From positions 197,781 to 261,780 of the forward strand of contig NZ_FNUR01000004.1 in assembly GCF_900108105.1 (NCBI RefSeq): DNA of 64,000 nt. Reading direction: 5' to 3'. Numbering within the stretch: position 1 is the stretch's first letter; the number at the start of each line of letters is the position of its first letter. The notes below the pieces were generated by a model. That model ran no database searches. It was not told the origin of the DNA and was given only the letters and a program-made list of their open reading frames with translations. Positions 1-64,000 of the stretch are shown piece after piece. The position numbers and the translations under genes were made by a program. Origin of the DNA: Butyrivibrio sp. Su6. GTDB taxonomy: Bacteria > Bacillota > Clostridia > Lachnospirales > Lachnospiraceae.

Positions 1-590
1 TAGATCACGTAGGCGAGGGCTTCTCCCGGAACATCGATATTAAGATTGTCCCTGCTTCCCTCTTTTACGGCTTTTGTGACATCTATTACTGTAATATCTG
101 CCGCTTCCAGGCTACTCATGAGATCTTTTCGCCTGTCCATGATCTCACCTGTCGTCACAAGGATCCTGCACCCTGAATCTTCAAGTATATACATTATCCT
201 TTCTTCAGGATACTCAGGATCTATACTCATAAAGGCGCCGCCACTCTTTAAGGCCCCCTCTCTCATTACGTAGCCATAGCTGTTCCTGTCTGCAAGGACT
301 GCTATCTTACTCTCTATATCAGCACCATTGTCTCGCAGCACATGCCCCAGAGCATTGGCTTCCTCATTAAGTTCTCTGTAGGACAGCGTCCTGTCGATTG
401 CGATAAGTGCCGTTCTGTCAGGGTACTTTTCAGCTGAATCCTGAAGATGGCGATATCCTGGCTTATCTTCAAATGGACTTGAAACATCATATATATTAAG
501 TATCTTCTCTTCATCAGCTTTGGCGGTAAGGCATACATCCGAAAGTTGTTCCTTGCAAAGAAACTCACTCGTAATGACATCCATCATACG
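1..590. repeat. Direct repeat copy A (start of second adenylation domain)
   Basis: Bases 1 to about 590 repeat the stretch 3052 to about 3590 in the same orientation. The DNA is almost identical over the first hundred bases and stays clearly higher in identity than the surrounding module until about position 540. It encodes the N-terminal part of an adenylation domain. The copy continues past the window edge. Confidence 0.85.
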
Positions 591-3500
591 GAAGAATCCT
601 TTTACCGTAAATTCAGAGAAAAGAGCCGGATCGTACTCAAGCTCATAAACAACCTTTGATCCATCAAGGCTTAAATCTATGCCTATACCAGCCCTTGCCC
701 TTGAAAGTCCCAGCATTTCAAGTTTGGCAGGTTCTCCGCCAATCATTGCGCCATGCTCGTACTCTCCCTGATAGGCAAACATAATGTCAGCCTTGATATC
801 ATAAGCATTCCTTATCTCAGCAAAGCTGTATATATCGTTGGCCATTGCAGACAGGATATATTTCTGGCATGCTTCTATGGTCTCTAAAACCTTCTTTCCC
901 GGAGCGCATTCCAAATATACCGGCAGGGTCTTTACCAGCATAGATACACTATCTGAAAGCCTTCCATCACTTCGGCCGTTATAGATTGTAGTAAATATGG
1001 CATTTTCAGATGCTGTATACGACTTGAGTGCAAGGCCAAAAGCAGTCGTAAAGAAAGCATTAATGGTACAGGAATTATCAAGGCAGAACTGTCTTATCAG
1101 ATTTCCATCCGTTTCTCCTGTGGTCTTTAAGAAGCCAATGTGACCATTTTCTTCCTTACCATCTTTTACCGGAAGTGTCTCTCCGCCGCAGCCTGCAAAG
1201 TAACCGTCGTACCAGGCCTTTGCCTTTTCAAATCGCTCGCTTTTCCTCGCGGCTTCTTCATCAAGAGCAAACTCATATCCTGTATATTTCTCTTTTTCTA
1301 TTTCTTCACCTGAATAAGCTCTGTCAATGTCTCTTTTTAGAATATCAAGAGATCCGCCATCGCTTACAATGTGGTGGGTATCAAGGAAGAAATAGTTACC
1401 ATTCTTTGTTTCATAAATCTCTGCACGGAAGAGAACTTCTCCCGTATCAAGGGAAAATGGCCTTACCAGCTCATCTTCGGTTGGAATGGTATCTTTCTTA
1501 AATACAGGAGTTTCAAACTTATAGTCATCCCTTCTTCTTGCGTGTACGATTCCATCCTTGTCACTTACAGGTTCCATGAAAAGATATGGATGGGCTGCTA
1601 CAGCTTTTTCAATGGCTCTGGCAAGTTTTTCGCAGTCCACACTGTCCCCTAGTTTATGAAGTTCCGGGATGTTATAGATGGTAGACCCCGGATAGCGCAT
1701 ACATTCGATATATATACCTGTCTGGGTCATTGACAGCGGATACTCTTCTCTGAGTTCATACTCTTTCTCTTCATCCGCATTTCTCAGGATACTGTCTATA
1801 GCTTTGACAGTACTGTTCTCAAATATATCCGATACTTTAAGGTTTCTTCCAAAGCGCTCTGACAAAAGGGCGCACAGCTTGATGCATCCTACAGATGACA
1901 GACCAAAGGAAAACAGATCAGATGTGATGCCCAAAGGCAGATCACCAATTACTTCTTTAATGATCTCAAGGATCTGCTCCTGAGTTTCATTCTCAGGCGG
2001 AACTATCTCATCTTCCATCATTACAGCCTGAGGCAGTGCCTTTTTGTCTATCTTGCCTGAAAGATTCATAGGCATCTCATCAAGCTGCATGAAGGCCTGT
2101 GGCACCATGTAGGAAGTAAGGTAAGAGGAAAGATAGGACTTCAGGCCCCTTATATCAACCTTTTCATCAGCCGTGAAATAGGCAGCAAGGTAGTCTGTTG
2201 CACCCTTTGCAACTATCACTATGCAGCTTCTTACGCCTGGGTAATTCCCAAGAACGCTCTCTATTTCACCAAGCTCAACACGAAGTCCTCTGAGCTTGAC
2301 CTGATTATCTATCCTTCCGTGGAACTCGACATCTCCATCCTCTTTAATGCGCACAAGATCGCCACTCCTGTAGGCAGGAAGGCCTAAAAGGGTAATGAAG
2401 TTTCTCTTGTTAAGGTCCTCTCTTCCAACATAGCCTCTTCCTACTCCGTTTCCCATGATAACAAGCTCGCCAAGAGCTCCGGGAACCTGAAGGCGGCCAT
2501 CTCTGTCAAAGGTTGCCAGCTTTACATTGGATAAAGGATATCCAATCGTTATGTCATCAGTGCTGTGAAGTTCTTTTAAAGTGCAGGTTACGCAGCACTC
2601 TGTCGGACCATAGCTGTTATATATATAAAGGTCGGGATTTATTGCTGCCATCTTGGCATATAGAACCGGCGGAAAAGCTTCCGAACCAATATCTATGCAC
2701 TTAAGATTTTTAATGGCAGGGGCAAAAGACTCAATCTCTGTGAGGTTGAGCATATAGGTGGGAGTACATGTCATGGATTCGACATTGTTATCAAGGATCA
2801 GAGCCTTCATCTGCTGCGCATCCATGATCTGATCCATGGTTGCAAGAACTACTGTCTGCCCGTGTCCAAGAGGAACGAACTCCTCCAGAACAGATACATC
2901 AAAAGTAAACGCCGCAATGGCAAGCGTAACTCTTCCAAACTTAGTAAATACTCTGGCCTCCTTATTGTGAATGTTATCATCCACAAAGTTGGCAAGATTT
3001 CTGTTCTCGATCATCACACCCTTAGGCTTTCCTGTGGAACCTGAGGTGTAGATCACGTAGGCGAGGGCTTCTCCCGGAACATCGATATTAAGATTGTCCC
3101 TGCTTCCCTCTTTTACAGCCTTTGTGACATCTATCACTGTAACACCTGCCGCTTTCAGGCTACTCATAAGGTCTTTTCGCCTGTCAATGATCTCCCCGGT
3201 TGTCACAAGAAGACTGCACCCGGAATCTTCAAGGATATACATTATCCTTTCTTCCGGATACTCAGGGTCTATAGGCATAAAGGCACCGCCGCTCTTTAAG
3301 GCACCCTCTCTCATTACATAGCCATAACTGTTCCTGTCTGCAAGGACTGCTATCTTACTTTCTATATCAGCACCATTGTCTCTCAGAACATGACCAAGAG
3401 CATTGGCTTCTTCATTAAGTTCTCTGTAGGAAAGCGTCCTGTCAATTGCGATAAGTGCCGTTCTGTCAGGATACTTTTCAGCCGAATCCTGGAGATGGCG

Positions 3501-4169
3501 ATATCCTGGCTTATCTTCAAACGGACTTGAAGCATCATATATATTAAGTATCTTCTCTTCATCAGCTTTGGCGGTAAGGCATACGTCTCCAAGGTGTTCT
3601 TTTTTCATGAACTCATGTATGATATTGCCAAACATACGAAGCAAACCATCTATTGTATATTCTGAAAAAGCAGCCGAGTCATACTCACACTCCCAGGTAA
3701 TACCTTTATCCTCAGTTACAACTCTGAGCATAAGCTGTGTTCCCGATGTAAGCGCTGAATTGCCATCAAGATCAAGGCATATAGTGCCTTTCAGGTTGAA
3801 TTTTGTGGCAATATTCTCATAGCTGTCTTCATCACTTTTAAAAAAATTCTCACAGTGTTTGATTTCAGAAAGAATGGATTCCTTAGCATCACATATGAGC
3901 CAAACTGCAACTTTTTTGCCGTTACTTATGCATGTAAAAAAGGCTCCTTCCGATGCAGTATATGACTTTAGGGTCAATGCAAAAGCGGTAGTAATAAAAG
4001 CCTGCGTTTGTATATTTTTTTCCTCGCAAAAGCTTTCTACATTATAGTCCTCTGCTAAATAGTGAACATCATATTTTACAAAAGAAGATTCTACTGTATT
4101 GCTGTCTTTTACAGGTATTGTTTCTTCACTGCATCCTGTATATAATTCATCAATATTATATTCTTTCAT
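1..4169 (-). CDS. Non-ribosomal peptide synthetase, N-terminal part (C'-A-T-C-A...), cut by window edge
   Basis: This is a multimodular NRPS that activates amino acids and joins them on carrier proteins. The frame is open from an ATG at 4169 to base 1 (about 1389 residues) and continues outside the window. Reading order: a short region like only the second half of a condensation domain (about residues 1-190, no HHxxxDG); a full adenylation domain with YTSGSTGKPKG near residue 371, the NSYGPTE motif, and YRSGDLVR and GRIDNQVKLRG further on; a carrier domain with FGLSSVG (Ser near 758); a complete condensation domain with HHIVSDG near 931; and a second adenylation domain cut just before its nucleotide-binding loop. 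By alignment with GrsA, the first adenylation pocket reads roughly D-V-L-T-I-I-S-V-T; I cannot name its substrate. It starts 22 bp after the MATE gene and is probably co-transcribed with it. The product is unknown. Confidence 0.93.
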   Translation of the reverse strand, partial: MKEYNIDELYTGCSEETIPVKDSNTVESSFVKYDVHYLAEDYNVESFCEEKNIQTQAFITTAFALTLKSYTASEGAFFTCISNGKKVAVWLICDAKESILSEIKHCENFFKSDEDSYENIATKFNLKGTICLDLDGNSALTSGTQLMLRVVTEDKGITWECEYDSAAFSEYTIDGLLRMFGNIIHEFMKKEHLGDVCLTAKADEEKILNIYDASSPFEDKPGYRHLQDSAEKYPDRTALIAIDRTLSYRELNEEANALGHVLRDNGADIESKIAVLADRNSYGYVMREGALKSGGAFMPIDPEYPEERIMYILEDSGCSLLVTTGEIIDRRKDLMSSLKAAGVTVIDVTKAVKEGSRDNLNIDVPGEALAYVIYTSGSTGKPKGVMIENRNLANFVDDNIHNKEARVFTKFGRVTLAIAAFTFDVSVLEEFVPLGHGQTVVLATMDQIMDAQQMKALILDNNVESMTCTPTYMLNLTEIESFAPAIKNLKCIDIGSEAFPPVLYAKMAAINPDLYIYNSYGPTECCVTCTLKELHSTDDITIGYPLSNVKLATFDRDGRLQVPGALGELVIMGNGVGRGYVGREDLNKRNFITLLGLPAYRSGDLVRIKEDGDVEFHGRIDNQVKLRGLRVELGEIESVLGNYPGVRSCIVIVAKGATDYLAAYFTADEKVDIRGLKSYLSSYLTSYMVPQAFMQLDEMPMNLSGKIDKKALPQAVMMEDEIVPPENETQEQILEIIKEVIGDLPLGITSDLFSFGLSSVGCIKLCALLSERFGRNLKVSDIFENSTVKAIDSILRNADEEKEYELREEYPLSMTQTGIYIECMRYPGSTIYNIPELHKLGDSVDCEKLARAIEKAVAAHPYLFMEPVSDKDGIVHARRRDDYKFETPVFKKDTIPTEDELVRPFSLDTGEVLFRAEIYETKNGNYFFLDTHHIVSDGGSLDILKRDIDRAYSGEEIEKEKYTGYEFALDEEAARKSERFEKAKAWYDGYFAGCGGETLPVKDGKEENGHIGFLKTTGETDGNLIRQFCLDNSCTINAFFTTAFGLALKSYTASENAIFTTIYNGRSDGRLSDSVSMLVKTLPVYLECAPGKKVLETIEACQKYILSAMANDIYSFAEIRNAYDIKADIMFAYQGEYEHGAMIGGEPAKLEMLGLSRARAGIGIDLSLDGSKVVYELEYDPALFSEFTVKGFFRMMDVITSEFLCKEQLSDVCLTAKADEEKILNIYDVSSPFEDKPGYRHLQDSAEKYPDRTALIAIDRTLSYRELNEEANALGHVLRDNGADIESKIAVLADRNSYGYVMREGALKSGGAFMSIDPEYPEERIMYILEDSGCRILVTTGEIMDRRKDLMSSLEAADITVIDVTKAVKEGSRDNLNIDVPGEALAYVI
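3052..3590. repeat. Direct repeat copy B (start of first adenylation domain)
   Basis: Partner of the repeat at 1-590, offset by 3051 bp, which is one NRPS module. Differences are scattered single bases, some of which change residues (for example AFMPIDPEYP here against AFMSIDPEYP in the other copy). This pattern fits module duplication or later gene conversion. Confidence 0.85.
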
Positions 4170-4191
4170 GACTGCATCTACCCTCCATGAT

Positions 4192-5919
4192 TCAGGAATT
4201 ATCTGTTTCTTCCTCCCCGCTAAGAATGATCATCAGTCTGCGTGCCCCAAGAAATTCTGATCTTATACAAATATTCGGTGCAAAATCGTCATCATCTTCA
4301 TCTTGCTCCGGCATATCCGAATTTGTACCAATATAATCCTTTTTAGATTTATAGCGAAGGATTACCGCCTTTAATCCATCATCACGCTCCAAGATTGTAA
4401 AACTTGTCTGTAAAAAAATCCCGGCAGGAACAGCCTTCATCAATGGTGTAAAAAGTTTATCTTCTACCATAGAAATTTCCTGTTCGGTTAGAATACCATC
4501 CGCATCCTGCTTCCAGTTCCAACCATCAGAATGGTCCTTGTCAAACCGGCCTCCTGTCAAAAGAAGCAGGTTCTTTTGATGAAATTTATATATTCCTTCG
4601 GTTAAATTGTTACAGAAAAAGCATAAATAAATGAGGGCCGCAATACTTCCAATAACCGAAGCATACCAGGGCGCATCCATTCCAAAGAATGGATTTAAAA
4701 GCAAAATAAATCCTATTGTTACGATTGACTGGATAATTAAGGCCAAAGTTGCTTTTCCTTCCTCCTCAATAGCTGAAAGATAATCAATTAAAAGCATGGT
4801 TATAAGCGTTATTAACGCCCCCACACTGATAATACGAATAGCAATAGGAAGAGAAGCCAACATAACCGGATCATCTATGCCATATGGGATGATCATAAAT
4901 TGTGGGAACAGGCACAAAATTGCAACTAGCGGGAACAGCATCGCAAATCCATATTTTGTCAGCATTCGCTTGACCATAAGCATTCCACTTTCATTTTGCT
5001 CTCCGTCATAAGCCGCTGCCATAGGATATATTGCATCAGTTGCACCTGCAATAACTATAGTGATCACAAGCTGAAGATTTTCCATTACAGCTGAGTTACT
5101 TATTCCTATTGTTCCGGCACTTTCACGCAGTGCAAAATTCTGGATTGCAAGCTGTATTGAGAACATAAGATACATTACTGCCTCGGCACATCCTGGCTTG
5201 ATTATTTCAAGGTCACTCGGATCCGTTTCAATTTTTTTAATTGGAACAAATCTGCACAGTCTGTCAGTTTTTCTGAAATGTAAAAGATAAACAAAAACGC
5301 AGCATACAGAACCAAATACAGTTCCAAATGCGACAATTTCTATTCCTCGGTGAAATACATATACGCCTACAAAATCAATAATGATATTTACTATAGCACC
5401 TGTAATATCCCCAGCCATAGCTAAATTCTGGTTATTGTCATTTGCAAGAATATAGTCTCCAGAAAAGTTCAAGACAAGAAATACCGCACCCACCAAAGTC
5501 ACCATAATATAAGTTTTGGCATATGGATAATTTTCCGATGTAGCACAAAGCAGCTTTAGCAGCGGATCTATAAATATAATCCCGGCTATGCTCAAAATGA
5601 GCGAAGCAATTACAAGCATGAGTATCGTGCGTGTAAAAATCCTGGCAGCTTTAGCCTTTTCACCGCTTCCTGAACATCTTGAAATCAAAACTCCGCATCC
5701 GATTCCTCCCAAAGCCGCAATAATATTGAAAATATAACCAATTGGGCCGGCTGTTCCGATAGCAGATAGAGCTTCCTCCCCCATAGAGTTTGATACACAT
5801 ACTCCATCAACTAATGGTGCAATCTGCGCAAATATCATTCCGACCATAGGCGGAAAAATATAACGCGCAGCGCTATGCCTTATGAATTGATTTTCATACT
5901 TATATTGAATTTTGCTCAT
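4192..5919 (-). CDS. MATE family exporter with a C-terminal soluble extension
   Basis: This is a multidrug and toxin extrusion (MATE) type membrane transporter, probably driven by Na+ or H+. The first 450 or so residues carry the twelve hydrophobic segments and the internal two-fold layout of the family (for example PPMVGMIFAQIAPLVDGVCV near the start and YPMAAAYDGEQNESG in the second half). The protein is 575 residues, against about 450 for ordinary MATE proteins; the last 120 or so residues are hydrophilic, with an acidic stretch (EQDEDDDD), and I do not recognise the domain. The start has a good TAGGAGAG site. It lies 20 bp after the arginase gene and 22 bp before the NRPS, so exporting the NRPS product is the natural inference. 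Confidence 0.87.
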   Translation of the reverse strand: MSKIQYKYENQFIRHSAARYIFPPMVGMIFAQIAPLVDGVCVSNSMGEEALSAIGTAGPIGYIFNIIAALGGIGCGVLISRCSGSGEKAKAARIFTRTILMLVIASLILSIAGIIFIDPLLKLLCATSENYPYAKTYIMVTLVGAVFLVLNFSGDYILANDNNQNLAMAGDITGAIVNIIIDFVGVYVFHRGIEIVAFGTVFGSVCCVFVYLLHFRKTDRLCRFVPIKKIETDPSDLEIIKPGCAEAVMYLMFSIQLAIQNFALRESAGTIGISNSAVMENLQLVITIVIAGATDAIYPMAAAYDGEQNESGMLMVKRMLTKYGFAMLFPLVAILCLFPQFMIIPYGIDDPVMLASLPIAIRIISVGALITLITMLLIDYLSAIEEEGKATLALIIQSIVTIGFILLLNPFFGMDAPWYASVIGSIAALIYLCFFCNNLTEGIYKFHQKNLLLLTGGRFDKDHSDGWNWKQDADGILTEQEISMVEDKLFTPLMKAVPAGIFLQTSFTILERDDGLKAVILRYKSKKDYIGTNSDMPEQDEDDDDFAPNICIRSEFLGARRLMIILSGEEETDNS

Positions 5920-5939
5920 GTAACTCTCCTATCCTATGA

Positions 5940-6845
5940 TCATATTCCAAACAGTTGATAGTCAGTTTTTCCAATACAGGTTAATATAAGTTCAGCTGCC
6001 AATATACCCGTTGCATTTCTGCTATCAAGAAGAGGATTGGTTTCTACCATATCAATCGCCAGAAGCCTGTCAATATCCGAAAGAATCTCACAAACAGTAA
6101 AACCCTCTCTGTTTGTAAGACCATTCATTACAGGTGTACCTACTCCGGGAGCATTTCCCGGATCAAGTGCATCCATGTCGAAGCTTAAATGAATTCCCTT
6201 CGTGCCATCCGATGTGACCTCGATAGCTGTCTCCATGATCTTTCTAATGCCAAAATGATGAATATCACTTATAGAAAAGACATTTACACCATATTTCTTT
6301 AATTTTTTGACCTCCTCTGGATCTAAATCCCTTGCACCTACAATGGCAATCTTATGAGGATCAACTCTCGCTCCTGTAAAGCTGACTATTGAATCAGGTC
6401 CGCATCCACACACCGCTGAAAGAGGCATACCATGAATATTCCCTGAGGGAGTTATTTTGTCATCATTAAAGTCACCATGAGCATCTACCCATATAACTCC
6501 GATATCACCATAATGCTGGGCAGTGGCCGAGACAGAGGCTGCAGCTATACTGTGATCCCCACCAAGAATAATGGGAAAAGCTCCACTCTCATGTATCTTA
6601 AAAACTTGCTCAAAAAGCCTCTGGTTAGCCTCATTTATCTCTTTTTCATACCGCATATTGCTATTGCCCTCATCCGTTGCTACCATGGGCAAAATATCTC
6701 CATAATCCTTAACCTCATATCCATTTTCACGTATTTTTTGAATCAGCCCCGAGTGACGAATTGCAAGCGGCCCCATATCAACACCTTTTCTAACAGCTCC
6801 AAGATCCATCTGTGAACCAACGATTCCAATGCTCTTTTTTCTCAT
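5940..6845 (-). CDS. rocF: Arginase (RocF-like)
   Basis: The enzyme hydrolyses L-arginine to L-ornithine and urea in the cytoplasm, using two Mn2+ ions. The metal-binding motifs of the ureohydrolase family are all visible: GGDHSIA, DAHGDFND and SFDMDALDPGNAPGVGTP; the last form is typical of arginase rather than agmatinase. The length of about 301 residues is normal. The longest frame starts at 6860, but the ATG at 6845 follows a GAGGAAA site and is preferred. It sits directly upstream of the exporter and the NRPS, so it may supply ornithine as a building block; no ornithine-specific adenylation domain was demonstrated. It could instead serve ordinary arginine catabolism. Confidence 0.88.
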   Translation of the reverse strand: MRKKSIGIVGSQMDLGAVRKGVDMGPLAIRHSGLIQKIRENGYEVKDYGDILPMVATDEGNSNMRYEKEINEANQRLFEQVFKIHESGAFPIILGGDHSIAAASVSATAQHYGDIGVIWVDAHGDFNDDKITPSGNIHGMPLSAVCGCGPDSIVSFTGARVDPHKIAIVGARDLDPEEVKKLKKYGVNVFSISDIHHFGIRKIMETAIEVTSDGTKGIHLSFDMDALDPGNAPGVGTPVMNGLTNREGFTVCEILSDIDRLLAIDMVETNPLLDSRNATGILAAELILTCIGKTDYQLFGI

Positions 6846-6892
6846 AATTTTTTTCCTCATAATAGCTTATTCAATGTACATACGCGTATTAA

Positions 6893-8668
6893 CTACCAAA
6901 TATTATCCAGTGTTTGTCTCTCTTTTTCTGATTCCCACTTTGGAATAGGAATAGCTTTATGATGCCTCTCCAAAATGGTATCAAGGCTCTCCGGCTTATG
7001 ATAAAAGAAACCCTGCCCGAGCTCGCATCCTGCGCTTAACAGGAACTCCTTTTGCTCCTCTGTTTCCATTCCCTCACAGAGAGTATGGATTCCCAACTCA
7101 TGTGCAATATCTATCATTCCCCTCAAAACTACTCTGTTAGCACTATTATGTGCATCAAGATTTATCAAAAGACTCATATCAAATTTGATAAGATCAATAT
7201 CAAAACTACTGAATACATCAAGGGATGAATAGCCGCTTCCAAAGTCATCAACCCACAATTTATAGCCATTTTCACGAATCTTTTTAAGCTGTTCGTGGAA
7301 TTTATCTGTTGCTTTAGAAAGACCCTGCTCGGTGATCTCGATGATAAAATAACTCTTATCTATACCGTACTGACTAATATCGTACTTATCATAGATTTTG
7401 TTGATCTCTTCAATAACATCAATATAATCAAAATCCTGCCTGGAGAAATTGATGGAAACCGGTAAAAGAGGAAGTCCCTCATCGTAACGGATCTTTATCT
7501 CTTTACACACTGCTTCAAACATATAAAGGTCCATCTCATGCATAAGATGATACTTTTCAAGTGCAGGTATGAAATCATCAGGATTTATGGTCCCTCTCTC
7601 AGGGTCAATCCAGCGAGCAAGCGCCTCAAATCCCATTCCATTGCCGGTTTCTATGCGCAGAAAGCACTGGTAAAAGACCTTTATCCAGTTGTTGTCCATT
7701 GCTGTATAAAAGTTCTCGATTATATATCTCTGATGATTGTATAAAGAATCGTCCTCTGCAGTGTAGAATCTGTAGTACTTATTTAAATCCTCACCAACAA
7801 GCTTGTTGGCTCTTACACTGTGGTCAATACATTCTTTTAGTGAATCATTCTTTTTATCTACATATATTCCTACATTTAAGCCTGTTGTTATTCCGAAGGC
7901 TCTTGACTTGAGCTTTGAATTGACGCTTTCAATCTTTTTAACTGTTTCTTCATCACTCAAATATGCATCAATAACAGCAAAATGGTCAGAGAAAACACGT
8001 GCAACTATTCCATGTGGAAACTCTGCCGTAAGGATGTTAGCAACAAGGATCAAAAGTTCGTCGCCTCTTTTTAGTCCATATCTCCTGTTGTAGGATTGCA
8101 TGGAGTCTATATCCAGGTAAATAACAACCGGATTTTTGCCCCTGGCAACAATTTCCTGTATTTTACTGTCACCATTCTTATTGACATAATTTATATTTGG
8201 AAGATTAGTTAAGGCATCGACATAAAATTCATCCCTTTGAAACAGCTTATACTTATTTGCTATTTCGACAAACATATTTTCATGTTTTTGAACATCGTGG
8301 TAGACTAAAAATGCAAGATCTGTCCCATCTTCCATGGTTTGCCAATAGCCGATTGAATGTATGAGATGATAGCCATCATCCATTCTGACCCTGAAGGTAA
8401 TGTCATAGTCTGTTTTCTTTTCAAGAAAATCCATACTTATAGCGCGAAGCTTATCCTTCTCTTCAGGATGAATCCTCTCAAAAAAGATCTCATTATCCCA
8501 TTTATCATGAAGACGTTTCAAATAATCTCTTGATAAACTATGAAAATCAAGAAAACCATCAGAAATAGCAAGCGGCTCAAAATCACCACTTGCTAAAGGT
8601 TCAATAATGATCATCGGTACTTTAAGACTCTCATATGATTTTTTTATATCATCAGGGAGTTTATACAA
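6893..8668 (-). CDS. PAS - degenerate GGDEF - EAL protein, probable c-di-GMP phosphodiesterase
   Basis: This is a cytoplasmic signalling protein of 591 residues. Residues 1-135 resemble a PAS sensor. Residues 145-305 are a GGDEF domain whose signature is degraded to FSDHF (226-230), so it should not make c-di-GMP. Residues 320-575 are an EAL domain with the catalytic features present: EALAR (348-352), the Asn in SINFS, the Glu in IEITEQ, DDFGSGYSS, the Lys in LIKFD and the Glu in CEGMETEEQ. It should therefore degrade c-di-GMP to pGpG. The start is TTG behind AAGGAG. The stop lies 47 bp before the arginase gene, so it may lead the arginase-MATE-NRPS transcript; whether it controls that pathway is unknown. 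Confidence 0.88.
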   Translation of the reverse strand: MYKLPDDIKKSYESLKVPMIIIEPLASGDFEPLAISDGFLDFHSLSRDYLKRLHDKWDNEIFFERIHPEEKDKLRAISMDFLEKKTDYDITFRVRMDDGYHLIHSIGYWQTMEDGTDLAFLVYHDVQKHENMFVEIANKYKLFQRDEFYVDALTNLPNINYVNKNGDSKIQEIVARGKNPVVIYLDIDSMQSYNRRYGLKRGDELLILVANILTAEFPHGIVARVFSDHFAVIDAYLSDEETVKKIESVNSKLKSRAFGITTGLNVGIYVDKKNDSLKECIDHSVRANKLVGEDLNKYYRFYTAEDDSLYNHQRYIIENFYTAMDNNWIKVFYQCFLRIETGNGMGFEALARWIDPERGTINPDDFIPALEKYHLMHEMDLYMFEAVCKEIKIRYDEGLPLLPVSINFSRQDFDYIDVIEEINKIYDKYDISQYGIDKSYFIIEITEQGLSKATDKFHEQLKKIRENGYKLWVDDFGSGYSSLDVFSSFDIDLIKFDMSLLINLDAHNSANRVVLRGMIDIAHELGIHTLCEGMETEEQKEFLLSAGCELGQGFFYHKPESLDTILERHHKAIPIPKWESEKERQTLDNIW

Positions 8669-8877
8669 AAGAATTTCTCCTTCGCCCCATTTTTTTCTAT
8701 AAATAAATCATATAAAAGAAAAGTATTTTATTGATAATATATATCTAAAATAAAGATAAATTTTGAGTTAACTTTTTCATTATCAATTTAGCTTCCCTCA
8801 TATACTTTTTTTCACCTGACTATAGTACTACATGGGAGATGCATATGCTAAAATTATTTTTTGGGGAGATTATCAGT
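8669..8877. other. Divergent intergenic region between the PDE and esterase genes
   Basis: About 209 bp of very AT-rich DNA between two diverging genes, so it must hold both promoters. Several TATAAT-like runs exist, but none has a convincing -35 partner. No hairpin or repeat stands out. Confidence 0.4.
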
Positions 8878-9669
8878 ATGAAAAAAGGTATTCTTAAAAT
8901 TCTATACATTTCGCTTTTAATATCACTGCTACTGGGAGGATGCGCACAAAGCGCAGCTACTTCTACAGAAGATGTCGCCTGTTCCGGCTTTGAGACAAAA
9001 AAAGCTGAAGGGGATATTTCTTTTGACTATCATCTCTTCACTCCTGAAGATGGCACAGATAAGCCTCTTGTCATCGTATTCCATGGGTATGGAGAAAATG
9101 AGATTGCCCAAAACACAAAGATTGTAACTACGATAACAAGTGAGGAAAGCCAGGCTTTGAGGCCATGTTATCTTATTGCCCCCGCTATTGAAGACAATAT
9201 ATTCCTTGCCAAGTCAAACAGGGATAGTATGTATTCCAAGTTAAAAGAAATCTCGGATAAGCTCATATCTGACGGAAAAGTCGATCCTGACAGAATCTAT
9301 GTTTTAGGCAATTCTTTTGGAGGGCTTGCAACAATTGAGTTTTTGGAATCTTACTCTGAAGATATCGCCGGCGCCATATGTATGTGCCCTGCTCTGACCT
9401 ACTCAAAAGATTCAACATCGGATCTTTCTAAGATAAAAGATATTCCTCTGTGGTTTGCCCATGCTGAAAATGACAATGTAATTCCTGTGAATGTCAGCAA
9501 ATCTGCTTACTCTACCCTAAAAGCAATGGGCTCAGAAAATGTATATCTCACAACTTTTTCCAACGAAGAAATGCTTAAGTGTGGTGCTCTTACGGGGTAT
9601 CACCAGTCTGATCTTGCCGTGATGGCAGATGACTCCTATTTAGAATGGCTGTTTGAAAACAAAAATTGA
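8878..9669 (+). CDS. Alpha/beta-hydrolase lipoprotein (esterase or peptidase-like)
   Basis: This is a predicted secreted lipoprotein with an alpha/beta-hydrolase fold. The ATG at 8878, behind GGGGAG, gives a clean signal peptide ending in the lipobox LLGGC; the longer frame from 8839 would spoil it. The nucleophile elbow is GNSFGG, with the downstream Asp in ENDNVIP and His in GYHQSD completing a catalytic triad. It resembles small prolyl-oligopeptidase or PHB-depolymerase-like esterases. The substrate is unknown. It lies just before the sulfoquinovose operon on the same strand, so removal of acyl groups from plant sulfolipid is an attractive but unproven role; a separate promoter follows it. 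Confidence 0.78.
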   Translation: MKKGILKILYISLLISLLLGGCAQSAATSTEDVACSGFETKKAEGDISFDYHLFTPEDGTDKPLVIVFHGYGENEIAQNTKIVTTITSEESQALRPCYLIAPAIEDNIFLAKSNRDSMYSKLKEISDKLISDGKVDPDRIYVLGNSFGGLATIEFLESYSEDIAGAICMCPALTYSKDSTSDLSKIKDIPLWFAHAENDNVIPVNVSKSAYSTLKAMGSENVYLTTFSNEEMLKCGALTGYHQSDLAVMADDSYLEWLFENKN

Positions 9670-9678
9670 TGCGGCCTC

Positions 9679-9707
9679 TTGATATCACAGTAGGCAGCTT
9701 GTATAAT
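9679..9707 (+). promoter_or_regulatory. Promoter of the sulfoquinovose operon
   Basis: TTGATA (9679-9684), a 17-bp spacer and TATAAT (9702-9707) form a near-consensus sigma-A promoter. The predicted start site is near 9714, inside the palindrome that follows. Confidence 0.75.
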
Positions 9708-9711
9708 TTAT

Positions 9712-9736
9712 AATTAATTAAAGCATTTAATTAATT
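9712..9736. promoter_or_regulatory. 25-bp palindromic operator at the sulfoquinovose operon start site
   Basis: A perfect inverted repeat: AATTAATTAAA, GCA, TTTAATTAATT. It covers the predicted transcription start. The ROK-family repressor encoded at the end of the operon is the obvious candidate to bind it, since ROK repressors of the XylR/NagC type bind AT-rich palindromes. The pairing is inference. Confidence 0.65.
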
Positions 9737-9739
9737 GAT

Positions 9740-11722
9740 ATGAAGGGAGTGATATCCATTAATCAAAAAAGTTTTGAACAGCTTGAGCTGCAGGTGGGGA
9801 GCGGCACAAATGATTTCAAAATGAGTCGCGGCAGCTTTAAATACAGGCAGCATATCGATCAGAAGATCAAGTTGGATCATGTTTCATCAGATACCTCTGA
9901 GAATGTGACTACCATTAAATTCCAAGCGGCTCATTCAGACATTACTGTTAAAGCTCAGATCACCACTTTGGATAACGGCATCACAAAGCTTTCTTTCCTT
10001 GGGGACACCGAAAAGTTTAACAGGTTCTGGATCACGCTTAAAAGTAATGAAGGCGAGCACATTTATGGTTGCGGGGAGACATATTCCAAATTCGACCTCA
10101 AAGGGGAAAAGGTCCGAATCTTTGTGGCAGAGCATCAAAATGCAAATCGCATCGGTAAAAAAATCATTAAGGAAAAAATCTTCGGAAAACATCCGGAAAA
10201 GACCTTGTCTTTTGACAAATATGAATCCTATTATGCACAACCAACCTTTGTATCAAGTGACAAGTACTTCTTACATGTTGACGTAAGCGCATATTCGGAA
10301 TTCGACTTCAGAAAAAAAGATCATATAACGCTATACACGCAGGAAGCTCCTGTTATCTACTACTACAAAGCTCAAAGCTTCGAAGAACTTTCAGGTAAGC
10401 TGTCAGAGCTTTTAGGCCACCAGCGCCCTCTCCCATCCTGGGTCTACAATGGTGCGATTCTGGCAATACAGGAAGGCACTGAGATAATCGATGAGAAGAT
10501 AAAAAAAGTCGAAGACAAAGGCGGAAAGATCTGCGGTATCTGGTCCCAGGACTGGTGCGGCTGCAGGCGGACAGGCTTTGGTTATCAGGTAATGTGGAAC
10601 TGGCAGTGGGATAAGGACCTCTACCACAATCTTGATATCAAGATAAAAGAATGGAAACAAAAGGGAATTCGCTTTCTTGGCTACATAAATCCTTTTATCG
10701 CACTGGAGGGTGAGCTTTACAAAACTGCTTCAAAGGAAGGCTTTTGCGTCAAGGCAAAAGATGGCAGTGACTACCTCGTTACTATCACAACCTTCCCCGC
10801 AGCTATGGTGGACTTCACTAATCCCAAGGTCTATGACTGGTACAAATCCCTGATAAAGGAAAACATGATTGGTCTTGGCATGGGCGGTTGGATGGCTGAT
10901 TTTGGGGAATATCTGCCACTTGACTGCGTGCTTTATAGCGGCGAAGACCCGCAAAAGCTCCACAACAGATGGCCTGCTATCTGGGCTCAGATGAATAAAG
11001 AAGCCATTGAGGAATGTGGCGTATCGGATGAAGTGTTCTTTTTTACCAGAGCCGGACACACAGGAACCATCAGCGCTTCGGCCATGATGTGGACCGGAGA
11101 TCAGCATGTGGACTGGTCTGTGGATGATGGAATAGCATCTGTTATTCCTGCAACGCTGTCTCTTGCTATGAGCGGCTATGGTCTTACGCATTCTGATGTT
11201 GGCGGTTACACAACAATAATGCATATGACCAGGTCAAAAGAACTGCTTCTTCGTTGGGAAGAAATGAATGTATTTTCACCTCTTTTTAGAAGTCATGAGG
11301 GTAATCAGCCATCAAGAAATGTTCAGTTTGATGGAGATGACGAACTTTTGGAGCAGCTTTCACGTTCATCACGGCTTCATGAAAGATTAGCTTTTTACAT
11401 CAAAGAGTGCGTGGAAGAAAATGCAGCCAGGGCACTCCCTGTCATGCGACCTCTCTTTTACCACTATGATGAAAAAGATGCCTACACAGAGAAAACAGAA
11501 TACCTGTTGGGGCGGGATATTCTCGTTGCTCCTGTGCTAAAAGAAAACTCTGAATCAAGGAACGTATATTTACCGGATGATACCTGGATCCATCTATTTA
11601 CAAAAAAAGAATATAAGGGCGGAAGGTATGAAATCGAAGGGAAGGTCGGGATGCCGCCTGTATTTGTGAGAAAAAATGCAGAACTATTTGAGAAGCTTAT
11701 TGAAGTAACTGACAACTTGTAA
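9740..11722 (+). CDS. GH31 sulfoquinovosidase (YihQ-like)
   Basis: The enzyme releases sulfoquinovose from its glycosides, such as deacylated plant sulfolipid. Compared by eye with E. coli YihQ from memory, the alignment is nearly gap-free with an offset of 18: nucleophile Asp387 in GGWMADFGEYLP, acid/base Asp454 in WTGDQ, and Gln244, Gln270, Trp286 and Tyr490 matching YihQ Gln262, Gln288, Trp304 and Tyr508. The sulfonate-binding Arg301 of YihQ, however, corresponds to Gln283 (YQVMW here, KRVMW in YihQ). The length of 660 residues is normal, and there is no signal peptide, so it acts in the cytoplasm. First gene of the operon. The ATG at 9740 has no clear site before it; an AAGGGAG lies just inside the frame, so the exact start is uncertain. 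Confidence 0.88.
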   Translation: MKGVISINQKSFEQLELQVGSGTNDFKMSRGSFKYRQHIDQKIKLDHVSSDTSENVTTIKFQAAHSDITVKAQITTLDNGITKLSFLGDTEKFNRFWITLKSNEGEHIYGCGETYSKFDLKGEKVRIFVAEHQNANRIGKKIIKEKIFGKHPEKTLSFDKYESYYAQPTFVSSDKYFLHVDVSAYSEFDFRKKDHITLYTQEAPVIYYYKAQSFEELSGKLSELLGHQRPLPSWVYNGAILAIQEGTEIIDEKIKKVEDKGGKICGIWSQDWCGCRRTGFGYQVMWNWQWDKDLYHNLDIKIKEWKQKGIRFLGYINPFIALEGELYKTASKEGFCVKAKDGSDYLVTITTFPAAMVDFTNPKVYDWYKSLIKENMIGLGMGGWMADFGEYLPLDCVLYSGEDPQKLHNRWPAIWAQMNKEAIEECGVSDEVFFFTRAGHTGTISASAMMWTGDQHVDWSVDDGIASVIPATLSLAMSGYGLTHSDVGGYTTIMHMTRSKELLLRWEEMNVFSPLFRSHEGNQPSRNVQFDGDDELLEQLSRSSRLHERLAFYIKECVEENAARALPVMRPLFYHYDEKDAYTEKTEYLLGRDILVAPVLKENSESRNVYLPDDTWIHLFTKKEYKGGRYEIEGKVGMPPVFVRKNAELFEKLIEVTDNL

Positions 11723-11742
11723 TTACACAAACGGGGGTAAAT

Positions 11743-13245
11743 ATGGGAAAAGATAAAAGCGAAAAACTACTTTCAAGAATCTGCTACGGTTTTGCTGATA
11801 TTTATGGCGGAGGTGCTTTTGTTGTTATCAGCACCTTTTTCACAGTATTTCTTACTAAGGCTTTGGGAATGCCACCAGCGCTGGTTGGCACTATTCCTTT
11901 GATAGGTAAGATATGGGATGCTGTCACTGATCCCATGATGGGCAATATTGCCGACAGAACTCAGTCCAAATTTGGAGCAAAGAGATTCTGGATCCTTGTA
12001 GGAAGTATTATTTCTGCCATCACTTTCATAGTGATGTGGGTTCCTTTTTTAGCTGGCGGAAGCATTGCAGGCCAGTATATTTTCTATGTACTTATGTACA
12101 TGCTGTTCTCTACCGGATTTACGATCGTTATGGTTCCTTATAACGGTCTTTTACCGGATATGATCTCGGATTACACACTAAGATCCAAGTATTCCGGAAC
12201 AAGAATGATATTCTCTTCTCTCGGTGCTATTATCGCCGGACTTGTACCAACTCTTATGATAAAAGACAATACTGATGCTTCTGAGTACCTCACAGTTGCG
12301 CTGATATTTGCTGTGATATTCCTTGTTGCCATTCTGGTAACCTTTGCAGGCACATGGGAGAGACAAAAGAAAATCCGAAAAGTCAGCTTTGCTGCCACAT
12401 TTTCTCAGTCCTTTACTGTATTTAGAAGCAGATCCTTCAAACTCTTTGTTCTTATTTTCATTTTTGGACAGGCCGCAGCTGATTTTGTTACAGGTCTTGC
12501 TGTTTATTACATCGATGATGTTCTTAACGCTTACGGTGGTGGCAATTTCACAAAGCTCATGGGAGTTATCCTTATTTCCCAGTTTCTTGGCATGATCCTA
12601 TTTGGACCTGTAATGTCCAAGACATCCAAGAAAGCTCCAATTCTGTTTGGTACACCTGTGAGAATGCTGGCGTCTTTTGCTATGCTCTTCTTCTCTTATG
12701 AAGGGGCCCCTTTCACCGTAATCCTTGCTCTTTCCTTTGTTATAGGTATCGCTATGGCCGGAACTTCGATCAGTATTTATGCTCTTTTAAACGATCTTGT
12801 TGAAGTCGATGAGCTTATTACATCTATAAACAGGCCGGGTATATGCTCGGGAATGGCCACCTTTACAAGAAAGATCGCTGCCGGTCTTTCATCAGCAGTC
12901 ATCGGAGTTTTACTTGCCATGGTTGGTTATGATGAGAACCTTGCAAGTGCAGGAATGCGTCAGGCTGCTTCAACTCAGCGCGGCATAGCATATATCTATG
13001 TTTTTGCTCAGCTTCTTCTGCTTCTTATCACTCTTTTACTGGCGATCATATTCCCTGTTACCAAAAAAGAATATGAGATCATCTGCAAGGAAATAGAAAG
13101 AAGAAAAGGTGAAGATAATAGCATAGCTTCAGCTGAAGAAATAGCAGTTTGCGAAAAAGTTACAGGATATAAGTTTGACAAGCTTTGGAATGTTGAGAAT
13201 GCGATCAGTACACGTACTGATGAAAAATTAGGAGGAAGTTTATAA
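11743..13245 (+). CDS. GPH-family sugar:cation symporter, probable sulfoquinovose importer
   Basis: This is a 12-segment membrane transporter of the glycoside-pentoside-hexuronide (GPH) family within the major facilitator group. Recognisable parts are WDAVTDPMMGNIADRT in the second helix region, AKRFWIL after it, and a C-terminal half with DLVEVDEL. The length of 500 residues is normal. The E. coli sulfoquinovose cluster uses GPH transporters (YihO, YihP), so import of sulfoquinovose or its glycoside is inferred from position between the glycosidase and the transaldolase. Its stop overlaps the next start (13245), showing translational coupling. A cytoplasmic sulfoquinovosidase implies that intact glycosides are brought in. 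Confidence 0.85.
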   Translation: MGKDKSEKLLSRICYGFADIYGGGAFVVISTFFTVFLTKALGMPPALVGTIPLIGKIWDAVTDPMMGNIADRTQSKFGAKRFWILVGSIISAITFIVMWVPFLAGGSIAGQYIFYVLMYMLFSTGFTIVMVPYNGLLPDMISDYTLRSKYSGTRMIFSSLGAIIAGLVPTLMIKDNTDASEYLTVALIFAVIFLVAILVTFAGTWERQKKIRKVSFAATFSQSFTVFRSRSFKLFVLIFIFGQAAADFVTGLAVYYIDDVLNAYGGGNFTKLMGVILISQFLGMILFGPVMSKTSKKAPILFGTPVRMLASFAMLFFSYEGAPFTVILALSFVIGIAMAGTSISIYALLNDLVEVDELITSINRPGICSGMATFTRKIAAGLSSAVIGVLLAMVGYDENLASAGMRQAASTQRGIAYIYVFAQLLLLLITLLLAIIFPVTKKEYEIICKEIERRKGEDNSIASAEEIAVCEKVTGYKFDKLWNVENAISTRTDEKLGGSL

Positions 13246-13931
13246 TGAAATACTTTTTAGACAGTGCAAAAATGGATGAAATCAGGGAGGCTTATAACAC
13301 TTTTGGCATAGATGGCGTAACTACCAATCCAAGACACATTCAAGCTTCCGGAAAGCCCTTCCTTACAGCAATCACAGATATCGCAAACTGGATAAAGGAA
13401 GAAGGCCTTGAGGGTTATGAAAAATTCCCGGTTTCCGTTGAGATCAATCCGCACATTGATAATGCAGATGAAATGGTTTCAGAGGCAAAAAAGATCGCTG
13501 CAATCTGCAAAAATTTTGTAATCAAGATTCCTGCTACCGAAGAAGGTGTAACTGCCGCAAGAAGGCTTGAAAAGGAAGGTGTAAGAACTAATGTGACACT
13601 TATCTTCTCTCCTTCCCAGGCAATTCTTCCGGCTAAGAACGGCTCCTTATTCGTATCTCCTTTCATAGGCTGGAAGGAGCAAAACGGTGAAGACTGCAAA
13701 CAGTACATCAAAGATATCGTCGATATTTTCAAAAACTATGGCTTCTATGGTAAGACGCAGATCATCTGTGCTGCTGTCCGCACTCCAAAGCAGTTCGTTG
13801 ACTGCGCTGTAGCAGGTGCTGACATAGTTACAGCAGGTCTTGCTGTATATAAAGATTCCATGCACCATGCATTCACTCGTCAGGGAATAGAAACCTTCCA
13901 GGATGCCTGGGATAAAACTGCAGGAAACTAA
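13245..13931 (+). CDS. sftT: 6-deoxy-6-sulfofructose transaldolase (SftT/SqvA-like)
   Basis: The enzyme belongs to the small transaldolase / fructose-6-phosphate aldolase family. In the SFT pathway it splits sulfofructose, passing the three-carbon part to glyceraldehyde 3-phosphate to give fructose 6-phosphate, and leaves 3-sulfolactaldehyde. The Schiff-base lysine is Lys94 in FVIKIPAT; Asp6 in FLDSA and VTTNP (25-29) are other family marks, and TAGLAVY lies near the C-terminus. The length is 228 residues. The general family is certain; the sulfosugar role comes from neighbours (sulfoquinovosidase, isomerase, reductase, TauE). The start overlaps the stop of the transporter by one base, with GGAGGAAG just upstream. 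Confidence 0.85.
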   Translation: MKYFLDSAKMDEIREAYNTFGIDGVTTNPRHIQASGKPFLTAITDIANWIKEEGLEGYEKFPVSVEINPHIDNADEMVSEAKKIAAICKNFVIKIPATEEGVTAARRLEKEGVRTNVTLIFSPSQAILPAKNGSLFVSPFIGWKEQNGEDCKQYIKDIVDIFKNYGFYGKTQIICAAVRTPKQFVDCAVAGADIVTAGLAVYKDSMHHAFTRQGIETFQDAWDKTAGN

Positions 13932-13961
13932 TGTGAAATTTCTTTTTCAAGGAGATGCAAA

Positions 13962-14819
13962 ATGAAAATTGGATTTGTTGGTCTTGGCATAATGGGTGAA
14001 TCCATGTGCGAGAATATTATTAAAAAGCATGATGACAAGGTATATGTATTTGATTATGTAAAAGAAAAAGTTGATAAACTTGCTGCTCTTGGCGCAGTTC
14101 CATGCAGCAGTTCCAAAGAAGTTGCTGAAAATGTCAGCGTTTTTATCACTATGGTTCCAAAATCAGAGCATTCAAAAGCCGTTTATGACGAAATTCTCCC
14201 TGTTCTGAAAAAGGGACAGACATGCATAGACATGTCAACCATCGATCCTTCCGTATCTGTGGAAATTTCAAAAATGGTAAAGGCGACGGGCGCTGAATTT
14301 GCCGATGCTCCGGTTGTAAAAAGTAAGCCCGCAGCCATCGCAGGAAAGCTTGGCATATACGTAGGCGGAAGTCAGGAAGTCTACGAAAGCATCCGCCCTA
14401 TCCTCCTATATATGGGCGAAAACGTAATAAGAATGGGCGACAACGGCAAAGGGCTTGTAATGAAGATCTGTCACAATGCCCTTGTATCCCAGATTCAAAA
14501 TGGTGTAAATGAGACCATGACTCTGGCAAAGAAAAACGGCATCGACATCCCTGCCTACGCAGAAGCAATCTCCTATGGCGGCGCCGGCAACTGGTATCTG
14601 GATTCCAAAAAAGAAGTCCTGGAAAAAGAAGATTTTACAACTGCTTTTTCCATTGAAAATGAACATAAAGACGTGCATATCTGCCTTAATCTTGCAAAAG
14701 AATGCGAATTTAGTATGCCCGGCGAAGAAAATGCAGCAAGAGTTTATGACAAGGCTCTTGAAATGGGACTTGGTAAAGAGGACTTTTCTGCAACAATTAA
14801 GGTGGTTCGCGGCGAATAA
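13962..14819 (+). CDS. 3-sulfolactaldehyde reductase (YihU-like beta-hydroxyacid dehydrogenase)
   Basis: This NAD(P)-dependent beta-hydroxyacid dehydrogenase is expected to reduce 3-sulfolactaldehyde to 2,3-dihydroxypropane-1-sulfonate (DHPS), which regenerates NAD+ in a fermenting cell. The N-terminal Rossmann motif is GFVGLGIMG; the substrate loop is DAPVVKSKPA; the catalytic lysine is Lys168 in GKGLVMKICHNA. In E. coli YihU the loop is recalled as DAPVGRTS with an arginine contacting the sulfonate; here Lys120 takes that place. The length of 285 residues is usual. An AAGGAG site precedes the ATG. Without the operon context it would be annotated only as a 3-hydroxyisobutyrate dehydrogenase-like protein. 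Confidence 0.83.
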   Translation: MKIGFVGLGIMGESMCENIIKKHDDKVYVFDYVKEKVDKLAALGAVPCSSSKEVAENVSVFITMVPKSEHSKAVYDEILPVLKKGQTCIDMSTIDPSVSVEISKMVKATGAEFADAPVVKSKPAAIAGKLGIYVGGSQEVYESIRPILLYMGENVIRMGDNGKGLVMKICHNALVSQIQNGVNETMTLAKKNGIDIPAYAEAISYGGAGNWYLDSKKEVLEKEDFTTAFSIENEHKDVHICLNLAKECEFSMPGEENAARVYDKALEMGLGKEDFSATIKVVRGE

Positions 14820-14821
14820 AA

Positions 14822-15550
14822 ATGAATGAATTTCTTTTTTACCTTGTAATACTACTATCCAATATAATTCAGGGAATCACAGGCTTTGCAGGTACCATCC
14901 TTGCAATGCCTGCATCCCTTCGCCTTGTGGGCATGGGGACTGCTGTGCCGGTCCTGAACCTTTTGGGGCTTCTTTCCGGTATCTATGTCTTTATAGGTAA
15001 CAGGGAATATATCAACAAAAAAGTTCTGAAAAAGGTTGTGCTGGTGATGGGTGTAACTGTGATAGCAGGTCTTTTTATAAAAAAACTATTGTTATCAAAT
15101 ACACGCCTTCTTTACTGGATTTTAGGCCTAATAGTTGTCACTATTGCTCTCTCGGGGCTTGTAAAGATTTTCAGAAAAGCTCCAGAAAAAAGCCTTAGCG
15201 AACCTGTTCTCAATCTGCTTTTATTAGCTGCCGGAATCGTGCATGGCATGTATGTTTGCGGAGGTCCACTTCTCATCGCATATATGACAAAAAAGGTCCC
15301 TGAAAAGAGCTCTTTTAGAGCAACTATATCAACCACCTGGATTTTCCTGAACGGAATCATTTTTTTAAGTCATATTTATAGTGGCTCTTTTACCCCTGAT
15401 GTTGTCAGGTCCAGCTTTGTATCTGTTCCATTTTTGCTGGGAGGAATGTTTGCAGGATCAGTTCTTTATAAAAAAATGTCCCAGAGCTTTTTCGTAAAGC
15501 TGACCTATGTTTTACTACTCATCTCAGGTATATCACTGTTTTTTAAGTAA
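14822..15550 (+). CDS. TauE/SafE-family sulfonate exporter
   Basis: This is an integral membrane protein of 242 residues with seven or eight hydrophobic segments and the TauE/SafE (DUF81) pattern: an N-terminal repeat with GITGFAGTILAMP and a second half with GIVHGMYVCGGPLL. Members often export small sulfonates or sulfite. Here it should release DHPS, the end product of fermentative sulfoquinovose use. It begins 2 bp after the reductase stop and is translated from within that operon. Confidence 0.84.
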   Translation: MNEFLFYLVILLSNIIQGITGFAGTILAMPASLRLVGMGTAVPVLNLLGLLSGIYVFIGNREYINKKVLKKVVLVMGVTVIAGLFIKKLLLSNTRLLYWILGLIVVTIALSGLVKIFRKAPEKSLSEPVLNLLLLAAGIVHGMYVCGGPLLIAYMTKKVPEKSSFRATISTTWIFLNGIIFLSHIYSGSFTPDVVRSSFVSVPFLLGGMFAGSVLYKKMSQSFFVKLTYVLLLISGISLFFK

Positions 15551-15573
15551 TTTTCTAAGGAGAAATAACCATT

Positions 15574-16917
15574 ATGAAAGAATTTCAAGTAGCATATATT
15601 CCGGTAGGAGTTCCTACTTTTCACCTTGAAAGCGCGGGGAAGCTTTTTGAAGAATCCGCTGATCTTTTAAGAGGTTTTTGCGACAATGTAAAAGTTCCTT
15701 CCGAGATGCTTCTTTCTATAGACAAATTGAAGGCATTTCTTGAAGAAATAGATCCGGACCTTATTGTTCTTCAGAATATAACCTTTGCTAATGCTGCCTA
15801 CGCCTCAGAAGTCATGCATCATTTTAGCAGTGTCCCTCTTCTTTTGTGGACACTAAGAGAGCCCGTGATTGACGGAGGAAGGCTTCGCCTGAACTCGTTG
15901 ACAGGGGCCTACTCCGCTGCAGGAGCCATCAAAGCCTTCAAAAAAGAGCCATTTGAGTACATCTTTGGTGCCCCATTTGAAAAAAAGGTGGAAGAAAAGA
16001 TAAACGCAACCGTAAGAGCTGCCAAGCTTTTATTTGATATGAGAAATCTCAAGATCGCTGCAATCGGCCACACGCCTCAGGGATTTGGCTTCGGAAGAGC
16101 CTTAGACCTTGAACTTCTTGAAACCTTTGGCGTTCATCTTGAATCTATAGAGGCAAGAGAACTGATTGACAAGGCAAAAAGCTATTCCGATGAGGAATGC
16201 CTTCCATTTCTGGAAGATGCTAAAAAGCGCATGGTTGGCCTTGATAAGACTCCTGAAAAAAATGCCAAAGACTTTGCAAGACTCTACAAGGCTTACAAAG
16301 AATATGTGACTGATAATAAGATTGGAGCATTGGCATCCCGCTGCTGGCCTGATTTCTTCACAAGCTTTGGAACTCCTGTATGCGCTGTACTTGCTATGTT
16401 AAATGACCTGGGTGTTGCAAGCAGCTGCGAAGCAGACACCTATGGCGCTCTTTCCATGTACCTTGGAATGCAGCTTACGCAAAATGCTACTTTTTTTGGC
16501 GATCCTGTCTCCTTAGATGAAAAAGAAAATACAATCTCTTTTTGGCACTGCGGCACCGCAGCCTGCAGTCTGGCCAGAGAAGATACAGGCGCTGTTGTAG
16601 GTGAACACTGCAACAGACACATCGGTCCTACCCTTGAATTTGGCTGCAAGCCATCGGAGAAAGTAACAATCTTCAGGATTGGAAGAACTCCGGAAGGGGC
16701 TTTCAGATTCTTTTTAGCAACAGGAGAAGCTCTTGATAAACCAAAACAGTTTTTAGGGACTTCTCTTGTAGTAAAAACGGACTCCTTGGCAGAAAAAATA
16801 ATATATTCTACAGTTGAAGGTGGATGGGAGCCTCATTACGTAGTAATATATGGAGATGTTGCAACAGAACTTGAAATACTGGCACATATGCTGAACATAA
16901 GCATTGAAAGGTACTAA
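15574..16917 (+). CDS. sftI: Sulfoquinovose isomerase (SftI/SqvD-like, L-fucose isomerase fold)
   Basis: The protein of 447 residues resembles the L-fucose / L-arabinose isomerase superfamily, with the two-part layout seen in SFT-pathway isomerases. It would convert sulfoquinovose to 6-deoxy-6-sulfofructose. Visible marks are the conserved metal-site region around RCWPDFFTSFG and SSCEADTYGALS, then FWHCGTAACSLA and a C-terminal segment GEHCNRHIGPT, as in FucI-like proteins. The site AAGGAG precedes the ATG. Its stop overlaps the start of the ROK regulator by one base. Membership of the fold is firm; the substrate is inferred from the operon. Confidence 0.82.
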   Translation: MKEFQVAYIPVGVPTFHLESAGKLFEESADLLRGFCDNVKVPSEMLLSIDKLKAFLEEIDPDLIVLQNITFANAAYASEVMHHFSSVPLLLWTLREPVIDGGRLRLNSLTGAYSAAGAIKAFKKEPFEYIFGAPFEKKVEEKINATVRAAKLLFDMRNLKIAAIGHTPQGFGFGRALDLELLETFGVHLESIEARELIDKAKSYSDEECLPFLEDAKKRMVGLDKTPEKNAKDFARLYKAYKEYVTDNKIGALASRCWPDFFTSFGTPVCAVLAMLNDLGVASSCEADTYGALSMYLGMQLTQNATFFGDPVSLDEKENTISFWHCGTAACSLAREDTGAVVGEHCNRHIGPTLEFGCKPSEKVTIFRIGRTPEGAFRFFLATGEALDKPKQFLGTSLVVKTDSLAEKIIYSTVEGGWEPHYVVIYGDVATELEILAHMLNISIERY

Positions 16918-18020
16918 TGAGAAAAGTCGGAATAAATATGGAGCGGGTAAAAATAGAAAACCGCTCCCTGATACTTAAATGCATAAATAACAATGGCCCC
17001 ATATCAAGGAAAGATATTGCCAGGATAACCGGCCTTACTGCTGCTTCTGTGACTCAGATCACAACAGGCCTTATATCCGAGGGCGCTCTAATTGAACTCG
17101 GCTCTATAAGCGAAAGCCAGGGAACAGCCGGCAGGAAAAAGGTTCTTTTGGATCTTAACCAGAACTATGGCTATGTACTGGCTATAAATATTGAGTCTGA
17201 GCTCACAACAGTTGCCATTTGTGATGTAAAGGGAAATATTCTGGATAATGGCGCTCTTATCAGCTCTTTTGACACAGATAAAAAAGCTGCCCCCGAAAAA
17301 TTCCTTGAAGATGTCATTAAAAAAGCGGGCAGCCTTGTAGAGAAGCTCTCCGCCGGAAAGAGAGCTTTAATAAAATGCGTTAGTATCGGTATTCCAGGAA
17401 TAGTAGATAAAAAGAGAGGTTCCTCTGTCCATGCCTATGGAATCTGGGAGCATGAGGTTGAGCTAAAATCTGTTTTTGAAAAAGCCTTTAATCTCCCGAT
17501 TCTTGTAGAGAACAACGTTGATGCCCTTGCAACAGCAGAAATAATCTACGGCTACGGTAAAACCTTTGATTCTCTTTTGGTGATCAAGTGGGGGCCTGGA
17601 ATTGGCAGCACGATAGTGATCGATAACAAGGTTTATGAAGGCCGTCACGGAAAAACAGCCGAGCTTGGCCATGTAATCGTAGAAAAAAACGGCAAAAAAT
17701 GCAGCTGTGGAAAAAGAGGATGCCTTGAAACTCTTCTATCCGCCGAAGCTTTTTCAAAAATCGAAAGCAAAGAAAAACGAGACTATTCCATAGATCTTTT
17801 TGCAAGAAGTATAGTAAATACCTGCTCAATAATAGCCCCAAACAGGATAATCCTGTCGGGGCCACTATTTGCAGATAGTAAACTGCGCCAAAAGCTCATT
17901 TCCTATTGCAGTGAGTATGATCCGTCCTACAACGAAAACAGGATCCTATACACCTCACTTTCCGGAAAAGAAAACTACATCGGCCCAGTGGCTGTGTTTT
18001 TTAATGGCGTGATAAATTAA
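16917..18020 (+). CDS. ROK-family transcriptional repressor of the sulfoquinovose operon
   Basis: This is a 367-residue regulator with an N-terminal winged helix (ISRKDIARITGLTAASVTQITTGLI, shown here in part) and a C-terminal ROK sugar-kinase-like domain. The ROK zinc motif CSCGKRGCLE is intact, and the EHEVELK and GHVIVE segments fit the fold. The start overlaps the isomerase stop; a second possible start is the ATG at 16938. It most likely senses a sulfosugar and represses the operon through the palindrome at 9712-9736. No terminator follows the gene; the repeat island begins directly after it. Confidence 0.86.
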   Translation: MRKVGINMERVKIENRSLILKCINNNGPISRKDIARITGLTAASVTQITTGLISEGALIELGSISESQGTAGRKKVLLDLNQNYGYVLAINIESELTTVAICDVKGNILDNGALISSFDTDKKAAPEKFLEDVIKKAGSLVEKLSAGKRALIKCVSIGIPGIVDKKRGSSVHAYGIWEHEVELKSVFEKAFNLPILVENNVDALATAEIIYGYGKTFDSLLVIKWGPGIGSTIVIDNKVYEGRHGKTAELGHVIVEKNGKKCSCGKRGCLETLLSAEAFSKIESKEKRDYSIDLFARSIVNTCSIIAPNRIILSGPLFADSKLRQKLISYCSEYDPSYNENRILYTSLSGKENYIGPVAVFFNGVIN

Positions 18021-18103
18021 GGGAAGATAGGGTGACGCTTCTAATGACTTATTAAACATAAGGCACTTGAACTGTTACCTTACTTTGATAAGTTTAGATT
18101 GCG

Positions 18104-18309
18104 GCTGCGTACGCCACCATTGACTGAGCCTGAGGAAAACGCATTGGTCTGTGAGCCGACGGTGAGGATGATGGGAACAGTAGTTAGATTCATGCACCGT
18201 CGAATTCAGCATTTTAGCGTTTTCCTCAGAACCCGTCAATGGCAAGCACCTTCGGTGTGGCTTGGTTAAGGTGCCTCAGGATCCAATTCCTAGAACAGTA
18301 AGGGTGGCT
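18104..18309 (+). repeat. Left arm of the long inverted repeat, with nested foldback
   Basis: This arm matches the reverse complement of 19231-19437 at roughly nine of ten positions by eye. It contains three nested perfect stems: CCATTGAC (18117-18124) with 18235-18242, CTGAGGAAAACG (18130-18141) with 18218-18229, and CGACGGTG (18157-18164) with 18195-18202. A small CACC-TTC-GGTG hairpin follows. Mismatches between the arms largely spare these stems, suggesting that the fold is kept. Confidence 0.85.
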
Positions 18310-19105
18310 GCATTCAAGGATATGTGTGACTATATGCCCGCGGCTCCCAATGAAGAGAGCGAAGATTCCATTTTGGAAATATAGCCTGATTTTTGAACTT
18401 ACAACACCAGTCGACAAGGATTTTGACTTGTGGTTTTGGGCATATACAGCTTTTTTTAAGTTACCACACCATTATAAAGATGATTATATGTTTCAGTTCA
18501 CTGATCCAATGGATGTGGTAATCCATTTTTTCTCGTATATGCCCATTTTCACTTCCTGAAAAATATACCGATGGATGTGTTAACTTAAAAATATAGCTAT
18601 ATACCCATTTCACTGTGATGAGATAGGATAAATACTACAATTCTCCCGCTTTTATCCTATGATTCATTAAATCTCTCATTTGCCAAGTATAAATCGCCAT
18701 TCAATCTTTCCCACAAAAAGGCCGTCCTCATCAAAATTGCCATTTGTTTCCATTCGTTTTCAATTCCTCCATATTCAATTCATTCCATAAGTCGTGAAGA
18801 ATATTGGTTTGGGCATATAGCGCTTTGGAGAGCTTCCAGCCACCTCTTATTTCTTATAATTTGTCCTTATAGCACTTTTTTGCGATGCCAGCCACCCTCA
18901 TTAAAGTTCAAATGGGCATATAGGCCGATTTCAAGCCTTTGGCCACCCGTTAGAAGGGTGGCTGTGGACGGATAATTACCGTATATGCCCAGTCGCCTGC
19001 GATAAAAGCCTTGGTGAGGGGTGGCTGCAAGCCTGAAATCAGGCTATATGCCCAAAACCGATTTTATTACGGGTGGCCGAGGTATTGAAAACGAGCTATA
19101 TGCCC
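18302..19105. repeat. Array of conserved-end units (GGGTGGC...TATATGCCC), mostly 35 bp
   Basis: Units share the ends GGGTGGC(T/C)G and TATATGCCC around a variable middle. Same-strand units: 18302-18339, 18511-18544 (weaker), 18573-18606 (weaker), 18956-18990, 19019-19053, 19071-19105. Opposite-strand units: 18438-18470 (weaker), 18811-18845, 18863-18897 (weaker), 18914-18948. The last six by position are exactly 35 bp. Several middles can form a hairpin of their own, for example GCCTG-AAAT-CAGGC in 19019-19053 and TGGA-GAGCT-TCCA in 18811-18845. The function is unknown. Confidence 0.8.
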
Positions 19106-19230
19106 AAAGACAATGCTTTCGGCTCTTTAAACTTACCTATAGAGTAGACACATACAAACTTCCTTTAGCCCCACTTTCGTATGCAGTATGCTGCATACGA
19201 AAACTGGCGCGCCAGCGTTTTCTTGAAAGT

Positions 19231-19437
19231 AGCCACCCCTACTGTTCTCGGAATTGGAACCAGAGGCCCTTATACCAAGCCACACCGAAGGTGCTTGCCA
19301 TTGACGGGTTCTGAGGAAAACGCTACAATGCTGGTTCCGACGGTGCATGAATCTATCTACTGTTCCCATCATCCTCACCGTCGGCTCGCAGACCAAGGCG
19401 TTTTCCTCAGGTTCAGTCAATGGTGGCGTACGGAGCC
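19231..19437 (-). repeat. Right arm of the long inverted repeat, with nested foldback
   Basis: Inverted copy of 18104-18309, with the same nested stems and the same small hairpin. Its inner end, like that of the left arm, runs into the GGGTGGCT sequence that begins the array units, so arm and array are related. Confidence 0.85.
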
Positions 19438-19481
19438 AAGCATTTACCAATTTCTTAAGCTTTTACATAGAATAACAGGGA

Positions 19482-19520
19482 CGGTTCTAATGACTTGCTT
19501 TTAATAAGTCATTAGAACCG
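19482..19520. repeat. REP-like hairpin with GGGACGGTTCT head
   Basis: CGGTTCTAATGACTT (19482-19496) pairs perfectly with 19506-19520. It begins with the GGGACGG head also found at 32154, 51177 and 61435 in this window. Such sequences resemble the REP-type repeats mobilised by IS200-like transposases in Firmicutes, though none is encoded here. Confidence 0.6.
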
Positions 19521-19560
19521 CCCCCGGTGTCTTCTAACTCACTTACGCATATACAAAGAA

Positions 19561-19602
19561 AGAGCATTTAGGCAAGAAAAAAATCCCTTGCTTAAATGCT
19601 CT
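19561..19602 (-). terminator. Intrinsic terminator of the zinc-ribbon gene
   Basis: A 16-bp stem with one mismatch (AGAGCATTTAGGCAAG with CTTGCTTAAATGCTCT), followed on the minus strand by a T-rich stretch. It lies just after the stop of the gene at 19614-20372. Confidence 0.75.
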
Positions 19603-19613
19603 CAAAAAATACA

Positions 19614-20372
19614 TTACTCGTAACTGTATTCAGATAAACTTTCGACAATAACCGGATCATCGGCATTTATAATCTGATAATTATCTATATATACCTTCAC
19701 TACGCAGTAGTATGAAGGATCGGTGGCCATAGTCATTCTGTCAAAGCCAGCCGTAATAGCATATCCCTCACCTTCATCAAAAGTGTTATTTGGTACTATG
19801 CAGCTATGATAACTATTTACATAGCTGTCTTCAGAAGAAAGAGACACCCCATAGCTGTCAAAATCCTGGTATTTCCATTCGAGATCATCGCTTATGTCTA
19901 TATCAGTAAAAAGAGCTCCCTCTTTAACCTGGCACTCGATAACAGATGTTCCGGCTTCTTCAACCTGCTCATCATCTCCGGTATTACCGGTAAACTGCAT
20001 TATAATAAATGCAATAAGTCCAAAAACAAGCATTCCGGCGAACATAAAGCCATAGAGCTTAAAAAATGCAATGGTATTCTTGCTGTGTAGCTCAGAATCT
20101 ATCTTTCTCTGTTCTGATCTTACCTTTCTGGACTCACTCATCTGAGTGCCTGCAAAATCAAGAACTTCCTTAACAGCTCCGGTAACATCGATATTTACAT
20201 TATCAGCGTGCTCGATAGTTGCATATTTCACATTGTAATTGTTTATGGCCTTTTCAATCACAAAAGAAGTCCCGCAAAAAGGGCACTTTGCTTCCTCTTT
20301 CGTCTTATCAACCTCAACTGTTCCGCCACATTGTGTGCAAATAGCAGGAACCATTTTTACGTTATTATCCAT
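19614..20372 (-). CDS. Zinc-ribbon protein with one membrane segment
   Basis: I do not recognise a named family. The 252 residues begin with a zinc ribbon (CTQCGG ... CPFCG, residues 12-34), followed by a charged region, one hydrophobic membrane segment (about residues 110-130, LYGFMFAGMLVFGLIAFII) and an acidic extracellular domain of about 115 residues. It is organised like the protein at 24680-25444, which also has a ribbon, a charged linker, one membrane helix and an outer domain. It is probably a membrane-anchored sensor or envelope protein. It is a single gene with its own terminator. Confidence 0.72.
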   Translation of the reverse strand: MDNNVKMVPAICTQCGGTVEVDKTKEEAKCPFCGTSFVIEKAINNYNVKYATIEHADNVNIDVTGAVKEVLDFAGTQMSESRKVRSEQRKIDSELHSKNTIAFFKLYGFMFAGMLVFGLIAFIIMQFTGNTGDDEQVEEAGTSVIECQVKEGALFTDIDISDDLEWKYQDFDSYGVSLSSEDSYVNSYHSCIVPNNTFDEGEGYAITAGFDRMTMATDPSYYCVVKVYIDNYQIINADDPVIVESLSEYSYE

Positions 20373-20470
20373 AATTTTCCCCCTCAGCTATTATAGACTT
20401 AACACTATTATGTACTGGATGAATCACAATACTTTATACGAAAGATTTGATAATCGGGCACTATTTTCTA

Positions 20471-21643
20471 TCACTTTGCGGCTTCGTAGATCTTTTTAAC
20501 ATCGTTTGCATCAAGTGGCCTTATTCTTGAAAGCTTAACTGTCCCCTGCATGGTTGCGTCAAGGGATAAAGCCTCCAGATCTGCATCGGAAGGATCTATT
20601 CCAAGGTCCTTCAAACTTACAGGCATTCCAATGCTCTTAAAGAAATCTACTGTTTTTTCTATGCCTAAAAGAGCTGTCTTTTCCTCGTCACTTTCACAGA
20701 TTCCCCAAACCTTTTCGGCAAATCTTGCAAAACGAGGCACCGCACCCTTATACAGTTCTTTTGCCCAGGAACCCCAGACTGCTGAAAGGGAATCACCGTG
20801 TGTCACATCATAGCGGGCAGAAAGAGCATGTCCCAGCTTATGAACAGAAAAATCCTTTCCTCTTCCGCATTCCGTAAGATTGTTATGAGAAAGGCTTGAT
20901 GCCCAGAAAACTTCACACATAGCATTATAGTCAGACGGATCTTCCACTATTTTTTTGCCATTCTTAATAACTGTGCGTAGAAGTCCCTCAGCGATCTCGT
21001 CTGTCATATCACACTGAACATCCGGAATAAAGTATCTCTCCATTGTGTGCATCATTATATCTGTTACGCCGGCTGAGAGCTGGTGTTTGGGGAGAGTCAT
21101 TCCAAGGGCAGGATTTACGATTGCAAACCTGCATCTGTTGAAATCAGTGTTGATGCCCGCTTTCTTCCCCAGCTCTTCATTGGTCAAAACTGCAGAATCG
21201 CTCATTTCGCTGCCTGCAGCTGCAATTGTAAGGACAGCGCCCACCGGAAGAGATTTGGTAAGTGGAACCTTCCTTGTCCATAATGACCACAGATCCTGAT
21301 CGCTATTGGCAGTTCCATGTGCAATTGCCTTTGCCGTATCTATGGCACTTCCGCCGCCTACGCCGATTATCATGTCAGCGCCAAAAGATAATGCCTCTTT
21401 TATGCCATCTTCTGCATGTGCCAATGTAGGATTGGGCTTAGCGCCTCCAAATTCTTTATATTCAACGCCGGCATCGGCCAAAGACTTTTCTACTTTGCCA
21501 AGAAGTCCGCTCTTTATAACGCTTCCCTTGCCATATACAAGAAGTGCTTTCTTTCCATATTTACATGCAGTTTCACCGGTCTGGTTTTCTACATCTTTTC
21601 CAAAAATCACCTCGGTTGGTGCGTAAAACTTGAAATTTTCCAT
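20471..21643 (-). CDS. Iron-containing alcohol dehydrogenase (butanol dehydrogenase-like)
   Basis: This NAD(P)H-dependent, metal-binding alcohol dehydrogenase of 390 residues reduces aldehydes to alcohols. Marks are the cofactor loop GVGGGSAIDTAKAIAHG and metal ligands in DIMMHTMERYF and HKLGHALSARYDVTHG. It resembles the BdhA/YqhD group. A role in redox balance during fermentation is likely; the natural substrate is not visible. The neighbouring gene on the same strand (GH53) ends 50 bp upstream, so the two may be co-transcribed. Confidence 0.88.
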   Translation of the reverse strand: MENFKFYAPTEVIFGKDVENQTGETACKYGKKALLVYGKGSVIKSGLLGKVEKSLADAGVEYKEFGGAKPNPTLAHAEDGIKEALSFGADMIIGVGGGSAIDTAKAIAHGTANSDQDLWSLWTRKVPLTKSLPVGAVLTIAAAGSEMSDSAVLTNEELGKKAGINTDFNRCRFAIVNPALGMTLPKHQLSAGVTDIMMHTMERYFIPDVQCDMTDEIAEGLLRTVIKNGKKIVEDPSDYNAMCEVFWASSLSHNNLTECGRGKDFSVHKLGHALSARYDVTHGDSLSAVWGSWAKELYKGAVPRFARFAEKVWGICESDEEKTALLGIEKTVDFFKSIGMPVSLKDLGIDPSDADLEALSLDATMQGTVKLSRIRPLDANDVKKIYEAAK

Positions 21644-21692
21644 ATATTTCTCCTATTCGTGATACATCTGCTGACATTCTTTCTCGCCTTGA

Positions 21693-23030
21693 TTATTCTC
21701 TCATATACTTAAACACTTTCAGTGATTCAAGCGGATTTCCTTCAAAATCAAACATGGCCTGATTATCCCATGAACAGCCGCCATAGTATTTTCCGGCATC
21801 TTCAGGATCATAGTCTGAAGCAAAACTGCTGGCCCAGCCACTACCATATTTTTCCCAGATTGACGAATTGTCTGAAGAAGCAGGACCTACCGGAATCCAA
21901 GTGCCTTCCCAGTAGAATATTCCTTCGGCTCCAGCTTCATTTACATGCTTACAGATATCGTACAAAATAGATGCTTGTCCATCAACAGATACTTCATAGC
22001 CCTCTACTGCATCATTTGAACTAAAACTATTTCCAGATCCATCTCCATCTTCATTTGTATAAGCATATGATGTTTCAGCCAAAAAAGCCTTCTTTCCATA
22101 TCTCTCCTGTATCAATTCCAGAACACGGCTCATATTTTCCATGCTTCCATCCCAGAATGGATAATAAGACATTCCAATCATGTCAAAATCAAGGTCATTA
22201 TCAACAAGCTTGGACACAAGATCAAGGACATCTGCTTTATCTGTTATTCTCGTGTAGTGGACGACTATGCTCATGTCATTATCATATTCTTTAGAAACTT
22301 CCCTGACCGCCTTACTTCCGGATTTAAGAAGAGTAATGACATTTTCCAGTTTGGTTTCTCCGGACATTCCATAATTTATCTCATTTCCAACTTGAACCAT
22401 TCCTACATCGACACCAGCATCAAGCATCTGACTTAAGGATTCTTTAGTAAAGTCATAGAGTGCCTCGCTTTTTTCCTCAAGTTCCATGCCCTCCCACGCT
22501 TTAGGAGCATGCTGCCTTTTGGGATCTGCCCAGAAATCTGAATAGTGGAAATCAATGCAAACCTTCATTCCGTATTTGGTAGCTCTTTTTCCAAGTTCAA
22601 TGGCTGTAGGAACATCATTGTTACCTCCCCCGTAGCCATTACCGTCTGAATCATATGGATCATTCCACACGCGCAAACGAATATAATTTATCCCCGCTTC
22701 CGACAAAGTCTTGAATACATCCTGCTCCTGACCGTCAAATCCGTAGTATTTCACACCACTGTTTTCCTCTACAAGAACAGAAGATGCATCCATTCCTAAT
22801 ATAAAATCTTCTGGAAGATCTTTGATTGCCGTTTTCCAGTCTGTTTCAGACTCAGTGTTTTCAGAAGTATCGATAGAAGAATTCTCTTCTTCACTACTTA
22901 GAATTTGTGCCGATTCTTCTAATGTGCTGCTCTGTTTACCGGTTGGCTCACCGGCATTAGAACAACCCACCATCAACAACGCCACGCTAATAACGCAGCT
23001 CAATACTTTTCCCATCTTTCCTTTTTTCAT
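21693..23030 (-). CDS. GH53 endo-beta-1,4-galactanase lipoprotein
   Basis: A secreted, lipid-anchored enzyme that cuts beta-1,4-galactan side chains of pectin (arabinogalactan I). The signal peptide ends in the lipobox LMVGC (Cys23), followed by a Ser/Glu-rich linker to about residue 65. The GH53 domain follows: DFHYSDFWADPKRQ, the acid/base Glu in QVGNEINYGM and the nucleophile Glu in FLAETSYAY. The length of 445 residues suits a catalytic domain of about 340 plus the linker. It is expected to work at the cell surface in pectin use. Confidence 0.9.
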   Translation of the reverse strand: MKKGKMGKVLSCVISVALLMVGCSNAGEPTGKQSSTLEESAQILSSEEENSSIDTSENTESETDWKTAIKDLPEDFILGMDASSVLVEENSGVKYYGFDGQEQDVFKTLSEAGINYIRLRVWNDPYDSDGNGYGGGNNDVPTAIELGKRATKYGMKVCIDFHYSDFWADPKRQHAPKAWEGMELEEKSEALYDFTKESLSQMLDAGVDVGMVQVGNEINYGMSGETKLENVITLLKSGSKAVREVSKEYDNDMSIVVHYTRITDKADVLDLVSKLVDNDLDFDMIGMSYYPFWDGSMENMSRVLELIQERYGKKAFLAETSYAYTNEDGDGSGNSFSSNDAVEGYEVSVDGQASILYDICKHVNEAGAEGIFYWEGTWIPVGPASSDNSSIWEKYGSGWASSFASDYDPEDAGKYYGGCSWDNQAMFDFEGNPLESLKVFKYMRE

Positions 23031-23122
23031 TTTTTCCCCCTAAAATGTAGTCATTTTCAATCAACAGTATTAATTATATACATTTTTAGGGTGATTTTCT
23101 CATCAAAATGGCAATACAAAAA

Positions 23123-23150
23123 AATAAGAGGAGAAATGTCTCCTCTTATT
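23123..23150 (-). terminator. Intrinsic terminator after the small ORF
   Basis: A perfect 12-bp stem AATAAGAGGAGA / TCTCCTCTTATT with a 4-base loop, followed on the minus strand by a run of T. It ends the transcript carrying the 25-codon frame at 23156-23233. On the plus strand it also has a T run after it. Confidence 0.8.
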
Positions 23151-23155
23151 TTTGA

Positions 23156-23233
23156 TCACCTGTGAAAAGAACAAGTAATGTATCTTCTATTTCTTAATTT
23201 AATCATCATTAGGATTTTAAACAATGTATTCAT
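23156..23233 (-). CDS. Putative 25-residue small protein
   Basis: A short frame (MNTLFKILMMIKLRNRRY..., 25 residues) begins with ATG at 23233 after a strong GAGGAGG site. A TATAAT -10 box lies at about 23262-23267 on the same strand, and an intrinsic terminator follows the stop. These four signals fit a compact small gene. The peptide is basic with a hydrophobic start (LFKILMMI), which could contact the membrane. It lies between the ribokinase-like gene and the galactanase. I recognise no family; it could also be a leader or a small RNA with a chance frame. Confidence 0.45.
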   Translation of the reverse strand: MNTLFKILMMIKLRNRRYITCSFHR

Positions 23234-23294
23234 CTTCTATCCTCCTCAATTGTTTGATGATTAATTATACGAATGAATATACAGTTTGGCAGTT

Positions 23295-24194
23295 TTAGTT
23301 ATGATTATTTATTTGACCTACTACTTCCTCATAATCCGGAATTGATGAAGATGCCCCTACTCTTGATACTGCAATTGAAGCAGCCATAGCAGCCTGTTCC
23401 ATTGCGTCATTTTGACTTAAACCAGCTGCTATACCTGCGAGGAAATAACCAGTAAAGGTATCGCCTGCAGCCGTGGTATCAACAACCTTGCACTCAAAGC
23501 AAGGCTGAAAATAAGTGACGTTTTTATCCTGATAAAAAGCTCCATTACTCCCTAGCGTAAGGATTATTGCTGTGTCAGGATATTTTTGAGATAATTCCTT
23601 CAGAATTTTGTCCTTATCCTGTTCTCCCGTCAGCGCATTTCCTTCTACCTCGTTGAGAATCAGCCATGTCACTGATGACAGGTCAAGATTTCGCAACTCA
23701 TCATTCATAGGTGAAGGATTGAGCATTATTTTCATGCCCTTTTGTTTTGCTAGAGTCATAAGGTAATCAATGTCGTTTATTTCATTTTGAAGTACGAGAA
23801 CATCTCCCTCAGAAAAATCATCAATCACTTTATACATCTGATCTTTTGAATTTTCAAAATTGCTTCCTTTGAATAGGATGATCGCGTTTTCACCTTTTTT
23901 ATCTACCTGAATATTTGCGTGCCCTGTTGGAGAATCCGAGACTTCAATGTATCTGCAATCTACTCCGCTTTTTTCCAATGCTTCTTTTAAAAAAAGGCCA
24001 TCCTCTCCTATAGTTCCTGCATGGTAAACATCAGCTCCTGCCCTGGCAAGCGCAATTGACTGATTCAGACCTTTTCCACCCGGGAAAATATCCATCTTAG
24101 TTGAAGAAATGGTCTCACCCGGTGTGACAAAATGCTCTACCTGGTAAACTCTATCAATGTTTAATGAGCCATAGTTTAATATTTTTTTTATCAT
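23295..24194 (-). CDS. Ribokinase-family (PfkB) sugar kinase
   Basis: An ATP-dependent carbohydrate kinase of the PfkB/ribokinase family, about 299 residues. The N-terminal sugar-binding region reads FPGGKGLNQSIALARAGADV, close to ribokinase; the catalytic anion-hole motif is DTTAAGDTFTGYF. Ribose is the likely substrate from this similarity, but no ribose transporter or isomerase is adjacent, so the call is kept at family level. The ATG at 24194 is preferred, since GGAGGGA precedes it; the longer frame starts at 24206. Confidence 0.85.
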   Translation of the reverse strand: MIKKILNYGSLNIDRVYQVEHFVTPGETISSTKMDIFPGGKGLNQSIALARAGADVYHAGTIGEDGLFLKEALEKSGVDCRYIEVSDSPTGHANIQVDKKGENAIILFKGSNFENSKDQMYKVIDDFSEGDVLVLQNEINDIDYLMTLAKQKGMKIMLNPSPMNDELRNLDLSSVTWLILNEVEGNALTGEQDKDKILKELSQKYPDTAIILTLGSNGAFYQDKNVTYFQPCFECKVVDTTAAGDTFTGYFLAGIAAGLSQNDAMEQAAMAASIAVSRVGASSSIPDYEEVVGQINNHN

Positions 24195-24286
24195 GGTTCC
24201 CTCCATGTCATAATCCTCTGCTAAAACTATTAAATATAATCATAAACTTACGTTTTAATGTTTTCAATATTTTAAACTTTTGCAAG

Positions 24287-24314
24287 TTGTTGGCTCCCCT
24301 ATTTGTGGTATACT
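24287..24314 (+). promoter_or_regulatory. Promoter of the small zinc-ribbon gene
   Basis: TTGTTG (24287-24292), a 16-bp spacer and TATACT (24309-24314), about 43 bp before the start codon at 24357. Confidence 0.55.
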
Positions 24315-24356
24315 CAATCAGGAAAAAGCATTCTTTTCAAATACAGGAGGAAAATG

Positions 24357-24626
24357 ATGTATTACGTACCCGAGGGAACTACACTTGCTGGATTCTATGA
24401 ATGCAGCGAATGTGCTAATAGATTCTTATCAACAAAGATTGGCCCAAGTATCGTTTGCCCATACTGTGGCAAGGAGCCTGACATGGAAATAGGTCCTGAT
24501 GAGGAAATGCCGGTTGTAAAAGAAACAGCCAAGCTTTTGCAGGTTGTTGAGGGAAAAGAAGAAGTTGAACGCATGGATGCACTTCTATCCTTAGCTGTAA
24601 CCGGCGGAGATTATGATTGGATCTGA
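24357..24626 (+). CDS. Small zinc-ribbon protein
   Basis: I do not recognise the family. The protein has about 89 residues with one zinc ribbon (CSECANRF ... CPYCGKEP) near the start and an acidic C-terminal half that looks helical (VKETAKLLQVVEGKEEVERM). The AGGAGG site at 24345-24350 suits the ATG at 24357 better than the one at 24354. The next gene also begins with a zinc ribbon and follows 53 bp later on the same strand, so the two may form an operon. A regulatory or binding role through the ribbon is plausible. Confidence 0.7.
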   Translation: MYYVPEGTTLAGFYECSECANRFLSTKIGPSIVCPYCGKEPDMEIGPDEEMPVVKETAKLLQVVEGKEEVERMDALLSLAVTGGDYDWI

Positions 24627-24679
24627 TACATTAGATCTTTTACAGGATTGAAAATGTTGGGAATGTGGGGAAGCAAGCA

Positions 24680-25444
24680 GTGAAATTAAATGAAATAAAA
24701 TGCCCAAATTGTATGGGTTCTGACGTAGAAGCTGCAGGAGAAGGACTGATGAAATGCCGCTACTGTCAGACAACCTTTGCGATTGATTATGATGAAGAAG
24801 ATGCTGCAATGGACAAAAGCCGCATCGAACTCCAGATGCAAAGAGAAAAGTTCGAGCATCAGGATAAAATAAGAAAAGATGCGAAAAAATCCAGGCTCAT
24901 AGCCTGTTTTACTCTTCTGATCGTCATCTTTGTTATCGTTGCTGCCTATATTATCAATTCCAAAGAGGAGCAGAAAAATCAGGAAGATTCGGCTTCTTTT
25001 GAGGAAAGTAAAGCTGCATCAATAACCTATGTGTCCGATTTTTCAGAAATACCGGATGCTCAATTTGATGAAATGCAAAATCTTGCCATGGACGCTGCTC
25101 AAAAAGGAATCGACATCAATACAATAAGTGGATTGACTGCAGACACCCCTGAGTTATGCGCCAGCTATCTTCTTACAGCTAAAGAAGGAAACGGAAACCG
25201 CCTGGTCTTTGTGTATAAAGACACCTGGCACAAGAACTCTGATTCAATCGAAACCTATGTATTCTACTATATTAAGAATCTTCAGCTACTTTCTGACGGA
25301 ACCGTTAAGTATAACGTGTACGTCCAAAATGAAAATAGCAGTTTTATATGGAATAATAATTTCATTGATGGAGAAAAGAGCTTTGATCTATGCTATACCA
25401 AAGCAATCTCTTCAAACGCTGATTTTAATGTGAAAGAAAAGTAG
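24680..25444 (+). CDS. Zinc-ribbon protein with one membrane segment (paralogue-like of 19614-20372)
   Basis: A protein of about 254 residues with a zinc ribbon (CPNCMG ... CRYCQT), a charged coiled region (MQREKFEHQDKIRKDAKK), one membrane helix (LIACFTLLIVIFVIVAAYII) and an outer domain of about 150 residues. No named family is recognised. The layout matches the gene at 19614-20372. The start is uncertain: GTG at 24680 has GGGGAAG before it, and a GTG at 24665 is also possible. It is convergent with the next gene, whose stop lies 10 bp away. Confidence 0.7.
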   Translation: MKLNEIKCPNCMGSDVEAAGEGLMKCRYCQTTFAIDYDEEDAAMDKSRIELQMQREKFEHQDKIRKDAKKSRLIACFTLLIVIFVIVAAYIINSKEEQKNQEDSASFEESKAASITYVSDFSEIPDAQFDEMQNLAMDAAQKGIDINTISGLTADTPELCASYLLTAKEGNGNRLVFVYKDTWHKNSDSIETYVFYYIKNLQLLSDGTVKYNVYVQNENSSFIWNNNFIDGEKSFDLCYTKAISSNADFNVKEK

Positions 25445-25454
25445 AACGTTGCCA

Positions 25455-26018
25455 TTATAATCTATCAAGTCGTGCGTACTCTCTAAGAAGTGCTTTCTTC
25501 TCAAAAGAAGTATAGCCTTTAGCATTTATATCACGAATTGAATACAGGAAAGAATAATGCTCATCGAGAGCCTTATTAACTGTCTCGTAGAGCTCTGATG
25601 ATTCCTTTAGTGCGTCCATCTGTTCATTATATTTTGCTTTATTGCTCACATAGATAGCGCTGTTTATGGCTTTTCCTACAGTTCCGATGCCTGGAATCTT
25701 GTTTTCGGTTGTTCTCTTACTGTTAAGGCTAAAGGTATACACCTTTCCATCCCTGGCAGCCAGGAAACCATGCTTGCAAAGACTGCTCATATAACTTCCG
25801 CCTGCAAAAAAAGCTAATCCCACAAAGAATAATACGGTAGCAACGATGATCATAACAATGCCAAGAGCAGAAAGAGCACCCTTACTGGTTGTAAAGAGAC
25901 TGATGTTAAGAATCATATAAAGCGTTGGTAAAACAGCCATTGCAGCTCCCGCTATCATCTCAATGTATGCTATAGGCATCACTCTGTCGAACAATAAAAC
26001 TTTTAAATTACTTTTCAT
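25455..26018 (-). CDS. Membrane protein of unknown function
   Basis: About 187 residues, with two or three hydrophobic segments (IAYIEMIAGAAMAVLPTLYMIL and IVMIIVATVLFFVGLAFFAGG are given here only in part) followed by a basic, soluble C-terminal half. No family is recognised. The ATG at 26018, preceded by GGGAGGA, is preferred to the longer frame from 26039. It may form a unit with the zinc-ribbon proteins opposite, but they are on the other strand. Confidence 0.65.
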   Translation of the reverse strand: MKSNLKVLLFDRVMPIAYIEMIAGAAMAVLPTLYMILNISLFTTSKGALSALGIVMIIVATVLFFVGLAFFAGGSYMSSLCKHGFLAARDGKVYTFSLNSKRTTENKIPGIGTVGKAINSAIYVSNKAKYNEQMDALKESSELYETVNKALDEHYSFLYSIRDINAKGYTSFEKKALLREYARLDRL

Positions 26019-26048
26019 AAATTCCTCCCGATTTCTCATAACAAAAAA

Positions 26049-26072
26049 ATATAGAGGCCTTGGCCTCTATAT
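26049..26072 (-). terminator. Intrinsic terminator after the response-regulator gene
   Basis: A perfect 11-bp stem ATATAGAGGCC / GGCCTCTATAT with a 2-base loop, followed on the minus strand by T7. It lies about 110 bp after the stop at 26183. Confidence 0.75.
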
Positions 26073-26182
26073 CTCAAACTACTCTTTCTTCTCTGATTTT
26101 TCAATCATATTCTTTCAATATTTTTCTCATACATCTCTTTAGGCAGCACTGCCTTATAAGTCAAAAGAACCGTCACTGTGTC

Positions 26183-26845
26183 TTAATTCGTTTTGAGGAA
26201 ATGCCTTATATCTGACCTGTTACTCATTTGGGTTTTTTCCAGAATGCCGGATACTACGCGCTTTATATAGCCATAGGAATAATTGGTCTTTTCTGCTATC
26301 TCATGATTGGAAAAACCGCCTGCTATGTACTCTGCAACTGTTAGCTCAAGAGGGGTAAGTATTCCTGCAAGCTCCTTAACTCTCTTTGTTTCAATGTCCT
26401 TTCCTTTAAGCGGCGATGTGATCCTGTTCTTTATCCTTGCAAGAAACACGCTCTTAACAAAAGGCTTGGTAATGTAGTCTGCAGCGCCATATTCAAAGCC
26501 CTTTATCTCGAAATCCGGATCGTCCATGGAAGTAAGGAAGATAATAGGAACGCCATTTCCATTGTCAAGCTCTCTGATTGCCCTGAAGGTGTCATACCCA
26601 TCCATATCAGGCATGTCCACATCCAAAAGCACAAGCTGATACTGTATGCCTTTTTTGATGTACTCAAGTGCCTGTTTCCCCGACTTGGCAAGGCTTACGC
26701 TATATCCGGTATTAATCAATATGTCTTCTACGGTATTGAGCATATTGATATCGTCATCAACACAGAGAATCCGGTAACCTTCCATCCATTCCTCCGTACT
26801 TTTTTCCATATTTTCGTGATCAAATCCCTCTACTGATTCCATCAT
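26183..26845 (-). CDS. Response regulator with LuxR-type DNA-binding domain
   Basis: A two-component response regulator of 220 residues. The receiver domain spans about residues 22-140, with the acidic cluster VDDD and the phosphorylation site Asp75 in LLDVDMPDMDG; the conserved Thr and Lys are in FLTS and ITKPF. A LuxR-type helix-turn-helix follows (LTPLELTVAEYIAGGFSNHE...). It lies 35 bp downstream of the hybrid kinase gene on the same strand, so the pair is expected to work together. No target genes are evident. Confidence 0.88.
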   Translation of the reverse strand: MMESVEGFDHENMEKSTEEWMEGYRILCVDDDINMLNTVEDILINTGYSVSLAKSGKQALEYIKKGIQYQLVLLDVDMPDMDGYDTFRAIRELDNGNGVPIIFLTSMDDPDFEIKGFEYGAADYITKPFVKSVFLARIKNRITSPLKGKDIETKRVKELAGILTPLELTVAEYIAGGFSNHEIAEKTNYSYGYIKRVVSGILEKTQMSNRSDIRHFLKTN

Positions 26846-26879
26846 AACAATTATTTCCCAATAAAAAAGTATCTTTTGG

Positions 26880-29234
26880 TTACCTCTTTAGTTCTTCTAT
26901 AAGTTTTTCTGCTCTGTCAAAATCTATATCTTTTACAGCCTCCCTGATAGCGCTAATCTCTGGCATTTTTCCTCTGATAGCCTCTATCTCATCAATAGTT
27001 TTAAGGGCCGGGGACTGGTTACCGTTCCTTACGGCTTCAAGAAGTTTCTCCATAAGTGCATTCTCATCAAGTACCTCCTCCGCCTTCGCAGTCTTAAAGC
27101 TTACTCCGACTTTTTCAAATTCATCAAGGAATTTAGTAAGTCCCTCTTTTGCCCTCTCCCATTCCATGAAAAAGAGCTCCGATGCGGCATCTACGTATTT
27201 CCCATCCCCGTCCTTGGCGCGTTTTTCCAGTCTTCTGGCGTTGTAGTACAGATCCTGCGCTCCTACGTTGCCTGAGTTTCCCTTAACTGAATGTATAATA
27301 TACGCGGCTTTAGCATATTCTTTACTTCTGATCAGCTCTTTTAGCTCACATATACTGCCATCTGCTCTTTCCACGAAAACTTCTGCTATTCTTACAAACT
27401 GCATAATGTCGCCGCTTAGATGCTTCATAGCCATGTCAAAAGAAATATCATATTTTTCCAGTATCTTTTTAAACTGCCCTAAAGTCTCTTCCGGAATATC
27501 TATCTGATCAGTCTTTTCAACGATTGTCACAAGCTCTTTTGGAAGATGCCTTATCAGCACGGTTTCAAGAAGCATGACGTCAATGGGCTTTAGCAGGTAG
27601 TCATCAAATCCTTTTTCATTAAAGAGCTTTTTGCGTTCAGGCGTAGCATCTGCCGTAAGCACAATGATCGGAGTGTTTTTCCCCTTGCGTTTGTCAATGC
27701 GCCTTAGCTCTTCCATGGCCGCTATTCCGTCAATATCAGGCATCATGTAATCCATAAGAACAAGGTCATAGTTCCCCTTTTCATACATTGCATAGCTCTC
27801 CAGGGCAGACTGGGCCGTATCTACGCGGACAAGCGTACGCCTAAGAAGTGATTTAAGAACTGTCAGATTCATATTGTTATCATCTACAGCAAGAATCCTG
27901 GCATCCGGAGCGATGAAGGTCTCTCCTGTGGCCTTGTCATATCCCGTATCAACGCCTTTTTTCAGCTTAAGGTCAAACCAGAAAAGGCTTCCTTCACCAG
28001 ACTTACTCTTAACCTTGATCTCTGTTCCCAACAGCTTTGCCAGATTGCCGGAAATTGCAAGTCCCAGCCCTGTTCCTTCGATACCACGCTGCCTGACTAT
28101 AGCTGACCTTTCAAAGCTTTCAAATATCTTTTTCTGGTCCTCTTTGCTGATACCCACTCCGGTATCTGACACTTCAAAATGGATAGTTACGCTCTGCGCA
28201 TCCTCAGCCAGCTTCTGTATGCTAAAGACAATTATTCCCTCATTTGTATACTTGATGGCGTTGGATAAAAGATTCATCAGTATCTGCGTTAGCTTTCTCA
28301 CATCACCTATAACAAATCCGGGCAGCTCCTTATCTGCATCGGTAACAAAGTCCAGGTGCTTGTTATCAGCTTCTTTTTTGTAATAGCTCCTGAGAGATTC
28401 TATGAGATTTGTGATATTAAAGTTCTCTTCAAATATTTCCTCTTTTCCCATATCTATCCTGGACAGATCAAGGAACTGGTTTATCATAAAAAGAAGCTGT
28501 CTGCCTGCAGTATCAACGTTCTGTGAATATTCGATTATCTGCCTGTTCTCAGCTTCCCTATAGATCATCTCATTCATGCCAAGGAGCATATTGATAGGGG
28601 TTCTTATCTCGTGGCTGATATTGGCCAGAAGTATACTCTTTGCATTGCTGGATTCCTGGGCAATTTTTTGCTGCTTCTGGTACTCTTTTAAATACATCAA
28701 AAAAATGATCCCTATACCGACACTTGATATGACGATTCCGGAAACCTGATCAAAAAACTGCCCTGCCGGAGTATCAAATGTTTTGACAGTCTCAGGATGC
28801 ACATGCGCGATATGGGCTATGGCCACATAAAATGACACATGCAGGACCTCCATGAAAACAAGGAGCTTCCCCTTATACATTAAAAGAGTGAATAGTATTC
28901 CGAATGAAAAGAAATATGGCATGGAACCATATAGACCGCCGCTTTCAAAAAAAAGCATGCCAAAAAGTCCCATGAATATAGTAAAAGATGTTATGAGATA
29001 TCCTATAAGATAATGCCCCGTCCGATCCACAAAAACGATCAGCGCTACACTGGCAATGGCTGCCCCAATATTAATAAAAAAACTTGAAGGACCTGCCCCT
29101 GTAAAAAATGATGAAACAGCGCCGGCAATGCTTATAATAATACCCGCAGTCCCCAGAAGTTTAAAAAAGATAATATTGAGCTCGGTTTCTTTTTTATAGA
29201 AGTCGATGATCTTAGAAGGAAATATACTTTTCAT
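26880..29234 (-). CDS. Hybrid sensor histidine kinase with receiver and HPt domains
   Basis: A membrane phosphorelay kinase of about 784 residues from the ATG at 29234, which has GGGAGC before it. Domains in order: about six membrane helices with short outer loops (residues 25-185), a HisKA domain with the phosphorylated His in ANISHEIRTPIN (near residue 208), an HATPase domain with NAIKY, DTGVGIS and GTGLGLAIS, a receiver domain with LVLMDYMMPDIDG, and a C-terminal HPt domain with IHSVKGNSGNVG. It should pass phosphate on to the response regulator that follows. The input signal is unknown; the membrane part has little exposed sequence. Confidence 0.9.
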   Translation of the reverse strand: MKSIFPSKIIDFYKKETELNIIFFKLLGTAGIIISIAGAVSSFFTGAGPSSFFINIGAAIASVALIVFVDRTGHYLIGYLITSFTIFMGLFGMLFFESGGLYGSMPYFFSFGILFTLLMYKGKLLVFMEVLHVSFYVAIAHIAHVHPETVKTFDTPAGQFFDQVSGIVISSVGIGIIFLMYLKEYQKQQKIAQESSNAKSILLANISHEIRTPINMLLGMNEMIYREAENRQIIEYSQNVDTAGRQLLFMINQFLDLSRIDMGKEEIFEENFNITNLIESLRSYYKKEADNKHLDFVTDADKELPGFVIGDVRKLTQILMNLLSNAIKYTNEGIIVFSIQKLAEDAQSVTIHFEVSDTGVGISKEDQKKIFESFERSAIVRQRGIEGTGLGLAISGNLAKLLGTEIKVKSKSGEGSLFWFDLKLKKGVDTGYDKATGETFIAPDARILAVDDNNMNLTVLKSLLRRTLVRVDTAQSALESYAMYEKGNYDLVLMDYMMPDIDGIAAMEELRRIDKRKGKNTPIIVLTADATPERKKLFNEKGFDDYLLKPIDVMLLETVLIRHLPKELVTIVEKTDQIDIPEETLGQFKKILEKYDISFDMAMKHLSGDIMQFVRIAEVFVERADGSICELKELIRSKEYAKAAYIIHSVKGNSGNVGAQDLYYNARRLEKRAKDGDGKYVDAASELFFMEWERAKEGLTKFLDEFEKVGVSFKTAKAEEVLDENALMEKLLEAVRNGNQSPALKTIDEIEAIRGKMPEISAIREAVKDIDFDRAEKLIEELKR

Positions 29235-29351
29235 ATATTGCTCCCAAAATAGCTCCAAAACACTTATGAACAACCCACATACTAATTATAGTCAAATTTT
29301 CTGTTAAATAAAGTATTTTTTGCCTATTTGGGCACAATTTAGCAATAAAAG

Positions 29352-29409
29352 ATAAGCCTTTGGGATGCTTTGTATAAGATAATACAAAGTAGCAGAAGGC
29401 TTATTTTTT
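29352..29409 (+). promoter_or_regulatory. Terminator-like hairpin directly before the GH8 ribosome binding site
   Basis: ATAAGCCTT (29352-29360) pairs with AAGGCTTAT (29396-29404), and inside it CTTTGTAT (29368-29375) pairs with ATACAAAG (29382-29389). T6 follows at once and then GGAGGA, the site of the GH8 gene. It looks like an intrinsic terminator in the leader, so it may be an attenuator or the end of a short RNA. Confidence 0.6.
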
Positions 29410-29424
29410 GGAGGAAAGACAACA

Positions 29425-30579
29425 ATGGGAGCATTTAAAAGCGGAATTTACAGAAATATCTTTAAAGAAATAGGAAAAACAGATAAGGAAATTGAAGATA
29501 AGTTAAAAGAAATCGTGAGGACTTTTTTCTACGATGAAAAAGAGCAAATTTATCACGAAGCTCCGGATAAGATGGGATATCTTACAGATACCGGCAATAA
29601 CGATGCCAGAACTGAGGGAATGTCTTATGGCATGATGATGTGCGTGCAGCTTGATATGAAGGAAGAATTTGACCGCATCTGGAAATGGGCAAAAACATAT
29701 ATGTACATGGAGGATGGTGAAAATGAGGGCTATTTTGCCTGGTCATGCCAGACAGATGGCACCAAAAATGCCTACGGTCCTGCTCCTGACGGAGAAGAAT
29801 TTTTTGCCATGGCTCTTTTCTTTGCTTCCCACAGGTGGGGTGACGGTGAAGGAATTTTTGAATATTCAAGGGAAGCTAAAGAATTATTAAAAGCATGCTT
29901 ACATAAAGGTGAAAATGGAAGACCCGGAACCACCATGTGGAATAAGGAAAATCACCAGATTCTGTTCGTTCCTGGCAGTCCATTTACAGATCCATCCTAC
30001 CACCTTCCTCATTTTTATGAACTCTTTTCACTGTGGGCATATGAAGAGGACAGAGAATTCTTTAAAAAAGCTGCAGATGTCAGCAGAAAATACCTTGCAA
30101 AGGCATGTCATCCTGTTACCGGACTTAGCTCGGAATATGCTAATTTCGATGGTTCTCCACTGGATGAGGAGCTTTCATGGGGATATTATGGTAATTTCTT
30201 TAGCGATGCATACAGAACTACTGCAAATATCGGCCTTGATGCGGTATGGTTTGGCGATGATGAAGGACAGCTCTCTGTTCCTCTTCGCATGATGAAGTTC
30301 TTTGGCACAGATCTTGAAGCTTGCAGATGCACCTACAAAGTTGATGGGACGCCTGTAGAAAAGTGTGTTCTTCATCCTGTAGGCTTACTTGCCACGATTG
30401 CTCAGGGAGCGCTTACTGTTTCCTATAGTGAAGAAAAGGATTCTGATTTTGAAATTGCTAAAAAATGGGTAGACTGGTTCTGGAATCAGCCACTTAGAAA
30501 AGGTGTCCGCAGGTATTACGACAACTGCCTGTATATATTTGCTTTTTTGGCTCTTTCAGGTAATTATCGAATCTGGTAA
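29425..30579 (+). CDS. GH8 reducing-end xylose-releasing exo-oligoxylanase
   Basis: A cytoplasmic glycoside hydrolase (384 residues, no signal peptide) of family GH8. It resembles Rex enzymes, which release xylose from the reducing end of xylo-oligosaccharides after their import. The catalytic acid lies in ARTEGMSYGMM; the rest of the (alpha/alpha)6 barrel shows the family spacing (WSCQTDGTKNAYGPAPDGEE, LPHFYELFSLWA in outline). Absence of a signal peptide favours Rex over secreted endoglucanases. It has a strong GGAGGA site behind a terminator-like hairpin and its own terminator downstream, so it is a single-gene unit. Confidence 0.88.
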   Translation: MGAFKSGIYRNIFKEIGKTDKEIEDKLKEIVRTFFYDEKEQIYHEAPDKMGYLTDTGNNDARTEGMSYGMMMCVQLDMKEEFDRIWKWAKTYMYMEDGENEGYFAWSCQTDGTKNAYGPAPDGEEFFAMALFFASHRWGDGEGIFEYSREAKELLKACLHKGENGRPGTTMWNKENHQILFVPGSPFTDPSYHLPHFYELFSLWAYEEDREFFKKAADVSRKYLAKACHPVTGLSSEYANFDGSPLDEELSWGYYGNFFSDAYRTTANIGLDAVWFGDDEGQLSVPLRMMKFFGTDLEACRCTYKVDGTPVEKCVLHPVGLLATIAQGALTVSYSEEKDSDFEIAKKWVDWFWNQPLRKGVRRYYDNCLYIFAFLALSGNYRIW

Positions 30580-30617
30580 ACTGACTTTTTTGTTTTAGAA
30601 TTATTTGCAGAAAAAAT

Positions 30618-30659
30618 GCTGCGCATCATTCTCGAGAAGAGGAAAATGCACAGCTTTTT
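30618..30659 (+). terminator. Intrinsic terminator of the GH8 gene
   Basis: GCTG-C-GCAT (30618-30626) pairs with ATGC-A-CAGC (30646-30654), with an inner TTCTC/GAGAA stem, followed by T5. It ends at the stop of the convergent PPK2 gene. Confidence 0.7.
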
Positions 30660-30662
30660 AAA

Positions 30663-32135
30663 TTACAAGTGTTTTTTAATTTGCTCGATTACAATCTTAA
30701 GTGCCTTTATTCTGGCATACTTTTTATCAACTGACTCAAGAACATACCATGGCGCAAATGTTGTGCTGGTCTTTTCTATCATCTCATCAATTGCGGTCTC
30801 ATAGAGATCCCACTTATCACGATTTCTCCAGTCTTCGTCTGTGATCTTCCACTGTTTTTCAGGTGTATTCTGTCTGTCAGTGAAACGCTCTAGCTGAGTA
30901 TCCTTGTCTATCTGCACCCAGAATTTGATTATAACTGCTCCCCAGTCAGAAAGCTCTTTTTCAAACTCATTGATCTCATTGTAAGCTCTTTTCCAGTCAT
31001 TCTCAGAGCAGAAGCCCTCAAGCCTTTCCACCATTACTCTACCGTACCAGGTCCTGTCAAAAACGGTAATGTGCCCGGTCTTAGGTAGTCTTGTCCAGAA
31101 TCTCCAGAGATAGTGCCTTGCTTTCTCATGCGGCTCCGGACTTGCAATGGGCTCAACCACGTAATCCCTCGGATCCAGGGCTTCAGTAATTCTCTTTATA
31201 TTTCCACCTTTTCCTGCTGCATCCCAGCCCTCATAAGCGATAATGACAGGGATTTTCTTTCTATAAACCTTATTTCCAAGGTCTCTTAACTCCTTCTGGA
31301 GTTTTTCAAGCTCCTCATCATACTCCTCATCAGTCAGAACCTTGTCATCAAGTGAAATATCAGAGAGCTTTGTCACTTTCTCCATTGGGAAAGTATTCTG
31401 AAGGATAGGCACATTCATCCTTTGATTGGTCAGGGCAATATCTATCCCCTGATTCAAAAATCTCAAGACCTCAAACTCAGCTACTTTCTTGTCTGTAGCA
31501 TCAATAATGTACCATGGAGTTCTGGATTCATTAGTATCTTCAAGGTATCGCTCAAATACATCAAGGCAGTCATCATAATTCTTGTTCTGTTTTATATCAT
31601 CATCGTCAACTCTCCACTTTGTGTCCTTGCTATCAAGAAGATTATCCAGGCGCTTTTTCTGTTCTTTTTTAGAAATATGGAAAAAGAACTTCATAACAAG
31701 ATATCCGTTATCGCAGAGCTGCCTCTCGAAAACGTTTATCGAATGAACTTTCTTTTTATACTCCTCTTCGCCAAGCTTTCCATCAATTACTCCACTGACT
31801 ACCTCGTTCATCCAGCAGGTGTCATAAAATCTGAACTTTCCGGCTTCAGGGATCTCTTTTATAAACCTGTAAAGGAATGGATATCTTTTTTCTTCATCAC
31901 TTGGCTGCCTGTCCATAGTTGCAACCCTAAAAAATCTGGGATCGATATTCCTTATAACTTTACCGATCAGCGCCCCTTTCCCTGCAGCATTCCAGCCTTC
32001 AAAAATAACCATAACAGGAAGTCCTGCCTCTTTTATCTTCATCTGCAAGGCAGTCAAATGGGCTCTTTCCTCTTTGATCCGCATTTTCAGTTCATCTGCA
32101 TCTGAATAATCAGGTTTAACAAAATCCTTAAGCAT
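30663..32135 (-). CDS. Two-domain polyphosphate kinase 2 (polyphosphate:AMP phosphotransferase type)
   Basis: A protein of 490 residues with two PPK2 domains in tandem. Each has a Walker A-like motif (EGWNAAGKGALIG near residue 46, EGWDAAGKGGNIKR near 300) and the lid region RRYDTCW/FDRTWYGR. Fused forms like this usually transfer phosphate from polyphosphate to AMP, giving ADP. The first domain has DTCWMN where the second has DRTWYGR, so the second is likelier to be the active one. A GGAGG site precedes the ATG. No polyphosphate kinase 1 is nearby. Confidence 0.86.
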   Translation of the reverse strand: MLKDFVKPDYSDADELKMRIKEERAHLTALQMKIKEAGLPVMVIFEGWNAAGKGALIGKVIRNIDPRFFRVATMDRQPSDEEKRYPFLYRFIKEIPEAGKFRFYDTCWMNEVVSGVIDGKLGEEEYKKKVHSINVFERQLCDNGYLVMKFFFHISKKEQKKRLDNLLDSKDTKWRVDDDDIKQNKNYDDCLDVFERYLEDTNESRTPWYIIDATDKKVAEFEVLRFLNQGIDIALTNQRMNVPILQNTFPMEKVTKLSDISLDDKVLTDEEYDEELEKLQKELRDLGNKVYRKKIPVIIAYEGWDAAGKGGNIKRITEALDPRDYVVEPIASPEPHEKARHYLWRFWTRLPKTGHITVFDRTWYGRVMVERLEGFCSENDWKRAYNEINEFEKELSDWGAVIIKFWVQIDKDTQLERFTDRQNTPEKQWKITDEDWRNRDKWDLYETAIDEMIEKTSTTFAPWYVLESVDKKYARIKALKIVIEQIKKHL

Positions 32136-32153
32136 GGCGCACCTCCTTCAAGT

Positions 32154-32179
32154 CACAGGGACGGTTCTTTTGTCTTGTC
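32154..32179 (+). repeat. GGGACGGTTCTTTTGTC repeat
   Basis: A single copy of the GGGACGG-headed sequence just upstream of the PPK2 gene. Related heads occur at 19478, 51177 (opposite strand) and 61435 (opposite strand). It resembles remnants of REP-type elements seen in Firmicutes. Confidence 0.5.
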
Positions 32180-32359
32180 AATTTGTTATTGTGTGTTTGT
32201 TATAACGATAATATATATATTTTATTGTAACAGAATATTTGTCCCCATGGTCCATTAAAATCGCAATTTATGAACAGTGCATAAATACATCTGATTAGCG
32301 GGATTTTTGACAAAAGACTACTATTAAGTGGGGTTAGTATTTATTACTGGAGGTATAGT

Positions 32360-33538
32360 ATGAAACAAGCAATTTACTTAGTTTACGTAGCACTACCTGT
32401 TATTTTGCTATGGGGAGCAAAATTTTCAGGAAAAAGATTCAACGATGGTTTTCTGTCTCTGGAGCAGACAAAGGCCATTCAGGGATTTCTGGCAATCTGT
32501 ATCATGCTCCATCACATCGCGCAGAAAACCTGTGCGTCCTGGATACAGCCGCAGACGCGCATAGTTCACGGTCTGGACATGTTCGTTCCTATTGGATATC
32601 TCTTGGTATCTGTATTTCTCTTTTTCAACGGATATGGAGTATATAAGAGCTATCACACCAAGGAAAACTATCTTGACGGCTTCATAAAAAAGCGTATCCT
32701 GCCTGTTGTTCTGGCGCTTTACACAACCACGGTAATCTTTTTTATTGCAAGGCTCCTTGTCGGAGAAAAAATGGATGCCAAGCAGGTAATTCTTTACCTT
32801 ACAAGCATACAGCTCTGCAATCCGAATACCTGGTATGTAATAGTTTTGCCGTTCTTTTATCTGGCTTTCTATTTTTCTTTTAAATTCATAAAAAAGGATG
32901 GGCTCGCAGTTCTCGCAACCACTGCATTTGTGGTGCTTTACATGCTGCTTGGCACCAGAATTGACCACAATGACTATTGGATAAGGGGCGAATGGTGGTA
33001 CAACTGCGTATTCTTGTTCCCTGTAGGAATTATCTTTGCCAAATTTGAGGATAAGATAATCCCTCACCTGAAAAAACACTACTGGGTATATCTTGTTGCA
33101 GCACTTCTGCTCTTTTACCCGCTATATATTTATTCCGGATTTATCTGTAATATATTTGGTTACTATGGAGACAACTGGGGAGCTCCCGACACTGTTTTTA
33201 GAAGAAGAGTAAGCCTTCTATCCCAGGTATTTTTGACAACAGAATTTGTCTTCACTGTTCTGCTTATAAATATGAAAGTCGCTTTTGGAAACAAATTCCT
33301 TAAGTTCATGGGAACGATAACTTTGGAGTTCTATCTTATACACGGCCTTTATGTAGAGTTATTTGGCTGGCAGTTTGACGGCGGAGTGCCTTCTCCACAC
33401 CATATTAAATACGTTTTGGTGTACGTGCTCGTAGTATTTGCTCTTGGTGTTCCATCTGCAGTGTTATTAAAAAGACTCCACGGATTTATCTTACGTAAAC
33501 CTGGCGCAATTACTTCACATTCACGCAAAGCCGCTTAA
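32360..33538 (+). CDS. Acyltransferase 3 family membrane protein
   Basis: An integral membrane acyltransferase of 392 residues and about ten hydrophobic segments. The N-terminal motif LEQTKAIQGFLAICIMLHH carries the conserved His and Arg region of the family. Such proteins O-acetylate cell-wall or exported polysaccharides or lipids. A GGAGG site precedes the ATG. It is a single gene with a strong terminator and no sugar-polymer genes beside it, so its target is not clear. Confidence 0.85.
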   Translation: MKQAIYLVYVALPVILLWGAKFSGKRFNDGFLSLEQTKAIQGFLAICIMLHHIAQKTCASWIQPQTRIVHGLDMFVPIGYLLVSVFLFFNGYGVYKSYHTKENYLDGFIKKRILPVVLALYTTTVIFFIARLLVGEKMDAKQVILYLTSIQLCNPNTWYVIVLPFFYLAFYFSFKFIKKDGLAVLATTAFVVLYMLLGTRIDHNDYWIRGEWWYNCVFLFPVGIIFAKFEDKIIPHLKKHYWVYLVAALLLFYPLYIYSGFICNIFGYYGDNWGAPDTVFRRRVSLLSQVFLTTEFVFTVLLINMKVAFGNKFLKFMGTITLEFYLIHGLYVELFGWQFDGGVPSPHHIKYVLVYVLVVFALGVPSAVLLKRLHGFILRKPGAITSHSRKAA

Positions 33539-33544
33539 AATAAT

Positions 33545-33578
33545 AGCTCTGATAGCAAATGCTATCAGAGCTTATTTT
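33545..33578 (+). terminator. Intrinsic terminator of the acyltransferase gene
   Basis: A perfect 12-bp stem AGCTCTGATAGC / GCTATCAGAGCT with a 4-base loop, followed by TATTTTT. Confidence 0.85.
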
Positions 33579-33629
33579 TCCTCAATATCAAATGAATCAA
33601 TAGATCAAATTTGGCAACGGTAAACCGAA

Positions 33630-34922
33630 TCAATTCTTAAGACACCCGATAGGTATAACATATACTCCATCTTCTCTTTTGTAGCCATATTCAGTCGCTG
33701 TGATTATAAGTTTAAGGTCCGGGAGTCTTAACGGAACCTGCTTTTCTTTCTTGTTATACTCAATGATGAGCCGCTCTATCTCACATAAATGCTCTGCGCC
33801 CATATCTATTTCCTTACTTCCAAGCTTAAACTCTATTAGAGCATATCTGCCATCTTTTAGATGAAGTACTGCATCTGCTTCCAACCCGTATCTGTCATGA
33901 TAATATGACACCTCGCCGTTCATTCCTGAGGAATATATCTTAAGATCACGGATACATAACGACTCAAAAAGAAAACCAAGTGTCTTGAAATCAGTGTTGA
34001 AATACTGCGGAGACAACCCCAATGCCGCAACAGCTATAGACGGATCAATCAGATTTCGTTTGTTTCCTGCCCGTATCGCTTCTTTTGATCTGATTGCAGG
34101 GCACCATGCAGGAAGTTCATCTATTATGTATAGTTCTTCCAGATCATGGAAGTATTCATAAAACGTTGGCTTAGACATTTCCGACGATGAAGATGTGTCT
34201 GCAATAATAGTTTTAGTTTCTGCCAGGGTGCATATATTCCTTGAGTAGGATCTCAGCAAACGCTCTGCCCATAACGGATTTCTTTTGACGTGACTTATAT
34301 TGGAAATATCTACGTGGCATGTCTGGTAAAAAAGATCTGCGGCTATAGAGAGAGCTGCTTCCTTATTCTCTACATTAATACTCTGAGGCCAGCCACCACG
34401 GCAGATTGCATAGATCAGGTCATCAATGCTTAGTTGTGATTCTTCCCACTCAACAGACTTTCCATCAAAAAGATCCATCAGCGAAACACTGCCAGTTGAC
34501 TCACCGCTCTCATAAAGACTCATTGGATACATTTTAAGCGTAGAAATACGTAGTGTTCCAGTATGCGCGGTTTCTACTTTCTGAGAAGAGGAACCTGTCA
34601 GGATATACTGGCCCTTCAAACTGGTATCATCAATATCTTTTCTTATTGCTCCCCATATCTTAGGTGCATCCTGCCATTCATCAAATAGTCGTGGTTTGTC
34701 TCCTATAAGTAGCTTTGAAGGCATGTTCTCAGCGACCGATAAGTATTTTTCTCTGTTATCTTCATCCTGAAACTCAATGTAGCTTTTGGCAAAATGCTTA
34801 CCTGTGGTGGTCTTTCCGCAGCCTTTGGGCCCAACTATAAGTGACGCCCCAAAGGCTTCAAGTTTAAGTTTCAATGCTGAATCCGTTACTCTTTCACGAT
34901 ATATGCTCTTTTTTCCTGACAA
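33630..34922 (-). CDS. AAA-type ATPase with DUF4143 nuclease-like C-terminus
   Basis: A member of the common AAA_14/DUF4143 group, about 430 residues. The Walker A motif is GPKGCGKTT, Walker B is LFDEWQDAPKIW, and the sensor region TGSSSQ follows. The C-terminal domain has YGLEADAVLHLKDGRYALIEFKLG, an Asp...Glu-x-Lys pattern typical of the nuclease fold in this group. The cellular role of the family is not well established. The frame can start at 34988, but those extra residues are unlike the family; the TTG at 34922 after GAGGGA fits better. It stands alone between convergent and same-strand neighbours. Confidence 0.8.
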   Translation of the reverse strand: MSGKKSIYRERVTDSALKLKLEAFGASLIVGPKGCGKTTTGKHFAKSYIEFQDEDNREKYLSVAENMPSKLLIGDKPRLFDEWQDAPKIWGAIRKDIDDTSLKGQYILTGSSSQKVETAHTGTLRISTLKMYPMSLYESGESTGSVSLMDLFDGKSVEWEESQLSIDDLIYAICRGGWPQSINVENKEAALSIAADLFYQTCHVDISNISHVKRNPLWAERLLRSYSRNICTLAETKTIIADTSSSSEMSKPTFYEYFHDLEELYIIDELPAWCPAIRSKEAIRAGNKRNLIDPSIAVAALGLSPQYFNTDFKTLGFLFESLCIRDLKIYSSGMNGEVSYYHDRYGLEADAVLHLKDGRYALIEFKLGSKEIDMGAEHLCEIERLIIEYNKKEKQVPLRLPDLKLIITATEYGYKREDGVYVIPIGCLKN

Positions 34923-35098
34923 AATTCGTACTTCCCTCTCATTGTTATAATATAAAAATAGTATAATCCATTTAACAGATTTGTGCAATTTTATTTAACA
35001 TATTTGCGCTATAAAATTTAACGAATACGTGATGTCTTGCTTTACTAATTTGGCAAAACTCACCTAAATATTAATAATCACTGTATGTCAGATAAGCT

Positions 35099-36355
35099 TT
35101 AGTCGTGTTCTTTTTTCATTGCCTCACAAATATTAAGAAGAATCTCAACATTTTTTACCATGGAATGAATTGGAACATATTCGAATCTTCCATGTGCATT
35201 TTCGTACCCTGCAGAAAGGTTGGGGCAAGGCAAGCCTCTAAATGACAGTGCTGCTCCGTCTGTACCTCCTCGGAATGGCTCACATACCGGTTCTATACCG
35301 GCTTTTTTTATGGCATCCTTCAAAATATCAATAAGAAATGGCGTTTCTTTTAACACTTCATGCATATTGCTGTACTGATGTGTTATTGTAAGTACCACTC
35401 TGTCCTGTCCATATTTTTCTCTTAGGTCATCTGCGCACTTTCGAAGAAAGTCTTCACGCTTACAGAAATTATCATGGTCAAAATCGCGAATGAGCAGCCT
35501 TACCTTAGCATTCTCGCAGTCTCCAACGCATGAAATGACATGGTAAAAGCCTTCTGTTCCTTCAGTGAACTGTGGTTTTTCTTCCTGGGGAAGCATTCCC
35601 ATCATGTGAGATGCCATATCTACGGCATTAACCATAATTCCTTTGGCTGTTCCTGTGTGAACGCTCCTGCCTATAAACTCGAATACTGCTTCTGAAGCAT
35701 TAAACGTCTCATCCTCATACCATCCAAGGTGGTCACCGTCCAGCGTATATGCCAGTTTGGCGCCGAATCTGTTAAGATCAAGGTCTCTTGCCAATCCGCC
35801 AACTTCTTCATCAGGTGTAAAGGCCAGACTTATATCTCCATGCTCTATTTCATCGTGAGTGCATAGATACTCCGCCATGGTCATTATTGCTGCTATAGAG
35901 GCCTTATCATCCCCTCCAAGGAGCGTCGTTCCATCTGTTAAAATAAGATCCTGCCCAATATACTGCTGCAAATTCGGATAATCTGCAGCTCTCATCACTA
36001 TATGCTTATCCTCATTAAGGACGATGTCTCCGCCATCATATTTTTCCAAAACCCAGGGATTAACGCCTGTGCCACTGGCATCAGGAGCGGTGTCCATATG
36101 CGCTATAAATCCAATGGCCGTTCCTTTACTATCTGCTGAATTAGAAGGTATTTTGCCGTATACTACGCACCTCTCCTCATCAAAAAACACATCGGAAACA
36201 CCAATTTTTATCAGTTCTTCCTTCAAAACGCACGCAAGATTTTTTTGCTTATCAGTCGTTGGCCAATGACCTGCAAAAGGCTGCGACTGAGTATCGATTC
36301 TTGCGTAGCGCATCATTCTTTCTTTTACCTGTTCATATATATCACTGTAGTTCAT
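35099..36355 (-). CDS. pepT: Peptidase T (tripeptide aminopeptidase)
   Basis: A cytoplasmic zinc aminopeptidase of the M20B family that removes the N-terminal residue from tripeptides. Motifs for the two zinc ions and the catalytic residues are in order: IAHMDTAPD, LLGGDDKASIAA, FTPDEEVGG, YTLDGD and, near the C-terminus, CEPFRGGTDGAALS. The length of 418 residues is standard. It appears to be a single gene. It probably takes part in the use of imported peptides. Confidence 0.93.
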   Translation of the reverse strand: MNYSDIYEQVKERMMRYARIDTQSQPFAGHWPTTDKQKNLACVLKEELIKIGVSDVFFDEERCVVYGKIPSNSADSKGTAIGFIAHMDTAPDASGTGVNPWVLEKYDGGDIVLNEDKHIVMRAADYPNLQQYIGQDLILTDGTTLLGGDDKASIAAIMTMAEYLCTHDEIEHGDISLAFTPDEEVGGLARDLDLNRFGAKLAYTLDGDHLGWYEDETFNASEAVFEFIGRSVHTGTAKGIMVNAVDMASHMMGMLPQEEKPQFTEGTEGFYHVISCVGDCENAKVRLLIRDFDHDNFCKREDFLRKCADDLREKYGQDRVVLTITHQYSNMHEVLKETPFLIDILKDAIKKAGIEPVCEPFRGGTDGAALSFRGLPCPNLSAGYENAHGRFEYVPIHSMVKNVEILLNICEAMKKEHD

Positions 36356-36516
36356 AATGCAACTTTCCTTTCAATTTGTTTTAATAATAATCTATTTCTA
36401 GGCATTATGCCCGAATTTTTTTGCCACAACTTTATTTCTTTTCGTATAAAAAAATGTACGTTAATTGAGTGTTATTTATACCAGCAAAAATAAAACAAAA
36501 TTGGAGGAAAAAAAGT

Positions 36517-36735
36517 ATGGTAGCAACAAAAACAAATACGTATATGACAAAAGCTTTAACAATGGATGAACTGGCAGAAATTGCCGGCGGCCGCTTCAGG
36601 ACAATATTGCCGGCCCCATTCACTCAAAAGGATCTTGAAGAAATAGAAAAAAGAAAAAAGGAAAAAGAAAAAGAGGAATATTGGAAAAAGCATATGTTTG
36701 ACAAATACATTCCACTGGAATATTTTCTTGATTAA
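36517..36735 (+). CDS. Small peptide with double-glycine leader
   Basis: A peptide of 72 residues whose ATG at 36517 follows TTGGAGGAAA. The N-terminal part includes LTMDELAEIAGG (15-26), which matches the leader consensus of secreted peptides cut after Gly-Gly by PCAT-type (C39 peptidase) exporters: hydrophobic residues, Glu-Leu and Ile before GG. The remaining 46 residues are unusual for a bacteriocin: a proline-containing start (TILPAPF) then a highly charged helix (EEIEKRKKEKEKEEYWKK) and no cysteine. It has its own terminator. No exporter or immunity gene is seen in the window. It could be a signalling peptide, a bacteriocin precursor or a RiPP precursor. Confidence 0.6.
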   Translation: MVATKTNTYMTKALTMDELAEIAGGRFRTILPAPFTQKDLEEIEKRKKEKEKEEYWKKHMFDKYIPLEYFLD

Positions 36736-36753
36736 TTTTGCAAGCACTTTATT

Positions 36754-36787
36754 AAGGACTGTGAAAATCATTCACAGTCCTTTACTT
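36754..36787 (+). terminator. Intrinsic terminator after the small peptide gene
   Basis: AAGGACTGTGAA pairs with TTCACAGTCCTT (36754-36782), followed by a short T-rich stretch. Confidence 0.75.
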
Positions 36788-36816
36788 TTCTGGCTATTCT
36801 CTTTATTATATTCTCT

Positions 36817-36845
36817 GCGCCTTTCATTCTTCAAGGCGCTATTTT
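36817..36845 (+). terminator. Weak terminator-like hairpin before the EamA gene
   Basis: GCGCCTT (36817-36823) pairs with AAGGCGC (36833-36839), followed by TATTTTA. It lies 33 bp before the EamA start, so it may be a leader structure rather than a true terminator. Confidence 0.45.
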
Positions 36846-36872
36846 AAATGAAAGAATAGATGATTTAATGCC

Positions 36873-37763
36873 ATGAACAATAATATAAAGGGAATTCTTT
36901 TTACTATATTAGGAGCAGCTTGCTGGGGACTGTCAGGAACAATGGGACAGTATCTCTTCGACGTCCAGAATATGGACAGTAGGTGGCTTGTACCAATAAG
37001 ACTTGGTCTTTCGGGAATTTTGATTCTTGCATATTGCATGATCAGGCATAAAGACACTGTGATCAAGCCCTGGAAGACAAAAGAAATGTCTTTTTGGATG
37101 CTTGTTTATGGAATACTAGGCGTAAGTACCTGCCAGTTCCTGTATTTTCTTACTATCGAACTCTCCAATGCTGCCATAGGAACAATCATGCAGGACCTTG
37201 CTCCAATTTTCATACTTCTTTTTACCTGTCTTCATATAAAAAGATGGCCAAAGATATCTGAAATCATATCTATTGCGCTTGCAATTTCAGGTGTATTTCT
37301 TTTAACAACTCATGGGGATATAGCACATTTATCAATGCCGGTTTCTGCGCTGATCGCTGGAGTTGGCAGTGCGTTCTGCGTAATGATCTACAACGTTCTG
37401 GCTCCCAAGATAACAAAAGAAATCCCTGTCATCGTTGCACAAGGATGGTCATTCTTATTTGGCGGCATACTTTTGGGATTTGCTTTTAAAATATGGACAA
37501 TTCATTATGTTCCAAACATTTATGGTTTGTTTGGAATAGCTTTTGTTGTAATAGTAGGAAATGTCTGCGCATTCACCCTCTATATAAGCGGTGTATCCAA
37601 AATTGGTCCTCAAAAAGCAATTCTTTATAGTTTTGCAGAACCAATAACTGCAGCGCTACTTTCAACTTTTGTGCTAGGAAGCAAGTTTACTGTGTATGAC
37701 GCTGCAGGTTTTGGTCTCATATTTCTAATGCTATGGATGATAACTTTCTCCAAAGAAAAATAA
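36873..37763 (+). CDS. EamA/DMT-superfamily transporter
   Basis: An inner-membrane metabolite transporter of 296 residues with ten hydrophobic segments and the two EamA repeats. It begins GILFTILGAACWGLSGTMGQ, and the second repeat ends with YSFAEPITAALLSTFVLG, both typical. Members export amino acids, nucleosides or other small metabolites; the substrate here cannot be read from sequence. The ribosome binding site is weak. It faces the GH31 operon tail to tail. Confidence 0.85.
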   Translation: MNNNIKGILFTILGAACWGLSGTMGQYLFDVQNMDSRWLVPIRLGLSGILILAYCMIRHKDTVIKPWKTKEMSFWMLVYGILGVSTCQFLYFLTIELSNAAIGTIMQDLAPIFILLFTCLHIKRWPKISEIISIALAISGVFLLTTHGDIAHLSMPVSALIAGVGSAFCVMIYNVLAPKITKEIPVIVAQGWSFLFGGILLGFAFKIWTIHYVPNIYGLFGIAFVVIVGNVCAFTLYISGVSKIGPQKAILYSFAEPITAALLSTFVLGSKFTVYDAAGFGLIFLMLWMITFSKEK

Positions 37764-37785
37764 TCACATAGTTATCTCTATTGCA

Positions 37786-39747
37786 TCAAATTCTTGAAAT
37801 TCCATCATCGATGAAAAGCTCGTAGGCATCTTTATCACAGTCAAAGCATTCATAACTAATGTTATTGTAATCAATCTGTTCAGTTCTGCCTGCAGGTACT
37901 GCAAGGGGAAGTGCGTGACCTTTTTTGATAAACACTAATACTTCATTCAGCGCTGCCTCGATATAGTGATGCCCCTTTGATATGATCTCAACATCATAAT
38001 CGTTATAGCTTCTAAATCTGCACAGCTTCATGTCTTCGGGAAGGTACACATATCTGCCGGTAGCATTCTGTTTATATACAGGTGCAACCATAATGCTCTC
38101 GCCCACAAAAAGCTGGTCCTCTACTTCGTAAGCCATTTCATCATCCGGATAATCAAAACATAAAGGTCTGAACAACATCTCGTTATTATTTACTGCCTTC
38201 ATGAATTCTGAATAAAGGTACGGAATCAGCGCGTATCTGAGCCTAAGAATGTTTTTAAAGCTCTCTTTGTCAGTAAATCTGTAGAATTCCTGTCTTCTGG
38301 TACCTTCTGCGGAATGATTTCTGAAAAGAGGCGTGAAAATACCAAACTCAGCCCATCTCATAAGCAGATCTTCTGTGACATCAGCCCCAAAGCCGCCAAC
38401 ATCAGCGCCACTATAGATAAAACCGCACATGTTGAGCGCCGGCATCTGCTGAATATTAAGCAGTAAGTGACTCCACCAGGATTTATTGTCGCCACACCAA
38501 ACGCCGCCGTAGCGATGCATTCCTATATATGATGACCTCGAGAACATGAGAATTCTTTTATCTGGGGAAAGTCTCTCAAATGCCTCGCCCGCAGCTCTGG
38601 TCATATTATAGCCAAATAAGTTGTGGACTTTGTCGTGTCGATATCTTTTACCTTTATACTCGTGGTAAAATCTCCTGTAATCCTCTTCGTTGTTGGCTAG
38701 TCCCCCGACTATATCCTGGAATTTAAAGAAGGATCTTATATCCAGATTTTTCCCCTCTAGCTCTTTTATCTGCTCAAAGACCTCTTTCAAATGGTCCTCG
38801 GTATAAAAAATAGCCGGTTCATTCATGTCGTTCCAAAAGCCGTCAATTCCATAGTCCAAAAGAACTTTATATTTTTCGCCAAACCATTTTCTGGCATCCT
38901 CGTTAAGGAAGTCAGGGAAATGCACTTTTCCGGGCCAAACCGCAGCAACAAGGTTCTCTCCATTTTCTTTTTTGCAAAAGAAATTATTCTTTACCCCTTC
39001 TTCATAGACGTCATATCCGTCTTCAATCTTCACTCCTGCGTCAATGATTGGGACAAGATGTATGTTTCTGTCAGCCATTTCCTTCACAAATGCACTAAAA
39101 TCAGGAAATCTCTCATCGCTGACCGTGAAATCCTTATATCTTTCCATATAGTCGATGTCCAGGTACACGCTATCGATGGGAATATCCAGCTCATCGTACT
39201 TGTCAACGACTTCCCTTACCTGGTCTTCATTCATGTAGCTCCATCTGCTCTGGCCAAATCCAAAAGCCCATCTTGGCGGAATGTAGCTCTTTCCTATTAT
39301 TCCACGGAACTCTTTTACAATCTCAAGGATGCTCTCGCCTTCAATCAGGTAAACATAGGCATCGAAGTCCTCAAAAGCAATGGAAAAAACGTCCTTATCC
39401 GTATATCCTATATCAAAAGAGACCCTGCCAGGCGTATCAACATACATTCCAAAGCCTCTTCCGTTTCCCCAGATAACAAAGAAATTCTGAGCGGCATAAA
39501 GAGATCTTTTGTCTTCTGTATGATTGGGATCATCTGAGCAATTGCTGACGTAGATATACCCTCTTTTATTAATTCCGCGGACTGTTTCACCAAGTCCGAA
39601 AACACGGTCTTTTACACCCATATTATATTTCAGTTCATTTTTCCCCTGAACTCTTTCAAAATATGGGATTTCTTTTTCTTCATTGGCAAATGAAACTACC
39701 ACTGAATCTGTTTCTATGGGATTACCAATTTTGTATTTTTTGACCAT
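37786..39747 (-). CDS. GH31 alpha-glucosidase
   Basis: A cytoplasmic GH31 enzyme of 653 residues with no signal peptide. The nucleophile Asp is in DGFWNDMNEPAIF, the usual alpha-glucosidase form, and the acid/base Asp in VWCGDNKSWW. The region SVYLDIDYMERYKDFTVSDERFPDF is characteristic of bacterial alpha-glucosidases. It is the last gene of the LacI-regulated operon, starting right at the stop of the upstream permease (shared base at 39747). It should hydrolyse imported alpha-gluco-oligosaccharides; the exact linkage is unknown. Confidence 0.88.
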   Translation of the reverse strand: MVKKYKIGNPIETDSVVVSFANEEKEIPYFERVQGKNELKYNMGVKDRVFGLGETVRGINKRGYIYVSNCSDDPNHTEDKRSLYAAQNFFVIWGNGRGFGMYVDTPGRVSFDIGYTDKDVFSIAFEDFDAYVYLIEGESILEIVKEFRGIIGKSYIPPRWAFGFGQSRWSYMNEDQVREVVDKYDELDIPIDSVYLDIDYMERYKDFTVSDERFPDFSAFVKEMADRNIHLVPIIDAGVKIEDGYDVYEEGVKNNFFCKKENGENLVAAVWPGKVHFPDFLNEDARKWFGEKYKVLLDYGIDGFWNDMNEPAIFYTEDHLKEVFEQIKELEGKNLDIRSFFKFQDIVGGLANNEEDYRRFYHEYKGKRYRHDKVHNLFGYNMTRAAGEAFERLSPDKRILMFSRSSYIGMHRYGGVWCGDNKSWWSHLLLNIQQMPALNMCGFIYSGADVGGFGADVTEDLLMRWAEFGIFTPLFRNHSAEGTRRQEFYRFTDKESFKNILRLRYALIPYLYSEFMKAVNNNEMLFRPLCFDYPDDEMAYEVEDQLFVGESIMVAPVYKQNATGRYVYLPEDMKLCRFRSYNDYDVEIISKGHHYIEAALNEVLVFIKKGHALPLAVPAGRTEQIDYNNISYECFDCDKDAYELFIDDGISRI

Positions 39748-40580
39748 TACCCCTTTACTCCTCCTACTGTGATTCCCTGTTTCATCTGGGTTTGAGCGAT
39801 TATATAAATAATGATTATCGGCACCATCGATATCAAACTGCCAGCCATAAGTACATTATACTCTGTATCATACTGTCCGTTTAGTGTATTTAAGGCCAGT
39901 GTCAGTGTCATCTTGTTTTTATCAGATAGCATAACAAGCGGCCACAAGTAATCATTCCAGGCCTCCATGAACGTTGTTATTGCCAGTGTCGCAACTGTGG
40001 GAACCATCATTGGCATGATAATATCCCTGTAGATCTTGAACAGCCCTGCACCATCTATCCTGGCAGCTTCAAGATAGTCATCCGGGAGTGCTCTCATATT
40101 CTGAACCAGCAAAAAAATAGCAAACGCCTTGAAAATCGCCGGAGAAATAACGCTTGCATATTTGTTGATCAAAGAAAATTTATTCATAATAATGAACATT
40201 GGTATAAGCGTTATCTGAACCGGTATCATCATCGATGTCAGATACAATGCAAAAATGAAATTTGCACCTTTAAATCTTATCTTAGCAATGGCAAATGCCG
40301 CCATTGATGCAGAGATAATAGTTATACCAACATACATAACCGTAATAAAAGCACTGTTAAACATTGCTCTTGCAAATGGAAATAATGTAAATACTTTTTT
40401 ATAGGAATTCAGCGTCGGCTTTTTGGGAATCCACTGGATTGGAAGTGCCATCAGCGCACCTTTTGATTTTAGAGATGTCGATATCATCCAATACAGCGGA
40501 ACAGTTACAATAACTACCAATACAGCTGCCCCAAGGTAAAACAAAATATTATAGAATATCTTTTGTGTTTTATGATTCAT
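39747..40580 (-). CDS. Sugar ABC transporter permease (MalG-like, CUT1)
   Basis: The second membrane component of a CUT1 oligosaccharide importer, 277 residues with six membrane helices. The EAA loop that contacts the ATPase is visible as DDYLEAARIDGAGLFKIYRDIIMPMM. Its start overlaps the end of the first permease by 11 bp. No ATPase gene lies in the operon, so a shared MsmK/MsiK-type ATPase elsewhere in the genome is presumed. Confidence 0.9.
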   Translation of the reverse strand: MNHKTQKIFYNILFYLGAAVLVVIVTVPLYWMISTSLKSKGALMALPIQWIPKKPTLNSYKKVFTLFPFARAMFNSAFITVMYVGITIISASMAAFAIAKIRFKGANFIFALYLTSMMIPVQITLIPMFIIMNKFSLINKYASVISPAIFKAFAIFLLVQNMRALPDDYLEAARIDGAGLFKIYRDIIMPMMVPTVATLAITTFMEAWNDYLWPLVMLSDKNKMTLTLALNTLNGQYDTEYNVLMAGSLISMVPIIIIYIIAQTQMKQGITVGGVKG

Positions 40581-41469
40581 AATGCACCCAAACTTTCTGC
40601 AGCTTAAGCTGTATCAGTGTTAACAAAAGAATTATCACAAACAGTAACCATGAATATGCTGCAGCATACCCCATCTTGAAATAACTAAAGGCATATGTGT
40701 AGATTCGCTCTACCATTACCTGCGTGGCACCATTTGGCCCGCCTTCAGTCATGATCTGCACCTGTGGAAAAAGCTGAAATGCATTGATCAGCGACATTAT
40801 CAGACAATAAAAAAGTGTTGGTGATAAAAGCGGCATTGTAACACTAAACAGAGTCCACATTTTTCCGGCGCCATCTACCTTTGCTGCCTCATAATAAGTA
40901 GGATCGATTCCTCTAAGTCCGCCAAAGATATAAAGGCCGTAGTAACCCATATCTTTCCATACAGAGGCCAGTACAATACCAGGCATAGCCCAGTATTTGT
41001 TCGTAAGCCAATCCGGTCCTTTCATGCCAAACACACCGATTATTGAATTTATTACTCCATATTGTGAGCTAAGAACCCATTTCCATATGAGGCTCGCAGC
41101 TACCCATGAAGTTAATACGGGTATATAGAAAAGAACTCTCATAACTCCCGTAAATCTTTTCTCAGTATTCAAAACAAGCGCAATTACCATCGATAATAAG
41201 AATCCAAGTGGAATATATAGGACGATATAGTAAAGAACATGCAAAAGAGTACTCCAAAACTCTTCTCGCGTAAGTAGCTGAATATAATTCTGGAATCCCA
41301 CAAAATGATCCGGAATAGTATGGATCGTAAATTTTTCCAGTCCGCTCCAATCCGTCATGCTTAGTGCTGTAGCCATGATAATTGGGAGAAAACTAAATAT
41401 TATCATTCCTATGAAACTGGGTAGCATAAATGGAATCGCTTGTAGTATTTTCTTCTTCTCTTTTGTCAT
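40570..41469 (-). CDS. Sugar ABC transporter permease (MalF-like, CUT1)
   Basis: The first membrane component of the same importer, about 299 residues and six helices, with the EAA loop PTYYEAAKVDGAGKMWTLFSVTMPLL shown here in part. The ATG at 41469 after AAGG is preferred to an in-frame TTG at 41487. It lies 60 bp after the binding-protein gene. Confidence 0.88.
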   Translation of the reverse strand: MTKEKKKILQAIPFMLPSFIGMIIFSFLPIIMATALSMTDWSGLEKFTIHTIPDHFVGFQNYIQLLTREEFWSTLLHVLYYIVLYIPLGFLLSMVIALVLNTEKRFTGVMRVLFYIPVLTSWVAASLIWKWVLSSQYGVINSIIGVFGMKGPDWLTNKYWAMPGIVLASVWKDMGYYGLYIFGGLRGIDPTYYEAAKVDGAGKMWTLFSVTMPLLSPTLFYCLIMSLINAFQLFPQVQIMTEGGPNGATQVMVERIYTYAFSYFKMGYAAAYSWLLFVIILLLTLIQLKLQKVWVHYES

Positions 41470-41546
41470 AATATCAACCTTTTTCAAGCAAAACTGAAAT
41501 ACAATATACGAGCCTGCAGTCCAATATGGATGCAGGCTCTATGTTT

Positions 41547-42887
41547 CTACTGAAGTGTAATCTGCTCTTCACAAAGCTTTTGCGCTTCATTAAGTGCTTC
41601 TTCCGGGGAACTCTCACCACTTGCTGCCTTACTTACTGCATTTGAAATAATGTCTGACATCTGACTGTAATCTGTAATAATTGGCGGTAATACAAGTGAA
41701 TCAAGTGATTCAAATACAGCCTTTCTGTTATCAGGAGGAGTAATCTCAAGATAACTTGAAAGTGCGTTCATGTCACTAAGAGCAGGCAGATCCCATCCTG
41801 CATCCAGACGGATCTTGGCTGCCTCATCACTTGATGAAAGGAATGATATCCATTTCTGCGCAGCTACCTTTGCGGCGTCACTGGCATCATTATTTACTAC
41901 AAGTGCATTAGCGAAGAAATGGGTGGCTTTCTGAGTCTGGCCTGGCTCAACGCATATATCCCATGCAAAATCGCATGCCTCTGTAAATGTATTGAAACAC
42001 CATATGCCTGTAGGAATCATTCCAAGTCTTCCACTTTCAAATAAATCCCAGTCGCCCATTCCGCCCATCTGCTCTGCTGTAGGCTGTACATTGGTCTTCT
42101 GAACTCTGTCAACCATACTCTGAAGAGCTGCAATATTCTCAGGCGAATTAATTGTAAACTTAGAACCATCTTCACTTATGAGACTTCCGCCATACTGAGC
42201 TGCAACTTTATAAAATTCATTGTATGTGACAGGCTGGTAGATACCGTATATATTATCGCCCAGGGCTCTAATTGCTTCAGCTGCCTTATCAACATCCTCT
42301 CTGGTCCATGATGATGTAGGATAGTCAATTCCTGCCTGATCAAAAAGGTCCTTGTTATAAACAAGAATTACTGTTGAAAAGTTCTCCGGCAGTGCATACT
42401 GCTTTCCGCCATATGAAAATGCAGATAGTGCTGTTTGATTGAGAGAACTTGTATCTGCTTCTGAAAGCTCTGCCAGTATTCCTTTTGAAGCATATGCTGC
42501 AAAGTTTTCAATGTTCATTTCAAAGCAATCAGGAGCCGTTCCACCTGCTATCCTTGTCTGAAGTGTAGTGAAATAATCATCCATTGCAATAGTTTCAATT
42601 TCTACAGTAATATCAGGATTTTGCTCATGAAAAGCCTGATACATTGAATCCAGCGTTGCTTCGTTGCCACCGGATGCGTTAAAATTAGCATATGTAATTG
42701 TGATTGGTTCAGCAGTCTCCTGTGTAGTTTCAGCTGCTGGTTCTGCCTCTTTTGAGGCTTCAGTCTCAGTTACCTTTTCAGTTGGCGCTTCTGTCTGCGC
42801 TGTGTCTGGATTCGCACTCCCACAGCCTGACAGAAGTGTTGCTACTATAGCTACTTGTGTCAATAAAGAAATAGTTTTACGTTTCAT
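41547..42887 (-). CDS. Sugar ABC transporter substrate-binding lipoprotein (CUT1)
   Basis: An extracellular lipid-anchored binding protein, 446 residues. The signal peptide ends with the lipobox LLSGC, followed by a Thr/Glu/Ala-rich linker to about residue 60 and a family-1 solute-binding domain (for example NFSTVILVYNKDLFDQAGI and GRLGMIPTGIW). It delivers the oligosaccharide to the MalF/MalG pair. With two GH31 enzymes in the operon, the ligand is probably an alpha-gluco- or alpha-xylo-oligosaccharide. Confidence 0.9.
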   Translation of the reverse strand: MKRKTISLLTQVAIVATLLSGCGSANPDTAQTEAPTEKVTETEASKEAEPAAETTQETAEPITITYANFNASGGNEATLDSMYQAFHEQNPDITVEIETIAMDDYFTTLQTRIAGGTAPDCFEMNIENFAAYASKGILAELSEADTSSLNQTALSAFSYGGKQYALPENFSTVILVYNKDLFDQAGIDYPTSSWTREDVDKAAEAIRALGDNIYGIYQPVTYNEFYKVAAQYGGSLISEDGSKFTINSPENIAALQSMVDRVQKTNVQPTAEQMGGMGDWDLFESGRLGMIPTGIWCFNTFTEACDFAWDICVEPGQTQKATHFFANALVVNNDASDAAKVAAQKWISFLSSSDEAAKIRLDAGWDLPALSDMNALSSYLEITPPDNRKAVFESLDSLVLPPIITDYSQMSDIISNAVSKAASGESSPEEALNEAQKLCEEQITLQ

Positions 42888-42899
42888 AAATACCTCCCT

Positions 42900-44717
42900 C
42901 TAAAAATGCTTTTTTATATCTTCGAAGAAGCTGCAGTCTTCCTCGCAAATATCTGATTCTTTGCCGCCTTTTATGAAAACAGGATATTTTTCCAATATAG
43001 AATCTACGATTTGCCCGCCTTCATATTTCTTTTGACTAAAAAATCCTGTCCACTCTCCACTTGGCAAATACAACCGCCTGTTATTTATGCCTTCCTCAAA
43101 TATAGGCGCAACCAGCAAATCTTCGCCAAAAAAGTATTCCTCTTCCCATTCAAATGAGTTGCAATCTTCCGGGTTGATCATAAATAAAGGTTTCATCAAC
43201 GGTTGTCCATTTTCAGCCGCCTTTACTGCTTCTTTATATATGTAGGGCAATAGCTTCATCCTAAGATGATGCCATTTTCTTATTTCATCAATGAAGCCCG
43301 GTGCCTTGTATGATTCTGCGATATTCCAAGGGCTTCTTTCATTATTACCTTCTGCACTTGGCAATAGCTCTTTAAACTGGCCGCCATCCGGTTCAGAATG
43401 CCATTGCATTATCGGGCAAAAGCAGGCAAATTGAGTTGATTTTAGATATAAATCCATAGTTGGCAACGGTCCTGCAAATCCCCCTATATCAAATCCCCAG
43501 AATATTATGCCTGAGCAAGCCGCTGAAATTGCAGCTGTATACGCATTTCTTAGTTCTTCATATGTTGATTGATGATCTCCTGCCCATAAAATAGGCGTTC
43601 TCTGAGTTCCTGTATAACCCGCTCTTGAAAACAGTACGTGTTCTTTCCCAATTGCCTCATAGTATGAATTTATATACTGCTGACAATACGAGTTCTTTAG
43701 CTCTTTTCCTGTTTTTTGGTCAAAAGATATTACATCATCTTCATATATAAACTCTCCGCCATCAGTTTTGAAACCATCTATTCCCATATCAAGAAGGTAC
43801 TTACGCTTTGCAAACCATGATTTTTTAGTATCAGGATTAGAGAAATCAGGCACAAGCGATCCGGCAAACCAGTTGCCTTCAAGAATCCTATATGGTGTTC
43901 CATCTTTTTTATACAGGCAAAGCTTGTTCTTTATAGCGTATTCCTCATCCATTGTGTTTTGAGAATTATGTACGCCTTCTTCCATCTTCTTATATACGGG
44001 GATCTGCCACAGTACAGTATGAATCCCTTTTTCTTTCAGCTTTTGGACCATTTCCTTAGGATTGGTCCAATATTTGCTTTCCGAAAAATCCAGATCCTCA
44101 TATCTTAATTCTTCATTTCCATCTATTTCTCTGCATTTTGCACCGTTCCATATATAGAATGTCGCTTCGTCACTCCAGGCTTCAAGTACCAGAACTGACG
44201 CAGGAAAATCGTATTTTTCAAGTTTTTTGACGACATCCTCAACATCTTTTTGTGAATTCCAGCGATTGGCTGAAATCCATGGTCCAAAGGCATATTTTGG
44301 TGGAACACTTATTTTCCCCAGATAGTTGTTAAACTCGCTTATGATATCTATGGGTGCGCCTGTAAACAGCATTGCTGAAGCATCATTGGGAAAAGCACAC
44401 CTGATCTCATGGTTAAATTCAAATGTAGTAACACAATCCGTCTCTACAAATAGTCCCCAACCTGTATCAGTAAAGAAAAAAGGAACGCTGCAATATGTTT
44501 TTTCTCCCTGATTGCAAAACTTCTCTTCCACACGGTTAATGCATTTATGGCCTTTCTGATCTATATGATCAAACTTCTCTCCAAGTCCATATACGTGATT
44601 GTAACTGGTTTTAATAGTGATATTCCTTTGTTGACCATCTTTGCTGTATTCTATTGTCAGCAAGTCATTTTCTAGTTGAATTTCCTCTTTATCTTTTTCT
44701 AAATCCAGCTCTATCAT
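42900..44717 (-). CDS. GH31 alpha-xylosidase/alpha-glucosidase
   Basis: A cytoplasmic GH31 enzyme of 605 residues. The nucleophile Asp is in DGFKTDGGEF; the KTD-x-GE form is close to YicI-type alpha-xylosidases (KTDFGE), with Gly in place of Phe, and the acid/base Asp is in WAGDHQ. It differs clearly from the other GH31 of this operon (WNDMNEP type), so the two probably have complementary specificities. It overlaps the LacI gene by 4 bp (ATGA), showing translational coupling. Isoprimeverose-like or other alpha-linked xylose compounds are possible substrates, but this is inference. Confidence 0.85.
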   Translation of the reverse strand: MIELDLEKDKEEIQLENDLLTIEYSKDGQQRNITIKTSYNHVYGLGEKFDHIDQKGHKCINRVEEKFCNQGEKTYCSVPFFFTDTGWGLFVETDCVTTFEFNHEIRCAFPNDASAMLFTGAPIDIISEFNNYLGKISVPPKYAFGPWISANRWNSQKDVEDVVKKLEKYDFPASVLVLEAWSDEATFYIWNGAKCREIDGNEELRYEDLDFSESKYWTNPKEMVQKLKEKGIHTVLWQIPVYKKMEEGVHNSQNTMDEEYAIKNKLCLYKKDGTPYRILEGNWFAGSLVPDFSNPDTKKSWFAKRKYLLDMGIDGFKTDGGEFIYEDDVISFDQKTGKELKNSYCQQYINSYYEAIGKEHVLFSRAGYTGTQRTPILWAGDHQSTYEELRNAYTAAISAACSGIIFWGFDIGGFAGPLPTMDLYLKSTQFACFCPIMQWHSEPDGGQFKELLPSAEGNNERSPWNIAESYKAPGFIDEIRKWHHLRMKLLPYIYKEAVKAAENGQPLMKPLFMINPEDCNSFEWEEEYFFGEDLLVAPIFEEGINNRRLYLPSGEWTGFFSQKKYEGGQIVDSILEKYPVFIKGGKESDICEEDCSFFEDIKKHF

Positions 44718-45736
44718 TGAAGTTCCCTAACACTTTCTCTCTCTATTACTTCAAATGGAATTATTATGTCCTGTTTGGGATAAGACTTATCTTCAAGTGA
44801 TCTTGACAGTATTTCAACAGCAAGTCGGCCTTTTCCATAGATATCCTGCTTGATAGTAGTTAATCCAGGTGTAATGTACTTGGAGATTTCCAAGTCATCA
44901 AACCCGATAACTGAATAGTCAGCAGGAACATTTTTGCCCATTTTGTGGAATCCTTTAATTGCGCCAATTGCTAAAACATCCGCAGTAGTCACTATTCCTG
45001 ATACTGGAATACTGTCTTTTACAATTCTCTCTGCAATATCAATTCCGCTGTCAAAATCAACTTCTCCTTCAAAAATCAGGTCTTTATCATAGCGGATCCC
45101 ATATTCAGAAAGCGCTCTTTTGTAGCCTTCATGTCGCTTTTTAATTACTCCATCTTCCTTCATCTTTCCGGAAAGGAATCCTACTTTTTTATGATGTTTA
45201 TCAAGCATATATTTTGTGGCAAGGTATCCACCAAGTTCGTCGTCTATTCTGATGTTATGAAAGCTCTCATCCTTACAATAGCTATCTATAAGAACTGCAG
45301 GAATCCCTATCTTCCTGAACTGATCAAAAAACTCGTCAGGATATACCCCAATAGCTATTACTGCATCAAGATTTCTCTCGTAGACATGCTTTATATAGGA
45401 CTCATCTACATTAGTACCCGAGATCAAAATATGATAGCCAATCTTTCTTGCATAGTATTCGATCGAACTGATTATTTCACTATAAAAGCTGTTATGAAAC
45501 ATCAGCTGACTGCCGGGCTCGGTCTGTGGGATAACAACACCTATCATCTTTGAAGTTTTATTTGTCAGAGATGCCGCGCCCAAATCCGGAACATAGTTCA
45601 GTTCCTCCATGGCTTTTTTTACTCTTGCCTTTGTTTCCTCAGTAATAGGCTTATTAGAGTTATTTAATATGTACGAAACTGTTGCTTTTGACACTCCAGC
45701 TCGTTCAGCCACATCCTTTAAGGTAGTTTTTTTCAT
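44714..45736 (-). CDS. LacI-family transcriptional regulator
   Basis: A LacI-type repressor of 340 residues. The N-terminal helix-turn-helix and hinge read TLKDVAERAGVSKATVSYILNN, shown here by its core VAERAGVSKATVSYIL, followed by a sugar-binding periplasmic-like domain. It is the first gene of the operon LacI - GH31 - binding protein - permeases - GH31, so it controls its own operon, most likely through the perfect palindrome 15 bp upstream of its start. Confidence 0.92.
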   Translation of the reverse strand: MKKTTLKDVAERAGVSKATVSYILNNSNKPITEETKARVKKAMEELNYVPDLGAASLTNKTSKMIGVVIPQTEPGSQLMFHNSFYSEIISSIEYYARKIGYHILISGTNVDESYIKHVYERNLDAVIAIGVYPDEFFDQFRKIGIPAVLIDSYCKDESFHNIRIDDELGGYLATKYMLDKHHKKVGFLSGKMKEDGVIKKRHEGYKRALSEYGIRYDKDLIFEGEVDFDSGIDIAERIVKDSIPVSGIVTTADVLAIGAIKGFHKMGKNVPADYSVIGFDDLEISKYITPGLTTIKQDIYGKGRLAVEILSRSLEDKSYPKQDIIIPFEVIERESVRELQ

Positions 45737-45751
45737 CTAGTATCCTCGCTC

Positions 45752-45767
45752 ATTTAACCGGTTAAAT
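45752..45767. promoter_or_regulatory. LacI-type operator upstream of the GH31/ABC operon
   Basis: A perfect 16-bp palindrome, ATTTAACCGGTTAAAT, with the central CG typical of LacI-family operators. It lies just before the LacI start. Confidence 0.78.
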
Positions 45768-45867
45768 AAATAATAAATCCATTCTGCGATAAATTCAATA
45801 CTATATTTTATTTTTTCTTTTAAACTTTTAGTGTATTCTTATACTAAAGATTAGCAGGAGGTGCACT

Positions 45868-46149
45868 ATGGAGATTACAGAAAAACTAGACGCATTATTA
45901 GAAAAAGCCGGCAAAGACAGTATTCTCAAAGACAAACTTTTAGCTACAAGAAAGTCTCTCAACCCCATTGCCGACTTTTGCGATATTGCAAATGAATATG
46001 GTATTCAGATAAGCGTTATGGATATAGTAAATCAGGGAGAAGAATTCTACGCAGAAATTAAGCGCAGCACCAATGGCGGCGGTGAAAACTCTCCTGATCT
46101 TGATTTTCAGAATGATGAGTATTCTATTTTTATGATGAGATTACAGTGA
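45868..46149 (+). CDS. Nif11-like small protein
   Basis: A protein of 93 residues with a strong AGGAGG site. Residues 5-60 resemble the Nif11 domain (LEKAGKDSILKDKLLAT, then FCDIANEYGIQIS), a domain used as leader in many modified peptide precursors. A Gly-Gly-Gly at about residues 71-73 is followed by 20 residues (ENSPDLDFQNDEYSI...). The tail has only two serines and no cysteine, so it does not look like a lanthipeptide core. No modifying enzyme is seen nearby. It may be a stand-alone Nif11 protein. It overlaps the next, convergent gene by 9 bp. Confidence 0.6.
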   Translation: MEITEKLDALLEKAGKDSILKDKLLATRKSLNPIADFCDIANEYGIQISVMDIVNQGEEFYAEIKRSTNGGGENSPDLDFQNDEYSIFMMRLQ

Positions 46150-46548
46150 GGATCTTTTCCCAATAAAATGCATCGAGCCTTTTCGGTCTTGAGCATCTTC
46201 CTCTGCGTCCTTAATTCCTGCATTGTTATATTCCATCAGAAACTTACTTTTGCACTGTTCACATAGCTTTCCATTAAGTACAGGTTTTTTGCAAATTTTA
46301 CATGAAGCCAGACCCAGGTTTCCATTAATAGAAATCTTTTCTTCTATGATCCATTTTTTTATTTTTTCAGTTGAAATCCCGGTAGAAAGGCTGATAGCAG
46401 TACCGGTAGACCTTGGATTATTTCTCAGAAACTCCGTAACCTTTGAAATCTCTTCGATTTCTTTTTTCTGACAAGATGGGCAAATAAAATTATGCATCTC
46501 GATCTGCATAAATAACATGCCACACTCTTTGCAAATATTGTACCCCAT
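46141..46548 (-). CDS. Flagellar-operon-type zinc protein (YvyF-like)
   Basis: A protein of about 135 residues with two zinc motifs: CKECGMLF...CPSCQKK near the N-terminus and CKICKKPV...CEQCKSKF near the C-terminus, with a MerR/helix-turn-helix-like middle (TGTAISLSTGISTEKIKKWI). This matches the TIGR03826/YvyF family, often encoded in flagellar operons beside flgM. No flagellar genes are visible in this window. The ATG at 46548 follows GGGGAGGAG and is preferred to the frame from 46584. Confidence 0.75.
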   Translation of the reverse strand: MGYNICKECGMLFMQIEMHNFICPSCQKKEIEEISKVTEFLRNNPRSTGTAISLSTGISTEKIKKWIIEEKISINGNLGLASCKICKKPVLNGKLCEQCKSKFLMEYNNAGIKDAEEDAQDRKGSMHFIGKRSSL

Positions 46549-46737
46549 TTGTAGACTCCTCCCCGAACAGGTGCTTAAAAGCATCCCTTACTTTTAGATA
46601 TTTCCGATAGGAGCCCCCTCTGTTATCGAAAACTTTTCATACACAGCTCTAGATTATATCATCATTTCAGCCTAGTTGGAATAGTGTAAAAGGCTTGATT
46701 GATAGAAACTACTGCAGCCATTTCAGTGTCATATGCG

Positions 46738-47595
46738 TTATTTACTAGCTCTTCTCTGAACCATAAACTCACGAACATTTTTAGATTCCTCAAAATCCAG
46801 AGAGAATCCTAATTTCTCTGCCACATACACTGAAAGCTCTTCAAAGAAATCGTACATCAAAAAGAGTTTTTCCCACATATCCTCGTAATCTCCTTTTGGG
46901 AACATCCCCTCGAATCGGGTCATCTCTTCTTCTGCCAGATAATTTTTTAAATACTTGCAGCACGCACCTGTTGTAACTTGGAAACCATTGTCTATGCCGA
47001 TTTTCCAATTGATCATCTTGAGAAACATGTTCATCATGTACTCTTCCATCATACGGCGCGCATAGTAGAATTCATGCCTACATAGCCCTTTTGTCACATA
47101 GTTGCTTATCCAACGAAACTCATTAACTGTTCCGAAAAATTCAAATTCGGTTGGCTTCTTAATATAAAAACATTCCTTGGAAGTTATATCCACAAGCTCC
47201 TTATAATCATCCTTATTTACCAAAACAGTCCGAGGCTCTGTAAACTCTACCTGTTTTCCTATCTCACTCACATCTATAAATGTCAGATCGATCCTGTTGC
47301 CATCCTTATACTGTGTGAGGTAAGCAAAGCGCGATCTGCCATTGTAATCATAGGGCTCGGCATAGTAATCATCAGGCATTTGCATTATAAGGATATCTCC
47401 GAATCGTTTCATGTAATCGTGGTCCCTGGTAAACTCGCGGATGTCAGATACAAAAAAAGTGATGTCAAAATCTGAAAATTCATCGTGAACCGCTCCCTTT
47501 GTAACATTTGAGCCTTCCATGGTCACTGCACGAATCCGCTTATCTTCCATTGCAGTTTTCAAGATCAAATCATACATTTCGTCATAAGATTTCAT
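46738..47595 (-). CDS. Aminoglycoside 6-adenylyltransferase-like protein (ANT(6)/AadE family)
   Basis: A nucleotidyltransferase of about 285 residues, the usual length of ANT(6). The N-terminal active-site pattern is EGSNVTKGAVHDEFSDFDI, with Gly-Ser and the Asp-x-Asp metal ligands. The C-terminal helical domain follows family spacing. Known members adenylylate streptomycin, but many chromosomal Firmicutes homologues are untested, so resistance is not assured. The start at 47595 is chosen by similarity to family N-termini (MKSYDEMYDLILKTA). No mobile element flanks the gene. Confidence 0.83.
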   Translation of the reverse strand: MKSYDEMYDLILKTAMEDKRIRAVTMEGSNVTKGAVHDEFSDFDITFFVSDIREFTRDHDYMKRFGDILIMQMPDDYYAEPYDYNGRSRFAYLTQYKDGNRIDLTFIDVSEIGKQVEFTEPRTVLVNKDDYKELVDITSKECFYIKKPTEFEFFGTVNEFRWISNYVTKGLCRHEFYYARRMMEEYMMNMFLKMINWKIGIDNGFQVTTGACCKYLKNYLAEEEMTRFEGMFPKGDYEDMWEKLFLMYDFFEELSVYVAEKLGFSLDFEESKNVREFMVQRRASK

Positions 47596-47717
47596 ACACA
47601 ATTCTGCTTCCACTCTTCATATATTTGTTCTTCATCATAGTCGGACAAAAGCCCTTCCATCCCTAAAAAAGATCACTCATATCCCTCTCCTTTATATGAC
47701 TGACAAAATCCTGAATC

Positions 47718-48806
47718 TCATCTTCCGATAGTCAGCTTTATCAGGTTTGGATATTCGCTGCTTTCCAGCCATTCATAACTGATTTTTTCCGTTAATCCTT
47801 TCAAAATAGAAAGTCCGAGATCATCTTCTGTTGAAGTTATATCAAAACGAGGTCCATTATAACTGAATGCCAGTTCAGCAACCTCACTCTGTTCTGAATA
47901 TTCACATACCGTATTGATGCTCAAATCATTCATTCCTGATACAAGAATACGCATAACTTCCTCAAACATGAGCGTAATATGTTTGGCCATCTTTGGAGCA
48001 ATCTGATTTCTACTGCAATAAGCTGAAATTTCGCCTACTACGCTGAGAAAATTATAATCACGACTATTAATATCAAGTTCCAACACCTTTAGTCTATGTA
48101 TAAATCGTCGAGTATTCTCCCCTTTTGGATTATCAAATATCTGCTCAGGACTTCCATCTTCATATATTTTTCCTTCATCCATGAAAAATACACGGTTACA
48201 GATGCTTTTGGCAAAATGCATCTCATGAGTAACAATCAGCATAGTTTTGCCAGTTTGAGCCAGGTCCCTGATAGCAGATTGCACCTCTCCAACCATTGTG
48301 GGATCAAGAGCACTAGTAGGTTCATCAAGCAAGATCACATCAGGATCCATCGCTAAAGCTCTAGCGATGGCCACGCGCTGTTTCTGGCCACCAGAAAGCT
48401 GATCAGGATAGTTTAATGCCTTTTCGCTAAGACCAACTTTTTTGAGCAGTTCCATGCCTCTATCATATGCTTGCTGCCTTGATTTGCCCAAAAAATCCAC
48501 AGGTGCCAGCATCACGTTTTCTATTACCGTTTTATGATCAAACAAGTTAAAGCTCTGAAACACCATCCCCATCTTCTGTCGAACCTTGTTAATATCAGTC
48601 TTGGGATCAGTGATTTCCATATCATCCAACCAGATTCTTCCCTCGGTCGGTTTCTCTAATTGGTTGATACAACGCAGCAGCGTACTTTTTCCAGTTCCCG
48701 ATGGCCCAATTACAGATATAACATCCCCGTCATGTATTTCAACGCTAACATCCTTAAGTGGAGTGACATCTTGATATGACTTTTTCAAGTGCTCTATTCT
48801 GATCAT
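47718..48806 (-). CDS. Polar amino-acid ABC transporter ATPase with a C-terminal HATPase-like domain
   Basis: The ATPase of an amino-acid importer (GlnQ/HisP type), with Walker A GPSGTGKS, signature LSGGQKQRVAIARALA, Walker B VILLDEPTSALDP and the switch His in IVTHEM. Residues 1-240 are the normal ATPase. About 115 extra residues follow; these resemble an RsbW-type HATPase domain (FEEVMRILVSG, then DDLGLSILKGL) with the key Asn of the N-box missing. The ATG at 48806 overlaps the permease stop (TGATG). The tail might sense or modulate transport; its role is unknown. Confidence 0.85.
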   Translation of the reverse strand: MIRIEHLKKSYQDVTPLKDVSVEIHDGDVISVIGPSGTGKSTLLRCINQLEKPTEGRIWLDDMEITDPKTDINKVRQKMGMVFQSFNLFDHKTVIENVMLAPVDFLGKSRQQAYDRGMELLKKVGLSEKALNYPDQLSGGQKQRVAIARALAMDPDVILLDEPTSALDPTMVGEVQSAIRDLAQTGKTMLIVTHEMHFAKSICNRVFFMDEGKIYEDGSPEQIFDNPKGENTRRFIHRLKVLELDINSRDYNFLSVVGEISAYCSRNQIAPKMAKHITLMFEEVMRILVSGMNDLSINTVCEYSEQSEVAELAFSYNGPRFDITSTEDDLGLSILKGLTEKISYEWLESSEYPNLIKLTIGR

Positions 48807-50362
48807 CAATGCTTGATTCCCTTCAAAATCTCTGACTCTTTACGACGTTTAGGATTGATATTCACACTAATTCTCCCAACCCCAAAGCCAACCAGCGTTT
48901 CCAACGCGAAATATATAACCGTAATGGCAATTAGTGGAAAAAATGCTTCATATGTACGTCCTCGTACAATATCTCCTATTTTTGTAAGATCCTGCACTGC
49001 AATGTAACCAACTATTGATGTCGACTTAATCAAACTAACGATTTCCCCTTTATATGCAGGTAGCACAAAAGGCATTGCCTGTGGCAGGATAATCTTGTAG
49101 AAGGTTTGACGTTCTGAATACCCAAGCGCATATGCTCCTTCATACTGTCCGATTCCAACTGCACCTACACCTGTCTTTAATAAACCGAACACAGAAGCTC
49201 CAAATGTTAGAGTAAAGCCAATTATAGCCACTAATACACCATTAATGGCTATTGAACCAAATATTACGTAAAAAAGAATCATAAGCAGCACTACCATTGG
49301 CATGCCCTGTATCAACCACATAAAAAATTGTGTAACAATGTTGGCCACGGGATTACCGTTTCGGCATGACATAAATACCACAAATCCTAGCGCTGTTCCA
49401 AACAGTACTGCAAATATCGTAATAAGCAGAGTCGTCAGAATTCCTTTTTGAAATAATTGCCAGCGATTTTCTCGTATAAAGGTCTTATTAAAGCTTTCAC
49501 TGATACTATCCCAAAAAGAATCGTTATACTCGGCGTTTTCTTTGAGAATCATAGCAACAGTGCCCCCGGAAAAGTTAGGCTTTGAGAAAAGAACGCTTTC
49601 GGCACGTTCAGGTGTAATACTGATGCCGGCTAATGCAAAATCACATTTACTTGTCTGAATTGCTGGCAGTATCCCGTCAAAATTCATGTCTATGATGTCA
49701 AGACCGTACCCGCTGTATTCACAGAACATAGCGGCAAGCTCAATATCATATCCTACCACCTTACCATCTCTCATATACTCAAATGGTGCATATCCCGATT
49801 CTGTCGCCAGTTTAAGAACACCTTTTTTTGCTTCCAGCCTGCTAATATCCGGCATCGTCTTATCTGCCTCATTTTCACTGAACCACTTGACTGAAAGCTC
49901 TTCAAGGGTTTCTTCGGGAAGGTGCTCCAAAAATGCATTAAATTGATCCCTTAGCTGTTCTCCATCCCGAGTCTTAGGAAATATTGGTGCAAAATCATAA
50001 CTATCAAGATACTCTGGCAAATATACAACATACTTGCTCTCACGCATCAATATTTGAGCCACAGCCTCATCAACAATAAAAGCATCAATCTTTTTACCTA
50101 TGAGAGCCGCCAATAGATCAGCTTTACCATTGTAGTATTCCAAATGAGCTTCCGGCATTTTTTCACGTACAGATGCATCGAAACTGGTGCCGGTCTGAAC
50201 ACCTATCCGCTTTCCGTTCAGATCTGATAAAGAATCAATCACATGGTCATTCTGCTCCGACGCCGTACATATAACCGATTCCTTTAATACTATCAGGATA
50301 CCGACAAGAACAGCTGCCAATAAAAAGAGAATCGTTGACTTTCCAATAGTTTTTTTCTTCAT
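48806..50362 (-). CDS. Fused amino-acid binding protein and permease
   Basis: A single protein of about 518 residues combining binding and membrane parts of a polar amino-acid importer. After an N-terminal anchor come about 150 residues that look like the second lobe of a family-3 binding protein (LSDLNGKRIGVQTGTSF...), then about 120 like the first lobe (GYAPFEYMRDGKVVGYDIELAA, FALAGISITPERAESVLFSKP), then a GlnP/HisM permease of about 230 residues. The lobes are thus in the reverse of the usual order. The ATG at 50362 follows AGGGAAG. It pairs with the ATPase that overlaps its end. Confidence 0.85.
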   Translation of the reverse strand: MKKKTIGKSTILFLLAAVLVGILIVLKESVICTASEQNDHVIDSLSDLNGKRIGVQTGTSFDASVREKMPEAHLEYYNGKADLLAALIGKKIDAFIVDEAVAQILMRESKYVVYLPEYLDSYDFAPIFPKTRDGEQLRDQFNAFLEHLPEETLEELSVKWFSENEADKTMPDISRLEAKKGVLKLATESGYAPFEYMRDGKVVGYDIELAAMFCEYSGYGLDIIDMNFDGILPAIQTSKCDFALAGISITPERAESVLFSKPNFSGGTVAMILKENAEYNDSFWDSISESFNKTFIRENRWQLFQKGILTTLLITIFAVLFGTALGFVVFMSCRNGNPVANIVTQFFMWLIQGMPMVVLLMILFYVIFGSIAINGVLVAIIGFTLTFGASVFGLLKTGVGAVGIGQYEGAYALGYSERQTFYKIILPQAMPFVLPAYKGEIVSLIKSTSIVGYIAVQDLTKIGDIVRGRTYEAFFPLIAITVIYFALETLVGFGVGRISVNINPKRRKESEILKGIKH

Positions 50363-50461
50363 ATAAATTAACTTCCCTGGCACTCGCAATCATCGTTATA
50401 TCGTGTTTCTATATGCTATTAATTATACATCCCATGGCTAAAGATTCAAGGAAACAGTGTT

Positions 50462-51115
50462 TTAATTGCCAAGCTGCATAAGCCTTGATTTTAGGCATCT
50501 GTATATTATTTCATTTCCGGCATCATTTGGATGAAGACCGTCAGGGCAATATCTTTCTCTTAAAAAATCCTCCTGGGGCTAAATCCCGCTTTCTTTATAC
50601 AGGTCTACTACAGGAAGCGAGTAATACTGCGCAACCTCGCGTATTATCTCAACATAGTCAGAAAGTGTCCCCCAATTGCGGATTCCTCTTTCGTTATAAA
50701 CTCTGTTCTCATCTGTTCTATGAAGAGGTGTCATTACAATAACCATTGCCTTGGGGTATTTTTTCAGTATTTTCTGATACAGGTCATGCAGTGCCCCATA
50801 GAAAGTGTCCGGTGTGCGATCGGTCATGCATCCCTTTGCTGCGTCTCCATGACCATAGTCGTTAGTCCCGCCAAATATCACGATAACATCAGCATCGTTG
50901 TCCATAGCATCAACTCTTGATGCGAAATACTGATCCATTCTCTCATCATAAGGAACCTGCTGATTGGCTATTCTTGTTCCTCCAATGCCATATCCCCTGC
51001 AAATGCATCCATCCTTCTCAAATCTTTTCCAGAAAAAGAACTCCGGAGAAGAAGCTCCATGTCCTTCTGTAATGCTGTCCCCAAGAAAGTTGATCTTTAA
51101 TCCTTCAAGTCTCAT
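50462..51115 (-). pseudogene. SGNH/GDSL hydrolase interrupted by an in-frame TAG
   Basis: A small esterase-like gene of the SGNH family. The first part (start ATG at 51115 after GGGAGGAG) has FLGDSITEGHG with the catalytic Ser, the block with Gly and the GGTNDYGHG block with Asn. The frame meets TAG at 50579-50581, then continues without a shift for 38 codons to TAA at 50462. The second part carries PDGLHPNDAG, the Asp and His of the catalytic triad. Without readthrough the enzyme cannot be active. It follows the LipO-type operon on the same strand, so it was probably a deacetylase for the same sugar. Confidence 0.82.
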
Positions 51116-51176
51116 TGCCTGTTGTACTCCTCCCAAATATCTTTAATACAGACAATTATAGTATTTTTTCTAAAAA

Positions 51177-51197
51177 TGGACCACTAATCCCGTCCCC
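51177..51197 (-). repeat. GGGACGGGATTAGTGGTCC repeat
   Basis: A short sequence on the minus strand, closely similar to that at 61435-61454 and sharing its GGGACGG head with the repeats at 19478 and 32158. It lies between the binding-protein gene and the interrupted hydrolase. Confidence 0.45.
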
Positions 51198-51266
51198 ATC
51201 CAGGCACAATCCTCCCCAATACTTAAGCTCCGGTAACATCTTAGCCATTTTGCCCCTCCAAACAAG

Positions 51267-52934
51267 TTATTTTGTAAAATGTTCTCTTCTTTCTGCATCA
51301 ATTGTCTCTACTCCGGCCTCCTTTAATGCTTCTTTATATTCCTCAAAAGTAGCATCAAAATCAGCTTCAGAGCATGTAAGAAGTTTAACTGCCCACTCCT
51401 CTTTGACAAGATTGATATCTGCTGAAAGTTCTGCCTGAGAAGGTGATGTATAAAGCGAATCATCAATATCGTTGATGTAATCACCGGTCAGAGCATTTTT
51501 ATAATCACGCAGAACATGATCCTCATATCCAGGATATTTAAGTGAAGTGCTCTTACTGAATGCCTCATCATTCTCGAAATATCCAGCATTTCCTGTCAAG
51601 AACAGATCTCCTGCAATCCAGTCCTTATCAGCTGTATTATAGGAAGCATCTTTAATGATCGGAACCCCATCTTCAAGTGTATAGTGCTCTCCTTCAAAAC
51701 CGTGATAGATTGTAAATCCACCTTCTTTAGTGCAGAGCCAGTCAAGATATGTCATACATGCTTCGACTGTGGTCTCATCAGCGCTCTTTGGGCAAAAAGC
51801 AATCAGTCCACCAGGAGAATAGATAGTGCTATACTGCTTTCCATCCCATATATTTTTTAGAGGTGCAATAGAAACGATATCTGCATCAGGATCATTTTCT
51901 CTAAGTGTCTGGAGTCTGCTTCCTCTTGAAAGATCAACAGATGCAATAACATGATCCTCAAATGTTGCATATTTACCATTTACAATAAAGCTTGTGAAAT
52001 CATCATTTGAACGAGCATAACTTTCAAGGTCCATAAGTCCGTTGTTGTAGCACTTATTCTTGAATCTGTACAGTTCTCTCATTCCTTCATCGTAGTAATC
52101 TCTTGTAAGTTTACATGCAATAAGAGACTCTGTAGGATCTGTAGCAAGTTTTGAGAATGCTCCAAGGAAATATCCATCATCCCATGTGCTGATTCCAAAT
52201 ACATCCGTACGGCCGTCAGGATTTTCTTTTACCATCTTATCTACAAAATCATAAAGCTCATCAGGAGTTGTAGGCTCCTTAAGTCCAAGCTCATCCATCC
52301 AGTCTTTTCTTACATAGAAATTACTTCTTGCTGTTGTAGCTCTCCTTGCAATGATGCCGCAGAGCTCATCGCCACCTGTCAATCGGCCATAATCTATTAC
52401 CTCCTGGCCAAGATACTTCTTCATATTAAGGGCCTGATCATCTCCATCAATGAACTCGGATAAATCCCACACTCCACCCTGCTCATAGTATTCCTGCGCA
52501 ATCGAATAAGTATAAGTAAGTACAATATCAGGAGCAGTTCCGCCTGCCATAGCACTTCTAAGCCATGTCACCTCATCTCCTCTTGGAACAGGAACAAACT
52601 CAACATTGATTCCAACCTCTCCCATTTTTTCCTGAATATATTTAGTCCACTTATTATCAGTTATGGTCGCCCCTGCTGGTGAATTTTCTCTATCCCAAAG
52701 TTCAACTTTTATAGTTACATCGTCAAACTGTTTAGAGCCAAATGTTGTCTGATACTTACTTTGTGTTTCACCGGATGCTGAATTATCTTCGCTCTGTGAA
52801 GCTGTAGTTGCAGCCACAGATGACTCTTTTGAGTCAGCAGGTTTATTCTCTGCACTATTACTGCTTCCGCATCCTGAGAGCAGCGTTACAACCGTAGATA
52901 AAGCAAGAACTGTAGAAATAAACTTTTTTCTCAT
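51267..52934 (-). CDS. LipO-type ABC transporter substrate-binding lipoprotein
   Basis: A large extracellular binding protein of about 555 residues. The ATG at 52934 has a GGAAGGAAAAAGG site and gives a signal peptide ending in LLSGC. A Ser/Ala/Glu-rich linker follows. The binding domain has RSNFYVRKDWMDELGL, typical of the LipO/YtcQ group that serves LplB/YtcP permeases. Ligands of such systems are often complex plant or host glycans. It follows the permease genes of the same operon. Confidence 0.88.
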   Translation of the reverse strand: MRKKFISTVLALSTVVTLLSGCGSSNSAENKPADSKESSVAATTASQSEDNSASGETQSKYQTTFGSKQFDDVTIKVELWDRENSPAGATITDNKWTKYIQEKMGEVGINVEFVPVPRGDEVTWLRSAMAGGTAPDIVLTYTYSIAQEYYEQGGVWDLSEFIDGDDQALNMKKYLGQEVIDYGRLTGGDELCGIIARRATTARSNFYVRKDWMDELGLKEPTTPDELYDFVDKMVKENPDGRTDVFGISTWDDGYFLGAFSKLATDPTESLIACKLTRDYYDEGMRELYRFKNKCYNNGLMDLESYARSNDDFTSFIVNGKYATFEDHVIASVDLSRGSRLQTLRENDPDADIVSIAPLKNIWDGKQYSTIYSPGGLIAFCPKSADETTVEACMTYLDWLCTKEGGFTIYHGFEGEHYTLEDGVPIIKDASYNTADKDWIAGDLFLTGNAGYFENDEAFSKSTSLKYPGYEDHVLRDYKNALTGDYINDIDDSLYTSPSQAELSADINLVKEEWAVKLLTCSEADFDATFEEYKEALKEAGVETIDAERREHFTK

Positions 52935-52989
52935 ACCTTTTTCCTTCCTCTCTGAAACTAAATTGTTTATGATCACCTTGCGGTTTTCA

Positions 52990-53865
52990 TCATCCCTTCA
53001 CTGAGCCAAGCATGACTCCTTTTACAAAATATTTCTGCATCCATGGATAAACTACAAGAATAGGTAATGTTGACACCACAACAGTAGCCATCTTAAGTGA
53101 CTGAGGCATTACTACTGTGCCTCCAACGTCATCTGCTGCATTCCCCAGTTCATTACCGAACAAAAGAGATCTCAATCTTAGCTGTAATGTGTATTTATCT
53201 CCGTCCTGTATATATATCAGGGCATCAAAATAAGAATTCCAGTAACCTACAGCATAAAAAAGTCCAATTGTTGCAATTACGGCAAGTGATAATGGAAGCA
53301 CGATCTTCAAAAGAATCATCAGATACGACGCTCCATCTATTCGAGCCGCATCTTTCAAGCTCTCTGGCAAGCCTTTAAAAAAGGTTCTCATCACTATGAA
53401 ATTGAAAACACTTATTGATTGTGGGATAAAAAGAGCTCCCAGCGTGTTATAGAGCCCAACACCCTTAACTACCAAAAATGTAGGTATCATGCCTCCACCA
53501 AAATACATGGTAAAAAGAATCATCCCAGTCATAAATTTTCTTCCAGGCAAATCCTCGATAGAGAGCGAATACGCTGCAAGAATCGTCAGAATAAGGCTTA
53601 ACATGGTTCCCATAAGTGTAATGGCAACAGTAGTCCTCATTGCTGTCCAGATTGTTGTTCTTCCCAAAATCTGCTTATAAGCTTCTATAGTAAAATCTAT
53701 TGGATAAAATGTTACTTTTCCGGACAGGACCGGATTGTAACCACTAAGCGATGTCGCAAGCACATTAAGAAAGGGATAAAGACATGCAAATGCAAGTATT
53801 GTTATAAGTACATAGTTTAAGAGCATCCCCGCAGACATCTTTTTTATTACAGTATTCTCTTTCAA
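52990..53865 (-). CDS. ABC transporter permease (YtcP-like)
   Basis: The second permease of the LplB/YtcP/LipO importer, about 291 residues with six helices and the EAA loop PESLKDAARIDGASYLMILLKIV, given here in outline. The open frame extends to 53916, but a TTG at 53865 behind AAGGGGG gives a normal N-terminus (LKENTVIKKMSAG) and avoids overlap with the upstream gene. It ends GVMLGSVKG, as usual for this group. Confidence 0.87.
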   Translation of the reverse strand: MKENTVIKKMSAGMLLNYVLITILAFACLYPFLNVLATSLSGYNPVLSGKVTFYPIDFTIEAYKQILGRTTIWTAMRTTVAITLMGTMLSLILTILAAYSLSIEDLPGRKFMTGMILFTMYFGGGMIPTFLVVKGVGLYNTLGALFIPQSISVFNFIVMRTFFKGLPESLKDAARIDGASYLMILLKIVLPLSLAVIATIGLFYAVGYWNSYFDALIYIQDGDKYTLQLRLRSLLFGNELGNAADDVGGTVVMPQSLKMATVVVSTLPILVVYPWMQKYFVKGVMLGSVKG

Positions 53866-53881
53866 GCTCTTTTCCCCCTTC

Positions 53882-54802
53882 CTAAATGATTCCTTCTTCG
53901 CCGATGGCTTTAGCAAACTTATCCGCCGCCACCAGAATGATTATGTTAACTACAGACTGGAACAGACCAATTGCAGTTGACTGGCTGTACTGCGCTTTCT
54001 CAATACCAATTCTGTACGTATATGTGCTGATTACCTCTGATACTCCCATAACTTTTGCATTTCCCAAAAGAAGCGGTGCATCAAGTCCAATCGACATCAT
54101 TTTGGAAATGTTCAGAATCAGCATTGTTACAATGATTGATTTGATACTGGGAAGAGTTATATAGATCAGACGCTGAAATTTGGTTGCACCATCAAGGTAA
54201 GATGCTTCATACAGCGTTTCGTCCACACCTGTAAGTGCAGCCAGATAGATAATGGTTCCCCAACCAATTTCTTTCCACACATTGCATATTACATATGTAA
54301 AAATCCACCATCCCTCACTACTCAAAAAGGGAATGGGGCCAATCCCCATTTTCTGAAGGACCGCATTTATAGTACCTTCCTGTAATGCAAACAAATTTGT
54401 AGCTATTCCGGCTACTACCACCCATGAAATAAAGTGGGGCAGATAAAGTATAGATTGTGTTATCTTCTTAAACCTTGCACCTGCCACTTCGTTAAGCATC
54501 AGTGCAACTACTATCGTAAGTGGGAAGCTGACAGCAAGCGCTGACAGATTAAGAAGAAACGTATTTCGGATTGATGACCAGAAATTCTTGTTGGAAAAAA
54601 TTTTGTTAAAAACTTTTACTCCTACCCACGGGCTTCCGAAGATACCTTTAAAAATGTTGTAATCCTTGAAAGCTATCGTGATTCCATACATAGGAACATA
54701 TCGAAACACTATAAAATAAACCATTACAGGTAAAAGCATGATATAAATCCACTTATAGTTCCATGCCCTTCTTAGGGTTTTCTTTATATTCTCATCCCCC
54801 AT
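53882..54802 (-). CDS. ABC transporter permease (LplB-like)
   Basis: The first permease of the importer, 306 residues and six helices. The family start is clear (YIMLLPVMVYFIVFRYVPMYG and AFKDYNIFKGI), and the EAA loop reads DETLYEASYLDGATKFQRL. A TAGGAGG site precedes the ATG. It begins 9 bp after the GH2 stop, so it is translated with it. As with the other sugar transporter here, no ATPase gene is adjacent. Confidence 0.9.
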   Translation of the reverse strand: MGDENIKKTLRRAWNYKWIYIMLLPVMVYFIVFRYVPMYGITIAFKDYNIFKGIFGSPWVGVKVFNKIFSNKNFWSSIRNTFLLNLSALAVSFPLTIVVALMLNEVAGARFKKITQSILYLPHFISWVVVAGIATNLFALQEGTINAVLQKMGIGPIPFLSSEGWWIFTYVICNVWKEIGWGTIIYLAALTGVDETLYEASYLDGATKFQRLIYITLPSIKSIIVTMLILNISKMMSIGLDAPLLLGNAKVMGVSEVISTYTYRIGIEKAQYSQSTAIGLFQSVVNIIILVAADKFAKAIGEEGII

Positions 54803-54811
54803 TGCTACCTC

Positions 54812-56584
54812 CTAGAAAGTTCTATTAATCTCTTTTATCTTGTCCGGATTCACCTTAAAATCCCTGTCGTAAGTCATAAGGCCGTTTATCTCCTGTTCAA
54901 CGTCCGTCAGCTGAGTATAGACATATCCCTGAACATTTTCTGAATCAAGAAGAGGCTCCACCACATCCCTGAATCTATTCAGAAAATCATCCTCATTTTC
55001 TGCTGAAGTATAACCCCATCCTTCAGTTCCATCCTTGCAGAATGATATGCCTCCAAATTCAGTTACCATGATAGGTTCCCCATGATACTCATATCCTTTG
55101 GCAAAAAGGGCATGTCCACCCGGAAACTCTTTTATTATTTTGCCGATTTCAGAATATCTGTTTTCCAATTCCTGTCTGTTTCCGCTGTAATCATGGATAG
55201 TTATGATATCCGACTTGGTGTGTGTCCATCCATCGTTGGATATTACCGGTCTTGTTCTGTCAATGGACTTGATCAGATAATAAAGGCCTAAAGAATGAGC
55301 CTGCTCATCCTCTCTATCCAAAATTTCATGTACGCCCCAGGATTCATTAAGCGGAACCCAGGCAACTATGCACGGATGATTGTAATCACGTTTCAATATC
55401 TCAAGCCACTCTTTCGTATGCCTCTCAACTGCAAGCCTTGAGTATTCATAAGAGCTTGGACCTTCACCCCAAACTAATAGTCCAAGCCTATCTGCCCAAT
55501 AAAGAAATCGGGGATCTTCGACTTTCTGATGCTTACGTACTCCGTTAAATCCCATCCTTTTAGCAGACTCAATATCATTCCTGATATCATCATCAGTAGG
55601 TGCTGTTAAAAGTCCCTTTCTGAAATATCCCTGGTCCAACAACATTTTCATGGTATACGGTCTGTTATTCAAAAGGATTTTTCCTTTATGGATACTTATT
55701 TTTCTAAAGGCAAAGTATGAATTTACTTTGTCTGTTAAGCTTTCATCATCCTGATTTATCAGAGTATATTCGATATCAAATAGTACCGGATTCTCGGGGC
55801 ACCATATCCAACTCTCCTGATGATGCCAATCCAGCGTTATAGCTGAGTCCAACCAATACTTTACTTTTGCTTTTCCATTTATGATCTCGATTTCATCTGC
55901 CAAAAGCAGCTCACCCTTTAAACTAATGTTTACAGCTACCTTTGCTTTTTTCCCTCTGGCAATGTTTAGTTCTATCTCTATCATTCTTTCATCAAGATCA
56001 GGTGTTATTTTTGTTTCTCTTATATAGACCGGCGGTACCTCTTCAATCCATACACTTTGCCATATGCCAACTGTCCTTGTGTAGAAGATTCCACTAGATT
56101 TTCTCTCCCAGAACTGTTTTCCCCTGGTCATCTCAAAGTCAAAAGAATCATCAAACGCCCTTACCGTTATCTCATGCTCTTCAGATCCAGATATCACATC
56201 TGTAATATCGATTTCTATAGGAGTGTTTCCTCCTTCATGATGGCAAACATGATATGAATCAATCCATATATCAGCTTCATGATCAATTGCCCCAAAATGA
56301 AGCATCAGCCTTCCATCCTTTAATTTTCTTTCGAACACGGCTCTCTTTCTGTACCAAACAATATCGTGAAAGTCCTGATCATTTATACCTGACAATTCAC
56401 AAAGGTAAGTGTATGGAACAATGATTTTTTTATCATATCCATCGAAAGAGCTGTTGTACCATTTCTCTGATAATCCCCGATCATCGTCATCAAAGACGAA
56501 CTCCCACTCACCATTAAGACTTTGAAACGAATCCCGGACAAAATCCGGTCTCGGATATTCGCTTCTTGGAATACTTTTTTTCAT
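54812..56584 (-). CDS. GH2 glycoside hydrolase (beta-galactosidase/beta-glucuronidase group)
   Basis: A cytoplasmic GH2 enzyme of about 590 residues. Domains in order: a jelly-roll sugar-binding domain (about 20-180, LNGEWEFVFDDDD at its start), an immunoglobulin-like domain (about 180-290) and a TIM barrel. The acid/base Glu is in VPLNESWGVHE and the nucleophile Glu in IMVTEFGGISF. The exact sugar cannot be read; compact GH2 enzymes of this sort include beta-galactosidases, beta-glucuronidases and beta-mannosidases. It is the first gene of the operon GH2 - LplB - YtcP - LipO, which has a promoter and operator array upstream. The ATG at 56584 follows GAGG. Confidence 0.87.
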   Translation of the reverse strand: MKKSIPRSEYPRPDFVRDSFQSLNGEWEFVFDDDDRGLSEKWYNSSFDGYDKKIIVPYTYLCELSGINDQDFHDIVWYRKRAVFERKLKDGRLMLHFGAIDHEADIWIDSYHVCHHEGGNTPIEIDITDVISGSEEHEITVRAFDDSFDFEMTRGKQFWERKSSGIFYTRTVGIWQSVWIEEVPPVYIRETKITPDLDERMIEIELNIARGKKAKVAVNISLKGELLLADEIEIINGKAKVKYWLDSAITLDWHHQESWIWCPENPVLFDIEYTLINQDDESLTDKVNSYFAFRKISIHKGKILLNNRPYTMKMLLDQGYFRKGLLTAPTDDDIRNDIESAKRMGFNGVRKHQKVEDPRFLYWADRLGLLVWGEGPSSYEYSRLAVERHTKEWLEILKRDYNHPCIVAWVPLNESWGVHEILDREDEQAHSLGLYYLIKSIDRTRPVISNDGWTHTKSDIITIHDYSGNRQELENRYSEIGKIIKEFPGGHALFAKGYEYHGEPIMVTEFGGISFCKDGTEGWGYTSAENEDDFLNRFRDVVEPLLDSENVQGYVYTQLTDVEQEINGLMTYDRDFKVNPDKIKEINRTF

Positions 56585-56629
56585 GTCACACGTCCTCTTT
56601 ATATAGTTATTATTCACTGCTGTGTTCTT

Positions 56630-56833
56630 AATTACATAATATCTGTAATTTATATTCCGTTCGCAAGAGTTGTTTTGGTATTTGTTACAGCTTTTATGTA
56701 ATTAAATATGTTTGTTGATGTCGATTTTACCTACTGTATAAGCCTATGTCAATATACTTTTGTATATTTTGACAATATGCACAAGTTATTTATTACAATT
56801 TCTATGTTATTAACAATTACATATTTTATGTAA
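56630..56833. promoter_or_regulatory. Operator array TTACA-N7-TGTAA (four sites)
   Basis: Four inverted repeats with identical 7-bp spacing: 56632-56648 (extended to AATTACA...TGTAATT), 56685-56701, 56793-56809 (one mismatch, TGTTA) and 56817-56833. Two lie downstream and two upstream of the predicted promoter. The helix-turn-helix regulator encoded directly upstream (56904-57833) is the likely ligand. Confidence 0.7.
56724..56752 (-). promoter_or_regulatory. Promoter of the GH2-LplB operon
   Basis: On the minus strand TTGACA (56752-56747), a 17-bp spacer and TAAAAT (56729-56724). The predicted start is near 56716, about 130 bp before the GH2 start, leaving room for the downstream operators. 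Confidence 0.68.
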
Positions 56834-56848
56834 CAAATGAACAAAAAA

Positions 56849-56870
56849 AGAACGTCGCAAGCGACATTCT
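56849..56870 (-). terminator. Intrinsic terminator of the HTH regulator gene
   Basis: AGAATGTCGC pairs with GCGACGTTCT on the minus strand (one mismatch), with a 2-base loop, followed by T6. It isolates the regulator from the GH2 operon. Confidence 0.8.
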
Positions 56871-56903
56871 CTTTTGATATCAAATATGAACTTGTAGTTA
56901 TTC

Positions 56904-57833
56904 TCAGTAATTAAGCCTCATCTCTATGTTCTGGCCATAATCACCGAACCGGTCTCCAAATAAATTTATGCCTCCTACATATCTGGAAGAATCTTTTACT
57001 CCAATCTTGAAACTAACAAAGCTTCCCTTCTCAATCCCAAGGGTCTTTACTGTTTCTGAAGAAATACGCTCTCCTGAAATGTAGCACCCTTCATCATCTA
57101 CATAAACTTTATATAGTTTACCGTACTGAGTAAGAATATCTGGCCACCAGTCAGGATTAAGCTTTCCTCTCCTTCCGCCATAATCTCCTTCACTCCTAAA
57201 TCCCCCGATTTCAATACCGTTTATCCAAATTGTAATATCTGAAGGCCAATTGTTGTCGTAGCCAGGAGCTTCTGAACAGGCCTCAAAAGAAAACTCAATA
57301 CTTCTGATTTCTCCATGTTCATTTACATGTCTTTTCGGAAATCTATATTCCAGGTAGCCCTTATAAAACCATATGATTTGTGCTGTTGTTCTCTCAGGGA
57401 GGTAGAATGCCTCAATATCATCATCATGAGAAATAGCATTCTTGTCAGATGAAATCCCACAAGGTGCGGCTATACTGCAGTCTGAATAATTGCCGATTGG
57501 CATGGAGATTCTAACCATTCTGTTTGATGGAGCATCATCTTGGCCAGCCTTTATATCTATGTGAACCGATTTTACCTTGATTCCACTCACCTTTTGCGAT
57601 CCCCTTATGCCCGGAAGCGGTTCAGAAACAACAAGGCCTGCTTCCTCAAGAACTTTTATCTGCAATGCTGCAGTAGATACTGGTATATCAAGCTTTTCAG
57701 CTATATTACTGATATTCAGCGCATGATTATCTAAAAGCTGAAGTATTTCAACACGTATTTTGGACGAAAGAGCCTTGGATATACTTGTAACTTCATCTAC
57801 ATCATTTAAATTTAAGACTACTTCCTGCTTCAT
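56904..57833 (-). CDS. ArsR-like winged-helix regulator with a large effector domain
   Basis: A transcription factor of 309 residues. Residues 10-75 form a winged helix of the ArsR type (SISKALSSKIRVEILQLL, then IAEKLDIPVSTAALQIKVLEEAGL). The remaining 230 or so residues look like beta-sandwich, with many aromatic and glycine residues, and could bind a sugar; I do not know this domain by name. The gene lies immediately upstream of the GH2/LplB operon, with four inverted repeats between them, so local control of that operon is likely. Confidence 0.82.
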   Translation of the reverse strand: MKQEVVLNLNDVDEVTSISKALSSKIRVEILQLLDNHALNISNIAEKLDIPVSTAALQIKVLEEAGLVVSEPLPGIRGSQKVSGIKVKSVHIDIKAGQDDAPSNRMVRISMPIGNYSDCSIAAPCGISSDKNAISHDDDIEAFYLPERTTAQIIWFYKGYLEYRFPKRHVNEHGEIRSIEFSFEACSEAPGYDNNWPSDITIWINGIEIGGFRSEGDYGGRRGKLNPDWWPDILTQYGKLYKVYVDDEGCYISGERISSETVKTLGIEKGSFVSFKIGVKDSSRYVGGINLFGDRFGDYGQNIEMRLNY

Positions 57834-58163
57834 TATTCTGGCTTCCCCTGTTGAAAATTTTTAGTAAAAACAAACTCTTTTCCTTATTGAGTTTATCATA
57901 AACCGGCGTTTGTAAAAAGAACCCGAACAAAAAGAAGATGCAGCTGTAATTCCGTTGAATCTTCCTTCTAATTTACTGCGAAACATCCCACAATTTGCCT
58001 TGTGCAGTAAGTATTATTGTCATTTACTGCACAGGTACAAATACCACTATTGGCACAGTATTAATTTTCTTTTATTGATTTGCCTTGTCAAATTTATTAC
58101 TGTAAGAAAAAGATTTCTAAAATACTACAGTAAATAATAATTTAATTTACCGCAGGATCTTGA

Positions 58164-58208
58164 AAACTATATTTTTGCAGTAATCACATTACTGCAAAAA
58201 TATAGTTT
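58164..58208. repeat. Perfect 21-bp inverted repeat with 3-base loop
   Basis: AAACTATATTTTTGCAGTAAT (58164-58184, the last base aside) is repeated inverted at 58188-58208 around CAC. It is the strongest hairpin of the GCAGTAA cluster. Confidence 0.85.
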
Positions 58209-58237
58209 CTTTACATTATACAGTATTCAAATAAAAA

Positions 58238-58279
58238 CCCTACTGCACATTTCAAAATTTCTTGTAATATGCAGTAGGG
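58238..58279 (-). terminator. Intrinsic terminator of the histidine phosphatase gene
   Basis: A 10-bp perfect stem, CCCTACTGCA with TGCAGTAGGG, followed on the minus strand by TTTTTATTT. Its stem is itself built on the GCAGTA motif of this gap. Confidence 0.7.
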
Positions 58280-58321
58280 TGGACAGCATATCCAATCAGT
58301 CTGCCTACAACTTAAAAGAAA

Positions 58322-58858
58322 TCAAGTAAAATCATACCTCTTAACTTCGCAGTTTTTAATACCGAAGCATGAAAACTCCTCATTATTCATGTCTCTAAAA
58401 TACGACTCAACAATCCTGACTATTCCATTATGCGCCACAAGAATGCACTCTTTGTCGCTCTTTTTTACATCATCGATAAGGTTATAGATTCTCTGTGCCA
58501 TCTGTAGCATGGATTCCCCTGTTCCAAAACGGCTTGCCATGTCTTTTTTGGCTTCATGGAATTCTTTGCCATCGCGGGGAGTGGATTCCCAGATTCCATA
58601 GTTTTGCTCTATGAGGCGCTGCTCAACCTCCATAGGAATTCCCGTTATTTCTGAGATGTGCCTTGCAGTTTCTTTTGCCCTGATAAGAGGCGATGTAAGT
58701 ATAATATCCGCCTTAATTCCCATTTCCAGTATTTTTTTCCCTGTCTCTATTGCCTGCTGATGACCTCTTTCAGTGAGTTCTATGTCAGTTGCTCCGCAAA
58801 TTTTGTTTTCTACATTCCACACAGTCTCACCGTGTCTTACAAAGTAAAAATGATCCAT
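58322..58858 (-). CDS. Histidine phosphatase family protein (phosphoglycerate mutase-like)
   Basis: A cytoplasmic phosphatase of 178 residues from the branch-1 histidine phosphatase superfamily. The catalytic motif FVRHGETVWN lies near the N-terminus, the second Arg is in SPLIRAKET, the catalytic Glu in EQNYGIWES and the second His in LVAHNGIVR. It resembles cobalamin-ribazole phosphatase and broad-specificity GpmB-type phosphatases. It lies 20 bp after the aldehyde dehydrogenase gene, in an apparent two-gene operon. Confidence 0.88.
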   Translation of the reverse strand: MDHFYFVRHGETVWNVENKICGATDIELTERGHQQAIETGKKILEMGIKADIILTSPLIRAKETARHISEITGIPMEVEQRLIEQNYGIWESTPRDGKEFHEAKKDMASRFGTGESMLQMAQRIYNLIDDVKKSDKECILVAHNGIVRIVESYFRDMNNEEFSCFGIKNCEVKRYDFT

Positions 58859-58878
58859 TCTTTTTCCCTTTTATGTTC

Positions 58879-60285
58879 TTATCTCTCGAAGAGCTCTATC
58901 AGTGCTCTTTTCCAACTTTTTCCGTAAGGATGCTCTCGCATCGACAGATTCCCTTTTGTGGCACCTATAAGAACTGTCGTTGGATGCGTAAATTCGTCAA
59001 ATCCCCATTTGCCATGATATGCTCCCATGCCGGAGTGACCTACACCATTAAACGGAACGCCCTTGACCATCATGTGAAGACATACTTCGTTAATACATCC
59101 ACCGCCAAACTGCATCCTCTGCATAACTTTTTTTGCCCAGTCCACATTGCGCGTAAAGATATAAAGTGTAAGTCCATGCTCTCTTTCGGAAATTGTATTT
59201 AAAACATCCCTGATCGCACTGTCTTTGTATTTTACTACAGGAAGAATCGGACAGAAAAGCTCTTTTTGAACTAATTCTTCATCAATTTCTACAGGATATA
59301 TTATAGTGGGTTCGTATTTAAAAGAGCTCTCATCACCTTTTCCGCCATATACAACTCTTTCACTATAGTCATCTACTATGCCTGCGCACTTGTCATAGGC
59401 AGCTCTGCCTATAAGGTGCGGATATTCAGGATTATTGAGCGGATCGTCACCTATTTGCTTAGAAAAAGCCTTTTTCAGTTCACGGACAAATTCGTCACTG
59501 ACTTCCTCCGCAACGGCAATCTGGTTTATATTCGTGCATATCTGGCCGGAATTTAAGAGTTTAAAAAATGCGATTTTTCTTGCAGCATCCTTTAAGTCTG
59601 CATCTTTCCTGATAATGCACCAGTTTCCTGTTTCTCCTCCGAGTTCAAGAGCAGTTGACGTCAGATTTTTTGCAGCCTCTGAGAGTACATGAACTCCAAC
59701 TTTCGGAGATCCTGTGTAAAATATCTTGTCAAACCGCTGTGTCAGGCACATATCCGCAAAATCATGGCCGCCATCCAGTACTGTCACATATTTTTCCGGA
59801 AAGATTTCAGCTATCATCTTTTTCAAAAGAGCTGTGCTGGAAGTTGACTTGGAGCTTGCCTTTATAACTGCAGTATTTCCACCTGCTATACTTGCGATCA
59901 AAACGCCAATTGACAGCATGAACGGAAAATTGAACGGACTGATGATAAGCGATACTCCATAGGGCATCTTATAAACCTTAGTAATAACGCTTGGAAAACA
60001 GTGAATTCCACTAAAATGTGTCTCCGGCTTTGCCCAGTGTCTAATGCCTCGTATTGTCTCATTAATTTCAAGCACAAGGCTTCCAATATCGCAAAAATAG
60101 GCCTCAAGTGGAGTTCGCCCAAGGTCATTATAAAGAGCATCTTCTATATCAGTTCTATGTTCCAGTATCAATTTTTTCAACCTTTGAAGCTGCCTTATAC
60201 GAAAATCTATGTCCAAGGTCTTTCCTGATTTAAAGAAATCTCGCTGTTTTTCTACTATTTTCTTAACATCAGATTCTGTATACAT
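58879..60285 (-). CDS. Aldehyde dehydrogenase
   Basis: An NAD(P)-dependent aldehyde dehydrogenase of 468 residues, near the class-3 / YwdH-AlkH group, oxidising aldehydes to acids. The catalytic Cys is in LNSGQICTNINQ, the catalytic Glu in ALELGGETG and the cofactor region in FNFPFMLS and TGSPKVG. The canonical LELGGKSP is changed to LELGGETGNWC, which is seen in some members of this group. The C-terminus (HGKWGFDEFTHPTTV) fits fatty-aldehyde-type enzymes. The substrate is unknown. It leads the operon with the histidine phosphatase. Confidence 0.88.
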   Translation of the reverse strand: MYTESDVKKIVEKQRDFFKSGKTLDIDFRIRQLQRLKKLILEHRTDIEDALYNDLGRTPLEAYFCDIGSLVLEINETIRGIRHWAKPETHFSGIHCFPSVITKVYKMPYGVSLIISPFNFPFMLSIGVLIASIAGGNTAVIKASSKSTSSTALLKKMIAEIFPEKYVTVLDGGHDFADMCLTQRFDKIFYTGSPKVGVHVLSEAAKNLTSTALELGGETGNWCIIRKDADLKDAARKIAFFKLLNSGQICTNINQIAVAEEVSDEFVRELKKAFSKQIGDDPLNNPEYPHLIGRAAYDKCAGIVDDYSERVVYGGKGDESSFKYEPTIIYPVEIDEELVQKELFCPILPVVKYKDSAIRDVLNTISEREHGLTLYIFTRNVDWAKKVMQRMQFGGGCINEVCLHMMVKGVPFNGVGHSGMGAYHGKWGFDEFTHPTTVLIGATKGNLSMREHPYGKSWKRALIELFER

Positions 60286-60406
60286 AACCTGCCCTCCTTA
60301 TGAGCTAGCCCATTAACAAAATTGTATCACGCAGTATATTAAAAAAACTCAGCGAGTGATAATATTATTATATCAATCAATAATAATCGTGAAAACGGAG
60401 GGGATT

Positions 60407-61432
60407 ATGGGGAGAAATCATGAGGTTACAACTGTTCATCCACTTCTGGGGCCTGACGGTGAGCTGATAGAACCTGGCTGGTCAAGATCTCTTTTGCAAA
60501 AATATGACAGAGCAATGATACATGCTCCCAAGTGGCGAATTAAAGAGTGGGATTATTATCTCGTTTTATCAGATTCTTTTGCCGGTGCCTTCACAATTTC
60601 TGATGATGGCTACATTGGTCTGCAATCCGTTTCGCTCCTTGAATTTGGAGACAATCCATGGGAACACACAGAAACCGTACTTAACGCATTTCCTATGGGA
60701 AAGCTCGCTCTCCCTTCATCTTCCGAATCCGGTGTAACCCTTTATGAAGATGAAAGGCTTCAGATGAAATTTGAAGCCAATGATGGCAAAAGACATATCA
60801 CATGCCATTTTGAGAACTTTTTTGAAGGAAAAACTTTTGCCTGTGACATTACCCTTGCACAGCCACCAATGGATTCCATGGTAATTGCCACTCCTTGGGA
60901 TAAAAAGCACGCATTTTACTATAATCAAAAGATAAACTGCATGCGTGCGTCAGGCTTTATGGAGTTTAATGGAAAAAAATATGAATTCAACCCCTCCACA
61001 GACTTTGGCACTCTTGATTGGGGACGAGGCGTTTGGACCTATGACAATACATGGCACTGGGGATCAGGCAATGCTGATATAGATGGTAACTCCTTTGGTT
61101 TCAATATAGGTTACGGCTTTGGAAATACCAAAGCCGCAACTGAAAATATCATTTTTTACAATGGAAAAGCCCACAAACTCGATGATATTACATTCCATAT
61201 CCCAGAAAACAGCTATATGGAGCCTTGGAAATTCACGTCATCAGATGGCCGTTTTGAAATGGATTTTGTCCCTGTTCTGGACCGAGCAGCATGTCTTGAT
61301 TACAAAATCATCGTTTCAGACCAGCACCAGGTTTTTGGTAGAATGAGTGGCACTGCCATTCTTGATGATAGCACGGAAATCAATGTTAAAAATATCATGT
61401 GTTTTGCTGAAAAAGTGCATAACAAGTACTAA
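60407..61432 (+). CDS. DUF2804 family protein
   Basis: A protein of about 341 residues that matches the DUF2804 family as I remember it: it begins HEVTTVHPLLGPDGELIEPGWS and later has DWGRGVWTYDNTWHWGSGN. The fold of the family is thought to be a beta-barrel like lipid- or terpenoid-related enzymes, but no function is established. The ATG at 60407 follows GGAGGGG; the longer frame from 60356 adds hydrophobic residues that are not part of the family. It is a single gene, divergent from the aldehyde dehydrogenase. Confidence 0.8.
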   Translation: MGRNHEVTTVHPLLGPDGELIEPGWSRSLLQKYDRAMIHAPKWRIKEWDYYLVLSDSFAGAFTISDDGYIGLQSVSLLEFGDNPWEHTETVLNAFPMGKLALPSSSESGVTLYEDERLQMKFEANDGKRHITCHFENFFEGKTFACDITLAQPPMDSMVIATPWDKKHAFYYNQKINCMRASGFMEFNGKKYEFNPSTDFGTLDWGRGVWTYDNTWHWGSGNADIDGNSFGFNIGYGFGNTKAATENIIFYNGKAHKLDDITFHIPENSYMEPWKFTSSDGRFEMDFVPVLDRAACLDYKIIVSDQHQVFGRMSGTAILDDSTEINVKNIMCFAEKVHNKY

Positions 61433-61434
61433 AA

Positions 61435-61454
61435 TGAACCACTAACCCCGTCCC
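61435..61454 (-). repeat. GGGACGGGGTTAGTGGTTCA repeat
   Basis: A short repeat on the minus strand between two convergent genes, nearly the same as 51177-51197. It shares the GGGACGG head with the REP-like copies at 19478 and 32158. Confidence 0.5.
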
Positions 61455-61465
61455 TCCGGGCCATT

Positions 61466-62566
61466 TTATGCAGCTCCCTCTCCTTCTTCCTGCTCATCTG
61501 GCTCTACGAACTGTACTTCAGACCTCTTAATTGTATCAGGATAGATTTTCAAAAAGTCATTTTTCATTGAAACAGGTACATAGCCCTGTTCTCTGTATTC
61601 AGCAGATTTCTCATTCCAGTCCTGCTTGCCCCACTCACGTACATCGTCATCAGCTACAACCATGTACGCCTGAGATGGATACGGGTTTCTCTTATCAAGA
61701 ACATAATTCATCATACTTGTATCACTGCCACTGTTTCCAAAGGCAAGAACCGGACGAACTCCAATCTCTCTTTCTATGTAGATTACTTTGTTGGAATTAA
61801 GATTTTTCTGGATGAATTCTCCTGTATATACCAGGTCATCGCCATCAGCGTACTTGTAATCCATATTTGACGGAACGTCCTCATTTCCTCTTTGCTTGAC
61901 CTCAAATTCAGTACCTATAACATGCGCCGGTGAAACATACTCACTAATTGGTGAATTAGCTATAATGGCACGTGAAGTTGTTCGCTCTGTTCCGCTTACA
62001 ACATAAATAGTAAAGTCGTTGTCGTATAGATATTTTACTACTTCCACCATCGGAAGATAGAAGCCATCGATGTATCTCATATTTTGGAAGCTATCCGTAT
62101 TCTTCTGCCCGAACTCAACAGCATAATCGTATAATTCCTGAATAGTCATACCTGCATACGCTTTAGCGAAGTTTCTCGCAAGCTCTTCACCTGCTGTGTA
62201 TCCGGGTCTGATTTCTGCTGCGGCTGCTTTCAGCTCATCTGATACTTTTTCAGGATGATCTGTCAGACAGTAATTGATAAACATCATGGTGTCATAATAT
62301 GTATAGAATGTCTCACAAGTCAGTGTTCCATCCATGTCAAAAACAGCAATTCTATCCTCTACAGGGATGAAATGCTCTTTATCTTTTTCATTGGTAACCA
62401 TCGCTACATAACTTCTAAGGCTCTCTGCTGCTTCCGAATTCTCAGACCAATACTGGTTAAGCGCCTTGCCTTTCTGGCTGCCACATCCGGTTATTCCTGC
62501 ACAAACAAATATCATTACCATTACCAACAGCATGGATAATACCTTTAGTTTACTTCTCTTTTTCAT
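61466..62566 (-). CDS. HAD-superfamily phosphatase lipoprotein
   Basis: A secreted, lipid-anchored protein of about 366 residues with a HAD hydrolase domain. The signal peptide ends in the lipobox GITGC. HAD motif I is FDMDGTLTCE, motif II lies in YVVSGTERTTS, and motif III/IV in AFGNSGSDTSMM. It is expected to remove phosphate from small molecules outside the membrane, like acid phosphatases of class B/C. The ATG at 62566 after AAGGAG is chosen over the longer frame from 62614. It is a single gene, with BioY upstream on the same strand behind a terminator. Confidence 0.84.
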   Translation of the reverse strand: MKKRSKLKVLSMLLVMVMIFVCAGITGCGSQKGKALNQYWSENSEAAESLRSYVAMVTNEKDKEHFIPVEDRIAVFDMDGTLTCETFYTYYDTMMFINYCLTDHPEKVSDELKAAAAEIRPGYTAGEELARNFAKAYAGMTIQELYDYAVEFGQKNTDSFQNMRYIDGFYLPMVEVVKYLYDNDFTIYVVSGTERTTSRAIIANSPISEYVSPAHVIGTEFEVKQRGNEDVPSNMDYKYADGDDLVYTGEFIQKNLNSNKVIYIEREIGVRPVLAFGNSGSDTSMMNYVLDKRNPYPSQAYMVVADDDVREWGKQDWNEKSAEYREQGYVPVSMKNDFLKIYPDTIKRSEVQFVEPDEQEEGEGAA

Positions 62567-62674
62567 AATATTTCTCCTTTTTCCACGAGGTGATAATAAC
62601 ATTATATCAATCATTTAATAACGTGGATATGATAATTACATGCTATGCTATTTTATACGAATGAAAAAGAAAAA

Positions 62675-62713
62675 AAGAAAGTGTTGCAGCATATTTTGCC
62701 TCAACACTTTCTT
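62675..62713 (-). terminator. Intrinsic terminator of bioY
   Basis: AAGAAAGTGTTG (62675-62686) pairs perfectly with CAACACTTTCTT (62702-62713), followed on the minus strand by a T-rich tract. It lies 25 bp after the bioY stop. Confidence 0.8.
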
Positions 62714-62737
62714 AAGTAATCATAAATTATTATTTTA

Positions 62738-63301
62738 TTACTTGATCACAGGCTCGATTCTCTTTGCTACAACTACAGCAAGTGCCATCTTGATAAGATC
62801 AGGAATGATAAATGGGAATACACACCAGCCAAGTACTGTAAGAAGTCCTACCTCTCCACTGTTCTTGATATAAACATGCATGAACCATGCTGTTCCAAAT
62901 GCGTAGCATACTGCAAGTCCAAGAACAAGTGCTACAATCTTCATAACAATAGTTTTCTTAAAGAATTTCTCAAATAATATGTAAATAAGACCTACAAATA
63001 AAAATCCAATGATGTATCCGCCTGTGCTCCCAAGAAGGATTCCGATTCCTCCGCTAAAGCCAGCAAAAACAGGTACGCCAACAGCTCCAAGAAGCACATA
63101 TACTAAAGTTGCTATTGTTCCCCTTTCGCCTCCAAGTAAAAGAAGCACAAAAAATACAGCAAATGTCTGAAGTGTAAATGGAACTGCTGTAGGGATGCTT
63201 ATCCAGGAGCATATAGCTATCAGTGCTGCGCTGATTGCTATGTATACCATATCCAATACTTTTGAATTTTCTCGTGTTTTAACTACTTCTGCATTACTCA
63301 T
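62738..63301 (-). CDS. bioY: BioY biotin transporter (ECF S component)
   Basis: The substrate-binding membrane subunit of an energy-coupling-factor biotin importer, 187 residues with six helices. Typical parts are the N-terminal helix AISAALIAICSWISIPT, then VPFTLQTFAVFFVLLLLGG in outline and SGGIGILLGSTGGYIIGF, which match BioY. The ATPases and T component are not present and are probably shared. It lies 100 bp after birA on the same strand, with a BirA-type operator in between, so the cell both takes up biotin and regulates the uptake. Confidence 0.92.
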   Translation of the reverse strand: MSNAEVVKTRENSKVLDMVYIAISAALIAICSWISIPTAVPFTLQTFAVFFVLLLLGGERGTIATLVYVLLGAVGVPVFAGFSGGIGILLGSTGGYIIGFLFVGLIYILFEKFFKKTIVMKIVALVLGLAVCYAFGTAWFMHVYIKNSGEVGLLTVLGWCVFPFIIPDLIKMALAVVVAKRIEPVIK

Positions 63302-63382
63302 GATGTCTTAGTCCTCCAACTATAATAAAAATTCGCGAATACACGATTCAAAACGCTTATATGAAGGTACCACATCAAAAAT

Positions 63383-63420
63383 AGATTGTCAACCAATTAT
63401 ATCATTCAGGTTGACAATCT
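63383..63420. promoter_or_regulatory. BirA-type operator upstream of bioY
   Basis: AGATTGTCAACC (63383-63394), a 14-bp spacer and GGTTGACAATCT (63409-63420): a perfect 12-bp inverted repeat with the TTGT-AACC / GGTT-ACAA form of BirA operators in Firmicutes. It overlaps the last codons of birA and lies 80-120 bp before the bioY start. A TATAAT lies in the spacer. Confidence 0.85.
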
Positions 63421-64000
63421 AATATTTTCTCAATTACTTTTGCTATGAGCGCGTTTTTTGTAATCGTTGCCTTCCCGGCCTCAAACAGGCTAGAGGCCCG
63501 CTCTTTTACATCCTCTGGGAATCCGCTTATATCAGAATCAAAATTGATTCCTATTCCGGCAACAATCCACTGAAGAGTATTACTGTCAAATTCACTGCCA
63601 GACTCCAGCAAAATGCCGCATATTTTTTTACCATCGACATAAAGGTCATTGATTCCTTCGATATAAGCCTCTATGCCTGAAAGCTCCCTAATGGCGTCTA
63701 TTACAGCCCTACCGGTAAAAGAAGTAACTTCTTTACTATCTGTACTAAACAAAAACTCAGGTCTTAAAACAATACTCATGTACAGTCCGCCCTCTGGAGA
63801 AAAGAATGAATGGTCCTTTCTGCCCCTTCCGCCGGTCTGTGTCGCAGCTACTATGACTGTTCCATGTGGTGCTCCTGCCATAGCAAGCTCTTTTGCCTTA
63901 TCACTGGTAGATTTCAAGCTGTCATACACAAATATTTCAGCCTTGTCAAAGCCTTCAGATAATTCAGCCTTTATTCCTTCAGCCGATATAATGTCATTAT
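63402..64000 (-). CDS. birA: Biotin-protein ligase BirA, N-terminus cut by window edge
   Basis: Biotin-[acetyl-CoA-carboxylase] ligase, which activates biotin with ATP and attaches it to carrier proteins. The visible part is the catalytic domain: TQTGGRGRKDHSFFSPEGGLYMS matches the biotin and ATP loop (here as GGRGRKDHSF), then KICGILLES and IVAGIGINFD. A methionine at 63929 could be read as a start, but the frame stays open beyond it to base 64000 and the residues there (VYDSLKSTSDKA, as in the BirA core) belong to the same domain. Whether an N-terminal DNA-binding domain is present lies outside the window; the operator downstream suggests it. Confidence 0.9.
   Translation of the reverse strand, partial: NDIISAEGIKAELSEGFDKAEIFVYDSLKSTSDKAKELAMAGAPHGTVIVAATQTGGRGRKDHSFFSPEGGLYMSIVLRPEFLFSTDSKEVTSFTGRAVIDAIRELSGIEAYIEGINDLYVDGKKICGILLESGSEFDSNTLQWIVAGIGINFDSDISGFPEDVKERASSLFEAGKATITKNALIAKVIEKILDCQPE

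Follow-up and report, generated by a model that had tools for sequence, protein, structure and literature searches.

Helically phased, predicted protein-binding sites and a hairpin module in a likely mobile, non-coding element of Butyrivibrio sp. Su6

Iteron and operator arrays consist of repeated binding sites placed at whole helical turns, and TnpB elements carry structured RNAs. The insertion sequence IS110 carries a structured bridge RNA (PMC11208160), the loops of which vary with the target. TIGR arrays are made of alternating 8–12-nt repeats and 9-nt spacers beside Nop-domain genes, and form stem-loop arrays in some clades (PMC12045711). Among the literature matches listed, as judged by titles and abstract openings, there was no RNA common to insertion-sequence families and no Butyrivibrio array of the kind described below.

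The locus lies in a 64,000-nucleotide stretch of Butyrivibrio sp. Su6 (the window), and is one copy of a dispersed element that extends from inverted end to inverted end at 18103..19437 (no strand assigned), as delimited by its arms and by homologous copies. Its arms, the left terminal inverted repeat at 18103..18318 (minus strand) and the right at 19222..19437 (plus strand), were identified by repeat analysis; they are 216 bp long and 91% complementary, and the longest ATG-initiated ORF between the element ends encodes 88 aa. The region gave 168 similarity matches within its own genome, and homologous copies are present at approximately 37 genome places, of which several adjoin contig ends and could represent halves of a single copy. 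The 56 listed end repeats start with CGCCACC or a near variant, with the sequence diverging outside. All 21 copies examined for their position are intergenic, with 10 in gaps between convergent genes, 11 where both neighboring genes run in the same direction and none between divergent genes, ORFs having been called by length only for this count and short end-overlapping ORFs set aside in four copies. Being short, non-coding, multi-copy and intergenic, with long terminal inverted repeats and a presence that differs between relatives, the element resembles a MITE, but its ends are a structured module and its interior is a phased array of sites. The inverted ends, their structured module and the multi-copy nature of the element go beyond what the initial annotation of this DNA had described.

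The interior of this copy is formed by ten units whose ends resemble GGGTGGC and TATATGCCC, comprising six of 35 bp, one of 38 bp and three decayed units of 32 bp, and this recount agrees with the approximately ten units with shared ends, six of them exactly 35 bp, that had been annotated initially. Three of the 35-bp units are on the minus strand (c, 18811..18845; b, 18863..18897; a, 18914..18948) and three on the plus strand (d, 18956..18990; e, 19019..19053; f, 19071..19105), with centre-to-centre steps from c to f of 52, 51, 42, 63 and 52 bp. Units a, d, e and f were located by pattern search, unit c by pattern search and class counts, and unit b through repeat family D1, the latter being decayed here and better kept in other copies. 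The 38-bp unit (18302..18339, plus strand) has a 9-20-9 geometry and overlaps the left terminal repeat at its inner edge. The 32-bp units are at 18438..18469 (minus strand, by pattern search), 18514..18545 (plus strand, by repeat analysis, with one end in family D4) and 18576..18607 (plus strand, within inverted repeat I5), the last of these being the most decayed. A mismatch-limited pattern search accounts for seven of the ten units, and the remaining three come from sequence and repeat analysis. A site of a second family, ATAGGATAA-N20-TTATCCTAT, is present at 18623..18660 (no strand) and was absent from the initial annotation.

The exact unit pattern has 47 matches in the 3.70-Mb, 23-contig genome, compared with none for the reversed control, and is held by 5 of the 79 genomes of the genus (own genome counted). 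The ends are therefore far above chance frequency, and no single known insertion sequence accounts for the units as its pieces, so that neither of the two outcomes named initially as refuting the observation applies; the ends of the element are related to a module, described below (H), that is found beside several insertion sequences. Across 15 distinct aligned cores, 14 from this genome and one from a sister species, identity to the consensus is 95.4% for unit ends, 91.2% for middles and 84.6% for linkers, and this order of conservation is supported at p values of 3e-4 and 4e-4. The middles, reported initially as variable, do vary between array positions, but less so between copies, as the 91.2% identity indicates; self-complementary middles were found for some units only, and such hairpins are not conserved. 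The constant, same-orientation repeats and variable spacers of CRISPR are not seen, as the units occur in both orientations, by pattern search on the minus and plus strands, and their middles are kept by position across copies; that the array is unlike CRISPR had been proposed from the sequence. TIGR arrays are similar in having short units with conserved and variable parts, but here the half-sites are approximately 20 bp apart and the units occur in both orientations and are helix-phased, and the unit geometry does not provide the alternating edge and loop repeats with 9-nt spacers of TIGR arrays.

Each end of the element contains a module of approximately 150 nt, H, which reads outward. The left copy is at 18111..18263 (minus strand; model R1, 170.2 bits) and the right copy, for which covariation was also used, at 19277..19429 (plus strand; model R1, 174.2 bits). 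A 5' leader precedes each of them; that of the right copy (CTACTGTTCTCGGAATTGGAACCAGAGGCC..., 19239..19276, plus strand) is by eye the counterpart of CTGTTCTTAGATTCTGAGCCTGAGG in insertion sequences, and that of the left copy (18264..18301, minus strand) is by eye its mirror. In the window and 37 fetched loci there are 52 full-length H modules, and the borders are similar in each setting, running from YTGTTCTTAG to GGGTGGCG or close variants (by eye). Among 33 sequence-aligned modules, picked for diversity from 92 distinct BLAST finds with partial ones dropped, changes on both sides were seen in 13 of 39 predicted pairs. The 56 modules found with the covariance model show such changes in 19 of the 24 predicted pairs (265 cells), where controls with shuffled columns have 0.2 pairs, although this set, having been picked with the model, leans towards it, whereas the set of 33 was not so picked. 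These 56 are sense-strand sequences, realigned by sequence after 29 of 85 rows were dropped as antisense matches to the same places. Minor G-U cells outnumber A-C cells by 60 to 12 on the sense strand, compared with 10 to 14 on the antisense strand. The covariation and this strand asymmetry point to a single-strand structure on the sense strand, most simply RNA, the alternative being single-stranded DNA; H is a conserved hairpin module and probably an RNA. At Rfam gathering scores there were no matches in the window or in 11 further loci, of which 10 have H, and matches were sub-threshold only. The covariance model places H in at least 23 of 397 genomes of the family, this one included, with at least one or two places in each of the others among the matches listed.

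Some further features of H were observed. Between ..CCGTCGGC and GCGTTT.. is a stretch of approximately 12 nt that is near-constant in length and variable in sequence, with few recurring alleles (by eye). Half modules at L049:2977-3136 and L065:2424-2549 look as if they had been deleted between two CTACTGTTC repeats (by eye), which sit in the leader and the apical loop of H (by eye). The H motif pattern also matches five IMG/VR viral contigs (L380-L384). The loops of H are nearly identical by eye across insertion sequences whose targets differ (L232, L233, L234 and L237 among them), and a reading of H as a guide RNA was dropped for this reason. H is therefore not like a target guide of the bridge-RNA type, the loops of which vary with target; this comparison of loops was made by eye and without statistics. 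It also differs from the bridge RNA in that the transposases next to it are of the DDE type and belong to three families.

In other genera, H starts just 3' of a transposase gene whose product, approximately 483 aa long, has a DDE domain close to that of IS6, the matches being 73–77 bits against an IS6 cut-off of 125, with zinc-ribbon matches that are weak and below their cut-offs. The insertion sequence is approximately 1.9 kb in length with GGTAGTGTCAA termini, and two copies show 8-bp target duplications (by eye). H is present in 22 of the 43 IS6-like transposase loci that were searched among 49 fetched; where the transposase gene is whole, 14 of 25 loci have H and 11, the one in this genome (L210) among them, lack it by the model, a point against the reading given below. 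A scan of named genomes for the H motif gave 115 occurrences in 112 stretches, and Butyrivibrio is among the labels of the named loci with a related module. The IS6-like transposase is upstream in 45 of 68 H places having at least 600 nt upstream (33 of 49 in an earlier count over 80 stretches), and in the other 23 no such transposase is upstream, some of these being visibly truncated insertion sequences. Two H loci have an ISL3 transposase, scoring 240 and 230 bits against a cut-off of 180, and H there lies between the transposase start and the element end; an IS30 transposase followed by H was found in the genomes G022 and G008 (92 bits, cut-off 80). In one locus of G022 (L107), tandem IS30-like copies have H directly after the transposase stop codon. 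Wherever its direction was examined, H points to the element end. The presence of H beside three transposase families suggests that it is a portable accessory and not part of one enzyme.

Many IS6-like insertion sequences thus share with the window element an outward H, just 3' of the transposase gene in their case, but their GGTAGTGTCAA termini are absent from the window element. Among 18 copies of the window type, IS6-like terminus motifs were near 0, ISL3-like motifs numbered 1 and IS30-like motifs 0. An autonomous partner with matching termini, of the kind that MITEs have, was not found among insertion sequences with these three motifs, nor is it provided by L210 (G000:C5:40250-41689), which is the sole copy of the IS6-like transposase found in this genome; L210 is open throughout and has no downstream H by the model. 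IS30 was considered as the source and rejected, with 14 other IS30-like loci of the genus having no such 3' hairpin (by eye), and no P0001-like IS30 transposase was found in this genome at E 1e-15. The layout of the insertion sequences, in which a segment GGGTGGC-N18 to N21-TATATCTGC lies 3' of H, is suggestive of an origin of the 35-bp unit from this segment.

Mobility was assessed by searching the flanks of 12 copies in three sister species. Six sites (L042, L043, L045, L046, L050 and L060) are without the element in G009, the L056 site is empty in G053, and G008 has the element at L045 and L046. The flanks of the window copy adjoin element sequence in both G008 and G009, and the L042 site in G008 holds a short flank-type piece without H. 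This presence and absence at matching sites of sister species supports movement, and the element is likely to be mobile and non-autonomous. Clean junctions or target duplications were not found in 13 occupied/empty pairs; the junction region was instead replaced, often being a terminator hairpin, and many flanks of element copies hold recurring hairpin modules. Next to both ends of the window copy are REP-like palindromes, GGGACGGTTCTAATGACTT, at 19478-19524 and 18031-18075, with weaker matches at 26158-26176 and 32158-32176. The sequence TTTGTATATGCGTAAGT is beside a terminator-like hairpin at 19541-19603, and modules similar to this sequence and hairpin flank many copies, some of them being found at empty sites.

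Other copies of the element carry other unit families, such as GTRGGATAA-N20-TTATCCYAC and CATGACCTA-N20-TAGGTCATG, and a further family, GCCTAA-N20-TTAGGC, was found in another Lachnospiraceae MAG. There is a common geometry to these families. Inverted repeats with a 20-nt gap and arms of at least 7 number 31 in 20 cores, compared with 1.15 in block-shuffled controls, and with arms of at least 8 the 20-nt gap accounts for 28 of 100 inverted repeats in cores (11.8 kb) and for 2 of 86 in flanks (58.6 kb), both of the latter sitting approximately 250–350 bp from a further H module. The distance from GGATAA to TTATCC is 20 bp in 85 of 115 pairs (mostly GTRGGATAA; 62 distinct), and that from GACCTA to TAGGTC is 20 bp in 25 of 27 pairs (25 distinct). 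GGGTGG and ATATGC are 21 bp apart in 33 of 40 pairs, and the spacing of TTACCC-N19-GGGTAA is kept in 8 of 9. In the window, the 9-20-9 layout of the other families is seen in the 38-bp unit only, and the 35-bp units are 3 bp shorter, with unlike half-sites (GGGTGGC and TATATGCCC) and no 20-bp gap, something that counts against their being protein sites. A central motif, GA(A/T)1-3TC, was considered as common to all unit families and rejected, most families being poor in it; it is enriched in the arrays of G007 (10 of 13) and weakly so in the 35-bp family (5 of 22), with no enrichment for TAGGATAA (2 of 35), CATGACCTA (1 of 6), TTACCC (0 of 5) or GCCTAA (0 of 2).

The distances between adjacent units fall at 41–42, 50.5–52, 62–64.5, 73–75, 83–84, 93–94 and 102–105 bp. 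Spacing by whole helical turns was seen in 178 of 182 distinct adjacent pairs from five families, with four exceptions at 66, 69, 71 and 96, and the vector length for the 182 pairs is 0.85 at 10.5 bp with a phase of 0.0 (also 0.85 at 10.75 bp, with a phase of -1.6). The copies are related, so the pair counts are not independent events; the 12 modal distances alone give R 0.83 and p about 3e-4. Within the window, the six 35-bp units do not share their phase with the 32-bp and 38-bp units or with the TAGGATAA site, which counts against this pattern. On balance, the phased units look more like the trace expected of proteins sitting on a single DNA face than like RNA hairpins, as the half-sites are at a fixed distance and the units are spaced at whole turns. 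The suggestion made initially that the units could be a set of protein-binding sites is thereby strengthened.

The arrays also appear to be exchanged as cassettes. At the L045 site there are six 35-bp units in this genome and four CATGACCTA sites in G008, whilst the L046 site has five TAGGATAA and three CATGACCTA sites in this genome and four 35-bp units and six TAGGATAA sites in G008. These differences at two orthologous sites favor the earlier idea that the units are cassettes of an element, and the unit families occur alone or in several combinations among 18 paired copies. By the model, arrays or single sites without H are present in G007, G008 and G038 (8 of 9 loci fetched), from which it follows that arrays and H are separable. 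In the loci L398 and L401, intergenic arrays of TTGCGGATAA-N20/21-TTATCCGCAA, mostly with a central TGAWTCA, have no H, and 126 bp of the window (46015-46140) are 80% identical to a stretch of L401, which belongs to the species G007. In a Lachnospiraceae MAG (L290:696-1742), noncoding repeats with a period of 84 bp that contain GCCTAA-N20-TTAGGC lie between two outward-reading H modules. A gene tied to the free-standing arrays was sought, but no family is common to the neighboring genes. Iteron and operator arrays, to which the phasing is comparable, differ from the present arrays in that here a likely mobile element carries several site families of one geometry as cassettes.

Three other explanations of the array were weighed. 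The array could act as RNA, either as one long nested hairpin formed by three minus-strand units followed by three plus-strand units or as unit stems with 20-nt loops, the middles then being loops and perhaps guides. The consensus fold of the 15 cores does have an energy of -89 compared with -27 when columns are shuffled, the long fold has 85 G-U and 14 A-C cells on the plus strand, and some middles are self-complementary. Set against this, the long fold has two pairs with changes on both sides, which is the same as in shuffles (1.9), and the array was accordingly rejected as a covarying RNA; single 35-bp units fold weakly and inconsistently. Hairpins in the middles, which the initial annotation had noted for some units, were likewise rejected as a conserved feature, given that 169 unit copies of six classes fold weakly and differently and covariation does not rise above the control. 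The evidence from the arms themselves is divided. In a loose collection of 100 TAGGATAA units, some plainly spurious, there are 37 symmetric arm changes compared with 21.3 in shuffles (none of 2000 shuffles reaches 37), and the CATGACCTA set tends in this direction too (8 compared with 4.5; 123 of 2000 shuffles), which would fit paired arms or the kinship of copies. The half-sites of exact-core TAGGATAA units, however, vary independently, with 38 of 61 mixed and 30.5 expected, and helical phasing has no reason in RNA. An RNA role for the array is therefore considered unlikely.

That the units are recombination sites, for instance of a serine recombinase with outer zinc-ribbon motifs, the arrays changing by site-specific recombination, was considered a slim prospect. 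Inverted arms approximately 20 bp apart would make a site of roughly 38 bp, presumably resembling the attachment sites of serine recombinases, and array cassettes do differ at the two orthologous sites, but ten neighboring proteins scanned at arrays outside the window included no recombinase family, several unlike arm sequences occur within one element, and phasing between sites would be unexpected. Equally improbable is that the units arose by tandem duplication within a miniature element and serve no purpose. The near-constant array periods and the decay of one of the six 35-bp units in the window copy are compatible with plain decayed repeats; the greater conservation of ends than of middles, and of middles than of linkers, is not, and neither are distances that jump by whole helical turns instead of following one repeated period, or unlike families with a common geometry.

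The units are instead fairly probably protein sites in an exchangeable cassette, inside a likely mobile element capped by copies of H, a prediction made from sequence comparison. Each unit would be the target of a protein dimer or tetramer, and contacts between neighboring complexes along one DNA face would give a cooperative array, which may gather or silence the element or bring its ends together. H would be transcribed outward and may influence how its carrier element transposes or is expressed. A broader proposal, that H is a portable, structured transposon RNA common to at least three unrelated DDE insertion-sequence families which also caps elements with exchangeable, helix-phased arrays as their sole cargo, these elements spreading binding platforms rather than genes, is put forward tentatively, and we regard it as somewhat doubtful. 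If true, the occurrence of H beside three unrelated transposase families would represent an accessory shared by transposons, one undescribed among the literature matches listed, as far as their titles and abstract openings indicate. Likewise, if helix-phased arrays are passed on as cassettes, they would supply DNA-binding platforms in mobile form and offer a direct route to the protein that reads them.
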